This document shows, piece by piece, positions 1 through 64,000 of a stretch of 64,000 bases of DNA. The position numbers and the translations under genes are program-made. How positions within the stretch are numbered: position 1 is the stretch's first letter; each line of letters starts with the position of its first letter. The stretch covers positions 124,001 through 188,000 of the forward strand of contig ML213509.1 of NCBI GenBank assembly GCA_004369045.1. Direction: 5' to 3'. This stretch comes from Heliocybe sulcata. Its lineage: Eukaryota; Basidiomycota; Agaricomycetes; Gloeophyllales; Gloeophyllaceae. The notes beneath the pieces are model-generated. The model was not told the DNA's origin. It saw only the letters and a list, made by a program, of their open reading frames with translations, and did no database searches.

Positions 1-344
1 CGCAGACCTGTGGTCAAGACTTATGCTCCGCGTACTTCTACTTGCTTCCAGCATCTGATCTATCTTGTCGGTGAATGTCTGAATCCCGGGCGCTCGCTGG
101 ATCTGGTACTCTGGGAACTTTCCCGACTACTCACGCCGAGATCATCATCAAGTTACAGCATAAATAAGTGAGATGACAATTACGGCGAAACTAATATTCA
201 GACTGTCATGATGTTCAGTGCGTGTAGATGTCATTGTGGCGCGTGGGGAGATAGCTGACCTCCCGCACTTAATCTTGTATCCGCTGGACCTCCCTCGTTC
301 TCAACTTTCCGTCGACTTCGTAGGTTTTCAGCCACTGTCACTTT
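1..344. other. Left edge and upstream region of the first arrestin-like gene
   Basis: No gene can be supported here. On the minus strand, positions 1 to about 122 form a reading frame that is open to the window edge and has plausible codons, but it has no start codon and is too short to identify. The rest is taken as the promoter and 5' leader of the arrestin-like gene beginning at 345. Confidence 0.4.
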
Positions 345-1941
345 ATGTCCCTTGCAATGCTGCATCCATATGGAAACCCGCAACACTCTTACTCGCCAGC
401 TCCAGCGGCGTCCATCTCCTTTACCGCCACTACCTACTACCCGCCCAAGTTCCCATCCGCTTCTGCTCCAGACGTGTCCTTCGTGCCTAGCTCCAAACGA
501 GTAGTAAAATCGAAAGGCCATTACAGCAAGCAGGAGGGAAAGGTCTCTATAATTCTCGCGGACCAGAAGGAGGGCGCAACTGTGCCTGTGTACGGAACGA
601 AGGGTATCGTGAATGGCATGGTTTCCGTGCATGAACCAGGCGACGTACGCCACGTTGAGCTGATGGTGAGTACGCTCGTCCAATGCTCGATGGTATTGAT
701 CTGAAGTACATTCTGCTATAGATGGAAGGGCACGTACGCATCCGTGAAGTAGGAGAGGGCGGGACCACCGAGCAGCAGCTCTTTACTGAGACCTTGGTCC
801 TATGGGATACCGAAGACGGAGGATGGCCACCAGTGCTGCACTACTTCAATCGAGCAATTCCCACTCACTATACGGACCCGGAAACGAATAAAAAACATCC
901 CATGCCTCCCACGTACTATGCACGTCTAACCGGCATACCAGGCTTCTCTGTGTCTATAGAGTACCATCTGATTTTGAGCGTGACGAGGAGATCTCTGCTG
1001 CGACAGCGGACAAGGCGGTACGCTTCTGCATACTGTATCTCTGCATTGATAACTGATTTCCCTACAGGATCTGGGTACCGTTCATGTACAGACCACGGAC
1101 GACTGCAAGTATGTACCCGCCACTGCCTCCCATACCATCTGCATCTCCCTCGGATCCCGGCCGGGTCTTTGTCGGCACCTTGATGCCGCGGGATGATCAA
1201 CAACTCAAGCCCATCACGGTCTATGTAAGTTGTGATCCATGAGCTCCGTAGGAGGACAGAAAACAAATATACTCACGTTCACAATCATTAGCTGCATCTC
1301 CCATTATCAAGGGTCTGTTCTTATGCCGAGCGCGTTCCGTTCCAAATCAGATTAGTAGGCCCCCCAGAGTCGTTGGCACCGTTCACATTCAGACCTGCAG
1401 CGGATGGCTCCATCCATCCTATCGGCCACGAGAGCCCCCTCTCTATCCTTTCTTCCGAAACACGAGCCATCAAATCGCTCCGAGGGTACATCTCGAAGAA
1501 GCTCGCGCCCCGCGAACTAGCAGATCTTATACAAGTGAGAATCGATCGACAAACCTTTGTGGATGCGCGGTCTGCCTCCGCTTTATGTTGTGATGGTACG
1601 GAAGACACGCACTTGTCGGTGACGAAGACCATCGGGGAGGGAGTCATAAGGGAGACGGACAGGAGCAAGTCCTGGATTGGATGTTCTGGTAGGATCGAAC
1701 TCACAGACGTCGAGTGTGGATCGTTCCTGGCGTCTAGAGTCACCGTCGCTGTATGTATCCTATCTGACTCGAATCTTGGTTTGTTACTGATTCTCGTATT
1801 AAGGACGCGGTCGTGGTCACGATTGCCCTGCCCGGAAGCCAGCATGGCCGAGCGCCATTTCTGCTTTACCAGCAGGCCACCCCGATACGCCTAGTGTCGG
1901 ACAGGAAGTCTTCTCTCTTGCGGGCGAATACCTCTACTTGA
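345..1941 (+). CDS. Arrestin-like domain protein (first of a tandem pair)
   Basis: Five exons (345-665, 722-1017, 1068-1224, 1292-1750, 1804-1941) join in phase to a 456-residue protein. The N-terminal half has the arrestin-like beta-sandwich pattern, including an EGHVRI strand and the turn GEGGTT just after the first intron. PFMYRPRT lies near residues 210-217, a landmark shared with the next gene. The second half continues with alternating strands and no catalytic motif. Fungal arrestin-like proteins are adaptors, often linking membrane cargo to ubiquitin ligases, but no PY motif was noticed here. The ATG at 345 was chosen because the frame is open from it and it is the first in-frame Met; a second Met lies at 357. 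The partner gene at 3111 is clearly paralogous. Family assignment is by pattern recognition; cargo and partners are unknown. Confidence 0.8.
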
Positions 1942-2917
1942 TCCGAGCGTGATTTGCAAGTGAAATTGCGTATCTTTGCTGGGCTTGGGTTTGATGACTA
2001 TTCACTCTGTATCATATTGCGCGTATTACCGTGATCTTATGCACACGGGGTGCCGTCGGACTGGTGATTATTGCATATATAGTGTCAACTGTATTTTGTA
2101 ATGCGAGAGAAGGGTGTAATAGTACGTACGCCGCGGATTTGATTGTCGAGGGCACGAATGGAGGCATCACTTGAAACTGAGATCTTGTACATATTACAGC
2201 CGTTTTCAGATGCCACATACCAAATCTTCTTGCTTGTTACTTATCGTGGTAGCGCATCTCTCTGAGTATTCAGCGTAACCCGGAAGATATGGGATTACCG
2301 GACTAGGAAGGAGGATGTTTTCTTCGGATACCTTCCTTCGACGATGTTTTCTATAACCATCTGTGACTGATATACGATGCTACCTCCCGCAAACAACTGT
2401 ATACCAAGAGTTTGTCTTCCTATCTTCACCTGTCCGGCGCCTCTGGACGACTTGTGCGCAGGCGGTCCTGTGATTACGACGAGCGATCCGACGCATCGCC
2501 CCGCCGGTGCACTTGTATCCCTGACGCCTGCAGACTAGGCAAACAGCATGGCGACTGGTCCACGTGAGCACTTCTTGCGAGCACGTTCGTCGTTCCTGTC
2601 TGTACACAGGGACCAAGAGACACACGCAGAGTCGATTCAGGTAAGAAAGACGACGATGTATAATTATAATTACGGTGCAGCAGGCTTTTCCTCGGGCCAC
2701 GTCGGCTAGGATATCCGAACAGGAGCACGATCGAATGAGTGCATGTGCAGAGATGCGGACTGCGTGGTCCGCAGGGTACCGCCGGCATCTTCTTCCTGGG
2801 CCCAAATATTCGAGAGAATAACGTCAGAAACGCGGGCAATATTCAAGACTTACAAGGAAAAGAAGGTGTTTCTGATTCCAGACACCGAATATTTCGAGCT
2901 AATTTTGTGACATTGGA
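1942..2917. other. Spacer between the two arrestin-like genes
   Basis: About 1 kb without a supportable gene. Minus-strand open frames at 2380-2839 overlap one another, are rich in Arg and Cys, and show neither domain pattern nor sensible splice structure. The stretch should hold the 3' end of the first arrestin-like gene and the promoter of the second. Confidence 0.5.
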
Positions 2918-3025
2918 ATGAGCTTAACGGCGACGGAGGCAGATGAGATTCGGAAGAAGCCGCCTCGAGAAGATAGCAAAGAAGCCGCGGCGGCTGTGGA
3001 GAAGCATATGGAGACGTTGTGGCGT
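2918..3025 (+). other. Possible upstream exon of the second arrestin-like gene
   Basis: An ATG at 2918 opens 36 codons rich in Lys, Glu and Ala. They end at a good donor (gtacgc at 3026). An acceptor at 3103-3104 lies six bases before the ATG at 3111, and the join is in phase. This would add 38 residues to the arrestin-like protein. The fit of both sites and the phase is seen in the sequence; use of the exon is inference, and the shorter form starting at 3111 is equally possible. Confidence 0.35.
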
Positions 3026-3110
3026 GTACGCGATACTCACAAATATCACCCAATGTCCGTCCATACCACACCGGTCAGCTCTTTGCTTCCTGTTTCATTC
3101 CTAGGTGGCC

Positions 3111-4921
3111 ATGTCGACGGCGAGCCTCCCATCGTACTCGCCAGCGCCCGAGTTCTTTCAGACCCCTGTTTATACTGCCCACCCTCAGCCGCACGAGCAG
3201 AGGATTGCGCTCGCGAGCGGGTTGCGCTCGAGTCCGAGAGGCGACTTTGTGAAGCAGTCGCGGATAGGAGGAGTGGGCTTGCGTCTGCTTCAACAGGATG
3301 ATGACGCGGATTTGCCGGAATATGGGTGCGGGAGTACGGTAGAAGGTGTGGTGAACGTTACAAAGACGGACGGTGTACAAAGTGTAGAGGTCAAGGTGCG
3401 TTTCTCAGCCTTGATCAGTCGGCGTGGAAGCTATAGATTGCGTTGCTGGCAGGTGGAAGGCTTCCTGCGGCTAAAGGAGATCGCGGAAGGAGGCACAACC
3501 TCATCGACTCTGTGTTCTGAAAAGAGGACACTATGGACCAAGGACGAGTCTTCTCAAGGCTCCTGCCCATCATCCCTTCCGTTCAGCTTGACCCTCCCGA
3601 CGACCTTTTCCGACGGCAAAGGCTCATACGTGCGCACTTTCCGGCTCTGCTCTTGACAGCGCGGATAATAGATTATCTATAGCCCCTACCTCCCACATAT
3701 GAGGTCCATCTCTCCGGCCTACCTGGTTTCCAAGCCACCACTGACTATTCAGTTAGTGCCACTGTATACAGAAGTGGCAAATCGTCTTTGTTCGGACTTG
3801 GAAATACGTGCGTGCCTATCAATATGAAAATACTGCCTGGGAAGCTGAGGGTACTCAAGCGTGAACGTACCTAGAGCTCCATCGCTGCCATTTGGACTAG
3901 GCAACACGTAAGTTATTCTTGGCTAGCCATTCCTGGCTTTCATAGCATATCTGGATTTTGTTAACACACGTCCTCGTAGAACGGTGTCCACTCCGTTTAT
4001 GTACCTGCCCCGTACCCGACCCGCCGTACCTCTTCCATCTCCTCCTGTACCCACCCCACAGGGCTTCCAAGCGACGTCAGAATGGAAGCTCTTCCAGGGC
4101 ACCATGCAATCCCGTCAGCATGGTGGCCAGGACATAACCACCAAGGTATAGCCTCCCTGACCCATCTTCCGCCCATGCCTGACTGTCTGTCAGCTCTTCC
4201 TTCCCGCCTGCCGTATATTTTGTATCAATCAACCGATCCCCTTCCACGTGACCTTTACCTCTTCTGCATTTTCTCTGGCGGCGTTTATGCCCTATGGCCC
4301 TATAGTGAGCCTGCTGTCGCCGACGAGACAGCACACGCGGATAGAACTGCTTAGGCAGGCGATATGCGATGTGCGGTGAGTGTTACGATTTCTTTGACTG
4401 GCCGTGGCGGGAGAGGGCTAATGCGGGACGGCGGAATGTAGGAATGCAGAGGTTGATGGCACCAAGACGGATATGTGGCGGTTGGACCGGATTGGAGAGG
4501 GCGTGTTCAAGCACGCGGTCGGTCTTTGGTTCACTCTCCGCCAAGTCAGGTTTCTGATGGTTGCTTGTGGTTATAGGGCGATGGACCAGACTGGATATCG
4601 TTCAGCGGCGAGATCCGCGTCAGCCCCGAGATTAAAGTGGGCGGGTTCAAAGCGGGTGGGTTGCACGTGAAGGTGAGACTTCTCCCGCTCTTCCCATGCG
4701 TCGTGCGTGTTGTTTATGGCTGTGTTGTGTAGGATTGTATTATTCTGTCGATGGTGCCGCCGGACCCGAAGAAGTCGCCGTTTAGGGAGCTGCGGCAGGT
4801 TGTGCCCATACGGCTCACGACGGACGGGTGGTCGGTCGCGCAGGCCTTTGGGTCGTCGGAGTATTCGGTTCCGAGTAACCCAGATGATTATGTGGAGGCG
4901 CAGCCGGAGCTGGGGTATTGA
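3111..4921 (+). CDS. Arrestin-like domain protein (second of a tandem pair)
   Basis: Nine exons (3111-3395, 3453-3629, 3683-3807, 3875-3907, 3980-4145, 4194-4375, 4442-4517, 4577-4672, 4733-4921) give 442 residues. The order of motifs follows the gene at 345: VEGFLRLKEIAEGGTT after intron 1, then PFMYLPRTRP near residues 212-221, then the C-terminal sandwich. The same orientation and spacing support a tandem duplication, although divergence is high and intron positions only partly agree. Exon 4 is a 33-base micro-exon that repeats the end of exon 3. Intron 1 (57 bases) has no stop and keeps the frame, so its retention would still give a protein. An upstream exon at 2918-3025 could extend the N-terminus. 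The donor of intron 7 (gtcggt) is weak. Role unknown; probably a trafficking adaptor. Confidence 0.78.
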
Positions 4922-5514
4922 GCTCATGGCTGTATATCGGTGGGTCGGGATGTTGTAGTCATGGACAGACAAGGCCGCGCAATTTATCGTGTGGCAGGTT
5001 TGACTGCCGCGTTCTTGCATGAACAGTGCATTTCTCTGAACTGATACAATGCCATAGTACATATAGAATCTTCCTATTGATCATGTTTCTTGCTCTTTCA
5101 TTGTATCGTACTGCATGTATGTCCACGTATTTATGTGTTTACTGATATGTTGTCGTAACCCTCATTTTGCTCTCGTCGACAAGACGATCCATCATCCCTT
5201 CCTACCTTATCTCGGCCTTTTCGAATTCACGAATTCAAATGCAATTTGTCTATCCAGATACAGTCGCAGACGCCGGCGCGGGCGCAGTACGATAAGATCC
5301 TCCACTCAAGCTTCAAGTTCACAAATATTATTCGTTGAAGCGCAGTACTGCGGATACAACTCTATGGCAAGAAGCACTAATGCCTGAACGTCACGGAACA
5401 CAGTTTATAAGGGGCCGAAACTCGTGCTTATCACCTCATCGTCGGATCGGCTAGCGATGACTCGCCTTGACGCTGGGACGGCGACATCACTAGTTCTTAC
5501 TGTCAAGTATACGG
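4922..5514. other. Intergenic region before the MFS gene
   Basis: No supportable gene. Short open frames on both strands lack splice structure or recognisable protein pattern. It should contain the 3' end of the arrestin-like gene and the promoter of the transporter. Confidence 0.5.
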
Positions 5515-7397
5515 ATGGTCGAATCCATGTCGGTGAAGACGCTGAAGACGCGCTCAGTCGAGACGCTCGAGTTGGCCATCCGCCAGCCTCTGCCAGCATC
5601 GGCGTCTTCCTTGAATGTGTCCGTCGAACGCGTCGAAACCCTACGGGAGTCAGGCGATGAAGGGAGGCTGCAGGGCGCGTTCGAGTTGGATGATTCGGAC
5701 GTTGTCATGAGGAATGAGTCCTCTTTGGCGCCGGTGGATAGGGGATTCCAGGCCTGGTCGTTTGTAAGTGTGTCCAGTTTCATATGCCAACTTTGATTCA
5801 TTCGTAAATCATGGGTGTAGCTGTTCGGTGCATTTTTGGTCGAAGCGATTGTCTGGGGTTTCCCGGATACGTTTGGTGTCTTCCTCGCAGCGTACCTAAA
5901 TGACCCACGGTTCGCGAAACAAAAGAGTGCCTCAAGTGTCCTTCCCTTGGTCGGCAACTTGTCATCGGGAATTATGTATTTCGATGGTAAGGATCTATAT
6001 GTGGACGTCGACGTCCAATTGATTCAAATATCTCGACATCTAGGACCTATTGTGTATTCATTGGCCATCAAGTACCCTTACCTCCGTCGCCCGGCCATTT
6101 TTTGCGGAACAGTTATATGTTTCTTGAGCCTCTTTGGCGCAAGTTACGCCTCCAAGGTATGTCAACTATTAACTGACCCAGCAATTCAAGCCCTCACGAC
6201 TTCTTCGACAGGTTGAGCAACTCGTCATTCTGCAGGGTGTTATGTATGCCATCGGAGGATGTGAGACTACGCACACCTCGCCTGCAATACAGTCTAATTA
6301 CTCTAAATTGCTGTTGTCTTCCAGCTCTTGTCTACCACCCTTGCATATCATATACGTCAGAATGGTTTGTCGCTCGTCGAGGCTTAGCCAACGGAGTGAT
6401 CTACGCCGGTACGGCCGTCGGAGGTCTTGTCCTCCCTCTTGTGCTTCCCCGGCTCCTCAGTCGTTATGGAAGCCAAGTCACGCTTCGGATTGTCTCAGTC
6501 GCCATCATATGCTTGGTCCTTCCGATACTGCCGTTTATCAAAGGTCGCTTGCCCGAGAGCAGAATCCACGGACCCAGCGCCCGCTCGATGGACTACTCCT
6601 GGCTGAAGAGCTGGATATTCTGGTGGGTCATGCTGGTCAACACGGTTCAGGCTTTTGCATATTTTGTGCCAATCTTATGGTTGCCGAGTAAGTGAGAGCT
6701 CCGATGATCTCGTGATGTTTCTAATGATCCTGCGCTAGCGTTTGCTACAGCGATGCATGTCAGCGATACAAATGCCGCTCTTGCTTTGGCACTCCTCAAC
6801 GGTACGAGACAGATAACGAGGTGGTGCGGTGAAACTGAAGACATTCTGTTACGGCAGGTACAGCGATCGTCGCACGCCTTGCCGTAGGCGCCATGGTTGA
6901 TCGAATGAACCCATGGATCATTGCCTCATCGACTCTGTTCTGCACATCCGTTGCGACTTTCGTATTATGGGGAGTTCTATCGCACAGTCTCGCCGGATTG
7001 CTTGCATACGGCGTGGCATTTGGAACACTAGCGAGCGGCTGGTCGAGTATATGGGTTGGCTTTATCCGGCCTATGGCGCGTACGTTGTTTCCTGCTTGTC
7101 TTAGGATCGGCTCTCGCTTAGTTTTGTCTCTCAGGCGACGATCCGCGACTTATCACCACTTTCTTGGGGCTGCTCGGGGTCGGGCGCGGGCTGGGACAAG
7201 TGCTGTCCACTCCGATCTCGACATCGCTTTTGCGTGATACTTCACCATCGTCGACTTGGCCGTGGTACAGTAAGACAGGGTTTGAAGTGGCGGGAGGCAG
7301 GTTTGAGCGGCTGATTGTGTATGTTGGTGCGAGCTTTGCGGGGGCTGCTGCTATAGCTGCTTGCGGGTGGAAGGTGGAGAAAGCGAGTGTTGCGTGA
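5515..7397 (+). CDS. MFS transporter, monocarboxylate-porter-like
   Basis: Eight exons (5515-5763, 5821-5986, 6044-6156, 6212-6260, 6325-6687, 6739-6801, 6858-7079, 7135-7397) join in phase to 495 residues, usual for the family. About 83 soluble residues come first, then roughly twelve hydrophobic segments starting with LFGAFLVEAIVWGFPDTFGV, where the GFPDTFGVF stretch is typical of fungal SLC16/MCH-type members. WFVARRGLANGVIYAG in the fourth-to-fifth segment region and GVGRGLGQ near the end also fit. Proteins of this type move small carboxylates or related solutes across the plasma membrane or an internal membrane. The substrate cannot be read from the sequence. It lies downstream of the arrestin-like pair in the same direction. 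Fungal arrestins can control transporter turnover, but a link here is only a guess. Confidence 0.85.
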
Positions 7398-7695
7398 TTG
7401 TGAAACTTATGCGATGGGTGGTTGATCTATTACCTTCGTTCAAGAGCATTCATGAGGCACGTAAAGCAATAAGCCGACTTGCACTGTTTAGTGTCACAGT
7501 GTATACCAGTCCCTTGCTAACACGTCAGTTTAGGTAGGGTGGCCATTTCCAGTACATTATTAGATTGAAACACATGACAAAAAGTTGACAGTAGATGTAA
7601 GAGAGGATGGTGCTCTGTACGATGGTTAATCCTGACGCTGCTGTACGTGTGACTATCTAGCTCTTCCTCGTCACAGTCACGTTCCTAGAGTTTCG

Positions 7696-8141
7696 ATGGG
7701 CGCCACACAGCCCTTCTCGCAGGCCGGCGTCCCCGGTCGAGGTGAGGATGACTTCAAACTTCAAGCTTCACCACCAAGCATATCCTCTTATTGACCCCAG
7801 GGATGCGCCTGTTTTCATTCCTTACGCACAGCATGCACAAGGCGTTCCGGTCCATCCATCCTCATGAGGTTCTCTTGGCCCCGGTCCCTCCACCTCCTGC
7901 TAGTCTTCCGTCGTACGCGGGACGATACACTCACGATTTCCTCAGTAATAATCGAAGTCTTATTCTGCGCTTGTCCCCTCCTGCTTTCTTTTCGCTCAGA
8001 CTACACGTGATCCGCCTCACTCAAGCTCTGACTCCGTGCCACCGACGGACCATCGCCTGGCCTATACTGGAACCACGAAATTCATCCAAGTTGGTCATTC
8101 CTGTATTACCTGAATTTTGCGATTTAAAGATGCCTGGATAG
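7696..8141 (+). other. Unresolved region likely holding 5' exons of the kinase-like gene
   Basis: An ATG at 7696 opens a short exon ending at a good donor (gtgagg at 7742). After an acceptor near 7800 a coding-like stretch reads DAPVFIPYAQHAQGVPVHPS, but it is one base out of phase with the first exon. I found no chain of splice sites that carries a single frame from 7696 to the firm exons downstream. Either an exon boundary was missed, an indel is present, or this is not coding. Confidence 0.25.
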
Positions 8142-10008
8142 CATCAGAAGTTATTATCTGGATGTTATTGCACAGCCAGTCACGTCCCTCTTCAATCACT
8201 TGCGCAATATCGCCCTTTTCCCGCCTTTAGCCTGTCATGAAGACCTCATTGGCAAATGTAGGCATTTCGCTCGTTGCTAAATATAACTCACATGGTGTTC
8301 CGTCGTAGACACCTCGATCGTCTCCTTCTCTTGTGACGTGAAGGAATCCATTCCAGCACTCAAGTTCCCAGTGATCCTTTTCCTAGTATGTGTAATGAAG
8401 CTAGTCTTTAGGCTCTGCACTAATATTTCCCTCGTCTTAGCCACAAAACACTCTGGATAATGAGCCACTTGCTCTATCCTCTGACGCTAACTTCGCTCTA
8501 CGCCAAGCACTGGCTAGGAGTTCTGAGGCCAACGTGATATGCACGGACTTAACGACAGTCTTGATCATCCGAAGACCTGATAACAGATCGGAGGATGACA
8601 CATTACTCTACGAACGCGTCAAGCTACCCGACCTCCGCGCTCTTCGCATAATCATCGCAGCCTACATATTCGAGCCCATCTCCGATCATTCCTACATTGA
8701 AGTCCCGCAGATGCGTGATGATCACCAGCATGTCACATTTTGTGGACCTATGCCTGATCTCAGCGCGATGCCTATGCTTCCGGACGAAGAGATATACCGT
8801 ACACATCATCGTCATGCGGACTTTGATGGGGTTGTTCTGACAAGGGACTATCGGTGGACATCCCAGTTTCTCCATTGGAAGAAGTGGATCGGAGACAATG
8901 TCTCCCCCAGGATCCTGAGCCTGGGTGACGTTGTGATAGGTGAAACGGGTGGCTTTTCAAAACAGAATGGTCTCTTTTCACCATTTTACAAGGTAGAAAA
9001 AATTCCAGACGAGGTCCTCCAACACATTCGTTCCATTCAGAGACCTCGGCCCATGGTCCCTCTACCCGAATCGTCCCAATCATTCGCTGTCGAATTGATC
9101 AATGAATTGACACCCCAAGGAGCGAGAGATGGCATGTGTCGAACATATACATGCAAGTTAGTGCATATCGACGGTCGACATGCTGATGCATCTTCACCCA
9201 TATTATGCGTTAAATTTTTCGACGACCGATTCCACAAGATAGAACCAGAAGATTTGGGCGATTACACCGTGGAGTGCCCGCCTCCATCGGAATATCTTCC
9301 CTGGCTAATGGGACGATATCAAACCGCTGAGGAAGGTGTGCGATGCGAGGATATGGCGTACAACCAACTGCATTTTATGCAAGGTGCATTGATCCCATGG
9401 TACTTTGGCGCTCACAAAGTAAGCCAGATCAGTAGAATTATCAGAGCTTATTCACACCGTGACACAGTTCACTCTCCCCAACGGTCATGAGATTTATGGT
9501 GTCATTATGGAGTATGTCTCTGGTACATCTCTAGGTAGTAAAGACATGAACGCTTTGACGGCGCAGCAACAAGTGCAACTGGTAATGCATCTATCTGGCA
9601 TTTCGCTGTCGTTAATGGCACTGACAATGGATAACGCAGGTACGAAGTGCAGACCTTGCGGTGCGTGCCTTAGAGCACGCTGACGTCTCCCAACACGACT
9701 GGCACGGACAGCAAATTCTTGTCAAGAACCACCATTCAGGCACGCATTGTGTCTTCATTGACTTTGCGGCGGCCAGCACCTCCTTGCATGTGGCAGACAT
9801 GCACAGAACTGATGACTACGGTCAGGTCCTCGATATCCTGACACATAACCCCCTATTAGACGCCGAATTAGCCTTCGACTCCTACGGGGAGAGGCGGTGT
9901 TGGGACGACTTCGGCATCATCCTAAAGATCAACGGAAAGACGCTGACCAGGTTTACTCAGGAGCCGTATCAGTATGTGTGGGATACAAAAGAGCAGGCAA
10001 ATGAGTAA
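8142..10008 (+). CDS. Protein-kinase-like domain protein (5' end not resolved)
   Basis: Firm exons are about 8142-8257, 8309-8385, 8441-9418, 9468-9581 and 9640-10008; they join in phase and end at TAA. The C-terminal third shows the kinase-like fold of fungal protein-kinase or aminoglycoside-phosphotransferase relatives. EYVSGTSL looks like the hinge. HADVSQHDWHGQQILV contains the HxD catalytic loop. FIDFAAA takes the place of the Mg-binding DFG. The residue expected to be Asn after the catalytic Asp is not obvious, so activity is uncertain. The long N-terminal part is not recognised. The first exon listed has no Met, so the true start must lie upstream, perhaps at 7696. Substrate unknown. 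Such genes are common and variable in basidiomycetes. Confidence 0.6.
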
Positions 10009-10390
10009 CGAGAGGAGAGATGTACTCTCTTGTAGCCTATAGCGTCCTTAGACTATGCAGGAATATTGTGAGAAGGGGAGGGTGTGTAGAGCCGGGCTGG
10101 TTGGGCGGGAGTAGCAGAAACAGCAGCTGCAGGTCGAGAGGGATAATTGCAAATATACCTATCAGTCTCCTCAGTACTATCAAATTCTCTGCGAACGATT
10201 CGTATAAACTGAGCTTTCTTTGTACACGATCCCTTGCTAATCGCGCCGACGCGTCCGTCCTTACCACCGTGACGTGACTCAAGTTGCTTGGCCAATCAGC
10301 GAGCGTGATGAGATCGCTCCTGTAGCGCGTCGTAGCGCGTCTCGTTCAGTTCAAATTTGCTTTACCTGCAGGCTGCATACGGTCCCCGCG
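10009..10390. promoter_or_regulatory. Promoter region of the RanGAP gene
   Basis: No gene seen between the kinase-like gene and the RanGAP start. An ACGCGT site lies at 10249-10254 and a pyrimidine-biased stretch precedes the ATG at 10391. One such site is expected by chance every few kilobases, so no function is claimed. Confidence 0.4.
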
Positions 10391-11602
10391 ATGTCTACAA
10401 AAATTCTGTCACTACAAGGAAAGGGCCTTAAGCTCGACACCAGAGCCGATATTGAGCCTTATCTGAAGGACGCCGATGCTCCAACACTGGAGGAAATTCA
10501 TTTGGGCGGAAACACGCTCGGTGTAGAAGCGTCGAAAGCATTGGGGGAGTTCCTATCGAAAGCAACATCACTAAAGGTGAGTATACATGTTTTTATCTCA
10601 GCAAAGGTACTGATCAGTGCCTTCAAGGTGGCAGACTTCGCGGACATTTTCACCGGTCGACTCATCTCCGAAATCCCTCTCGCGCTCGAAGCCATCTGCA
10701 CGCCACTCATCGACAAAACCTCTCTCGTCGAGATCAACCTCTCCGACAACGCCTTCGGCGGGCGCTCCGTCGACCCCATGCTTCCCTTCCTCACGCACAA
10801 CCGCTCCTTCCGTGTCCTCAAGCTGAACAACAACGGGCTCGGTCCCGCGGGCGGCGCCGCCATTGCCGACGCGCTTCTCGAATCCGCTGAGTTGAGTAAG
10901 AAGGCGGGCAAGCAGAGCAACCTGCGCACGATCGTGTGCGGGCGGAACCGTCTCGAGAACGGCTCGGCGCCGTCGTGGGCGAAGGCGATCGCGGCGCACG
11001 GGCTGCTCGAGGAGGTGCGCATGCCCCAGAACGGGATCCGCATGGAGGGCATCGTCGCGCTCGCGGGCGGGCTAGCCAAGAACGCAAAGCTTCAGAATCT
11101 CGATCTGCAAGACAACACGTTCTCGGCGGCGGGCTCGAAAGCGATGGCGGCGGCTCTGGCGTCCTGGGCAGACCTCGAGACGCTGAACTTCTCAGACTGC
11201 GTGCTCTCGGATGAGGGCGAGGTGCCCGAGATTGTCGATGCGCTTATGGAGGGATCGAATCCGAAGCTTCGGGACTTGTTCCTGCAAAATAACAACTTGG
11301 AGGGCAAGACGCTCGCACGTCTGGCCGAAGGAATCCCCATGAAGCTTGCCGCACTCAAATCCCTCGAGCTGCAATGGAACGATATCGAGGAAGACGACGA
11401 GAACATCCAGGAGCTTGGCGATCTCCTGAAGGCGCGCGGCGGTAAGCTCTCCCTGGCAGACGAAGACGAGGAGGACGAAGACGAAGAGGACAAGGAAGAG
11501 GCCGAGGAGGAGGAAGAAGCGACTAAGGAAGGGGAGCCTGTCGCAGACAAGGCCACAGACGACGCACTGGCGGACATGATGAGCAAGGTCGCCATTCGGT
11601 GA
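10391..11602 (+). CDS. rna1: Ran GTPase-activating protein (RanGAP, leucine-rich repeat)
   Basis: Two exons (10391-10576 and 10628-11602) give 386 residues, about the length of fission yeast Rna1. Leucine-rich repeats fill most of the protein. FADIFTGR ends at Arg73, matching the catalytic arginine of the family. CGRNRLENGS and LDLQDNTF are near-exact family landmarks. An Asp/Glu-rich tail starts near residue 340, encoded by a purine-rich run at 11455-11530. The protein stimulates GTP hydrolysis by Ran in the cytoplasm and so sets the direction of nuclear transport. The 51-base intron has no in-frame stop, so retention would insert 17 residues just before the catalytic loop. The gene converges on the MLP1/TPR gene, which encodes another nuclear transport component. 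The assignment is strong. Confidence 0.95.
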   Translation: MSTKILSLQGKGLKLDTRADIEPYLKDADAPTLEEIHLGGNTLGVEASKALGEFLSKATSLKVSIHVFISAKVLISAFKVADFADIFTGRLISEIPLALEAICTPLIDKTSLVEINLSDNAFGGRSVDPMLPFLTHNRSFRVLKLNNNGLGPAGGAAIADALLESAELSKKAGKQSNLRTIVCGRNRLENGSAPSWAKAIAAHGLLEEVRMPQNGIRMEGIVALAGGLAKNAKLQNLDLQDNTFSAAGSKAMAAALASWADLETLNFSDCVLSDEGEVPEIVDALMEGSNPKLRDLFLQNNNLEGKTLARLAEGIPMKLAALKSLELQWNDIEEDDENIQELGDLLKARGGKLSLADEDEEDEDEEDKEEAEEEEEATKEGEPVADKATDDALADMMSKVAIR

Positions 11603-11859
11603 CGCTTCTAACATTTTCTAGGTAATCTGCTTTCTTCTTGCTTGTAGTGATATAAGGTATACCAGGGCATCAGGCTGATAGCAAAGACGGATCTCTTGTA
11701 GAGTAGAATAACAATTCACATTACACTGTAGCTTTCTCAAACTTGATTCTGAATGGCAGTCGCATCCGACTCGGCCAGAGCATTGCGTATAATATACAAA
11801 TATGCGGTAATGTTACAAGTACAAGAAACACGTCCGAGACCATAAAATATGAACGCACA

Positions 11860-14800
11860 CTAACTTGCAGGCGTATCTCGCCTTAACTTCACTGGCGGTT
11901 TACTCGTTGCTGCCGTGGCAGGCGCAGCAGTTGCACCGCCATCAGCTCCGTCTGTGCTTTTTATCCGCTTCGCTAGTGCATCCTCGCCTCCTTCTCCATC
12001 GTCCCTGGCGCGCTTGCCAGCAGCACCCATAATCGAGACACCTCCCGTAGTTGCTGGGGCTGGGGCTGCTGGGGCAGCGCCACGACCTCGAATCGCCAGT
12101 CCTCCTCGGGCAGGAGCTGTGCCTCGAGCACGCGCGGTACCCCGTCCACGTGCCGCGGCTGCACCTTCTGCTCCAGCAGGTGCACCAACAGTAGAAGCCC
12201 TACGAACGGGCGCAGTCGCCGTGCTGGAGCCAGAATGGCTCGCAGCAGCTGCCGCCGCCGTGGCAGCCCGCGTCGCTGGGGCCGTTGCTGCCTTGGGAGC
12301 GACTGGTGGTTTCGTTGCTGGCGCGGCACTTCCTGATGTCAATCCTGACGTTGATGGTGCTTCAGGGACCAAGCCTGCCTTCTTCCACTCGAGAATCTGT
12401 GCCTCCAGCTCCTTCAACTTGCCCTGCGCCCGGACTAGCTGCGAGTCCTTGATCTTGCTCTTTATCGCCTGCTCCTGCCGCCCACGCTCCACAGCTGCAG
12501 CGATCTCCTGAGCGTGTGTCTCCTTCAGCTTCTCTTCGTGCTCCTTAACTGCAGCAGCAATGGCGGCTTCACGGTCGGTATCAGAGAGCTCGCCTTCTTG
12601 TCCGGATCCGGCAGTGGCGACAGCTTCTGCTTTCGCCGCCTCAACAGCGGCTTTCAGGTCCCCTTCGAATTGAGCTTTAAGACGTTCCTCCAGAGCACGT
12701 AACTCCTCCGCATGTTGTGAAGCAACGTCTTCGGAGGTAGAGGAGCTGGCGGGCATCTCACCCTTCGCCTTTTCGACTGCTGCAGCGACGGCGGCTTCTT
12801 TTTGAGCAGTCGCCTTCTGGCTGTCAGCAAGCCGAGCTTTCTGAAGATCCTGTATCCGGGCCTGGAACTTCTCCTATTGGAAGATATGTCAGCTTCATAT
12901 TCCAGATGGGGAGGGACTCCGCATACGTTAGAGGACCGGATGTTCTGTATTTCTTCCATAGCTTTCCTGGCCTGTTCTTTGGCAGCCTACGACATACGAA
13001 TCAATTAGACAAACACTTACACCCACGTTAGAGAGTGATCTTACCTCGGCATCGGCCTTCGCTGCATCTAACGCCTTCGCGAGATCAGCCTTTTCCAGTT
13101 CCCATTGAGCCCTCGCTGCCTCGAGATCCGGTGCGCTACCAGGTTCGGCGACTGTCACAGATGTTGACTCCCTCTCAGACAATAATTTGTCCCGCTCCTC
13201 GCGGATGGCAGTCTAGAGGGAAGATACTCATCAAACAGGAATATCCAAGAGTTGTTCATTTGACATACCAAGACGGTTGTTTGTTCAGCAATCTGCACGA
13301 CAAGAGCATCGACCTGTTCCGCCTTTACCCTCGCATCTGCGAGGGCCGTCTCCAAAGAGGATTTCTCTTGCTGCAGAGTCTGCAGTTGATCCGACAGTGC
13401 TTGGTCTTCGGTGGCAGTCACAGCTTGCGATTGTGCTTGAAGAGCATCACGCTCCTCCGTGAGCTTCTCAATCTGCCCTCGCAGCTCCCCCATACTAGCT
13501 TCTAGACGCTCTTTCTCCTCCTTCCACTGGGTAAATCTCTGCTTGTAGATGTTGTTATTTTTGCGACCGGTATCCTGTAAAGTGCGGAGCTTGGCCTCAG
13601 CCTCTTCAAGCTTTATTTACAAAATGGATCAGGATACTTCCACTTCCGTGATACGACCAAAGCTCACCTTCTTTGAGCCTCGTTCATCATGCTCAGCAAT
13701 TGCCTGACTCAGCTGGGCCTTCTCCGATTCTAGCTGGGCAATCTGCTCTTTGAGAGACTGCATCTCCGCGGGATCGATACGATCATACTGGAATTATACA
13801 GGTTAGCTCCCAACGGACCAGTTAGTAGTGGAAGTACATACCTTAGTCAATAGCTGGGCGTTGCGCTCCTGCCACCTGCGGCTCTCTTCTTCAAGTCGCC
13901 TGATCTGAAGATCTTTCGCTCCGAGCTCAGCGCGCAGGGTGCGAAGTTCCTCTTGAGCAGGTTCGAGCTGAGCCGTAAGTTCCCTCAGGCGAGCATCGAG
14001 CTCGTTGGCTCGTCTGGTCTGGGCTTCACAATCCGCGCGCAGGGTAGCATTGCTTTCCCTAAGGATCGATAATTGATTGATACGCTCGAGAAGCTCCGCG
14101 TGCTGGGCTTCTGACGTTGCAGTTTGCACAGCACGCTCGCGTTCCTGATATGCGTCAGATTATACAATGGCGAGAGAGCGCATGTGGACTTACCTCCGAG
14201 AGGGCTACTCGGGTGCTTTCTAGCTGATGATTCAGGTGCTCAATCTGAGTCTTGAGCCGCAAATTCTCCTGCTTGCTCAACTCGAGTTGGAGGTCCACAA
14301 TCTCCTTCTCTTTACGGAGGTACGCGACGACCGAGCGCAACTCTGTAAGTTTGACATCAGATTCCGCTGCTTCGCCTTCGCCAGAAGGCACAGAGGTAGA
14401 TCCCTCGGAAGCAGCCTTGATACGAGCTGCTTGCGTACTGACAGACTCGAGGTGTTGATGGAGGATACTGTTCTGTGCTGCAAGATCCTTGCATCTAGTA
14501 TTGTATTCCTGATTAATATTCCGCCACGACGGGGTGAAATAACGCAAACCTCGCGTGCAAGTCAGTCACTTCCTTGTCGAGAGCCTCTTTCTGCTGCTTC
14601 CAGCTATCTTCTGACGATGCTAATTTCGCCTTGGCGGTCTCTGCAGCGGCGAGAGCATCCCGTACAGTAGCCTGGGTGGCACCGAGCTGGTTCTTGAGAT
14701 TCTCCACCTGCTTGATGGTCTCAGCGTGAACGATGACCTCCCGCGAATATCTCTCCTCAGCGGCCTTGATACGTTGCTCCAACTCTCGGACTTCAGTCTC

Positions 14801-17800
14801 CCTTGAGCTGCGATCCGTCTCCGAATTCTTCTCGGCAGTCGTGATGTCAATGATAGTCTCCTCCAGCGTCCTCTTATCAGTGAGCCAGGCTGTACGCTCA
14901 GTGGCAAGAGTCTGTTCAGCTTCATGTTGCTTCAAGGTGGCAACTCGTAGCTCTTCCTGAGCAGTCTGGACCTGCTCACGGAAAGCATTACAGTCCGACT
15001 GCAAATAATGGGTGATGAGTGTTGCGGGGCACTGCAGTACGCGACGTGCTTACCTCAAGTCTAGCCAACTGAGCTTCACTAGTTGCCTTGAACTCATCGT
15101 GGGTCGCGCTTAAGGTCGCAAGAGCCGTCTCGTTTGCTTGGCTGATCTCTTGGAACTGTGCGACGTTGCTCCTTGCATTCGCAAGATCCACTTCTGAAAC
15201 CTTCAACGCCGATCTGATGGGATATACCGAATGTCAGACATGACCGCAATAGCATTGCCTTGCATTCGTACCGCAGGTCCGCAACCTCTGCTTCTAGTTG
15301 CTGCTCACGGCTCATGCCCTCATCGGTGCGAGCGGCAACGCCATTGACGGGAGCAGATCTCCGTTCATATACAGCTAGTTTCTCCTCGTTTCCCCGAAGC
15401 TGCCGTGTGAAATCATCCAAGCGCTCCTGATGGTGCTTGTTGCTTGTTTCGGCAGCAACTAGAGACTCGCGAGTCTTGGACAGGTCTTGCAACTAAGAGA
15501 GAGAGAGGACAGTCAGTCAGAACCAACGGGCAAGCGGAGAAAAACTCCTACGGTCTTGTCGAGACGGGTCTGGAGGTCCTTCAACTCGACGTCCTTCTGC
15601 AGGCTCAGATGGCGGACGTTCTCACGTTCATGGGACAACTGAGTACGAAGGTCCTCACTATACGTTTGAGATGAGCGTGAATGGACCAAACGCACAATTA
15701 CAGACGAAACTCACGTCTGCGTTTCCAGCATGTGGATCTGACTCTCCAATCGCCGACGATCGTTCTGCCCTGATTGTTCCAAATCAAGATGCATTCTCTG
15801 CACATTAGACATCAAATCTGAGAGCTGAGACCGCTCCATCGTAAGCGCCTTGTTTTCCTCAACTAACCGCAGTTGGACACTCTAACGAATGAATACGAAC
15901 ATGTAAGGCATTAGGGGAAGCCTGAGGTCGTCGACGTGCTCACCTCCCAAATCTTCTTCTCCGCACGGAGATTGGCGCACTCATTCCTAAGTTGCTCAAC
16001 GCGACTGTTTGCCGTAGCAAGATCTTCTGAGAGTCGGTTGCATTCAATATCGACACGAGTATACTGGTCGAGCAGTTGTCTGTTGCGGCTGTGCAGACTC
16101 TCAAGCTCCCGATTCTGGATGTTGTACTGTTCCTGTGCCATGCGGTGGCGGTCTACACAAGCGTCAGTGTAAGAGGTGCGACATAGCGCTTGAATGCACT
16201 CACCAGAGAGATATTCAACCTTCGCATTCGCCTTCGCCAACTCAGCCGACAACCGATGGGACTCTTTCTGCGCCGCAAATGCCTCTTCCCTCAGCTTATC
16301 CACATCAATGCCCATCTCATGCCGGTACGCATCAAACTGTCTCTGCACCTCCGCTAGCTCCCTCGCCATATCCGCCTCCTTGGCGTTCCCATTAATCGTC
16401 ACAGGCGGGGGCATCTCCCCAACGACATGGGAGTGTCCATCACCCGTACGCGAGAGCATTGCCCTCAGCGCATCCCGTTCCTTGATGTATGCCTGCACCG
16501 TGATCTCATGGCTCCTCTTCTGGCTCTCCAGCTTCGCCTCCAACTGCTGTATCGCATCGTGCGCCTCTCGGATCGCCTCATGCTGTTCCGCTTCCATTGT
16601 CGCCCGATAGTCCCTCTCCTCTGCCTCAAGCTTCTGTCCTAGCTCGCGCGTGATCTTCAGAAGACGCATGTTCTGCTGCTGCAGCGCGCCGATCGAGCGG
16701 AAGAGCACGAGGTTGTTCGTAATTACTTCCTCGATGTTCTCTGCTGGCGCCGTGCTCTGGTCTTGTTCAAGTTGTCTGTCATCGGGGAGCAGGGGATCTT
16801 CCTTGCGAGCGATGTCCTTCAGCAGATGCTGCACTTGCCGTCCCAGATCGTCGAGCTGCTGCTGCAAGAGCTCGTTCTCCTTATTGGTCTTGCTCAGCTT
16901 CTGAGATGCCTCCCGAGCGTGCGACGCCTCCTGGTCCCGTTCAGCGATCGTTTCGGCGAGTTGAGCTGCGAGTTGAGCGGCTTCGGACTGCAGCCGCTCG
17001 TATTCTAACCGTTGTTCTGTGAGGATTGGTGTCTGGAAGTGAATCAGTAAGGGCGAAATAGAGGCCAGCCTGGAGACGTACCCTCTCCTCGATCTGCGCC
17101 AATATCCTCGCCATGGTCCTCTCCATCTCCTCCGATTCTACGCACTTTCTCGCGTATTCGTCCTGCAACTTGACGTAATCCGTGTACACCTCCGTGAACG
17201 TCTTACCCGACCTCTGTACTCGGCTGGCCAAGCTGACAGTCGGGCTCAACCCTGTCATACTCTCTGGAACAATGCTCGACATTCCACCCCGCCTGGGCGT
17301 CGCAAGGACACTAGGTGTACCAGGTGTACCTGGCGCGCTGACACTCGTCAGAGGAAGAGGCAGCTCACCCGTCCCCATCCTCTCCACGACTTCCTCTAAC
17401 TGAACAGCCCTCTTCTCCGCCTCCTCGGCGCGCCTCCGCTCACGCTCAATCGCCTCTCTCAGCACATTCTCCCTCCTCTCCGCCTTCTCCCCGACCTGCG
17501 CCCACTCACGCTCCAGGTTCTCGACAACGTCCCGCGCCTGCTCATCGCGCTCCTCCATGATGGCCATCAGCCGCCGCAGATTCGCGGCCTCGCTAGAGTA
17601 GCTCGCCTCCTGCTCTGCGAGACGCCCAGTGAGCTCCTGTACGCGCGCCTGCGCTTGCGATAGCTGGTGGGCCTGAGCAGCGTGTGCGGACTGCAAGGCC
17701 TTGAAGGTGCTCTCGACCGAGGCGTGCGTCTGCGTGAGCGCGTCGTGTTCGGCCTGCAGCTCCGCGAGCTCAGCATGCTTCGTACGCCTGTACCTAGCAA

Positions 17801-18619
17801 ATTCCTCGGTCTTGGTTGTCAATTCAGCGGAGGTGCGCTCGAACTCTTCCTTGGCGAGCGTCAGTTGCTGGGTGAGCGAGTCGACCTTGAATTTCGTGGA
17901 TGTCTCGGTGGAGCGTGCCTCACGGAGTTGAGCTTCGAGAGTTTGGTGCTCTTGACGCGCTTGACGTAGGTTCGTGCGCAGGGTCTGAATCTCCTGCTCG
18001 CGCTGCGCGCTGTCTTCCTTTAGTCTACTAACGACCAATACGAGGTCGCGTTTCTCCCGCTCCGTATCTTCGACGCGTTGACGCAGAGTGATGACTTCCG
18101 TCGACGATGAGCTCTGTGTGTTCGATAGATTTGCAATCTTATGCTCTAGTTCTCGGTTCTTTGCAGCTGCAACAAGGTCAAACATACATAAGGATTGTCT
18201 CTGATTTTAAACTCACCCAATTGATCCCTCTCCTCCTTCACTTGCTTCAGCTCCTTCTGTGCTGCTTCAACATTCGCGTCCGCCTCCTTTGCAGCGGTCT
18301 CTTTATCCTGTAGCGCCTGGTCGAGCTCGACATCCTTCCGCTCACTCTCTGCCCTCAGTTCCTCAACTTCTCTTTGTACAGCATCCAACTCCGAGACCTG
18401 CGCAAGCAAAAAGCGATAAAATGAGACAATAGCATCGGGATTCGGGTTCGTTAGTGGGACGTCGGGTAGTATACTGGACAGCGCGTCGTAGTCGATGTCC
18501 TCGGGGAGCTTCAACGCCAGAGTGACGCCAGCGTCGTCAGCGCCGGCTTGCGACGCCGACTCAGCGTGGTCTGATGACTCCGCTGCCGTCGTCTGCTTGC
18601 TTCGACGCGTCTTCACCAT
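11860..18619 (-). CDS. mlp1: TPR/MLP1-type nuclear pore basket protein
   Basis: Sixteen exons join in phase from the ATG at 18619 to TAG at 11860, giving 1978 residues; yeast Mlp1 has 1875. From the start the exons are 18217-18619, 17082-18166, 16204-17032, 15944-16152, 15715-15881, 15552-15657, 15272-15492, 15054-15213, 14550-14998, 14194-14494, 13842-14144, 13668-13787, 13269-13610, 13045-13212, 12927-12986 and 11860-12873. Almost the whole protein is heptad-rich coiled coil. Landmarks of the TPR family are YERLQSEAAQLAAQLAE near residue 500, EKKIWE at 837-842 followed by ENKALTMERSQL, LRESNATLR near 1338 and YDRIDP at 1412. The C-terminus is low-complexity Ala, Pro and Gly-Arg with VSIMGAAGKR. 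In yeasts these proteins form the nuclear basket, hold mRNA export and quality-control factors and anchor the SUMO protease Ulp1. It shares a 313-base divergent promoter region with MOB2. Confidence 0.93.
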
Positions 18620-18932
18620 TACGTCTGGCGGCGCAGAGGTGATATCGCGGATTTGGTTGGAACGAGTGGCAGATTCAACTTGAAGCGTGCCACAACGCCA
18701 CAAGGGACTTTCGCATCCCGCTCGAATATTCGTGGGAAGTCTTTCAACATTTCTGTTACCATTTGCGAGCGGGCTGGTATTCCCGCCAGGGCTGGGTACA
18801 AGTCTAGTGCTTCTGGGGGAGTGCTTTAGTGCAACGACCAATTATACCCCTCCTACACCGCTTAGCTCTCTGGTGTTTCTTCATTCCTTACGACGCGACT
18901 GCTGGCAAGGTTCTGCTCGGATCTAGCACGAC
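18620..18932. promoter_or_regulatory. Divergent promoter region between MLP1 and MOB2
   Basis: A gene-free 313-base interval lies between the two divergent starts at 18619 (minus) and 18933 (plus). An open minus-strand extension upstream of the MLP1 ATG exists but reads as leader, not as family sequence. No specific binding site is claimed. Confidence 0.5.
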
Positions 18933-19926
18933 ATGTCCTTCTTTAACTCAATTGGGTGTGCTCGTTTGTCGTATTGACGAGTTCGCAGTACTTACGCTGG
19001 CGGATATGCAGACGCTCTATGAAGGGGGCTCCTCGAGGTGGGCCCAATGATCACCCGCCCCGACGTCTAGCGGACGCTCACCAGCTGGACAGGTGCCGGT
19101 ACTCCGTCGAGCGGGCCAGCATCGCCGGTGTCTGGGACGTCTAAGCCTTTGTTTCTATGCAGCCCGTTCGTAGAGGCCGCCCTCGTTAAGGGAAACTTTA
19201 AGCCGATCGTGATGCTGCCGAAGTATGTCGAGGTGAATGAATGGGTGGCTTCAAATAGTGAGTGTTTGACCGGTGTTTGTCGGTGTGGTGTTGATGGGTC
19301 TTGTGTAGTCTTTGATTTCTACCAGAATATCAATATGTTCTATGGTGTTATTGCAGAGTGTTGTACGCAGGAGTCATGTCCGGCTATGTCTGCTGGTCCA
19401 CAGTATGTCCGTTTACCTGTTTTCTTCTGACTGCTATTGAGAAAATCACACGCGCCAGGCTTAACTACACTTGGATTAATCAAGATCGCAAGAGCGTGCA
19501 ACTCCCCGCACCAACATACATTGACTTTGTAATGACCTGGTGCCAGAACCTGTTTGATGACGAGACAGTCTTCCCCACCAAAGCAGGTACGCTTTCCTAG
19601 TTTCTCTTCCAACCCCACGTACTCTCTGAAAAAGTGTTGACATCGGCACCTCAGGCCGTGACTTCCCCCCAACATTCCCCTCCACGATCAAGCACGTCTA
19701 CCGACAGCTCCTCCGCGTCTTCGCGCACATCTACTACGCGCATTACCATCAGATCCTGCACCTCCGCTCCGAGCCGCACTTTAACTCGCTCTTTGCGCAC
19801 TTCCTCGCGTTCGGCCGCGAGTATGAGTTGCTTGATATCAAGGATGTCAAGGGCGCCCCGAACGCCCCGGTGGCGATTGGCCCACTGTGGGAGAGGTGGA
19901 AGGAGATGGGTACGCTAGAGGGTTGA
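18933..19926 (+). CDS. mob2: MOB-family kinase activator, MOB2-like
   Basis: Six exons (18933-18955, 19012-19037, 19093-19257, 19309-19402, 19459-19586, 19655-19926) encode 235 residues. The N-terminus MSFFNSIG is followed by a short Ser/Pro/Gly linker, then PFVEAALVKGNF, LPKYVEVNEWVA, CPAMSAGPQ, YTWINQDRK and LPAPTYIDFVMTW. These are Mob/phocein landmarks, with zinc-ligand Cys in AECCTQESCP and His in the later helices. The N-terminal Ser-rich leader and the KPLFLCSPFV segment resemble fission yeast Mob2 more than Mob1. Mob2 binds NDR/LATS kinases of the Cbk1/Orb6 type, which control polar growth. The linker first seemed to carry frameshifts, but a 55-base intron at 19038-19092 restores one frame. 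Mob1 versus Mob2 should be settled by a tree. Confidence 0.85.
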
Positions 19927-20145
19927 GAAGTGGTGCTGGTGAGGTTGTCGTCGCTTGATTCTACGACGTTACTTTCAATATTGGTTATCATTCTGGGACA
20001 CGGATCATCATGTAGAAAATACCGCCGCCGTAATAATACTTTCTGGGACCGGATCAAGCAATTTGTTGCTTTAACAACGATGATGCTTGCGTCAGAAGCA
20101 CCTGCACTTGGATGGGATCAGCGCTGAGCAGTGGACGTCTTTAGT

Positions 20146-21001
20146 TTACCGAGTCTCTGCTTTTCGTACAAGACTAAACTTGTCAACGACAATCTGAACT
20201 ATATCCTTCCATTCCGTCATAGCTCCCAATCCTAAGAACATCTTTAGAACTCATACGAAGTGCGAGATGTAAGACACCTACCAACATCCCCGCAAGCCAA
20301 GTTCTTCCCAATGGGCCCGACAACCTGATACTTCACCACCTCTTTCACAATGCGCAGATGCTCCGTTGTCAAGGGGTGCTCATACATGAGCGTGTTCATG
20401 GCGGGGAAGACGTACGTCGGTGTGCTAGGCGAGAGTGCGCGGAGTAGCGAGGTCTGCCATCCCCAATGACTATCTGTTCACCTGTTATCGTCAAGACTGA
20501 CGTAGGTCGTACGTACAACAAGATTGTCACACAATCCGTGGGCTATCTTCGATAGAGTATTGGCGGAGCAGGGCGCGATTAGGACGATATCTGCCCAGCG
20601 GCGCAGCTCGATGTGGAGAATGGGGTCTCCGATGCGATAGCCTCCCTAAAGAACGGATCACTTAGTGAGGAATATAATGGACCACTAATGATAGGAGTAA
20701 CGTACTGTCCACTCATCCTCATCCTTCCACACCCGTGATCCTGCCTTTTCGATATCGGCGGCATCGAAGAAGACAAGCGAGGCTTTCGTAGACACAACCT
20801 CTATTTTGACATTCTGATACTGCGGTCAAATTTCATCAGCCTTGTGAACTTTGGAGTGTCAAAAGACAGACAGACATGCAGCAGCTCCGCGACGATGAGA
20901 GGCGCCTTGATGGACGCCACGCTCCCGGTGGTTATCAAAAGGATGTGGGTGTGACCTTCTGATTTCTCGGTTTCCGCAACAAACCTCTTGAGCAAAGTCA
21001 T
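20146..21001 (-). CDS. Phosphopantothenoylcysteine decarboxylase (HFCD flavoprotein)
   Basis: Five exons (20876-21001, 20706-20819, 20517-20645, 20282-20453, 20146-20231) give 208 residues. The enzyme removes CO2 from 4'-phosphopantothenoylcysteine in coenzyme A synthesis, using FMN. The N-terminal ILLITTGSVASIKAP is the flavin-binding beginning of the family. His91 in ILHIELRRW, the PAMN motif ending at Asn143 and Cys177 in ACGDVG match the catalytic His, Asn and Cys of plant HAL3. The length is close to the plant and human single-domain enzymes and lacks the long acidic arms of budding yeast Sis2/Vhs3. It converges on MOB2 and is divergent from the F-box-like gene. Strong assignment; no oddities beyond the usual short introns. 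Confidence 0.92.
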
Positions 21002-21322
21002 AACTCAGAAATCAATCAATCTCGAGTTCCTAGTCTTCTCCAAGCTGAACGCTGAAGCATCTTGGAGGGGATGTCCTTCAGCCACAGCCACACTGCGCGT
21101 GACAGCAGGCAACTGTGACAGCATCTTATGCTTGTTTCCACGTGCCTTTGACGCGTCGACTTAAGGCGCAGCGGAGATCGAATCCGTGGTTGTCCTTTCC
21201 CTCCTCCCGCTACCACCAATCCCGGCGACACCGTCCACGCCCGCTCTACCTACACCAGTCTACGTTCCTTTTAACGACGTTCTTTAGGCACTTTCACTCA
21301 GCCGATACCTCCGAATTCCATC
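21002..21322. promoter_or_regulatory. Divergent promoter region of the decarboxylase and F-box-like genes
   Basis: A gene-free interval of 321 bases lies between starts at 21001 (minus) and 21323 (plus). It contains CACGTG at 21140-21145 and ACGCGT at 21151-21156 close together. Both are common short sites, so function is only possible, not shown. Confidence 0.4.
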
Positions 21323-22975
21323 ATGGTTCGTTTCCCTGCGCCGGGAGGAGGTAAGCAACCCACCGCCAGCTCAGTTAGCCTTCATCTAATCATCACAAAT
21401 CTGGGAGGTTTTGATGAAATAGCCTCTCGCAGACGAGGCTGCGTCATCTCCAGCGACGAGACCAAGAATCACTGGTTCACACATGAGGCGCAGCAAATAA
21501 TGAGTCACATATGGGAGCAGGACGACGATCTTATGTCGGGTACACCGTGCTCACCTCGCTTGTCTCAATCCTCTCCGGCATTTATGGAAACCTGCACGTC
21601 CCTGCTTTCCCCTATCTGGAAGCTGCCTCCCGAACTCCTCGGCAGAATATTCTGGTTCACGCTGCCTACTGCAGATTACGTCTATATGCGCAAGGACTCC
21701 TCCCCACTTCTCATATCTCAAGTCTGCCAATTTTGGCGCGAAGTAGCTCTGTCGACTCCGGAACTCTGGTCGTCTATCTCGCTGGGCGCCGATGACTCTC
21801 AGACCCTGGACGGGAACTGGCCCCATCCTTATGCAGTACGGACCTGGCTCGGACGCTCTGGAAAATACTCTCTCTCGATCAAGGTTACCAATTATAGAAC
21901 AAGAGCAGCCGCTTATCTCCCCGTCATCCAGTCTTTCGCTCAGCGCTTGGAGGATCTTTACCTGCAAACGTTCCCCGGCGCTACTTTGCACGAACTGTTC
22001 TCCAACGAACGCATATACCCCCGCCTCAAGCGCCTTGCGATCCATACTGCCTACTCCCGTCAAGCTTTCGAAGGCGACCTGGACGTCAAAGCCTGCGCTC
22101 CCCTCCTCGAATCCTTTAAGGCCATAGTCATCTTTCCGCCCAGATTCGTCCCCATCCGGGTGGCGTGGACCCAAATCACGGAGTTCCGCCTATGCGCAAT
22201 GGTGACCGCCGACTGCATGCTCCGACTCCTTCGACAATGCCCTCAACTAGTCTGCATGCACATCCTCGTCTTTCCTATGCGCGAAACCTGCCAAGGCCCG
22301 CATGTCACGCACGAAGGTCTGAACGAACTTATCATCGGCGGCGATAACCCTTGCGATGTGCCCTTCGAGTTCATGACCCTCCCCGCTCTGCACACAGCGA
22401 AGATTGAGTTCAGCTTGAACAGGCGCCGCGAAGGCCTGCACATGTCATCAAGCTCGCGCTTCCAGATGAGCAAGTTCGTGGATATGGCCGTGCGCTCGCA
22501 TTGTGTGCTGCAGACGCTGGTCTTGTCCGGGATATGTGTGACTGCTAATGAGTGGCAGCGGTGCTTCAAACTACTGCCTTTGCTACGCAAGCTGACTGTT
22601 GTGGAATACAAGTACTCGGACGGGTTTAGCACGGACGGCGTTCTCCAGGTCCTTGCGTGCCCTGAGGAGGGATACGAGCTTGTCCCGAGGCTACAGACAC
22701 TTTCGCTTATAGGATGCTCTTCTTGGGCCAAGAATCTGGCGGCTATGCTCTTTCAACGGCGATCCCTCGTTCATCTCGCTGGTCTGGACGCAGAAGAACA
22801 AGAACAGGAACGGAATGGTCTGACTGGAGCTTCTCATGTTGATCCTTTAGAACATGCATATATCTACTTCAGGAAGCGAATGGACGACCAGCATGCGCGC
22901 GACAAGCTGTGGGAGCTGCTTGGGAACGGGCGGCGCGTTGAGACTGAGGTTCCGAGGTCTTCGCTCTGGTATTGA
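21323..22975 (+). CDS. F-box-like protein
   Basis: The frame is open for 550 codons from the ATG at 21323. An F-box-like segment sits near residues 98-145: IWKLPPELLGRIF, then a pattern ending in LISQVCQFWREVALSTPELW, which is very common in Agaricomycete F-box-like proteins. The rest has irregular leucine-rich strands, as expected for a substrate-binding region. Such proteins usually join Skp1-Cullin ubiquitin ligases; the target is unknown. A likely intron at 21351-21407 (57 bases, gtaagc donor, ctaat branch site) is a multiple of three and free of stops, so the product is either 550 or 531 residues. The family is large, fast-evolving and often lineage-specific in this group. Confidence 0.75.
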   Translation: MVRFPAPGGGKQPTASSVSLHLIITNLGGFDEIASRRRGCVISSDETKNHWFTHEAQQIMSHIWEQDDDLMSGTPCSPRLSQSSPAFMETCTSLLSPIWKLPPELLGRIFWFTLPTADYVYMRKDSSPLLISQVCQFWREVALSTPELWSSISLGADDSQTLDGNWPHPYAVRTWLGRSGKYSLSIKVTNYRTRAAAYLPVIQSFAQRLEDLYLQTFPGATLHELFSNERIYPRLKRLAIHTAYSRQAFEGDLDVKACAPLLESFKAIVIFPPRFVPIRVAWTQITEFRLCAMVTADCMLRLLRQCPQLVCMHILVFPMRETCQGPHVTHEGLNELIIGGDNPCDVPFEFMTLPALHTAKIEFSLNRRREGLHMSSSSRFQMSKFVDMAVRSHCVLQTLVLSGICVTANEWQRCFKLLPLLRKLTVVEYKYSDGFSTDGVLQVLACPEEGYELVPRLQTLSLIGCSSWAKNLAAMLFQRRSLVHLAGLDAEEQEQERNGLTGASHVDPLEHAYIYFRKRMDDQHARDKLWELLGNGRRVETEVPRSSLWY

Positions 22976-23093
22976 AATAATCAAGATTTGGTTCTATCCA
23001 ACGCATTGCTATGGTCTCACGCCTACCTACTTCGGTTTATTGCATGTGTAACTCGCCTGGGCCTACGCAAGGGCCTTGTCTTAGTTAGATCCC

Positions 23094-24239
23094 CTATTCT
23101 TTCTGCTTCGCTAATTCTTCTTTCCTCACTGGAAAACAATCAGAAAACTTGTATCGAATGACTTGCTCGACCAGAGCTAACGCGTACCTTGGAAGCTGAC
23201 CGGTAACGGCGGCAACCGCAACTGAAAGACCCTCCTGAACTGAGGCACCCGCTCCCAGCGTTTTCTCTGCTGCTCCGCAAGCTCGACAAACTCGCCTGGA
23301 AGGACGCAGAGGGTCAACTCTACGGAGACCTCTCGCCCAGGTACCCCGGCCGTATCGCTGCGGTCACCCTGTTTGTCGTCCTCCAACTGGAAGATGCCCT
23401 CCACGTATGGCTGGAAGGTGCTCTTGCAGCCGACTTCTGTTTGATGCTTGAATCGGATATCGAGGCATTTGGGCGTGCTCATGTTCTGTATCTTTACTTG
23501 CGCCACTGAGGTTGTCTTTGAGTTGGATATGGTGAACCCGCCATCAATACCTAGGAATATTGAAGGGTGGTTCCGCAAGGTAATTTAACAATGTGCTCAC
23601 CTCCCGTTGGTGTCGAGCCAAAGAAGCCGACGTTGAGCCCAAGATTGTAGCTGTTCGATGTTGTCACGGAAGTGGCATCTCCAGCAGACTGGGGAGATGT
23701 CGAAACCCAGAAGGCATTCGGATGTTCTGGTACGTCCTTTGAAAAGCACGGCTCATATTTTTCTGCGTTGACTTTCGCGTCTAGGCCATCTCCAAGGTCT
23801 TTGACTTCACTCTTGCCGTCGCCGTCTTTGCTTGGACCCTCAGAATTATGGCAGTCTTTGAGGACGCGGGCGCAGATTGCAAAATGAAGAAGTGATTCGT
23901 GCATTTCCTCTTTCGGTGAGTACGAATTGAATGAGAGGTGAAACCCTACAATCGACCCGCTCAATATACGGCCTCAGCGATTGGTGATGGCGACTCACCC
24001 ACAAGGAAGACACTATTGGCCTTATTCGCATCCTGATAATCTTGATACGATGCTTGCGCAGCAGTTGTCGTGCAGGTGATAGTGATTGGCAGCTTCCTGC
24101 CGTCTCGGCCAGTCATAATTTCCGTAACCTGTCGTGCAAGCGTTGGTGTGATTTGGGAAGCCGCAATCATGTTGCCATCGAAAGTCCAGGTGTCTCTGGT
24201 CGCGGCTGTTGCGGCAAAGAGATCGTGAGGGGAGGCCAT
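23094..24239 (-). CDS. Unrecognised protein, divergent partner of the gene at 24385
   Basis: Four exons (23999-24239, 23601-23945, 23188-23550, 23094-23128) join in phase to 327 residues; the last exon is only 35 bases. I do not recognise the family. Residues about 80-130 mix helix-like sequence with a charged, Lys/Asp-rich stretch. From roughly residue 150 to 235 there is a Ser/Thr/Gly-rich region with alternating polar and hydrophobic residues, for example SYNLGLNVGFFG and, after a Gly-rich turn, GGFTISNSKTT. This pattern would suit a long amphipathic beta-hairpin. No signal peptide or membrane helix is seen. The gene is read away from the unknown gene at 24385 across only 145 bases, so the two may be co-expressed. 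A hypothetical protein is the safe name. Confidence 0.7.
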
Positions 24240-24384
24240 CGCTGGTGGTGGAAGGAAGGCAAGAGCTTATAAGTACCGTGTTGGACCTGGCGCCTACAGT
24301 CAGGCACGCCTCGTGCCTTGGAATGTAAAAGAAAGTATAAAGCCAGGCACATACTACATTCCTCTCTCGTTCAAGTCGTCCACC
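24240..24384. promoter_or_regulatory. Short bidirectional promoter with TATA-like sites on each side
   Basis: Only 145 bases separate the two start codons. TATAAAG at 24336-24342 lies 43 bases before the plus-strand ATG. A TATAAG-type site at about 24266-24273, read on the minus strand, lies about 30 bases before the other ATG. The compact, two-sided layout suggests shared control, which is inference. Confidence 0.5.
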
Positions 24385-25751
24385 ATGCTAAGCAGCATCA
24401 AGTCTATGGCACGGTATGGGAGTGCGTGCGTACCATTTCTGCTGTTCTCCGTATCAATCATGCATATTCATACATCCCCGTCGCCAGAGGCTGGAATGCA
24501 GTATCTGCGAATTACACCACAGTTCGCAGCATCTCCATGCCTGGCGTGATGCATCCCGGCAGCAAACAACAACTTCTAGACGCGTTTGACAAACATTTCA
24601 GCGACGAGATGATAATAAAGGCGTACCAAACGTCAGTGTCTAACCGCCTGACTATCTGGGCCTATCCAGAAAATGCGGCTTGTGGGATTGAGTATGGAGG
24701 CTCCGGCCACGATGAATCATACATCACTTGGAACGCCTCCGACACTATCGAATATGAATGGAGGGAGGATATCATCAAGAAACTCATGGACATCGCGCAG
24801 AGAATCAAGAAGCTCACCGGCGAAGACGCAGTCATTGCATTCACTACGACATACGAGGTCAAAGACGAGAGCGGGAAGGCGAAATACGGAAAGGACGTCT
24901 TAGAAAGGACGGGCAAACTGTTGACAAACTCTTGCATCGCGGTGGACAAGGAATCTGCAGTCATCGTGGATAAAACATCAGCTGCCGAATGTACGAGTCT
25001 CTCTCACCGATCCTGAACACATGACTGATAAATATTAGCGGATAAAATGAGGCCATACGTGATTGAAGCCGCAAAAGACGCGCAGGGAAATCCCATCCCT
25101 GACGGCGAGATGGGGGAGATTCGTTACTTGGAGTTTCCGCGCGAGACCGAGGGCGTTAAATTTCTGGCGGTTCGCATCTGCAAGAACGTGGCGTCAGTGC
25201 CCATTGCAGGTCATCTAGCGACTCAACCGCCAGATGCAGTCGTAACGTTAGTTCCAGCTGCAGGTGCACCCGAGAAGGAGTCGTGGTGGCCGGACAGGAC
25301 CGGCACCGGCTGGGTCTTCCTGAGCGATGGGCTTGTTTCCGATGCCTCAGGCGCTTATGAAGTCGTAACGACCGGCTACGAGAAAACGGCGTACTTGAAG
25401 CCTTCGCCGCCGGCCGCTACCTGGAACAAATGGTTCGGCCAGATGATGGTCAGAGGGATTTCCTGGTTCCTCTCTATTCCTCCGGGCCGACAAGACATCA
25501 TTTATCGAGACGCACCTGTATTCAAGGTCACCTCTCACACTCAGGAGAATCAGAGGATCTCCGCCAATGGTGTGGAGGTCGTCGTCAGCAAGGAGGTCCA
25601 AGTGGTACCGAAGCTCACGGACAATGTCTTGTCGGACTGGGCCGCAGTCACAGCGAAGGAGGCCGACACTTTCGATCCGGAGGGGAAGATTGGGAAGATG
25701 AAGCACGAGGACCTGTACAAGACCCATCCCAAAGGAGGACGAGAGAAGTAG
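24385..25751 (+). CDS. Unrecognised protein, divergent partner of the gene at 23094
   Basis: Three exons (24385-24413, 24488-24990, 25039-25751) give 414 residues. The first exon is 29 bases with a favourable CACCATG start. I recognise no family. The N-terminal half looks alpha/beta, with a helical stretch around KKLMDIAQRIKKLTGE. The C-terminal half is richer in strands and ends with a charged tail. No signal peptide or membrane segment is evident. The layout, short bidirectional promoter and similar exon style pair it with the gene at 23094, but the two proteins do not look alike. It could be a lineage-specific protein. Function cannot be stated. Confidence 0.7.
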
Positions 25752-26055
25752 TCATAGTAGATGCTGTACTTGATCGACAACGCACCGAAAGGAACTGGGA
25801 CGTCCCTCATGATGACATTCCATCAGTGCTATTAGGATTCGTAACAGTGGGTGTGCCTAGTAGTAGGTCCATCGCCCTCTGGGAAGTCCGCAGGAAATTT
25901 CTATACGGCATCTCTATACGTTCTTTATCTAATACTCCCCTCTGGTAATTTCTTCTGGCGACTTGTTTCTTGCGAAGACGTGGACGTGCGCCAGGCCAGG
26001 GACGCTTTGGAGCCTCTGTATAAATGGATATACGGTCAGAGCACGCAGAGGGGCA

Positions 26056-27042
26056 CTACTCGAGGTGGTCGAGACGTACCGGTGGGTTAACAAACCACGC
26101 AGTCTCCCATTCCCTCTCGTTCCACCGGCTCTTCACAAACTCGTTCACCTCCGCCCCAGCCCTCCGAACCAACTCTTCCTCTTCCTTCGTGCCCTTCGGC
26201 GAGATGATCATCTTATCTAGGGTGACATTCCATTCTTGAAGTGCAGGTAAACACTCTGGCAGCGTCGACGGCGAAGGAGGGGGAGAGTCCTTCGGAGTCC
26301 CAGTGAATCCCCACAGGCCATCTTGGTGTACGCGCTTTTCAACCGAGGGGTGGATGATGGCGGTATGGAAGATGGGCACGCGAGTCCAGACAAGCGTGTG
26401 TTCGATCTGGGGAGGGACTGGAGGTAGATATCAGGACATTGCCACGACGACAGGAAAGCTGATACGCGCCTGAGTATGGCCAGTCGTTTAGAATAATACT
26501 GATCAACTCGGGAGGAGTATCTGCTGTGAAGTAGGCAGGCGCATTGGCAGGTAGAGGCGGCAGGGACGGAGGGTTCTGAGGATCAAACTGTGGGGGACCC
26601 TCAATCCCTGCAGTCCTTTCCGTGGTCACACCGTCCAACGCTGAGGAAAGAAGAGACTGGGTATCTGGCTCGCCCCATCTCAGCCGCTTGTACATCAGAT
26701 AATTCACTGCACGAACAACTCAGTCCTATACTATTTTGGCCCTCGCGGTCAAAACGTACCAATGCTGCCGTACTGCGCCCTCATGCCTTTAGCCCAGACA
26801 TCATATCTCTGCTGCAGCTTCTTGTCTCTCTTCAGCAAACCGAGGTCTCTTCACCGGGTATCGTCAACTGTTAGCCTGTATAGACCAGACACATATGCTC
26901 ACCCCGAGTTCACAAACGTCTTCAGCTGATGCCATGTAAATTTGGCAGGATAATATACCAGAAGCTCTTCTTTAGTTGGTGGTCCGGTGCCGAGAGGCAC
27001 CGTTTTATGCGAAAGCTCTAAGGGGGTACCGTCGCTGGGCAT
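26056..27042 (-). CDS. DUF3605 (Gig1-like) protein
   Basis: Four exons (26903-27042, 26760-26848, 26470-26706, 26056-26417) give 275 residues. DUF3605 landmarks appear in order: FTWHQLKTFV, then a Leu-Lys-Arg motif with a conserved Tyr, YGSI before the third exon, YLMYKRLRW, and ILNDWPYS near residue 150 followed by IEHTLVWTR. The Candida member Gig1 is induced by N-acetylglucosamine; the biochemical role is unknown. Intron 3 (26418-26469) has a GC rather than a GT donor (GCGCGT). Only this junction keeps the family motif in frame, because the nearest GT sites leave the wrong phase or an intron of about 30 bases. The gene shares a 288-base divergent promoter region with the gene at 27331. Confidence 0.82.
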
Positions 27043-27330
27043 GGTACTTATACCCAGAGCTCTAAGCTAGTGTAGAGTGGCTCCGAGCCTCTATAGCTGG
27101 TCTAGCGCTCCAGCAAGTACTTCAGACGTCGTGAGCGCGATGCAGGACGTAGGGCTGCAGGAGATGCACGAAACATCTTAGGACTTGACCACCATCATCC
27201 TTATATCCAATATCCACAGGCTGGGCGCAGTGCCGATCTACAACAGCTTAACCAACGGCAAGCGCTATTCGACAGTCCCCGTCCCTCTCCTTAAGCATAG
27301 TCGAATTCCACGGGTATCAGACCTGAAGAG

Positions 27331-28620
27331 ATGTCGAGGACGAGCGGACCTTGGCGACGCGGCGGAAGAGGCGCGCCCGCTACCCCGCCTCGCAGAGGAC
27401 GCGGCACCGGACAAAGACATGGATCTACAGAGAGAGATATGAATCTGATTGCATCGCCGAGTCGCAGCAGTGGGCTGGAGAAAGATGGGGATACGTGAGT
27501 GCGCAGAGTACGATGCCGGATCCGCGAAGGTTCTGACGGCACTTAGGTATGCAGACTGAAGGACTTCAAGGTCCAAGAGGAATATCGTGACTTTATCCAA
27601 GGAAAGGTGAGAGACGTACAGAGTCTCCATCGGGCGCAATGGTACTTATATTCCTCTGAAGCTGGACAGTTGCCTGCAGAAATTTCCGCCATCTGGTGAT
27701 GCCACTCAGTCGACCCAAAGGACGGAAGTGGAACAGAACATCTTGATTCTCTTCCGTTAGTACGCCCTACTAACCACAGTCTTTCATCTGACATCATTCA
27801 ATATCAGGGAAACTCAGGGAGGGTATCTCCTCGTCCCACAGGAAAGATGAATTCGCGCTGGAAGGTCTGTACCGACCACGACGTCGTCTGACCAGCGTCA
27901 CTGACAGATTTACCAGTATATGAAACCTCCCTCGTCCTCGCCACTCTATTCCGCACACCATTGCAAGCCACAACGACTCTATCCTACCTTCTCCCTGGAT
28001 TATATTACGCGTCCTCGTCGGAATCACTCAGGCAACAGGGACGACTCTCCATCACACTTATATCCTTGCTGCACCATCTCGTCGCTGCTTACCCGTCTCA
28101 GGCCCCATTTCACCAGCACTTGCCTATCATACCCGCCTCGTTTCTCCCCCGGGGTTCGCAAGCTTCTAAATGGATAAGCAGCATCGCTTCTGCGCTACGC
28201 ACCAACGACTACATGAAGCTTGGCGCACTCACTCAGTTATCAGCCATACAGGAAGCAACCTCTGGGACAAACGAGAAGCTCGCAACTCCTTCGCCCTCTG
28301 AATCGCATTTGAAGAGTTCTACACGACATCTTGATCCAGGGCTTGCGAACGAAGCCCTCCTGACCCTCGTAGATGCTTTACGGACTAAAGCTCGTGCAAG
28401 AATTTGGCTCACCCTGCGCTCCGCATATCGAGAGTTATGGTGTCAGTCGGAATACGATACCTCGGAGTGGCTGGAAAGTACTCTCGCCTTGAAATCTCTG
28501 AAGGCTGGGCAGGCTAGCACTGATGCCGGGATGTGGCTGGGTGAGAGAGAGAAGGAAGGGGACGTTAGGAAGAAGGAAGGTTCTGACAGTCGATGGATCC
28601 TAATTAAACCCAAGCAATAA
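27331..28620 (+). CDS. Unrecognised conserved-looking protein
   Basis: Five exons (27331-27494, 27555-27606, 27662-27755, 27808-27864, 27917-28620) give 356 residues. A basic Arg/Gly-rich N-terminus (about residues 1-40) is followed by a charged helical region, LKDFKVQEEYRDFIQGK, and then by mostly helical sequence with hydrophobic runs such as TLSYLLPGLYYASS. The Arg/Gly-rich start may bind RNA. The helical body vaguely recalls SAC3/GANP-like proteins, but I see no decisive motif and do not assign it. Donors gttagt and gtctgt are weaker than usual in this window but keep phase. The 288 bases upstream are shared with the divergent DUF3605 gene. Confidence 0.65.
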
Positions 28621-29101
28621 ACGTGCACTTGAATCGTGATTCTTCCAGTGAGCTATCGACAACAGGTAATCATGAAGATCCATAAGCATAATCGACGTTA
28701 TAATACATGCACAGCATCGTAAATGCGTCAACGCGTGAGGAAACGTGTAGAGACATAGTACAGCGGGACAGCGTGAGGACATCAGCACATCGTACATGGA
28801 TAGATCGTGCGGGATAGATCGTGATAGCAAGACCAAGACAGAGCAAACAAACAAGCAGATAGCGGATCGACGAGAGCAAAACGAGTAAACGACAACGATG
28901 CGAGCGAAGTATACAAAATTGGAGCAGATAGAAGATATAGCGGAGGAGACAGAACACATAGAATGCTGAACCAGACAACAGTAGAATGTGCAAGCAGATA
29001 TAGGATAGAGGACTGGCGTTCAATATAATAGCGATGCAAAGGAGGGAGCGGCAAGTCAATCGTGGACGAGTCAGAGGTAAAGCATGAGCTCAGAGGGGAA
29101 A
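28621..29101. other. Convergent 3' region between two genes
   Basis: About 480 bases lie between the stop of the gene ending at 28620 and the kinase stop at 29102. The plus strand is purine-rich, so the minus strand, which carries the kinase transcript, is pyrimidine-rich. Overlapping minus-strand open frames here are Leu/Ser/Cys-rich artefacts of that bias and are not called as genes. Confidence 0.5.
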
Positions 29102-32100
29102 TCAGAGCAGCCTTGAAGAGCGCCGAGAAGTTTGTTTGCCAGTCAACATAGCCTTTAGAGCGCCCATCAAGCGGACACTGTGCTTGCGCTCTTCATCACT
29201 CAAAACCGGAGCGGTACGAGCGACCAAGCCCAGTTCGTCAATGGAGGCGGCCCTGCGGAGATCATCACTAGAAACCGGAGGAGGGAGAGGTCGACGCGAG
29301 GTCGGGAAGAAAGAACGGTCTCTCTTGGGCGCGGGAGATTGGCGAGTCACAATGTCGCCTAGAGGTCGCTGACAATTGGACTGATAGCCCCTACCAGCTC
29401 TCTTGACGCCGGAGGTAGCCATGAGGAAGCGGTCGTAGACACCCTCGACATGCCGTCTCGTTGGACTATCCATAGTAGTCTCGGCGTTGAGGGGTCGCTG
29501 GCGACTAGCATACGGCTCAACAAGGAAAGGTTCTGCAGCCAGATCATCTGGTTCTTCACATGCTGGCGAGTTCAGCGTCACAGTCGGCACAGCTGTATTC
29601 TCGAAGCTCGGGCGGATAGGACTTGCTATGAACAAGCTACTGTCCAGCAGCGAAGAGAGCGGTAGTCGCGGACTGGGTACAATACCTGCACCGTGAATCA
29701 GCACTCGACTATGGACTCAAAAAAGAGAGCACTCACGTTGATCGATCTCAAGCTGTTCAAGAGGGCTTATAGGCCTCAGAAGGTCGCCATGTGAGCGAGA
29801 CTTCTCTCTGCGCTTAGATGGTGACCCTTGGTCAATGCCATCGGTAGCATCGACTTCGGGAGAGCGTGTCCCGACAGTGTTGCGGCGCGGCCTGCGAAGA
29901 TTCGTTGCTTCAGCCTCCTTGATCTCGGGGGCCGTAACGGATTTCTCCTCCGGAATACTTGGTGCGTTCTGATCCAGAATCGCGTTCGCTGGTGAAGAAT
30001 GTCGCGAAGTACGCGACGTCGATAATCTGTCGAACTTCACGTCGTCCTCGTCGTCACATGCGAATATCTTGTTCGCGGGAAGCATCTTGCGACTCGACAT
30101 AGAAGCAGCTCTCGCGACTGGCTTGGTCGCAGGAGCCAGGGGCACTTGAGGCAGAACTTGCGTAATTGCAAACCTAGCCCGTGTCTGTTCCACGACCTCT
30201 GCAAGAAAACGTCAGATCACGAAGACGGGTCTGCAAGAGTGGCTTGACCCACTTTCCACATTCTGCATCCAGACCGCCATCCCGTCCGATTCGTTATCAG
30301 CTTTCACTCTGGCAGGTAATGTGCGGCCGGCTTCACGAATGATTGCTTCCTCCCAGGATTCTCGGCTTCTGAGCGATACACTTTCCTCACCACCGGACAA
30401 TGTCAGCGCGGGAGTGGACATCCTGCCAAGGGCCAAAACAGATGACTTTGCCGATCGCACAGTTTTGTCTGGCATACGGGAATAAATCAGCAAGTTGATT
30501 CTCATCCATTAAGAGACACATACCGATGGACGTCCTCAGGCTATGTTTGAAGCCACTGAGACTGGGCGTTGGACTGGCAGGACTGCCGTCCCAATCTGCA
30601 CCGCAAATCGATCAGTAACGAATTTAGTTGAGTTGCGGTTCTTTACTCTTACCGCTCGGCGAGGACTCCCTCGTACTGTCGAAGGCGTTCCATGTACTGC
30701 CGGATACACTCCGTGTGCCGACAGACACGCTACGACTACTTGGCAACACCGAAACTTGGTCACGATTCTCCTTTTCTGACCCGCTATCTTCACCAAAATT
30801 GACCTTCTCCTGGACCGCCTTCGTTTCCGGTCTCTCCTGCACAGGTTCCACATTTACAGATGCGCCCTCTTCCTCAGTATCGCGCAGCCTCTCCAGTTCC
30901 CTCAATCGTTGCCTCTCCCGCTCCCATTCGTTGACCCGTTGCAAGGCTTTGACGCTCTGCTTCCCGGCGCTGCCGGTCCATTCATCAACGCTTTCGTCCT
31001 TCCCGTTCGGGTGCATCACATCCCCCAGGACCTTCTTCGGCCTCTGAGGCGTATCCTTGACTTTCGAGGCCTTCCCATAAGGCAATGCCTCCGCGAATGG
31101 GGCCTGACGATTGAGATACGAGGCGCTTGTGACAGCCAAACCACTCTTGGGAGATACGGGTGCCCGCGGACCAGCCGGTCGTCGAGCAGAAGCGAGTACG
31201 CCAGGAGCACGAGGAGCTGCATTCTCCTTACGCGCAGTGGCCACCCTGGAAGAAACAACCTTCCTAGCAGGAGTCACTGGTGGCGAACCTTTCATCGGAG
31301 GAAGGTCTGGCGCAATCCTGATGGTGGGCACTCGAGCTTTCAGGGGTCCACGAGATGGTTGTCGATCTGAATGAACGGTCTTAGCGCCGGTGAGTCAAGA
31401 GAAGTAGCATTCCTACCTTGAAGGACGCGGGGCCTAGACTGAGATCGCGACCTCCTTTGCTGGGCTTCCCGAATAGGCCCAAGCTCCTCCTGAACTTTAG
31501 CGAGTTTCGCTTCGTCCAGTCCTGGAGGGAGGTCGAGATTTCCGGGCTTGACGTTCTCTGCCTCCTCGTCATTCGCGTGGAAGCGCTTGCGAACTCGAGC
31601 TGGCCGGCTATGCGTAGAGAACGGAGATATGATGTCAACGAAAGACGGGGTGCCGCTGGCGGTCCTCTCTGAATATTGGGAACAACGTGAGTACGATATA
31701 GCGTATGAGAGACAAGGAGAATGACGAACTGTGAGCGGAAACTGGGGGTTCAAGATCCTTGGTCCAGTAGGGATCATCGAACGCTTGTGAAGACGTAATT
31801 CTGAGGTCAGCATTGGGCAATGTCATCTTCTTCAGGAGTCTCTCAATGCCCTTGGACATCTTCCAGGTACCGACCCATTTGCCTTTCATCTGTACACACA
31901 GGGTAAGTTCAATCCAGGTTTTGTGCAGGCCATCGAGACTCATACCGTCCGTGCCCAATACCTCTCCAAGTCGGCCTTGGTGGAGAACTGCTCGCCCTCG
32001 TTGTACTCGAAGGGGGTCCGTCCGGTGAGGATCTCGAAGAACGTGATACCGAGTGACCAGATGTCAGACTTCCGCGTGTCATGAGGCAGTCCCCGCGCGC

Positions 32101-33082
32101 GCTCAGGCGACAGATACTGTCGGTTGAGGGGCGTTAATGAGCATAGCCTGTCGCGCATCACAGGGCGACACGTACCTCGGGCGTGCCGTATGCAAGATCG
32201 CTCAAGAATGCCTTTGACGACTGGGGATCATATTTTTCGGCAAACCCGAAGTCAATCAGTACCGGCACGTTCTGCTTGGACAGGAGGATATTGGCGGGTC
32301 TGCAGAAGTTCTGATTAATATACCGGACGTGGACTGACTTGGGCAGACACATACTTGATGTCATTATGGACGACACCACGTCTGTGCAGGAACTCGACGC
32401 CGGAAAGAAGCAGGCGAAACCATTCCCGCGAGTGGTGCTCGGGTATCTGGACGGGCATCAAACGTGGATGATGTGCCCTAGAGTGGTGTTAGTATCTCAA
32501 CAGTGATTTCCCTCCAATTGAATAGTGGCGTGGCGTTCAGATCGAGCTCGAGCTCTTCGGGTCCGAGTAGCGCAAGAACGGCGTGTATCCATATTCGACA
32601 GCCGAAGGTATAGATTGACTACTCACATTGTGATCATAGCATACCGCGGTGTAATAACGAGTGAATAGAAGGAGATGATGGCGGGATGCCCCTCCTTCAG
32701 TGCGCGGACGATCTTCATTTCGTTCCATCTGCAACACGCACTATCAGTGGAGTTCGTGAATGAAGCAACTGAAACACTTACAAGGACTTGAAACGAGCCG
32801 CAGAGGTAGACGTCTTAGATCTGTGGACCAACTTGACTGCGACCTTAGCACGTTGGAGACTCTCGTGCACTTCCGTGGGGAGGTCCTCCTTAGGCCGGCA
32901 TAACCACACACTCCCCCAGTTGCCGAACCCAATCTGCAGAGTGTCTCTTGTATTACGATTTGAGCAACCAATCTGACTTGTACTGAACATACCTCCTCGA
33001 TAAACTGAAACTGCTCTTCGAGGACTTCATCCGAGATAGAGAATATGTCTGTCGCATCCTGTGGAATTTGAGGTGGGTTCAT
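29102..33082 (-). CDS. Large Ser/Thr protein kinase with long disordered C-terminus
   Basis: Thirteen exons give 1073 residues: 32993-33082, 32782-32933, 32627-32728, 32355-32477, 32176-32299, 31946-32116, 31730-31889, 31417-31668, 30653-31366, 30524-30595, 30253-30468, 29737-30198 and 29102-29685. The kinase domain covers about residues 27-280. It has the glycine loop GFGNWG at 32-37, Lys64 in VAVK, the catalytic loop HNDIKPANIL with Asp154, DFG at 172-174, and GTPEYLSPE ending the activation segment. HND replaces HRD, so this is a non-RD kinase, a class often less dependent on activation-loop phosphorylation. The remaining ~790 residues are Ser/Pro/Arg-rich and probably disordered, with a short Arg/Glu-rich coil around [15 protein letters not shown] cannot place it in a named subfamily. 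Three ACGCGT sites lie upstream. Confidence 0.87.
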
Positions 33083-33514
33083 AGTGTGCTGTCAGTCTAG
33101 TAATACACGGCCAAAAGAAAAGGGAAGGGAAGGGGAAGGGGAGAGGACAGCCTGGAGTCTCCAGAGGGCGGCAATGCGGGGTTAATTAGTGTGGGTCCTC
33201 ATGGTTGAACACAGCCAAGCAGGCTCAAACAACGCGTCGTGACAGTGCAATCACGCGTACGTGACGCACGCGTTAAATACCTCCGCGACGCCATAACCAT
33301 AACCGCTGGCTGCGGCTTCCAGAGAGCGACTGTCGAGCGGAGCATTCGCTTTAGATGTAGAAACTCGAGCAAAAATACATTGTCAGAAAGCGTACAGAAG
33401 AGCATTCGTATAGAATACCATACTCTAGTAATAAGGTATACAGCGGAACGTAAAGTGAATTAGACGTCATTCTACCCTAAGGAAACCCTTGTCCTTTTCG
33501 GTACAGTAGCGCGA
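33083..33514 (-). promoter_or_regulatory. Kinase promoter region: G-run tract and three ACGCGT sites
   Basis: The interval separates the kinase start (33082) from the SMC6 stop (33515), both on the minus strand. At 33122-33141 the plus strand has four G-runs of 3-4 bases separated by AA. In the direction of transcription this is a C/T tract about 40 bases before the ATG, a common feature of basidiomycete promoters; the opposite strand could fold as a G-quadruplex. Three palindromic ACGCGT sites at 33232-33237, 33253-33258 and 33268-33273 fall within 42 bases. ACGCGT is the MluI cell-cycle box bound by MBF in yeasts. Regulation is inferred only. Confidence 0.5.
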
Positions 33515-36500
33515 TTAGCTAAATGACAACACGCCTTGACCACGCTCGGGATCGGACATGCGGTGGACGCGTACAGTGTTCGTCACAGCGACATTGTTCA
33601 TGTCCTGCGGCGTGATGAGGATATACTGCTTGCCATCGGACGAGTTGGCGGTATCGATCTAGGGGGAGCGTAATCAGGTGAACATGTGTGTAGAAGTATT
33701 AAATAGAGGCGCACCATCATCTTCATACTGATACGTCGATTAACAGCGTCCATGAAGACGTCGAACTCGTCTAGTCATACAAATCAGGACCAGCCACCTA
33801 CGTACGGAAGGTGGATACGCACCAAGGCAGCGGATAGGACAGCCGATAGCCTCCCACAGCGACAAAAGCAAACAGATAGTCGAGAACGACTTCTCTCCCC
33901 CACTCAGCGAGCGAGGATCTTTGTCCCGAGCCTGCGTTCCCGCTTGGTCGTCGGTCTGGACCTAGGATTGTCAGCGGTGTTAGATCAGCGTGTCCAGTCT
34001 AGGGCGACGTCAACGGGTAACAGACCTTTAACGCAAGGGTACCAGCAGAGTGGTCGAACAGCACTTTCCCGTAATAACCACGGTTGGAAAGGTGGTACTG
34101 GAACACGACCTTGCAGCGAAGAGCGATATGCCTGCGGAACTCGTGCCATTTCGCCAATCGGATGACCAAAGACGCTTTCAACGCCTTGTTAAGAGCAGTC
34201 ATCTGCTTGAGGTCGCGCTCGGCATTGTCAAGTGCACTCTTATGTCTATTGAGCTGCATGGTGATTTCCTCCACCGTCGCTCCTTGTCTAGATGACTCGT
34301 CAATGGAAAACATAACTGCTGAGGCCGACCGCACTGACTTCTTCTCCCGCTGCTTGAGGGCCGCCTGGACGGAGTCCAGGTCGCGCTGGACCTCCGCGAC
34401 CTCGCGAGGATTCTCAAAGCGATTGCAGTATTCCTCCGCCTTCGCAGTCCAGTCCTATAACATCGGTAAGGGACGGGTTCCATTGTTGCTCGTCTAAGAC
34501 ATACCTCGAAGACCTTCTGCAATTCCTCAGCCTCCTCCTGAACTGCATTCACCTTCGCTTGGTCGTCGTCAAGCTTCTTCTGATAGTGCTGCTTGTTCTT
34601 CTGAGCCTCGAGCCGCTTTATGACGGCTTCATCGATTTCTCCCTGTAGGAAGACATGAGGAGTCAGGGATTGATTCGCACAACAGACCACTACAGAAGCT
34701 CACCTTGATCCCATTACGTCGCTCATTGAAGTCATCAATCTTCTTCTTGACGTCGTTCTGCTCAGCAATAAGCGGTTTCTGCGCCTCGTCCACCTCCGCT
34801 CTCTGCTTCAAGAGGTTGGCGTACTGCGTCTTGATGTTCTCCCGCTCAACCACGGCCTCCTAGTAAGGTAATAAGGTGAGAGGGTGTGCGCGACGAGTAG
34901 GGGCAACGACGAACATCTCTAGCAGACTGGAGAGCACTGATGGTAGTGGGCAAGTCATCGTTAATCTCGTTCTGGAGGTTGCCGACTTCCAGCTTCTTCT
35001 GCGACACAATCTTGTAAAGGGAAGCGTCACGGTTCTACAAACATGGCTGAGAATCTGTGGCATGCGTAACACTGGCAACCAAAGCGTACGCTGAGATCCT
35101 GAAGAACCCTCTTGCATTCAGTGTGTGCAGCTCTCGTCTGCTTGAGACCGTCGATGACGTCGTGATATTTACGCTCAGCGTCTCTCAAGAGACCCTCGTA
35201 ATACCTGTATAAGCGCTTGAGCACGCTATCTTGAGAGATGTCACTGAGAATACTAACGCGATATTATCTGCAGAACTGCGATTGGTGAAGAGCGCCTGCC
35301 GACGGTCAGCCGCTGGCAACTCTTGGAGCGGGATCGACTGGCCACCACCATCACTGTCGAATGCCAGATGAGAAAACATATGAATGGTAAAGACAACGTC
35401 AACTCACGCGTATCTTCGAACGTTATACCTGTCTCTCGTCCAAGCGACGCCGTTGCCGCGCAGGTTCTTGAGCACATTGTTACCTATCTCACGATTCTCA
35501 GCGAGCACGGTTCTCTCGATGCTCTGCTGGTTCACGAGCAAGCGGAGGACGTATTCGTCGTCGATCTATGCACCGTCCACTTTTAGGCACAGTTCTTCCT
35601 TGAATGCGCTGAATTGGCATACCTCAAGCGCTCGGAGCACTGTCAAAATATCTACTGGAGGCTCTCCGCTACTATAATCGAATAGGTCGAACTCGGAGAT
35701 CAGAATGTTGATCATCCCGCTGCGACGTAAGTTAGCACCAGGATATCTAGAAACTTCGACCGTCGACTCACCTGCCCGTCTGATCCAGTATCCTCTTCAG
35801 CTGGGGCCGATCCCTCGCGTCAGTGACCGCAAAAGACGACATCGAACCGCCCAGTTGCGTTCTCAAGACCTCCGCCCACTTCTCCGGTTCCTTCACTTTG
35901 ACGTGGACGCCCAACGGGCCCACTGGCTTGTTGCCATACCATTTTGCTCCCTTGATCTCCTGCAGCACTCGCTTCATATCCCTTCCGTACGCCCCCAAGC
36001 TGTTGTCTTCCTCAGAGCGCGCCCGCGACAGCGCCTCCTGAGCCTTATGGACCTCAACCTGCGCCTTGCTACGGGCCGTATCGCCTTCGTCGCCTGACTG
36101 CGCGATGTTGCGGAGTTCGATGTTCTTCTCCTGGATCTGCACGCGCACATCCTTCAGCTGCTCTTCGGCGTTGTGCAGGTCCTCTCGCGCTGCTTGGATC
36201 TTCTGTTCGATCTCGTCTCGCTTGAACTTGGTCTGAGCCTCCAGCTTTTTGGTCTCCTCCTCGATCGACTTCCCACACTCCTCTATATGCTTGCTGGTGC
36301 GGTTGATTTGGTCGTTCATTTCCTTTTCCTGTGCCTAAACACGATGGCTTAAGCAGCAAGTACAAAACAAGCAGAGAAAGCTCACCTTCAAGTCGAAGAT
36401 CTTCTTCTTGTTCGCTTTAATCTTCTCCCCCAGGTCAGCCTTCCTCTTCTGCAGATCCTCAATGTCACCCAATTCGGCGTACTGCGACTCCAAGATCCCA

Positions 36501-37944
36501 ACCTGCTCGCTCGCAGCGCGGAACGAAGCTTCAGTGGCGTCTAATTCGGCTTGAAGCTTGGGCAGGCGGCGCTGCATCTTCGCAACTTCCTCCATCTTCT
36601 TCTTCATCTCCGTCTCCTTACTAGCCACGTGAGCCCATGCCAACTCCTTCTTCAGCTCATCTGCCTCTTGTTTCTTCTTCCGAGCTTGTTCAGCCTCCTT
36701 GAATCTGTCGGATGCCTCCTTGTAGGCCTGACGCAAGTCGCTCATTCCATCCTTCTTGCTCTGTAAGACCTTGGCAGTTTGGGAGATGTTTTCGAAGCAG
36801 GTGTCATATTCGTCGCTCAACTGTTGAAGCTGAGTACCCTTCAGGAAGAACTAGACAAGATGAACCAACAAATGAGTGTGACGAATAAATGGCACCGACC
36901 TAGACATACCTTATACTTGTCGTTAGGGTTCGCAGCACTCAAGAACTGCCGAGCAGAGTCTATCAAAAAATATCAGTCTCTCGCCTCGTCCTTAACGAGC
37001 CGACTCCGAAACTAACCTTGCGTAAGCACATTCATTGGGTTGTCTACCTGAATATTCATGTGGTCGCATATAGCTGCGAGCTCTTCTCGTTTGGTGGAGA
37101 CGACGCGCCCATCCTTACTCTTGATCTTGTAGGATGAGCTACCTTCTTTTGTGAAGCGGCGCGTTACGACGATGCTTTTGCCATATGATTCGGGTTTGTA
37201 CGCCTCTTCACCCTGATTCTTGAGCGAAATGCTGACTTCAGAAACACTAGACAGCAAACCAGTGAGGAAGAATACTAGGCATGATTGGTGGCGACGTACG
37301 ATTGGCCTTCACGAATGAAAGACTTAAGGCCGGAGCCACGACCAGTGGAGGTTGCTTTGCCTCCGAGAGCGACGGTGACGGCTGATAGAACAGCACTTTT
37401 GCCACCTTATATAGCGTGTTCAAGATAGGAGGACATGCGAAGATTTACTATGACCTACTTCCGTTGTGACCTAGGGGTATATTTAGCTACAGGCTATAGG
37501 ACACACGCCACTGCGACTCTTACCAATAATGAAGTTGATCTGCGGGCCGAATGAGAAAGTCAAGTATTTGTGACACATGAACTGGTGCATTTCCAGGGAC
37601 TCAATAATCCCCATCTCCGCGACACCCTATTCACAGATCACAGACGTCAATCAGCCACAGAGAGCACGATAAAATATTACGTGACTTACACCCTGATGTC
37701 TGCTCTTCTTCTGCACCAGAGCACGTATAGCTTCCTCATGCTCTTCCTCAAACATCCTCTCGACGTCCTCCTCCTTTACCTCTTCATCGTCGCTCGCCTC
37801 CTGTTGCGCGTGGTCCTTACTTTTGCGTCCAGCGGGAACGTGGCCTTCATCGCGCTTGGCCCTCTTCGCAGGGGTACTCTGCGGGCTGTGGTCGCCCTCT
37901 CCTTCGCTGCCGCTGACGTCTGTTGCCCTGCGCTTGCCGGGCAT
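33515..37944 (-). CDS. smc6: SMC6, structural maintenance of chromosomes protein
   Basis: Twenty exons give 1126 residues. They are 37690-37944, 37524-37626, 37459-37470, 37300-37405, 37017-37246, 36910-36959, 36386-36850, 35772-36334, 35623-35719, 35408-35565, 35258-35353, 35090-35204, 34915-35034, 34704-34859, 34505-34642, 34339-34454, 34026-34287, 33823-33961, 33715-33770 and 33515-33658. After an acidic, Ser-rich leader come Walker A GHNGSGKS at 120-127, coiled coil, a hinge around residues 430-600, a second coil, and the ABC signature LSGGE at 1033-1037. DEFDVFMD at 1061-1068 is diagnostic for SMC6 rather than other SMCs. SMC6 pairs with SMC5 in the Smc5/6 complex for recombinational repair, which carries the Nse2 SUMO ligase. 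Exon 3 is only 12 bases and encodes part of Walker A. An ACGCGT site lies 78 bases before the ATG (38022-38027). Confidence 0.96.
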
Positions 37945-38683
37945 GATGGTGAAGGGAAGGAATAAGAATCAGACGTGTGACAAAGCGCGTATGTCACACA
38001 TATCCAGCGTCACGTGGGCGGACGCGTTGGTAAATCATCAGAGTCCGCAATATTTGGACCTATACGTCAGGCGTGGATAGTCTCTAGATAGCCCTTGGAC
38101 ACATACATGGACGGCAATTGAGCTGGCAAGCATACCCCCATCGAGTAGACGAACACAACCGCGGGTGAAGGGCATCACTGCATGGCAGGTACATGCGACA
38201 CGCATCTCTATACAGCATCTGCTCTTATAAGTACACACTTTCGACAACAGCGGAACAAGCACTGGAATTTCTAGGGTATTAACTACACAAGACATGCAAC
38301 TCCAAAAACGAGCTGCACCGCAAACGTAAAAGGTACAGTTCTAATAGGAATGGATGCAGCACATAGCCTATTAGATAACGAGCAGGAGGGTATGTGAAGA
38401 TCCGATGTCAAGCAGAAAAAGCAAGATCCAGGTCAGTTCATGTACCGCAAAATAAAACCGAAAACCGAGCATGCAAGGATGGGTCGTGAGACGGGTGAGG
38501 AGGATGCGAAGGGTATCGAAGATCCTGAAGGGTGCGGAGGGAGAGAACCGAAAAAACCTGGCGATAAATACCGTGTTGTAAGGAAAGGACGGGACAGCAA
38601 GCGCTTCTCTGTTGAGGAGCTTTTGAATCCCAGGCGCTGGGCGCTGGTCGGGTTCAGGGAAATCCAGTTTAGACGAGACCTGC
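37945..38683. other. Intergenic region: SMC6 promoter and 3' end of the next gene
   Basis: No gene supported. Near SMC6 it carries CACGTG at 38011-38016 and ACGCGT at 38022-38027, six bases apart. A plus-strand frame from 38440 to 38709 overlaps the stop region of the minus-strand gene at 38684, is rich in Lys, Arg and Gly, and lacks any recognisable pattern, so it is left out. Confidence 0.45.
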
Positions 38684-39818
38684 TTATTGCAGATCCGATA
38701 TTCTGTTGAGCCGCTTTCGGTGGTGAACGATCGGGACGATAGGGACGACCGCGGGAGTCGGGAATATCTCGTCCACAGCACGCCGCGCAACTGTGTTCGT
38801 CGGGCTGACATGATGGCTTGACGGCGCACCGACGGCGCTAGCGGTGGCTGCTCCTTCTGTCGACGTGGCAGCCTCATTGGCAGAGCCGCCAATAGCCTTG
38901 GGTGTTGAGTGTCCGGTGGTGGACTTGTGCGATACATACACCCCGAGGGCAACAGCGCCCGCAATGCACGCGAGAAGGAAGAGGCCGATGACCCACACCC
39001 AGCGAGACAGACGACTTGTCCCATTCTGCGTCTTCTTGAGCCAGAAACTACACAAGCATTAGCTGAGCAACCAAATGAGTGGGAGAGAGACACACCTCTC
39101 CTTGGTATCCGACTTGGCAACCATACTAAACCGTCTCCAGAACTCATCGCCTCTCTCGCCCCGTCTGGGCAAGGGTGTGTCCTCTGAGTGTGCACGCATG
39201 ATTCCAGGGCGCAGCTGCGATGTCTCGAACTTGACACCGTTGGCGGCTTCGTTGCGAGGCCTAGCGAATATAGGCGTAATGGGCGTCATCGGAGGTTGCA
39301 AGGGATGGGGCGTGCTGGGCACGTTGACCGGCGCAGGGGGAGGAATTGCGAGGCGGATGGGGTTCGCCTCAGACATCTGGCCGTCACGCATCGCAGCGGG
39401 CGAGGGGCGGGAGATCGAGTCCAGAGCATGAACGGGGTTGGGCGCAGCATAACCTGGCCTTGGAGACGCCAGCGGAATGGGCTGGGTAGCAGGCACTTGA
39501 ATGGCGTGCTTGTTTTGGAACGGGTTCTGGTCGTTGTCGTCGTCGTCCATATCGCCATTCATGAAGCCCGCCCCGACGGCGTCGTTTCCGTCTAAGTAGT
39601 TGTCGTATCTTGGGAGGGGTGAGGATAGTCGACATAGTCGCAAGAGCAAGGGACACGTACACATTGTAGGCAGACGTCCTGGAATTTGGATCCGCATGGG
39701 GCTGCTGTCTGACCCCGCGCTGGGGCTCAGACTGTTGGAAGTACTCATCGGGTTCGTCAGTTGCGAACGGAGGCCTGCCCGCAAGAGGCGGATTTGGGTA
39801 GTGAATGGGTCCGGCCAT
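38684..39818 (-). CDS. Single-pass membrane protein of unknown function
   Basis: Three exons (39661-39818, 39096-39608, 38684-39047) encode 344 residues. The first ~220 residues are Pro/Asn/Asp-rich and look disordered, with an acidic run DMDDDDNDQN and a Pro-rich region. A basic stretch with WLKKTQ precedes one strong hydrophobic helix at about 240-262 (WVWVIGLFLLACIAGAVALG). The C-terminal ~80 residues are Ser/Thr/Ala-rich, as in O-mannosylated fungal outer domains. The positive charges before the helix predict that the N-terminus is cytosolic and the C-terminus is outside (type II). I recognise no domain. Similar small single-pass proteins are frequent in Agaricomycetes, but the function is not known to me. 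Confidence 0.75.
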
Positions 39819-40939
39819 TTATTCGAATGCGGTGTTTTGGTCGGTCTGGTCTAGTCTGGACTGGAATACAAGAAGCGATTGATGCCGCGCGGAATGCAAG
39901 ACGAAAAGAGCGAAATCAAAGAGAATGGAAGCCTCGAATAATATCAAGGCAAGCAGAACACAGCCAGATGAGTGCAAGACACCTGTAAACTGGCCGGGAG
40001 GTGAAGGGGAAGGATAAGGAGTAACTGCAAGGGCGAGCGTGGGTATAAGACCTGGCCGAAAGAAGCTTGCCAGTGGCAACCGGCTAAAACACTCGCGATT
40101 GCCGCTGCACTCAACAACGAGCGCTCAAAGTCGTGAAACGGGGGTCCTATTGATCCATTCCTTTCAGCAACATTACATTCTGGTGCTCTAGAACGCAGAC
40201 ATGGATCTCAGAATTGAGAGAATCTTGAAGCCTCGCTATCTTTTCCAAGTTGTTTGCGTTGTATGTGAGCCGGGATCCCATCTCCCATCGTCATTGACCG
40301 CCGGTTCACATGCGGATGCGGAGGTAACTTGTGATGGCCCCGAGACGTCAGCGGGAAGGACGAAGGTAAGATGAAGGCAAAGGTGATCTCATCAATCAGA
40401 CTCTGAATGCGCTAAGTATATCTCAATTCAAACATTTATAGACAGCTTACCTCGCTTTCGGGAACAAGGCTTCCACGTTATGGTAGCAAGTATCTCAGGA
40501 ACCCATATTTGACTCCCATGCGTTTTCGTCCTTCGTGCGCGGACACGTTCACCGGAGGCATGAGCTCGAAATACAGCAACGTGAGGCAACAGTAATCGGA
40601 GGTGATAAGAGAACAAGGCCCCGGGTTCCTGCGAGCATGGGAGACATATGCTTCCTATGTCGAGATGCTATCTACGATATATGGATTCTCATGCGATCAT
40701 GTCAACGTCTCAACAGGGAATGATTGAAAATCATGACACACCAGGTCTCTTGACACAGGCCCTGCAGCTGAAGCTTGAAGCCTCAGTGGTATGGCATGTA
40801 CTAGAGCCAGCGCGGCTACATAGCTCGGTGAATAATGCTAGCTGGATGGCAGTTAGACGTTCACCGCATCATGATGAGCCGCTGACAGAGCAGGCACTCT
40901 ACAAAGGTCCGTTCTGCGTGCAATATACCTCGATCTGGC
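39819..40939. other. Gene-free interval with no clear features
   Basis: About 1.1 kb between the membrane-protein start and the dehydrogenase pseudogene. Short frames on both strands show no domain pattern or splice structure. The first 200 bases should hold the promoter of the minus-strand membrane-protein gene. Confidence 0.45.
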
Positions 40940-41800
40940 TCACACGGGTGTCTCATGAGGACGGGCGAATTTGACACCACTAACGCTGTTCTCGCTCAAA
41001 TCCCTGGAACCGTCAGGAATGCTCAGCAGCCCATTCCGCATCACCTTTACTGGAGTTGCAATTGGTTGTCGAACATCGACCACGGTACGTCAATATCACC
41101 ATTACAAAGATATAGCACTGGTGCCACGAACCTTGTTACACGTTGCCGAAACCTGAAATACCCACTTCTTGGCCTGCGGATCGGTTCGGACTGTGATTAC
41201 CACCGCGACAATAAAAGTTCCACCAGGTGTGAGGAGGCCACAGCCTGCTTAATGAGTATCCAGATCACTGTTGCATCGTAAACGATTTCCAGATGGGACT
41301 CAATGAGGGAGTTGACCGCTACTCGGAGGTGATCGATCACGTTGGTCGCGCCCAGAGACTTCAGCAACTCTTCGTTATGCAGAGCAGCAAACGTCCCTCG
41401 GACTCCTTCTAGCGCTAAAACGCGTAGCTTGCGTAGAACTTCAGCTTCCGCAATCGCGTATTGCTGGAAGGCAGCTTCTCGGGCATGTACCAGCCCTTAG
41501 ATGACCTACAATCGCGCCAAGCATCAGTAATCGTATACTTACTCAGTGGTATATGTTGTGAATCTTACACTCTATTGCCCTTGGAAAAGCCAGTAACACC
41601 TTCGCCGATTTTTTCCAGAGTCCCCCTTAGCTTTTTATACTTGAGTCGCTCCCTTCCTCATCCTTCCTCTGGTCTGGTTGGCTAGCATGCAAGTAGGAAC
41701 AGCGAGTAGAACAGCGAAATTGTCGCGCCCTTCGCGGTAGGCAGCAAGCTCGAGCATATGCCGCTGCCTATTACGCATCCCCGGCAAAGCCATAGCAATC
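40940..41800 (-). pseudogene. Decayed zinc-type alcohol dehydrogenase / enoyl reductase (MDR) gene
   Basis: Pieces of a medium-chain dehydrogenase appear in correct order on the minus strand. They are a start-like piece REGRDNFAV, then EKIGEGVTGFSKGNRV ending at an intact donor, then WYMPE, AFQQYAI, LHNEELLKSLGATNVID, IVYDAT, PGGTFIVAV, NGLLSIPDG and a C-terminal SGVKFARPHETPV with TGA at 40940. They do not form one protein. The frame changes at least twice, about 40-50 residues are missing from the N-terminal lobe, and the nucleotide-binding Rossmann core with its GGxxxVG motif is absent between AFQQYAI and LHNEELL. Family identity is confident from these landmarks. The gene was probably an NADPH-dependent reductase of the large fungal family and is now non-functional. 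No transposon was seen next to it. Confidence 0.75.
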
Positions 41801-42574
41801 AGAGGCTACGTTCTGTGCATACCCCAAAGAGTCAGGCTATAGCGCAAAAGGCAGTCCAGTGCAAGAGCAGACAATCGACAGAATACCAGACAGAGCTCAG
41901 AGGTACATAAGTCGTCGCAGGTACTGTTTTCATGGTCATGCTCTGCCCGCTGCTACGTACAGTACTTCTTCTTTGTCATCGCAAACGTCCTGTGAGCTCA
42001 GAGGTTGAATACTGAAATATTGAAATATTGCAAGGACGAGCTGGGCGAGAGGAACAGACGTTGCGGCGACCGGTGATCGACGTCGGCCAATGCATGAGCG
42101 GTCACGGGATCCTTGCCACAATCCACGGTTTAAATGTGCCACATCGCCACAAACAAATAGGCCAACAGATGATAGATAGATGAATACTTCATTTTTGGCA
42201 GTAATGGCCTCTACATATAGTACAATATGTTGGAAATTGCTCAATAATATCCTGAGTAAATTGGTTATGGATTTTGTTTAGCCCAGATGTGGAATATTGT
42301 AGAATATTCCAGTATTATATTTCAAAGTAGTATATAAAGTCTGAGGAGAAGCAGTCTCGTCATGGGCTTGTAATCTATGGCCTAACAGCTGCTTGTACTA
42401 GTCTATCAAAACTCTACACAATACATTTTCTTTGCTCATTGCTGCTTACGGAGACGGAGACCGGCGTGCTGAACAAATATTAATCATACAAGGAGAGTTC
42501 AAATGTCCAGGCGAGAATATTCGGTACGGTGCTCCAACAAATCGAGGAAAAACAGCACAGTCGTCATCGCAGGA
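41801..42574. other. AT-rich interval with an orphan TATA-like site
   Basis: No gene supported. From about 42000 to 42340 the DNA is AT-rich, with repeated AATATT motifs (for example near 42017-42030 and 42291-42305) and a TATATAAAG site at 42331-42339 that has no recognisable plus-strand gene behind it. A minus-strand frame at 41936-42244 lacks an ATG start and any domain pattern. Confidence 0.4.
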
Positions 42575-43585
42575 TCACAGATTGCCTTTCCCGAAAGCCT
42601 CACGTAGAGCCTCATATTCGTACCAGTTTATCTTGCCATCCTTAAAGAGCCGCCTCAGGGGACTGTCATCGTGTTCTCGAGACCAGCGGGCGACTGTACG
42701 CAGGGCCGTCTCGGTATTGATACCAAGCTCCTCGAAGACTCCGACTAGGTCCGTGAGCTCCAGGCTGGCAAGGAATGCCTCGACGAATTCTGAAGCATGC
42801 TTCGCTTTCACCAAGCCCGGACCCTGACTGGCTCGTCCAAGAGCTTCACGACAGCGAGACGGCTCTACCAGGTACGGCACTGAAGGCCGGACCTGATTCT
42901 GCTTTGGCAGAGTGAGTGCTCCTTGCTGCGAAGCGCAGGTCTGCGTGAGGTCAGCAAGCAATATTCACTGTGTACCGCCGATCACTTACTTGCGGACACC
43001 CTTGCCCGCCCATCTTGGTACGAGGCTGCATGGCGGTCCAATCATACTATGTCAGCGTAAGCATTGGAAAGGATGAGATCACGCACAGGAGGCAGGCTGC
43101 AATCTTGCTCCAGGCGCGGATGGCACTGGTAAAATAGTGAATGGTACACGACAAGCTCAAACGCTGCATAGCCCAAGATGACATACCTTCATTTTATCAG
43201 CACTGTCGGGGTCACCACAGGGCAGTGGCATCTGATTTTCTTTTGAAGAACAGGCAGGCCTTGGGCCGATACGCTTCGCAACGCGAGCCCTTTGCAGCCG
43301 AAGACGGTTCCTCAACCAACTTTGCAGCGGCCATTGACCTTCAAAGCGGTGGAAGATGGGGAATTCCTCGCATACCTAACAACGCATAGGATAAGCGCGT
43401 CAAGCAAAGAGCAGTAGCGGCACTGATGACGGACTTACCCGAGCAATAAACTCATCGACTTTCCCCTGTTGTTGATCGTTGTGGGCGCGGCTGGTGTCAA
43501 GATAACCACGCACTAATATGCGCACTCGCCGCTATGGGGAGCATCTCGTCATTGGACTCATACGAGGGTATTGTCGAACTGACAT
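42575..43585 (-). CDS. Small unrecognised basidiomycete protein
   Basis: Six exons (43564-43585, 43439-43512, 43187-43375, 43087-43125, 42990-43046, 42575-42940) join in phase to 248 residues. The first exon is 22 bases and the fourth 39 bases. No family is recognised. FEGQWPLQSWLRNRL and, near the end, a small all-helical region (FVEAFLASLELTDLVGVFEE, then LFKDGKINWYEYEALREAF) give the only pattern. Short proteins with this layout, a KVDEF-IFxRFEGxWP-like block and a C-terminal helical bundle, seem familiar from Agaricomycetes, but I know no function. The middle is Cys/Pro-rich and low in structure. The ATG at 43585 was chosen because it joins in phase across a good gtatga donor. Confidence 0.65.
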
Positions 43586-44210
43586 AAATCTCTGTGGCTT
43601 CCTTTCGTGCGACGTGGGGCTGTAGAGCTTGGAGATACGTCCGATTACTCCGTGGTATCAGCACCTGCTTCGGCGAAGCGGTGGTACCGGCGCTATGTGA
43701 CTGTTGGACAGCCTGAACTCCTTGACGAGAAAACGCCAGTGAGTAGGTCCCAAAGGTTCATAGTACTTGGTAAATGGATGCACTTACTGGGAGCTTCCTG
43801 GTAGTAAGTCATGGAGAAGGGGCAACGATATCTGCGTAATCAGCGGGCACCTTCAAATACACGCATCGACTCAGGGGGTTCAAGTTGTTGATGAATATAA
43901 ACTGTAGTGGGCAGATCACTCAGATCACTTGACAGCTTCGCTGAGGCGGTCAAAAATAACAGGGCTTGACAAGGGTATTGAGAACGCTGTGTTAGCTACA
44001 TAGACATAATGATAGTGTGGCCATATGATGAGCATAAGAAGACTGTAGCAAGAAAGTAATTGCACGTGCACCACAAGCATGGTAGCAAAGTGCGAAGGAG
44101 TGCACTGTACGTATAGATGAATGCGTGCAAGTAAAGCGGCAAATCTGCCTGCGCTACCCACGATAGTAGCATACGCTACCATTCCAAAGACCAATTGGAC
44201 AAAGGGTTCG
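43586..44210. other. Intergenic region downstream of ULP2
   Basis: About 625 bases without a supportable gene, holding the promoter of the small unknown gene and the 3' region of the SUMO protease. Short frames on both strands lack splice sites or family pattern. Confidence 0.45.
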
Positions 44211-47200
44211 TCACCGAAGCCGTTCCGCTGGCGTATCTTCCCCTCTGTCCTTCCGTTTCACACCGCGCGGAGTCCTGGGTTTCGCAGGCCGGACATCTTC
44301 GACGATGATATCGTCATCCGAATCATTCGCTGCGGTATTTGCCTGCGCACTATCCTCAGCGGCTAACTTCTTCCGCTCCTCCTCCTTGGCGGCGCGCTCC
44401 TTCTTCCATTCATCGGACAATGAATGTATGCGAGCACTCAGCTCATCCCTGAAATCCCCGATATCTTTTGCCTCCCAGTCAGTCCTACGTTCAAGGTCGG
44501 TTCCTTTCTTCTTGGACTGCCAATGAAGCAATGCAGAATCAGGAACCAGATAGCAGCGACCCAAGATTGCGTTACTCACACGAATGAGACGTGCGGCGCG
44601 ATCGGGATCTTTCATGAACGTCTTCGCAAAGTGTAAGAGGTACAGGCCGCAATCGCAATAATTGGGCTGCAGAGGGACCTGAGTATCGCCAGTCAGTTGC
44701 CCCTATCGAGGGAAGAATATTAGCATGGATGGAACACACATGTGCTTGCAAGCCAATGGCTGGACTAGTTTCCTCCAAATCCTTCTTATCCTTGGCCTCC
44801 ATATGCAAGTATCGCGCGAGCACGTTGATAACTTGCTTATGGCCAGTATTGAGGGAATCTAGAGTGAAAATATACGTGCTACAGGGTATGAGGCATCCCT
44901 TCTTACCTCTATAGCAAGTTCCGCTTACCTTGGGCGTCCGTCGTCGATCGATCCGCGACCTTCCAACGCACTTGCGAGGTCATTCCCTTGTTCTCCTGGA
45001 GGATGGTCGATGTCCATAGGAAACGGTACGGGATCGGACTTCCTCTTTCCTTTCTTCGACGAAGATGAGTAGAACTTGGATGGGGGGACACCGGACTTCC
45101 TCGGGGCATCCCCTGCATCCACAGGTAGGCTTCCCTGCCCTGCGTGGCCTTGGTCTTTTAATGATTCTTCCATCTCAACATCCGACGCTACTGGTGTCAA
45201 GGAGGACGACCTCAGCGAAGGCGCTTCATCCTCGCGTGCATAAATTGGCACAGCTGCGCCATTACCCGTAGCTTCGGTTCCGTTCACGGTAGCAGGCGAC
45301 TCAGGCCTGGCGTCGACCAACTCTGAGCCTGAATGGGATCCCTGGTAATCGAATAGTTGCTCCTCCACAGCATTCTCCTCGCGTTGAGTAGTCGAGGACA
45401 TGCCAGATGCGTTATCTGACATCATCGTATTGGAAGGAGAAGTTTGTCGATTCACGGCCGGAGGTTCCTGATCGACGATCTGTGAGCGGGTGTTCATCTT
45501 GGAGGGTTCGGAGGGAGGCAGGAGAACGTGCTCAGGTTCGTATATTATGGCAAGATGCCAATGAAGACTTGACAGGAAATCAAACGAGGTCTCAGACCTG
45601 AGGAGATGACGACCTACTTTTCATTAATGGGGACAATAAGATATTTCTTCTTGAAAAGATCGAATCTAGACGTCCACTTGCGTACACTTCGGTAACCTTC
45701 CTCGCGACTAATACTCCGTGTGAGATAGGCACGCATCAGAACAGATCAACAAACCTTACTTTCGAGTGTTCAGCTTCTTATAGAAGAAAGAACTGAATAC
45801 ATGTACTTGATCTGCGAGCTCCGGATCCGCTCCCCGCAGCTCATTGAGCCAAAGTCTATGTTCTCTGTCAGTCATGCAGACGAAACGGCGATGGATGGCG
45901 TACTTCAACCCGAACTCAATGAGCGTATCATTGAGAAATTCGCCTGGTCTCAAACGCCAGAGGTCAGACATCGTGATGTTGACTGCACCTGTGCCAGTAG
46001 GCGGATACACTAGTATACTAGGAAGATGTGAGAATACCGCTGAGACAAGGCCATGAAAGGAGCCTTACAGTTCATCTCCGTCACCTTGAGGCGATTCAGG
46101 CCTATTTGACAGCGAAGACCGCGTAGACCTCCTACTCGGTGGCCTTGATAGCTCTGGCTCTGGCTCTACGCTTCCTATCCGCCCTTTGCTGGAAAAAAGC
46201 GTGTATGAGCAAGAGCCCTAGAGGAGAAGGGGATGATACATACTACGCAGGCCGAGGTTTGGGAGGGCCCGAAGCGCTTGCAACTATCGTATTCGTGGAG
46301 GAATCGGTTCCTAGTCGTGATGCTGACTGCCGTCGTGATGACATTGCTGATCGTAAAGAATCAACCGACTCGACCGTTGTGGTCATCGGTGGATTCCTTC
46401 GTCGCGTTTGACGCCATAACGAGTAGGTATTTGTAACTGAAGACCACAATGCCTTCGCAGCAGGAGGACTGCAGAGGACGAGAGTTAGCAGTGCACCACC
46501 AAATGAAGATGACAGCGTAGCACGTACAGCAGAATTTCCGGTCTCTCGTCGGTTAACTGACTCCGAATAGCAGTTATGATACTTTGATAGTGTGTAGTCT
46601 TCCAACCGCCCGCTGTGCTCTTGAACTTGAACGTCAGCAGTCCACTCGCATGTTTGGATCCTATTCAAACATTATTAGAAGGGCAGTGGGTTCATGCGAG
46701 GACAAAGCAAATCAGACCTGGCGTGAACCCGTCGACTGCCAGCGATTTTAACTTCTCCGAGGCAGTCGTCTTCAACTGAATAATAGGGTTCTTTGCGTCT
46801 TTTTCATACTGCAAAAATCGAAACTCAGAGCATACCCTGCAGAATAAGGGAATGAGTTACCGTTAAATGAGACATATCTTGCACAGGTAGATGTCGCACG
46901 ATGTCCCGAGTGGTGTTCCCTTTCCCCTGGCCGCTTAGCACGGTCATCGTATGGGTACTCGTGTCGTAAGAGAAAGTGAAATAATCCACCGCCGCCCCTT
47001 GGGGGGGATGATGCAGAACGCAACCTAGAGACCACGCTTCAAGTGGAAGTTCGAAGACCTTGGAGGATGGGCGCATGACAGCTCTCCCAGATTTGGTGCC
47101 CGACGGCGGTTTCGAGGACGAGGAACTACCTAGATGCTCTTCATGAGAGGCTGGCTTCATCAACAGCGCCTGTCGTATTTATTTCAGCGGCATGTTGTGC

Positions 47201-48327
47201 GGACCGTACATGAAATGAGATTTCGCACCTGTCTCTGGGATTTCATCATCGATTTTCTGCTTGCCGCACGTTTGATTGGGTCGCGTAGATCGATCTCAGG
47301 CACGACGGATGCCTTCTCGAAGAGCTCAGCCTTGCGTTTCGTATTCCCTGCTGGTACAACGCGCGTAGCGTTCGAAGAGCGGCGCTCGTCTAGCGAGGGC
47401 TGTGGATCGTCATTTTCAATGGGATCGTCATCATCATCGATATTGACGACCTCAGGCTTAGCCCGCTCTGCTATCTTCGCCTGGAGTCGACTGGTAGACG
47501 GGCCATCAGAAGGCACACCCCTCCCTGACCGAGACGTGGGCCGACTACTCGGTCCAGCAACGGGTTCATCATCGAAAGGATGGGGTGCTTCATAAGGAGT
47601 ATCGTCCACGGAAATGCAGTTTAATGGATCTGGAGACGAAGGACTCGCTGCGCGCGGACGATGATAGAGAAGCTCTCCTATGTCTTCTTTTGCATCCACG
47701 ACCATGGGTTCAGTTTCAAAGACCTGTATCTTCCGTGTCGTCGGTTTCTTATTCTTGGCCTGTGACTTTGGCGAAGGGGAGGGAATAGTCGAGGTCGATG
47801 CCGTATTATTGTCGCTTCCGCTAGGCAGAGAGTAGCGTGAACGCGGAGCGCGTTTGGTCTGGGGAGCCACAATGTCACCCGGGTCTTGATTCAGGTTGAC
47901 TCTGCGACGTTTTGACGAGGGCGAGCTCCTACCAGGTTTTGGAGACGCAACGCTATATTGCAGTGCGAAATCCTTGGGGTTCGCCTGCGCAGTAGGATTT
48001 CCACTTCGTTTGGTATGCAAGTTGTCGCTGAGTCGACCTCCGGCAAACGGGTTCATGCCCGAGCCTCTATTACTTGCACCCGGAGCAGGGATCGGAGTAG
48101 GTGGCTGCGTCCAACGCCTGTTAGCAGCGCATGAAAAGAATGTCATGGGGGAATAGGACACAATCGTTCAGAGATAACCCACGAGCTCTTTGCAGTGGAG
48201 AACCCGCCACATACCCTGACCCATTCATAGCAGAGTTCGATGCATCCCTTCGGTTGGCAGGATTTGTGCCAGTACCGTTCGCAACCCCGTGCAAATTACT
48301 GATTCCTTGACGGTCGGCTTTGTTCAT
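44211..48327 (-). CDS. ulp2: ULP2/SENP6-type SUMO protease
   Basis: Fourteen exons give 1131 residues: 48179-48327, 47229-48117, 46861-47169, 46718-46808, 46528-46660, 46247-46468, 46069-46188, 45904-46017, 45760-45855, 45618-45707, 44929-45567, 44740-44878, 44580-44678 and 44211-44516. The N-terminal half is Ser/Pro-rich and disordered, with acidic DDDDD-type runs that may act as SUMO-interacting regions. The C48 peptidase domain starts with YPPTGTGAVNIT and RLRPGEFLNDTLIEFGLK. The triad is His740 (NLHW), Asp958 (TLDSL) and Cys1007 (YCDCG), with the oxyanion Gln at 1001. His and Asp are 218 residues apart instead of about 20, because an insertion of about 200 acidic, Ser-rich residues splits the domain, as is typical of Ulp2 and SENP6/7 but not Ulp1. 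It removes SUMO chains in the nucleus. Confidence 0.93.
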
Positions 48328-48753
48328 TGACAAGGAGGAGGAAGCGTAGGCTTGCAGGTATCCAGAACGTGGGCAGCGATGGGCATACAGGCCCTAGTAA
48401 TTTCGAAGTAATAATATGACTGCCAGAAACCAGACGGCGCCGGCACGTGCAGGCGCGAGGCGCGTCAAGTAAATTGCTTTATGCGCGACCCGAGTGGGTC
48501 CTAGCCTACACATCCCATGCTACGGCTACAGTAATATTGTACAGCGGTAGATAACCCTACTATACTGGTACTGCATTGGCGGTACGGCATCCGTGCATCA
48601 GAGTCGTAACGTAGGGATAAACCATTCACACCTCTCCAGCACAGGACTCTTGAAGGGTCGAGAAAACCATGTCTCTGGTTGAGCAGAGTGCAAATAAAGT
48701 CATTCCAGCCGTGCCACGTTCCAAGCTCAAGGAGACCTATGGGAGAGTGGCCC
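48328..48753. other. Intergenic region between FOL3 and ULP2
   Basis: A 426-base interval with no supportable gene: the ULP2 promoter side and the 3' end of the dihydrofolate synthase gene. A minus-strand frame at 48501-48767 has no protein pattern. Confidence 0.45.
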
Positions 48754-50364
48754 CTAGTCTGCCCCACTTATCAACCTGTAGAGATCGGCAACCAGGTACA
48801 AGCTGCCGGCCAGCACCACCAGGTTCTCGTCGTCTTTTCCACAGCTAGAGACCGATCCCGCCCATTGCAGAGCCGCGATAAGCTGCTTCCTATTTGGCGC
48901 CTCTTCATCCGGGGTGCTCCAGATCTCTGCATCAGGAACCAGCGAATAAACTGCTTCTCGTAAAGTTGAAGGGGGGACTGACTTGATCCAGGGCATCCCA
49001 TCTGGCAGTGTGAATCGCAACAATGCTACCCGCACTTTCAAAACCGTGAACGATGCTGCAGGCAGAACAGGTGGCAGAAGAGGTGCCAACGTTTGCAGCG
49101 GAGTTTTCGGTGGTGAGTCAGAGAGTGAGAGTATATACGTCACTGTCATCTCTCGCGGAGAGGAAGCAGCAGCGGCCACAGAAAGGAGGGATGACACATA
49201 GTCGGCTAAGGTGGCAGATGAGGCAGGGTTGTGTGCACCGTCGGCCAAAATCGTCATTTGTTTAGATATGTCGCCGGGTGCTGACACCATGATACTGTGC
49301 CAAGATAGCCGACCCGGCCAGGACACGGAACTGATGCCACAAGATATAGTGTCGGAGGTTATTCGTTGCCTGAGCTGGAGCGCCTTGCAGGGTGCACTGC
49401 CAGATGAATAGACGACGAGAGAGGAAATGATATGCAGAGCCACACCTAGGTTCGATAGTTGGTGGTCCCCGTGCAAGGGAAGTGATGCGCGTACTGGGTC
49501 GGGAAAACACGGTAACAGGATTTCTACAGGCCTAGGACCAGCGCCCCTGAAGGGCGCCTGAGATGAAGATGGCTTAGGTCCGTCGATCTCTTCGTCCCAT
49601 TCTCTTCGTATTGCGGGCCTTGCACGAACCAGCTGAGCCCCGACCGACCCAACGAGGTTGCTAACAATCTCTTCCACCTCCGGGTACTTTTGCGGACCGA
49701 GGACGAACGGCTTACCTGGTCTGGCAATGGCTGCTTTCTCTTTGGCGATTGCACCAGGAGTGTCTCCTAAGAAAGCCTGATGGTCCAAGTCCACTGATGT
49801 CAAGGCAGACACAGCAACAAATTCATCTGGTATAACGTTCGTCGCGTCCAAGCGACCACCCATTCCAACTTCCAGTACCACAATATCGACTTGCTCTTGC
49901 TCGAATATCATCAGGGCAGTAGAGGTCAGCCGCTCGAAATTGCTCGCTCCAATACCATGCTGACGATCTGTCTCCTCGACAAGCTCTCTAGTGGTTGCAT
50001 AGGTCTCTGGAGAGACAGGCTTATCGTCGAGCGCGATAGAGTCGCGCACGGAGATGAGATGCGGACTATTGAACCTCCCAACCTTCAGGGGCGGCGAGGA
50101 CGTCCGTAGGATAGATGACACAAGGGAAGAGACGCTCCCCTTTCCATTCGTACCAGCTATATGGATAGTAGGTCGAGTGTAAGGTGGTAAATGGGATAGA
50201 AGCTTGCGGATGCGATCCAGAGTCAGATCAATTGACATCGCAGGGCAGTTGAGGATAGATTGATGGGCGTGGCGTACAGTCCGGGGCTTAGCTGTGCGGG
50301 CAACCTCTGTAGCCCCAATCCTCTGCAGGCGTGAACAAGAGGAAACCAGCACGCAGCGGAACAT
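48754..50364 (-). CDS. fol3: Dihydrofolate synthase (FolC family)
   Basis: A single exon of 536 codons, rare in this window. The enzyme couples glutamate to dihydropteroate with ATP to make dihydrofolate. The P-loop HIAGTNGKGS lies at about 68-77, then FNSPHL, LEVGMGGRLDATN, IAKEKAAIARPG with the conserved Lys, HGDHQLSNLG and DGAHNP, all in FolC order. The segment around MSIDLTLDRI at residue 43 matches the usual fungal N-terminus, so translation may begin there (50238). The 42 extra residues from the ATG at 50364 are rich in Arg and Ser with one acidic residue, as in a mitochondrial targeting peptide. Both starts may be used, giving two locations. Fungal folylpolyglutamate synthase is the main alternative, but the sequence fits Fol3 better. 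Confidence 0.9.
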   Translation of the reverse strand: MFRCVLVSSCSRLQRIGATEVARTAKPRTVRHAHQSILNCPAMSIDLTLDRIRKLLSHLPPYTRPTIHIAGTNGKGSVSSLVSSILRTSSPPLKVGRFNSPHLISVRDSIALDDKPVSPETYATTRELVEETDRQHGIGASNFERLTSTALMIFEQEQVDIVVLEVGMGGRLDATNVIPDEFVAVSALTSVDLDHQAFLGDTPGAIAKEKAAIARPGKPFVLGPQKYPEVEEIVSNLVGSVGAQLVRARPAIRREWDEEIDGPKPSSSQAPFRGAGPRPVEILLPCFPDPVRASLPLHGDHQLSNLGVALHIISSLVVYSSGSAPCKALQLRQRITSDTISCGISSVSWPGRLSWHSIMVSAPGDISKQMTILADGAHNPASSATLADYVSSLLSVAAAASSPREMTVTYILSLSDSPPKTPLQTLAPLLPPVLPAASFTVLKVRVALLRFTLPDGMPWIKSVPPSTLREAVYSLVPDAEIWSTPDEEAPNRKQLIAALQWAGSVSSCGKDDENLVVLAGSLYLVADLYRLISGAD

Positions 50365-50717
50365 ACGGCGACGATAACAATAATTATCATTCTAATAATA
50401 TCCTGGAAAACATGAGTCGAAAATAATGACTTAACGGGATCTTATACATTTCCGGCAGAACCGAAATTTGTGAACAGATGCGCCGGTGGCTGAGGCGTAC
50501 TGAAGCTTCAAGGCCGTTCTTCGTTCTCGTCCTCGACTACAAGATCCTACCCTCAACCGCGCTCGATATCATCCCAACATAGCCGCTGCGTAATCGGAGG
50601 AACATAGGATAATTCTGACCTTAAAAGGGCATACACTGCCCTGTCCAGCGGCATGTGGTGAGTACGCCTTCCTCAAGAACATGAATTCAATCTGACAGAC
50701 TATGTCCCAGCTAACTT
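50365..50717. promoter_or_regulatory. Divergent promoter region of FOL3 and the repeat-bearing gene
   Basis: 353 bases lie between starts at 50364 (minus) and 50718 (plus). A donor-like gtgagt at 50659 and an acceptor-like cag at 50697-50699 could mark an intron in the leader of the plus-strand gene; splicing it does not create an upstream coding exon. No specific binding site is claimed. Confidence 0.4.
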
Positions 50718-53700
50718 ATGTTCCTTTGTCGTCGCCGATTCTTGAACGCATACTTTACGGAGAGACCGCCACTGTTGCTCCCTAGCATCCGATATTTTGC
50801 TTCGAAGAAGCGAGCTGGAATAGGCATCAATGAAGACGACCCGTTCGATGTGCCCAGAAGTGTTGGGAACAAGAGGCCTTCTTTGCGGTCATCACTCGAC
50901 CATACCTCCCTCCTCAATAGACTCGGAACAGCTGTCCAGGTCACCAAAGAGACGGAAGCTGAGCTCGAGCTTCGGCGAGCACCCTCGAGCGAAGAGGTCA
51001 AAAGTGTTCGAGAGAAGCCGCGGCCCGGCACCACAGTCAGCCCTTTACCGCTCGGACGATCCGGTAGCGTCGACGAGCAGCCCTTCAAGATTAGCGTTGC
51101 CCGAAACGGACTGTCTGAGCACGAGAAGGCGGCATTGCAGAATCCCAGGGCTCCTGCCAGCAACTCAGAGCTCGAGCTGGGAGTTAATGGTCTGCCCAAA
51201 GAATTTTCTGGACATCGTGACTCGCAGAGAACTGCCTCCAACTTGCACCTGGCCCAAATACCCCCTCCGGCGCAAAGAACAGCTATCAAGGTCACGCGTG
51301 ATTCGCAAAAAACCGCCTCCAATATGCACCTGGCCCAGAGACCTCCCCAGACGCAAAGAACAGCTATCAAGGTTACCAAAAAGGAGGAAGTTGGGCCCCG
51401 GAGAGCAGGTTCGAACAAAGAGGTCAAAGGTGTTCAAGAGAAGCGGCAGCCCAGCAACACAATCAGACCTATACCGCACGGACCATCCAGTGGTGTCGAC
51501 GAGCAGCCCTCTAAGGTTAGCGTTGTCCGAAACGGACTGTCTGAGCAGGAGAGGGCGGCAACGCAAACTTCCAGGACTCCTGCTAGCGGCTCAGAGCGCG
51601 AGCTGGGAGTTGACGGTCTGTCCAAAGAGCCCGCTGGACAGCGTGCTTCGCAGAGAACTACCTCCAACCTACATCTGGCCCCGATACGTTCTAAGGCGCA
51701 AGCGAAGTCGTATGGGTTGGCACCCGGGTCTGGTCTCCGTCCAGCCCAGCAGGCAGCGGGAGTCCCTCATTTCTCCATCGACGATCTCACCTCCGGTCCG
51801 AACAAAGAGGAAAACAGCCTTCACCTATACCTCCACTATCACGGAAACGACCCTCAGAAGTTATCCAGTTTCCCTGCGCGTGCATTTTTCAATGCTGGCC
51901 AGAGAGCTTCTTACCTTGGTCAACTGGACGCTCTGGATAATATCGCGAGAGACCTGCTGCAGTTCTACAGAGGCGAGGCCGGAGAAGCTGACAATGAACA
52001 GCGCTGCAACGCATTGGCCGAGTTCCTCACGTTGTTCAGTGGTGACGGTTTTCTCAAGGACACTACCGTTTTGGCCATGTTCGATGCGTGCGTAGAATGT
52101 GGGGGTTCCAATCTTAGTTTCTCGGTTTCGCCCAAAATGCTGGACCGAATCACGGAAGCGCTGATTGAGACGCATATCAAGCAGCCGCTCGGGTCAGTGT
52201 ATGCTCCTACTGCTCAGCGATTCGTGAACGTCCTCATTTCCGCCGTGCGGATGGTCCCCACCACGAAAAGAAGAGCCTTTAGAAGCGAGCCTCCAGATCT
52301 AGCCGCAAAGCTTTTCAGACTCATTCTAGCATATATCATTGCGGACCATCACGACGTGGCTCTCGATATATTCCAAAGGCTTGTTGACTTGTCTCTTATC
52401 CCCATGGAGGCAATTACTTACGCCGAGGAGTTATACGAGTCTTCCAAGGACTTCCGTCTTATCGTCCTTTCTGCTCTAGTGAAAACATGCCTCAAATGGA
52501 ACTGGCCACGCCAAGCGGTGCCGCTAGCGACGTACTTGATAGAATCATACTCAGTACTCATCGAGGAGATCAAGGTAATCACCGAATTACTACTGGAATC
52601 TCTGCTCGAAGACAGGACCCTGCGGTCTCTCAAGCAGGCCCAGCTGTTGGCATCTCTCTTCGTCACACGCACGTCAACAGATGTGCTGCTTCCCGATTCT
52701 TTCGTCTCCGGGATATATAAACGGTCATTTGAGCTGAAAAATGAGCCCAGGGACAAGACGTTCGGTGTCGATGCCGGTGACATTGCTGAAGCGATGTACG
52801 ACATGACACAGCGATCGAAAAATGTCGAGAAGCATGTGTACCCCCCACCTGATGGGAGTACGGTACTATGGTTCCTCGGCCACCTGACACACAAGTCTAA
52901 CAACCAGGGTCTAGCTCGGCAGCTCGTACAGCAATATATTGACGGGCCCGTAGATCTGCCCGCTGAAGCTCGGGGCGATATGGTCTACCTAGCTGCTTTG
53001 AATGGCTTCGGTACGGCTGCGCGAACGCTCTGGGAACGGTATGCTGGAGAAGGCTTGTCACAGATCGCGCCCGCACAGACTTCCAGTTCTCAAGAGATCC
53101 AAGACAAGCGCCTTGTCACTGGACATGCAGGCGCCTCTGTCAGGATGGTTAGTATGTTCACTAGTTTCGCTGAGAGAGAGATCGCGAGGGTGCAGTCGCT
53201 CGAACAAATTATCGCCGACCAGATGAAGTCTTCGCTTGCGCAGCCTGCTCCAGAGCAGGTCAGGAGCAGACTAATGACGGTGCAAGAGGAGTTGGACTAC
53301 CACAGACAACGTTCGGACGACTTCAACGCCTTCGCCAGGCTGGTTGCGACCAGGTTCCGGGAGTCAATAGAACCACTCAAGACTGCCGATCATCGCCATC
53401 TGAACGCTCTGGCTCGTATTCACTTCATGCTTGGCGAGATCAACACAGGGTTCACCGCGTTCAAAGTGATGATCGACCGTTATGAGATCCCGGACCACTA
53501 CGACATCAACGTATCGCTCTCTGTGCTCGTGCAGCACGACGCCCGGGCGGCTGGTTCGATTATCAAGGCAATGGTGCAGAAGGGTCTGCAGCCAAGCGAT
53601 GTTGCTCTCGGGACTGTCCTGAACGCCGCGATGGCGCACGGCGACTCCGAGCTTGTGGACTGGCTACTGCACTTCGCCCAGAAGCAGGGCATTAATATCA

Positions 53701-54116
53701 CGATGAAGTCCCTCGCGGCTGGCGTGCATACGAGTCTCACACAAGGCATGGGCAAGGACTCGCGCGCGCGGCGCCGTGAGAACCTCGAGATCATGCTCAA
53801 CATCGTCCGCGCGAATACTGAGGAGCGCTACCTGCCGACGGTTTCGATCGGCAAGATGTGCGTGAATGCAGCCGTGGACGTGGGCTCTGCGGAGCTGGCG
53901 TTCGACTTCTGGCGGATGCTGCTGTGGAAGCGAGCGGACTGGGACGATCTTCAGCAGCGCCAGTTGCGCAGCATGATTGCAGTCCAGGCCCGGAAAGAGG
54001 TGCGAAGTGGGAGTCTGGAGACGGATGCCGCGAGGGAAATGGTGGATACGCTGGGTTTGGTGGACTTCGATGTTGGGGTGTATCACCCATGGACGATTAT
54101 GGATCGTCCCGGATGA
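50718..54116 (+). CDS. Large, probably mitochondrial helical-repeat protein
   Basis: A single exon of 1132 codons. The N-terminus MFLCRRRFLNAYFTERPPLL, followed by more basic residues and IRYFASKKR, has the look of a mitochondrial targeting peptide; RYFAS suggests a cleavage region. Residues about 93-330 are low-complexity and contain internal repeats. From about 380 to the end the protein is almost all helix, with paired-helix units of about 35 residues that resemble pentatricopeptide repeats, for example around DVALDIFQRLVDLSLIPMEA and LARQLVQQYIDGPVDLP. PPR-type proteins bind organelle RNA. I see the pattern but cannot score it, so a general mitochondrial translation or RNA-processing role is inference. 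The lack of introns in 3.4 kb contrasts with most neighbours. Confidence 0.75.
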   Translation: MFLCRRRFLNAYFTERPPLLLPSIRYFASKKRAGIGINEDDPFDVPRSVGNKRPSLRSSLDHTSLLNRLGTAVQVTKETEAELELRRAPSSEEVKSVREKPRPGTTVSPLPLGRSGSVDEQPFKISVARNGLSEHEKAALQNPRAPASNSELELGVNGLPKEFSGHRDSQRTASNLHLAQIPPPAQRTAIKVTRDSQKTASNMHLAQRPPQTQRTAIKVTKKEEVGPRRAGSNKEVKGVQEKRQPSNTIRPIPHGPSSGVDEQPSKVSVVRNGLSEQERAATQTSRTPASGSERELGVDGLSKEPAGQRASQRTTSNLHLAPIRSKAQAKSYGLAPGSGLRPAQQAAGVPHFSIDDLTSGPNKEENSLHLYLHYHGNDPQKLSSFPARAFFNAGQRASYLGQLDALDNIARDLLQFYRGEAGEADNEQRCNALAEFLTLFSGDGFLKDTTVLAMFDACVECGGSNLSFSVSPKMLDRITEALIETHIKQPLGSVYAPTAQRFVNVLISAVRMVPTTKRRAFRSEPPDLAAKLFRLILAYIIADHHDVALDIFQRLVDLSLIPMEAITYAEELYESSKDFRLIVLSALVKTCLKWNWPRQAVPLATYLIESYSVLIEEIKVITELLLESLLEDRTLRSLKQAQLLASLFVTRTSTDVLLPDSFVSGIYKRSFELKNEPRDKTFGVDAGDIAEAMYDMTQRSKNVEKHVYPPPDGSTVLWFLGHLTHKSNNQGLARQLVQQYIDGPVDLPAEARGDMVYLAALNGFGTAARTLWERYAGEGLSQIAPAQTSSSQEIQDKRLVTGHAGASVRMVSMFTSFAEREIARVQSLEQIIADQMKSSLAQPAPEQVRSRLMTVQEELDYHRQRSDDFNAFARLVATRFRESIEPLKTADHRHLNALARIHFMLGEINTGFTAFKVMIDRYEIPDHYDINVSLSVLVQHDARAAGSIIKAMVQKGLQPSDVALGTVLNAAMAHGDSELVDWLLHFAQKQGINITMKSLAAGVHTSLTQGMGKDSRARRRENLEIMLNIVRANTEERYLPTVSIGKMCVNAAVDVGSAELAFDFWRMLLWKRADWDDLQQRQLRSMIAVQARKEVRSGSLETDAAREMVDTLGLVDFDVGVYHPWTIMDRPG
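50994..51696 (+). repeat. Nested in-frame repeats inside the gene at 50718
   Basis: A segment at about 50994-51270 recurs at about 51420-51696 with a period of 426 bases (142 codons) and high similarity. Both copies contain the core RNGLSE followed by an acidic-basic stretch and ELELGV or ERELGV. Between them an 81-base (27-codon) unit is repeated side by side at about 51219-51299 and 51300-51380, each encoding TASN-HLAQ and QRTAIKVT. All periods are multiples of three and keep the frame open. Confidence 0.85.
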
Positions 54117-54385
54117 TATGGTCTGGGGGAGATGAGTTTGATTAGACTGAAGTTTATATAATGTATAATCATCACAATTGCGCTTCTAATTCACCGCCCT
54201 AGCTCATCGTTTCCATAGACGGTTTATGCCGGATGTTACTTTGCAGGACTTGCTGGAGCGGCAAACGCCGTGTATGTCTTGTCCTGCACATCGAGTCCTG
54301 GGCGTTTGACCAATCCGCTGCACCAGGAGGGAAGCCAGCCCAGCTACGTCTATTAGGGAGCATCAAGGCGCTCTATAGTTCTTAA
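54117..54385. other. Short spacer before AOS1
   Basis: 269 bases between the stop at 54116 and the AOS1 ATG at 54386. A partly self-complementary stretch at about 54245-54335 recalls a tRNA but lacks an internal B box, so it is not called. Confidence 0.4.
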
Positions 54386-55894
54386 ATGTCTACATCAGAG
54401 GATCCTGCGAGCAAGAGTCTGCCGGTACAAATCACTGAAGGTGAAAAGTCTCTCATTAGCGGCACAGCCCAGAGCTCTTTAATGCCTCCACCTTGCTCGA
54501 GGTCATTGGGAGGATACTTGTGCTGACACCGTACATGTATATTAGATGAAGCCGCGCTCTACGACCGGCAAATCCGCTTGTGGGGTCTGGAAGCACAGCA
54601 GAGGTTCGTCCCCCTCCCGCTTGCGCCCAGCACACATCTCAAACTCACCTTAGCGTGCCTATCCCTCTGCCCTCGTTCGCTCGCCATGATGTAGGATGCG
54701 CAATGCGGCTATATTGATGGTGAACCTCAAAGGCGCCGCAACGGAGACGATAAAGAATATCGTGCTTGCGGGGGTGGGGAAGCTCGTTGTCGCGGATGGG
54801 GAGGAAGTGAAAGAGGAGGACTTGGGAGCGGGCTTCTTATTTAGGGACGAGGATGTTGGGAGTATGGCGAGTACATTCTATGTCACTTCGCGACTCTGTT
54901 CTGATGCCGGTGGTGGGTTTAGAGGGTGGATGCTGCGAAAGCGCGAATCGAGAGTCTAAACCCGCTCGTTGCTGTGGAAGCGATATCAGATGCTTCCGTG
55001 CTTGAGGGGGAGAAGCTGGACCAACTGGTGCAGGGAGTGGACCTTGTGTGCGTTACAGATTCGGATCGAGATTTCTTGGTCAGGACGTGCTTCTAGAGAC
55101 TTGAATGTTTGCTGATGCACTAAACTAGATTCGCGTGAACGATACGTGTCGGAAGTTTGGAAAACCGTTCTATGCAGGAGGTACGTATGGTCTGTATGGA
55201 TACATCTTCTGTGATTTGGGGAAGCATGAGTATATATCTCCGTATGTCCTTCCTATCCATCATGACGTGTGTTTTGTACTGACATGCCGATTTGTTCAGC
55301 GACCGGAATCCGCCAAAGGACGCGCCTCCCAAAACTGTCAAAGTGACAGCCACGTACACCCCTCTAGATGCAGCTCTCCGCCACAAATGGACTGGCATGA
55401 CACGGAAACAGACGAAAGAGCTCAATCCCGGCGTCGTCTTCGCAATTTTAGGTCAGAAAATCCTATCAAGTGTACCGCAGACAGCTGATATGCCATGTCC
55501 TCGTTTAAGGACTCTGGGAATACCAATCCAAACACCAAGGAACTCTGCCCGACGATGCCACCTGTGCATTTGAGCTGCAGACAGCTGCGAACGGTCTGCT
55601 GTCTGCTGCGGAGCTGAACAAGCAAGCACTGAGTGCTGTACCCAATGAGGTCATTGAGTAAGTGGATGTGCGATCTCTGATGCTCACTGCCTCAATGTCA
55701 TTTCCTTCATGTTTGACAGATCTATTGCGACGACGGCGTCACACGAATTTTCGCCGGTATGTGCTGTTGTTGGTGGGATGCTCGCGCAGGATATTTTGAA
55801 GGCACTGGCTGCTCGTGAGCCTCCCATTGCGAACTTCTTTGTGTTCGATGGGACGAGCGGGGCGGGGACTGTTGTCCGTATGGGTATGCCCTAG
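54386..55894 (+). CDS. aos1: SUMO-activating enzyme subunit 1 (AOS1/SAE1)
   Basis: Eight exons (54386-54440, 54546-54603, 54695-54866, 54923-55078, 55129-55241, 55300-55451, 55510-55657, 55720-55894) give 342 residues, the normal length. YDRQIRLWG at 24-32 opens the ThiF/E1 fold. Next come NIVLAGVGKLVVAD and DVGSM joined to RVDAAKARIESLNP, then CRKFGKPFYAGGTYGLYGYI, which fit Aos1/SAE1 and the inactive half of E1 enzymes. The C-terminal block SPVCAVVGGMLAQDILKAL is also typical. Aos1 pairs with Uba2, which holds the catalytic Cys, to adenylate SUMO. Intron 3 (54867-54922) must start with GC (GCGAGT): only ATG at 54864-54866 joined to AGG at 54923 restores the family sequence. ULP2, which removes SUMO, lies 6 kb away. 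Confidence 0.93.
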
Positions 55895-56744
55895 TGCTTC
55901 CTCTATTTCTTGCTGTCCTTGCTATACTGTAAATATTGCTAATGCACTGGCTATGCTGGTTCTGTCTCCGACGTCAACGCCGATGTTTCCCCTGCGTCAC
56001 TCCGCACGACCCGTTCAACGTTGCCTCCGTGCCCGATTGTCTTGGCCCTGATCGTGACGTCCCGCATCATGCAAGACGTTCAGGAAGCACCATTACACGC
56101 TATCGGGCTCGCCGACCGCCCTCGAACATCGGCATCGGATATCGCAGCGATTCTGTTCTATCTCATGCTCGGCTTGAGTGCGGCCTCTATCAAAGGCTCC
56201 ACGACGGATTACTAGCACCGTCTGCGCATTCGTGACTGTTACCTGGAATATGTTATGAGACCCTCGACACTCTTCCAGCCGCCCGCGCTAGATGTTCTTT
56301 GGAGGTCTCAGCCTTCGAAGCGAAGTAGCAGACTGAAAGTGATATTACTTATCGTTTCTTGCGCGCTAGACATGGAGAGGCCACTGCTCATGTCGGATAA
56401 TCGGCTCGGGAGCTGGCTGCCTATGTCACTTCTCCATTGACTTGGGTGTGTCGCTCAAGATTAGTTGTATTATTCATTGTAGCCTCCGCATATATTCTGC
56501 GCTCTTGAGAACCTGTACGCTGCATCTGCCTTTATGTTGGCCGGAGTTCTGGGGTCATATGCCAATCCAAAGCTCCGATTCCGTTTCGAGATTTGTGGCG
56601 ATGAACCGCCCACGCGAGTGACGTGACGTCGAGGCTGCAACCCTGCGCATGTCTCAGCGCTCCGAGTGGGAACGAGGACGGTGTAGTTGAATTTCGTTCA
56701 CAGCCGTCGTCGTCGGCGTTTCCTAACCTCCTCCATCACGAACC
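55895..56744. other. Interval with a small uncertain open frame
   Basis: 850 bases between AOS1 and the KRE6-like gene. Plus-strand codons from about 55945 to 56215 stay open with coding-like content and a hydrophobic helix (IAAILFYLMLGLSAASIKG) near the end. There is no convincing start codon or upstream exon, so it may be a short unrecognised membrane protein, the remnant of one, or chance. The rest, close to 56745, should be the KRE6-like promoter. Confidence 0.3.
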
Positions 56745-58929
56745 ATGTCCCGCCAGCCACGAACGATGCCACCGCAAAGCTACTACGCCGTTCCTCAGAG
56801 CCCTGGCCCGCGTCAGGGCTATCCGTCCCAGTCCCAGTACAGCACGACGCGGCACCCAACGAGAACGCCATCAGGGAGTAGCCAAGCTCCGGGAGGATCA
56901 GGGAGAAGTAACGAGATGGCCCAGGATGTAGCGACAGGAGCGATTGGGGGCGACTACGGTCCCTATTCAGTGAGTCTCTTCCATGTTTCGGATGAATGAG
57001 ATCCTCATCTGCCCAGTATGTTCCTCCGAACAACGGTGGCTACAATTCATCGCGTTTTAGCGCCGCACCCTCCGAAATATCAACGACGACGGCTGGTGAT
57101 AAGTCAACCGCCGCGTTAGCGGGAAAGACCAGCACCGTGCCGGCGTACTTATGGGATACGGACGATCCATTCCTTGACGATGCACTACACAACCCAGACC
57201 CTGCCCGAGACGCTGCTGCCGACCGCTCGTTTACGCTTTTCTCAGGAAGAGGATGGATGAACGCTTCGGCTTTGGTCATCCTCGTCGCTGGTCTCCTGGT
57301 CCTCTTCGCTGGCTATCCTATCATTTCGTATTATAATCGGAATCTGCTGACTCAACCCGGCTACAACTACGGAGGCATCAATGCATCTGGTCAAATTGCT
57401 GACCTGCCGGGAATGCCCTCTCTGATAGACGCCGACACACCCCAAAGCGCCTACACTTACAATGGCAACGACGGCAAGTCCTACAAGTTGGTGTTCAGTG
57501 ATGAGTTCAACACCGATGGGCGAACGTTCTATCCTGGCGATGATCCGTACTGGGAAGCTGTTGATCTGAATTACTGGTGCGCTACGTTCGATTCTATGAT
57601 GTCATACGTTGAGGCTAACTCAAAGGCAGGCCGACCGGTGATCTGGAATGGTACAGTCCGGACGCCATCACGACACAGGATGGCAAGCTTGTCATCACAA
57701 TGTCGGAGCTGAACACACACAACCTGAATTTCCAGAGTGGCATGTTACAGGGTTGGAACAAGTTCTGCTTCACCACTGGTTACGTAGAAGTATCGGTCAG
57801 TCAGCCAGGCAGCCCGAGCGCACCCGGTCTCTGGCCTGCTGTATGGACAATGGGGAATCTGGGTCGGGCTGGCTACGGTGCTTCCACCGAAGGTGCGGGA
57901 GGTACTTGACGGGTTGACCAGATGCATCGACTGACATACATCCCTTCAGGCATGTGGCCCTACAGCTATGACACCTGCGACCTAGGTACCTTCCCCAACC
58001 AGACGGCCAAAGACGGCACCCCAGCGGCAGCTGCGACGGGCGGCAACGGTGACGGACCTATATCGTTCCTCCCTGGTCAGCGCGTCTCCGCATGCACCTG
58101 CCCCGGTGGCGACCACCCAGGCCCGAGCGTCTCCAAGGGGCGCAACGTTCCCGAGATCGATATTATTGAGACTCAGATTGACGTGAGCAGGATGCAGGGC
58201 GAAGTATCGCAGTCGCTCCAGATTGCGCCGTACAACTACCAGTACGACTTCGTCGACACGCCGCCTGCGACGACCATCTACGACTCGTCCCTCACGTCGT
58301 TCAATACGTACAAAGGGGGAACCTACCAGCAGGCGCTGTCGGCGGTGACTTACATCGATAGCTCGCACTATGGGGGCGCGGATGGGACATATGCGTCGTA
58401 TGGGTATGAGTGGTGGAGTGATCCAAATCATAGGGATGATGGTTATATTACGTGGGTTAGTGAGGGGAAGGAAGCGTGGACGCTCACGGCTGCGAGTATC
58501 GGGCCGGATTCGACAATGCAGATTAGCAGTAGGATTATCCCTGAAGAGCCGATGGTGAGTAGGTTTGGAATTGCGTGCTGCGTGGCGTCGCTGACCACTG
58601 AGATAGTACTTGGTTCTCAACTTGGGAATGTCACCGCAATTCCAGGCTCAAGACTTCCAGCACCTTACTTTCCCTACCAAGATGTACGTCGACTATGTGC
58701 GCGTGTATCAGCGGGACGATGTGGGATCGGAGGGGATCGGGTGTGATCCCAAGAGCCATCCAACGGCTGATTACATTCAGAAGTGAGTTGCCTGGCGTCT
58801 GCTAGCCTGTTTCCATTGCTGATTTGGTTCTTTACTAGCCACCTTAACGCTTACTCAAATCCCAACCTAACGACTTGGGCGGGTGCTGGGTACACTTTCC
58901 CACGCAACTCGTTATACGACGGCTGCTAA
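56745..58929 (+). CDS. kre6: KRE6/SKN1-type GH16 beta-glucan synthesis protein
   Basis: Six exons (56745-56969, 57017-57576, 57630-57892, 57950-58554, 58607-58782, 58839-58929) give 639 residues. A Ser/Pro-rich cytosolic N-terminus leads to one membrane helix at about 158-179 (ALVILVAGLLVLFAGYPII), then a lumenal GH16 domain. Landmarks are KLVFSDEFN, DLEWYSPDAITT after the second intron, GLWPAVWTMGNLGRAGYGA, MWPYSYDTCD, and the catalytic EIDIIE at 418-423 with both Glu residues present. MYVDYVRVYQR near the end also fits. KRE6 and SKN1 are type II Golgi/ER membrane proteins needed for cell-wall beta-1,6-glucan in yeast. The acceptor at 57628-57629 was chosen because it gives NYWPTGDLEW, the family sequence. 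Confidence 0.93.
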
Positions 58930-61900
58930 GCCATTTCTCTGGTTCGTTGCCCTGCAAATGCTCTCTTCCGCCCCTCCTAAAGTATTCCATCTTCCACAGC
59001 TCTCTGTTCTCTCCCATTGCGTATAAATGCAAGGACTTGTATCCATACTCGCCTGATCTAATCTGCTTACTCACGCTACGACTACTGCATGACCAGAATG
59101 TTTCCATACCTTGCTCGTCGATACCTGCCTCGCCCATCTTGGATTAGTTTAATGTGGCGGGATACATATGCGCGTGCTTTGATCTGCTATATGGCTGCGC
59201 ATTTGTCCGTACCAGTAGTAGTAGCCGTGGACCTTCTTAGCTCCCAATAGATGTACAAAATTTGAATGCTTTTCGAATCGTGAACGGTATGGGGATTATT
59301 TACACATCTTCCGTCGTAACATCCGAGTGGTATGGGACTGTCGCAATTGTGATCTTTAGGACTTGGGCTAACGAGCCTTGCTCCTATCTGGTCACATTCA
59401 TGCGGCCACGCGCTGTTCAGTGTCAAGGATTCGAGCCACTTTGAGCCACAGGCCACACCAGGACCAGCACTCACCACCGTCACGTGCAACCTCTTGGTCT
59501 AACTTGGCCGTCGGAGTGGCAACTGAGACACGCATCGTGCTGACTGCGGCCACCCTGCGTTTGCATACCACCTATTCTGCACGACTCTATGCGCCATTTC
59601 CTGCGGCAATGGACTTGCGCTCGTATGGGGCTCGAAAAAATACGCTGCTTTGTCTGTTTCGAGGCCAAAACCATCCCTTTATTGCCTGGTAGGTCTTGCC
59701 CAAATATCTCAGCTCAGGCACGATCTGTATGCCATGAGGAAACGTCTGTATCCATTCGCTGGTCTGGAGGCTTCCGTCCTCAGTGAAGTTCGGGAACGTT
59801 GACTGGCATGGTACCTCCGTCCTGGCCATGACAGATCAAGGGTCTGAACCTTCAAGACGACGAAGCTCCCAAACAGCGTATGTCAGAATAGCCTCTTACA
59901 GACGCGATTGGTAATCCTCCGACGATCTCTCAACTTGGACAATCGCGGCTGTTCGCAGTCACGAGCTGGACGACATGTGTTTCGGAGTCTGTGAAGGAGA
60001 AGTTGCCCTCTATTTCCGTGGCAAAGTGGCAGCAAGGTAATCGATGACGATCGAACCGTCCTCGCCTCATCGTCGAAGCTGCGTCGGGATGTGAGCCAAT
60101 AGCTTGGTCTCGCTTTACACTTCTCTGGCCTCCTTGCACAGATTACAGCACGCTGCGCTCGACATCTACCCTTGTGAAAAGGACTTCTGGCTCTGAAGGC
60201 AAGGAAATCAGTCTTAACTTGGTGCTCGGACCGTCTCCCGACCGCTATATCAAGGAACTTGGCGACATGCCTTTCCGCTGGTTCTGTGATTCATTGCGCT
60301 GAGGACCCATGTCTTTCAGTTTACCAAGATCGTCCGAGTGATACCCTCCTCAATAGCGACATGACCAATACCTGGAGCGGAGCTGATAATCCAGGGCGCT
60401 ATTGACAGTTCACGTGCAATGTACCATGGAGTCGGACATGTCTCTCGAAGCTTGTATCTGGTTCGAAAACTGCCCCGGCGACAAGGATGATCCTATATTG
60501 TCTCCCTGGTTTACGTAGGAGGCTAGGCATTATGGGCAGGCATTTTATTCAGAATACGCGACCTATATCGACGATGTTGGGCTGCAGGCCAGGTGTATGC
60601 GGACGAGAAGACTAGCCATTATGAGGATGGCGGAGAACGGAAGAGAACTAGGTTTCGACACTCGCCGATGCCACGCCTTCTAATTACCTCCCTGATAGCA
60701 CGTCTAACAGGTAAGTTTATCATGGTATGTATCTACTTCGAGCCCGAAGATCTAACCTCCTCTCGTCTTTTATGTGCCTTGCGACTGATAGGCCTGCCCA
60801 TGGATGCTATTTTACAAGATCGTCAGATTATGCAATATATCAGCGACTTCGAGGTCCTCCATGGGTACGGGAAAATCTTCCTGAAGTTGGCTTAATACAC
60901 GAGACTGGGAGTTCTTGGTCACGATTCGCGAAGATGCGTTGGCTTTGTTCCCGGAAGACTCTGGTTCAGCTGGACTGGTCTGAAAACTGCTTGTAGCTCG
61001 GGCGTCGGTGCTCTTTGCTCGCAGCATCCATGCCCTTGCGGTCTGTATTTATGCTGCGTAGTCGAGCTCATCGCCGACGCCGGCTTGCGGTATACGTGTC
61101 GCCTGTCGGTGCTGTCCGTCTTACAATGACGCCTTCTCATCCTCCCATGAAGGCGAGCGAATCGAGTTCTCGCTCGCCGAGCGACCGGCGGTAGCTTGCC
61201 TGGTCTCACCATTTTCTCAAGCACTATCGCTTCTTGGTGTTCCGATGGGAAGAAAAATCCGAAAGACACAGGTGCCGAGTCGAGGATTCGGATCAATACC
61301 TATGAATCCTCCAGTGACTGGTCGCATGATTAATCACCGGTGGGCTAGTGTTCTAGACGAAGGATGAGAACGTGAATTCGCAGAGGCCTTGAGTCGCCGA
61401 CGCTGTTGCCTTTTCTAGGGTTGTTTACGGATACAAGAGAGAACATTCGAACACGAGCCGGCGCTGTGTGCGGTGCTTTGTCATGATACCGAGCCATAGC
61501 TAATCGCGGCCCATGTGCTGGAACCTTCTGTCACATTGTTATCTTCTGGATGTATTTGCCTGCATGGGAGGACTGCCTCGGACTCTGCTCTACTGCGGGG
61601 ATGGACGGGAGACATTCCAGATCTCTGAGCCGGCGTGCCCTGGTCTTGGACGGGGTTTTCGACGGACTGGCGCTGAGTGAGAAGTATGGCCTGCAAATAA
61701 CCTCGGTGCCGACCTGTCCGTCTTGTCAATCCTCGCTTCCCTGGCGTAGAAGGCCTCAAGCTGATGGTAGACGGGGGTAAGGGGGTGTAGCACCATTCAT
61801 GGGAGGGTCCGGCCGGGCTAGTATCGCCTGGTCTGCGACTAGCTTTCGGGGTGCCTGTCAAAGGCATCAGAAGCTAAAGCCTACCCCCCTTCGCTGGGCC

Positions 61901-63062
61901 TGCTTGGATATGTTTACGTGCGCCCGGGAACAAGAATCAGCATTGAATATCCTTGTGGACTACTCTGTCCGCAATAGGACAACTCCGGATAGTGCTGGAC
62001 GCTGTTGGAACTTCTGACCTCGCGAAGCTCTGGATCGTACCGCCTGGAATGGGGCTGCGCGAGGTTCAAGCTTGCTGAGGTACATCTCTCTAGTTTCAAG
62101 CATACGCTCTACGGGTGGAATATCCTGGACTTCACATTGCTGGAGGTGTCCTGGTCGCTGGGACTGAACAACACTCCTCCCAAAGAGTGACTAGCTGAAG
62201 CCAGCTGGTCCGCGGTCTGTGGCCTAAAGTTTAGGTGTCCATTACTGCAGACTATCTGTCGCCTCCGTCCAAGAAGTAATTCTCTGTCCGCCTGCATCTT
62301 AGGTACCAACCTCAGGAAATCTTGGCGCGTACGCTCGACATGGTGGTGGTCCTCGTACGAAGCCCGAGGCCGATGAGAAGCATCTCGGGGAATTGAACAA
62401 CTGTTCATGGCTCTTGTTCCCGAATGGGATGGGATTACCCTCGACAGTTCCCCGAGTGGCATGCAGGACGTGCCTTCCTCGGACCCGAGAGTATAATGAA
62501 TTCAACCGGGCGGGCGTCATCCAGCAATTCGTCGGCGCCTGCTGCTCGCTCGGGCACGATGGAACCTTCACGGCCGAGGTCACCTGTGGTTGGGCGTAGC
62601 GTCAGCGAGATCTGGCTGGTTGCGTATGGTAAGACTTTGCGTCTTCGATGCCAAACTCAGGTACATTGGACAGCCCAGTTACTTTCTGCGACATGTCACA
62701 TGTTCTTTAGGTTTTGTCGTAAGTACAAATGTTAGAAAGGTGCTGTGGTCGTCAGTGCTGCACATCCGACGCTTGCCCGAGATTCAGTGATCGAAAGACT
62801 AAAATCACCTTAAATTCGGAACCGTGCAGTATGAGGCCAGCCATATATCCGGGATTTGCCCGGAAACGCAGGGCGCCTCGTGACGTGCGCAGGACATGCG
62901 CCCCGGGCATTGCAAGCAACGAGCAGAGAGCATAAACAGAGGGTGCGAACTGAGGCAATTGATGCCGTGTTTGAAATGGCGTGAAATCGATCCGGCGTCG
63001 CTTAGAGTGTCTACCCCGCATTGTCCCCCGCACCGACGACGACCTGCTCGCTATTCGTGGCG
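58930..63062. other. Gene-poor tract with scattered coding-like remnants
   Basis: About 4.1 kb without an intact gene. Coding-like stretches occur in isolation. Plus-strand 59880-60033 ends at a donor-like site. Plus-strand 60133-60300 includes LGPSPDRYIKELGDMPFRWF. Plus-strand 62490-62600 reads smoothly to a TAG. Minus-strand 59587-59829 is open for 80 codons. They are not joined by consistent splice sites, and stops interrupt the intervals. I recognise no family. A decayed host gene or genes is the likeliest reading. The last few hundred bases should hold the promoter of the Zn2Cys6 gene. Confidence 0.4.
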
Positions 63063-64000
63063 ATGCCCGTGGCCCGTCTTAAGAAAGAGGCCGAATCGGC
63101 GTCCCTGTCTTCCGACGACGGCGCTCCAAAGAAACACACCGCCGAAAACAGCAAGATCAAGCGAAAGTAAGTCAGCGTCCTCTCCTCCGACCTTTCCCCG
63201 CGTCCGCCCTTCCTGCCGCCGCGAGCTCGTCTGTCTCGAGCCGCCCCTGCTGCTTGGAGTCGCCTGCATGTTATGCGTCCTCTACCCGCTCCTCTCCTAG
63301 CTGCTGACCGCGATGAACCCAAACAGGCGCCAGTCGCAGAGTAAGCTTTACCCGCCTGGACAGCGCGAGTGTTGACGCCGTTGCAGGTTGTGACGCGTGC
63401 AGAGCCCGCAAGGTGCGGTGTGCTCGCGAGAACCCAGAGGACCAGAGCCAGCCATGCAAGCACTGCGTCGCCCTCGGCATCCCATGCACGTACGAGTACC
63501 AGCCGAAGAAACGAGGGCCTCCTAATCTGTGAGCGCGGTGGCGACTCGTCCGCGCCCGAATGCTGATATAGTGTCAACAGATACTTGCGTCGTCTCCAGG
63601 AGGCGGCGGCGGCGGCAGCGGCTGGGAAGTCGGAGAGCAAAAGCGATGAAATGTCAGTGTCCCCCATATCTGCGCAGATGAGCCCCCCGCGGTCCGCCAT
63701 CTCGCCCTCCAATACCGGTCCATCGTCTTTCCTCGACCCGTCGCTGTCGTCCATGCCCTCAGGTGCACTGGGTGCGCGGTACCCCATCTCCGCAGACTCT
63801 TTCCACTCCCAGTTCCTCAACATGTCCGGGCTGCCCTCCCCAACCTACGGCCCGCCGAGATCACCCCTCAGCGAAGACGGTCTCTTCTCGCCAACAGATC
63901 AACAGAGCACGTATCCATTACACAACTGGTCGTACAAGCAGTATCCGCAAAACATCCCGCCCCCAAGCGCCCTCGTACCTCTATCGTACTATTATCGACC
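63063..64000 (+). CDS. Zn(II)2Cys6 transcription factor (3' end outside window)
   Basis: Four exons are visible (63063-63166, 63327-63340, 63387-63528, 63581 to the edge). The six zinc-cluster cysteines are at 41, 44, 51, 63, 66 and 73 in the pattern CDACRARKVRC then CKHC and a final Cys. A basic linker with KKRGPPN and a short coil YLRRLQEAAAA follow. This arrangement is common in fungal binuclear-cluster regulators and recalls the XlnR/Xyr1 group, but the diagnostic middle domain lies beyond the window. After the cluster the protein is Ser/Pro-rich. Exon 2 is a 14-base micro-exon encoding RQSQ and part of a split Ser just before the first Cys. The frame is open to 64000, so the product is truncated only by the window. 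Confidence 0.85.

Follow-up and report, generated by a model that had tools for sequence, protein, structure and literature searches.

Twelve bases between two short introns in a gene of Heliocybe sulcata raise the question of whether so small an exon is really used to build the ATP-binding loop of an SMC6 protein and, if so, whether its inclusion could serve as a switch. We analyzed a window of 64,000 nucleotides (assembly GCA_004369045.1, contig ML213509.1, positions 124,001 to 188,000); unless labelled otherwise, positions below are those of the window. The SMC6 coding region was assembled by hand, and the assembled frame contained no internal stop along the minus strand from 37944 to 33515 (Table 1). 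With residues 1–302 as the query, the top match was the SMC6 chain 9lwi_A (227.6 bits, E 2e-66), the remaining SMC6 rows scored approximately 156 bits and the top SMC5 row scored 61.3 bits, and by this comparison the gene product appears nearest to SMC6 among SMC proteins with solved structures. The C-terminal translation contained SLSGGEKSFST and CLDEFDVFMD, which we take to be the ABC signature and the Walker B motif of SMC6, respectively. A search of the genome (31.6 Mb in 51 contigs) with the SMC6 protein picked up, besides the SMC6 gene itself, a single weak SMC match on C24, and a search with the 118-nt span comprising the microexon and its two introns returned only the span itself. At the sensitivity of these searches, SMC6 is a single-copy gene. 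SMC6 was also scanned once against genome_contigs and once against viral_contigs, with only distant P-loop matches (82 loci), the top ones showing 35% identity in genome_contigs and 40% identity over residues 4–81 in viral_contigs. The downstream neighbour on the minus strand (approximately 33082-30624) resembled a protein kinase; its raw frames contained VVHNDIK and DFGFAEKYD, and its exons were taken from the gene finder described below.

Table 1. Coordinates of the SMC6 gene, the features around its P-loop and the small exons of two other genes.
Feature	Position	Strand	Length and sequence	Remarks
SMC6 coding region	33515..37944	minus	1126 aa	Hand-assembled; open from ATG to TAA; 20 exons, 19 introns
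Exon 2	37524..37626	minus		3' end is ...INFII plus base 1 of the P-loop Gly codon
Intron 2	37471..37523	minus	53 nt, GTAAGA...CCCTAG	If retained, GKSRSGVCPIACS and then a stop
Microexon (exon 3)	37459..37470	minus	12 nt, GTCACAACGGAA	2 bases of Gly, HNG, 1 base of Ser
Intron 3	37406..37458	minus	53 nt, GTAGGT...TATAAG	If retained, SRS and then a stop after HNG
Exon 4	37300..37405	minus		5' end is the remainder of Ser plus GKSAVLSAVTVALGG
Rival single intron	37406..37511	minus	106 nt, donor GTGGCG	Loop would be GKSRSGKS
RecQ-like helicase microexon	C7:39592-39606 (L012:9592-9606)		15 nt, AHCIS	In frame; part of the DEAH motif
RecQ-like helicase 36-nt exon	L012:8979-9014		36 nt, SLCFQIPALADE	Follows an intron that cuts Walker A after the lysine (APTGMGK)
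AMP deaminase microexon	C7:110881-110894 (L020:881-894)		14 nt, HVPHR	Aligns with solved AMP deaminases

We regarded as a coding microexon any exon of 30 nt or less that is preceded by AG, followed by GT and required to keep a conserved frame. Exon 3 combined all of these features: it measured 12 nt, with TAG before it, GTAGGT after it and phase 1 at both junctions. Across these junctions the codons G+GT, CAC, AAC, GGA and A+GT read G-H-N-G-S and were followed by GKS. The Walker A pattern GxNGSGKS was found at residue 120 of SMC6 as GHNGSGKS, for which the microexon was required, and in the five alignments shown it corresponded to NNGSGKS of the SMC6 chains. The coordinates of the microexon, its splice sites and both intron lengths, checked against the sequence and the 20-exon model, agreed with the preliminary description of this DNA. 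The other 17 introns of the gene measured 50–64 nt, similar to the two 53-nt introns that flank the microexon. The heptamer TAGGTCA was present twice on the minus strand (37473-37467 and 37457-37451, 16 bases apart), once at the acceptor preceding the microexon and once just within intron 3, and a second TAG acceptor therefore lies 16 bases downstream of the microexon acceptor.

The preliminary description had also held that GHNGSGKS can only be assembled with the microexon. We enumerated the splice models with zero, one or two introns between 37600 and 37330, allowing GT or GC donors, AG acceptors and introns of at least 20 nt, which gave 7384 combinations (1 intronless, 245 single-intron and 7138 two-intron). 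An open [GA]xxxxGK[ST] was obtained in 24 combinations, all of which shared the AAG acceptor at 37406, and GHNGSGKS was obtained in four. Among these four, the flanking peptide was intact only in the 12-base microexon model; the other three lost or added neighbouring residues and used a GC donor (two models) or a 20-nt intron (one model). Among the models enumerated, the microexon is therefore the sole way to GHNGSGKS with intact flanks, although the original wording was slightly too strong, as three flank-altering alternatives exist. As had been proposed, skipping the microexon kept the frame and removed HNGS, and the loop became IIGGKSA, in which the P-loop spacing is gone. The Pfam AAA_23 scores were 76.3 bits for the protein with the microexon, 66.1 bits for that of a rival single-intron model and 51.7 bits for the skipping product, and the corresponding SMC_N scores (cut-off, 40) were 56.6, 44.5 and 33.5 bits.

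The rival model, which the preliminary description had overlooked, dispenses with the microexon and removes one 106-nt intron, leaving the loop GKSRSGKS. This loop keeps the frame, matches G-x4-GKS and still exceeds the Pfam cut-offs for both AAA_23 and SMC_N. It reads in this way because the codons of the intron 2 donor (GGT AAG AGT; 37524-37511, minus strand) spell GKS, which we take as a coincidence. However, the AAA_23 score drops by 10 bits, and the SMC6 chains aligned with this region read NNGSGKS. Moreover, the donor GTGGCG scored below all 288 trained donors and lacked the G at position +5, which was present in 19 of 19 SMC6 introns under the microexon model. For the remaining models with one or two introns, the grounds for rejection were the donor score, the length of an intron, changes in the flanking residues or the Pfam score.

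To estimate the chance level, we generated 200,000 dinucleotide shuffles of the 118-nt span, each retaining the outer splice sites; the test was framed after the answer had been seen. An open 12-nt exon of any content between AG and GT appeared in 29,101 shuffles, whereas a 12-nt exon yielding GxxG[ST]GK[ST] appeared in 62 and one yielding GxNGSGKS in two (none of the 200,000 when G was also required at donor +5). These counts indicate that the tiny exon itself is cheap by chance and that the restored peptide is not. They also bear on the possibility that an assembly or base-calling error produced the apparent two-intron structure. Such an error would have to preserve the splice signals, the phase and the exact peptide, a combination as rare as the two shuffles above even with no demand on donor +5, and the SMC6 gene was otherwise intact across its 20 exons; we consider an error of this kind extremely improbable.

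A small self-training gene finder was built from 264 kb of the genome and re-estimated without the minus strand of the window, although the run that supplied its initial labels had seen that strand, which also entered its background counts. In the held-out run it called 17 SMC6 exons, 15 of which, including the microexon, were exactly as in the hand model; one start was off by 6 nt and the final exon extended into intron 17. The path through the microexon scored 0.09 (natural-log units), compared with -1.64 when the exon was skipped and -8.62 when the 106-nt intron was removed. The last value adds to the points against removal of a single intron, which is hardly credible, whereas on splice signals alone the microexon exceeded skipping by a margin of just 1.7 units. 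When run on 1000 shuffled spans, the gene finder called an exon no longer than 15 nt in 120 of them and restored a P-loop in two, and 149 spans equalled or exceeded the score of the real one. On this control we rejected the gene finder as proof of the microexon, and its call may be read as a sign of compatibility that gives weak support by itself. The earlier remark that the exon is a hard target for gene predictors is borne out in part: an exon-by-exon SMC_N search of the genome listed 13 matches, none of them at the SMC6 gene, but the simple gene finder described here, trained on DNA of this genome, recovered the 12-nt exon.

The preliminary observation was thus right. Very probably the 12 bases are a genuine microexon in the coding region of the fungal SMC6 gene, itself single-copy, and are constitutively included to complete the P-loop; constitutive inclusion is the most likely reading. 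Introns 2 and 3, both short, would each be recognized by intron definition and then removed, and their removal would be sequential because a 12-nt exon leaves scant space for two splicing complexes. The microexon would be routinely included, with GHNGSGKS as the completed ATP-binding loop. Faulty splicing would in most cases leave an intron in place and meet a stop immediately, and skipping would yield an in-frame SMC6 head without its P-loop, presumably with loss of function. By analogy with yeast, the importance of ATP binding for the Smc5/6 complex is supported: in an excerpt of one study, mutations that block ATP binding abolished the salt-stable association of Smc5/6 with DNA (PMC8327961), and in an excerpt of another, a Walker A mutation was lethal in Smc5, not Smc6 (PMC4357442). 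For annotation, a gene model that lacks the microexon yields a dead-looking SMC6.

The strength of the splice sites was compared with that of 288 trained introns. Intron 2 ranked at the 21st percentile for its donor and at the 16th for its acceptor, and intron 3 at the 48th and 6th percentiles, respectively. With donor, acceptor and length scored together, the two lowest totals among the 19 belonged to introns 2 and 3 (3.14 and 3.15); the next-lowest introns (3.51 and 3.59) were within 0.5 unit of them. Intron 3 was the sole SMC6 intron with an AAG acceptor, a feature that the preliminary description had passed over, and the sole one without CTNAN. Genome-wide, each of these features alone is unremarkable, as AAG was the acceptor of 13 of the 288 trained introns (9 of the 184 with long flanking exons) and CTNAN was missing near the end of 55 of 184, a set that includes mis-calls. 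From the combined weakness of the two introns, leaky splicing around the microexon is possible. Leaky skipping or retention might even tune SMC6 at the RNA level in step with the cell cycle or with DNA damage, some transcripts losing the ATP-binding loop and others being truncated; this is very improbable, and its sole sign is that introns 2 and 3 are the weakest of the 19.

A related proposal is that intron 3 is often retained and that the stop three codons on would limit the level of SMC6, with no second protein being made. The two features that single out intron 3 among the 19, as well as the SRS and stop that its retention would add, are consistent with such a brake, and intron retention was the most frequent coding event in Schizophyllum commune in the excerpt of PMC5034255. 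However, with neither AAG nor the absence of CTNAN being rare in the genome, we consider the brake highly improbable.

The preliminary description had further suggested that the microexon is a possible on/off switch. In such a reading, skipping under some condition would leave an in-frame SMC6 unable to bind ATP, which could poison the Smc5/6 complex or leave it idle. The kept frame, the loss of HNGS from the loop and the low scores of introns 2 and 3, with AAG and without CTNAN in the latter, would suit such a role, and a 20-nt microexon that depends on glucose has been reported in the Xlr2 gene of Trichoderma virens (PMC11121469, in excerpt). However, any exon has a one-in-three chance of a length divisible by three, and skipping requires a 118-nt intron, whereas the other introns of the gene measure 50–64 nt. 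The lack of CTNAN was, as noted, shared by many trained introns. Among the transcript-based coding events of S. commune, exon skipping accounted for 1% and intron retention for 43–44%, according to the excerpt of PMC5034255; the junction analysis in the same excerpt placed 1,527 skipping events within coding sequence, along with 7,851 alternative splice sites, indicating that skipping is not absent there. A switch role for the SMC6 microexon is possible but unsupported, and we regard conditional skipping as very improbable. If skipping or retention were regulated, SMC6 would offer a rare example of microexon control over an SMC ATPase.

RNA structure was considered in the same context. Positions 37410-37419 and 37489-37498 formed a 10-nt inverted pair with 90% complementarity. 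Pairing of the introns that would loop out the microexon was rejected, as the 158-nt span had a z value of 1.32 and 176 of 200 shuffles folded at least as stably. A duplex between introns 2 and 3 was likewise rejected: it was equalled by 191 of 2000 shuffled pairs, and several neighbouring SMC6 intron pairs were as strong or stronger. The unexceptional fold thus speaks against the switch as well.

Very small coding exons have been described in other fungi. In the wood-rot basidiomycete Phanerochaete chrysosporium, P450 genes have microexons of 2–10 amino acids (the shortest being 6 bp) and introns of 45–55 bp, and nearly one third of these genes are said to contain microexons (PMC1184071, in excerpt). 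The Xlr2 microexon of the filamentous fungus T. virens resembles that of SMC6 in that a functional domain is completed by it (PMC11121469, in excerpt). In contrast to the SMC6 microexon, which belongs to an SMC ATPase and is known here from sequence alone, the P. chrysosporium cases lie in P450 genes, with alternative splicing observed for CYP63 (PMC1184071), and the 20-nt exon of Xlr2 is reportedly regulated by glucose and is not a multiple of three (PMC11121469). In Fusarium CYP621A, according to an excerpt of PMC12940212, a one-nucleotide exon backed by orthologues and RNA reads was missed by annotation and betrayed by an unusually long apparent intron. Like the SMC6 microexon, it is needed for a conserved motif, but its single nucleotide is not a multiple of three, unlike the 12 nt of SMC6 (PMC12940212). 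Among open-licence papers, a literature search for smc6 and microexon found no paper, and a search on smc6, splicing, intron and fungal found no title or abstract opening on an SMC6 microexon.

Within the H. sulcata genome, six other SMC/RAD50-type P-loops were found (GPNGSGKS, GLNGSGKS, GPNGAGKS, GRNGSGKS, GPNGTGKS and GPNGSGKT). Each lay within one exon, and the split loop is therefore peculiar to SMC6 among the P-loops of this type found here. Microexons as such are not peculiar to SMC6 in this genome. Outside the held-out strand, 15 of the 273 internal exons called by the gene finder were tiny; of the three that were checked, two were backed by homology and one (HWQTN, in the RecQ-like gene) was apparently wrong. 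The HWQTN call was rejected, with a 36-nt exon reading SLCFQIPALADE present instead.

The two homology-backed microexons, of 15 and 14 nt, encoded conserved enzyme motifs and lay within 125 kb. The RecQ-like AHCIS exon aligned with DEAHCVS of the Bloom helicase, and its removal, in which six residues were deleted (one too many), lowered the Pfam DEAD score from 58.8 to 37.6 bits. Like the SMC6 microexon, it is in frame, lies inside an ATPase motif and has short flanking introns, and skipping would remove the motif; it differs in belonging to a DEAH motif rather than Walker A, and for both exons the evidence is confined to the DNA. The HVPHR exon of AMP deaminase is near the SMC6 microexon in size and encodes a conserved stretch, but its 14 nt are not divisible by three, so that skipping it would shift the frame, unlike in SMC6.
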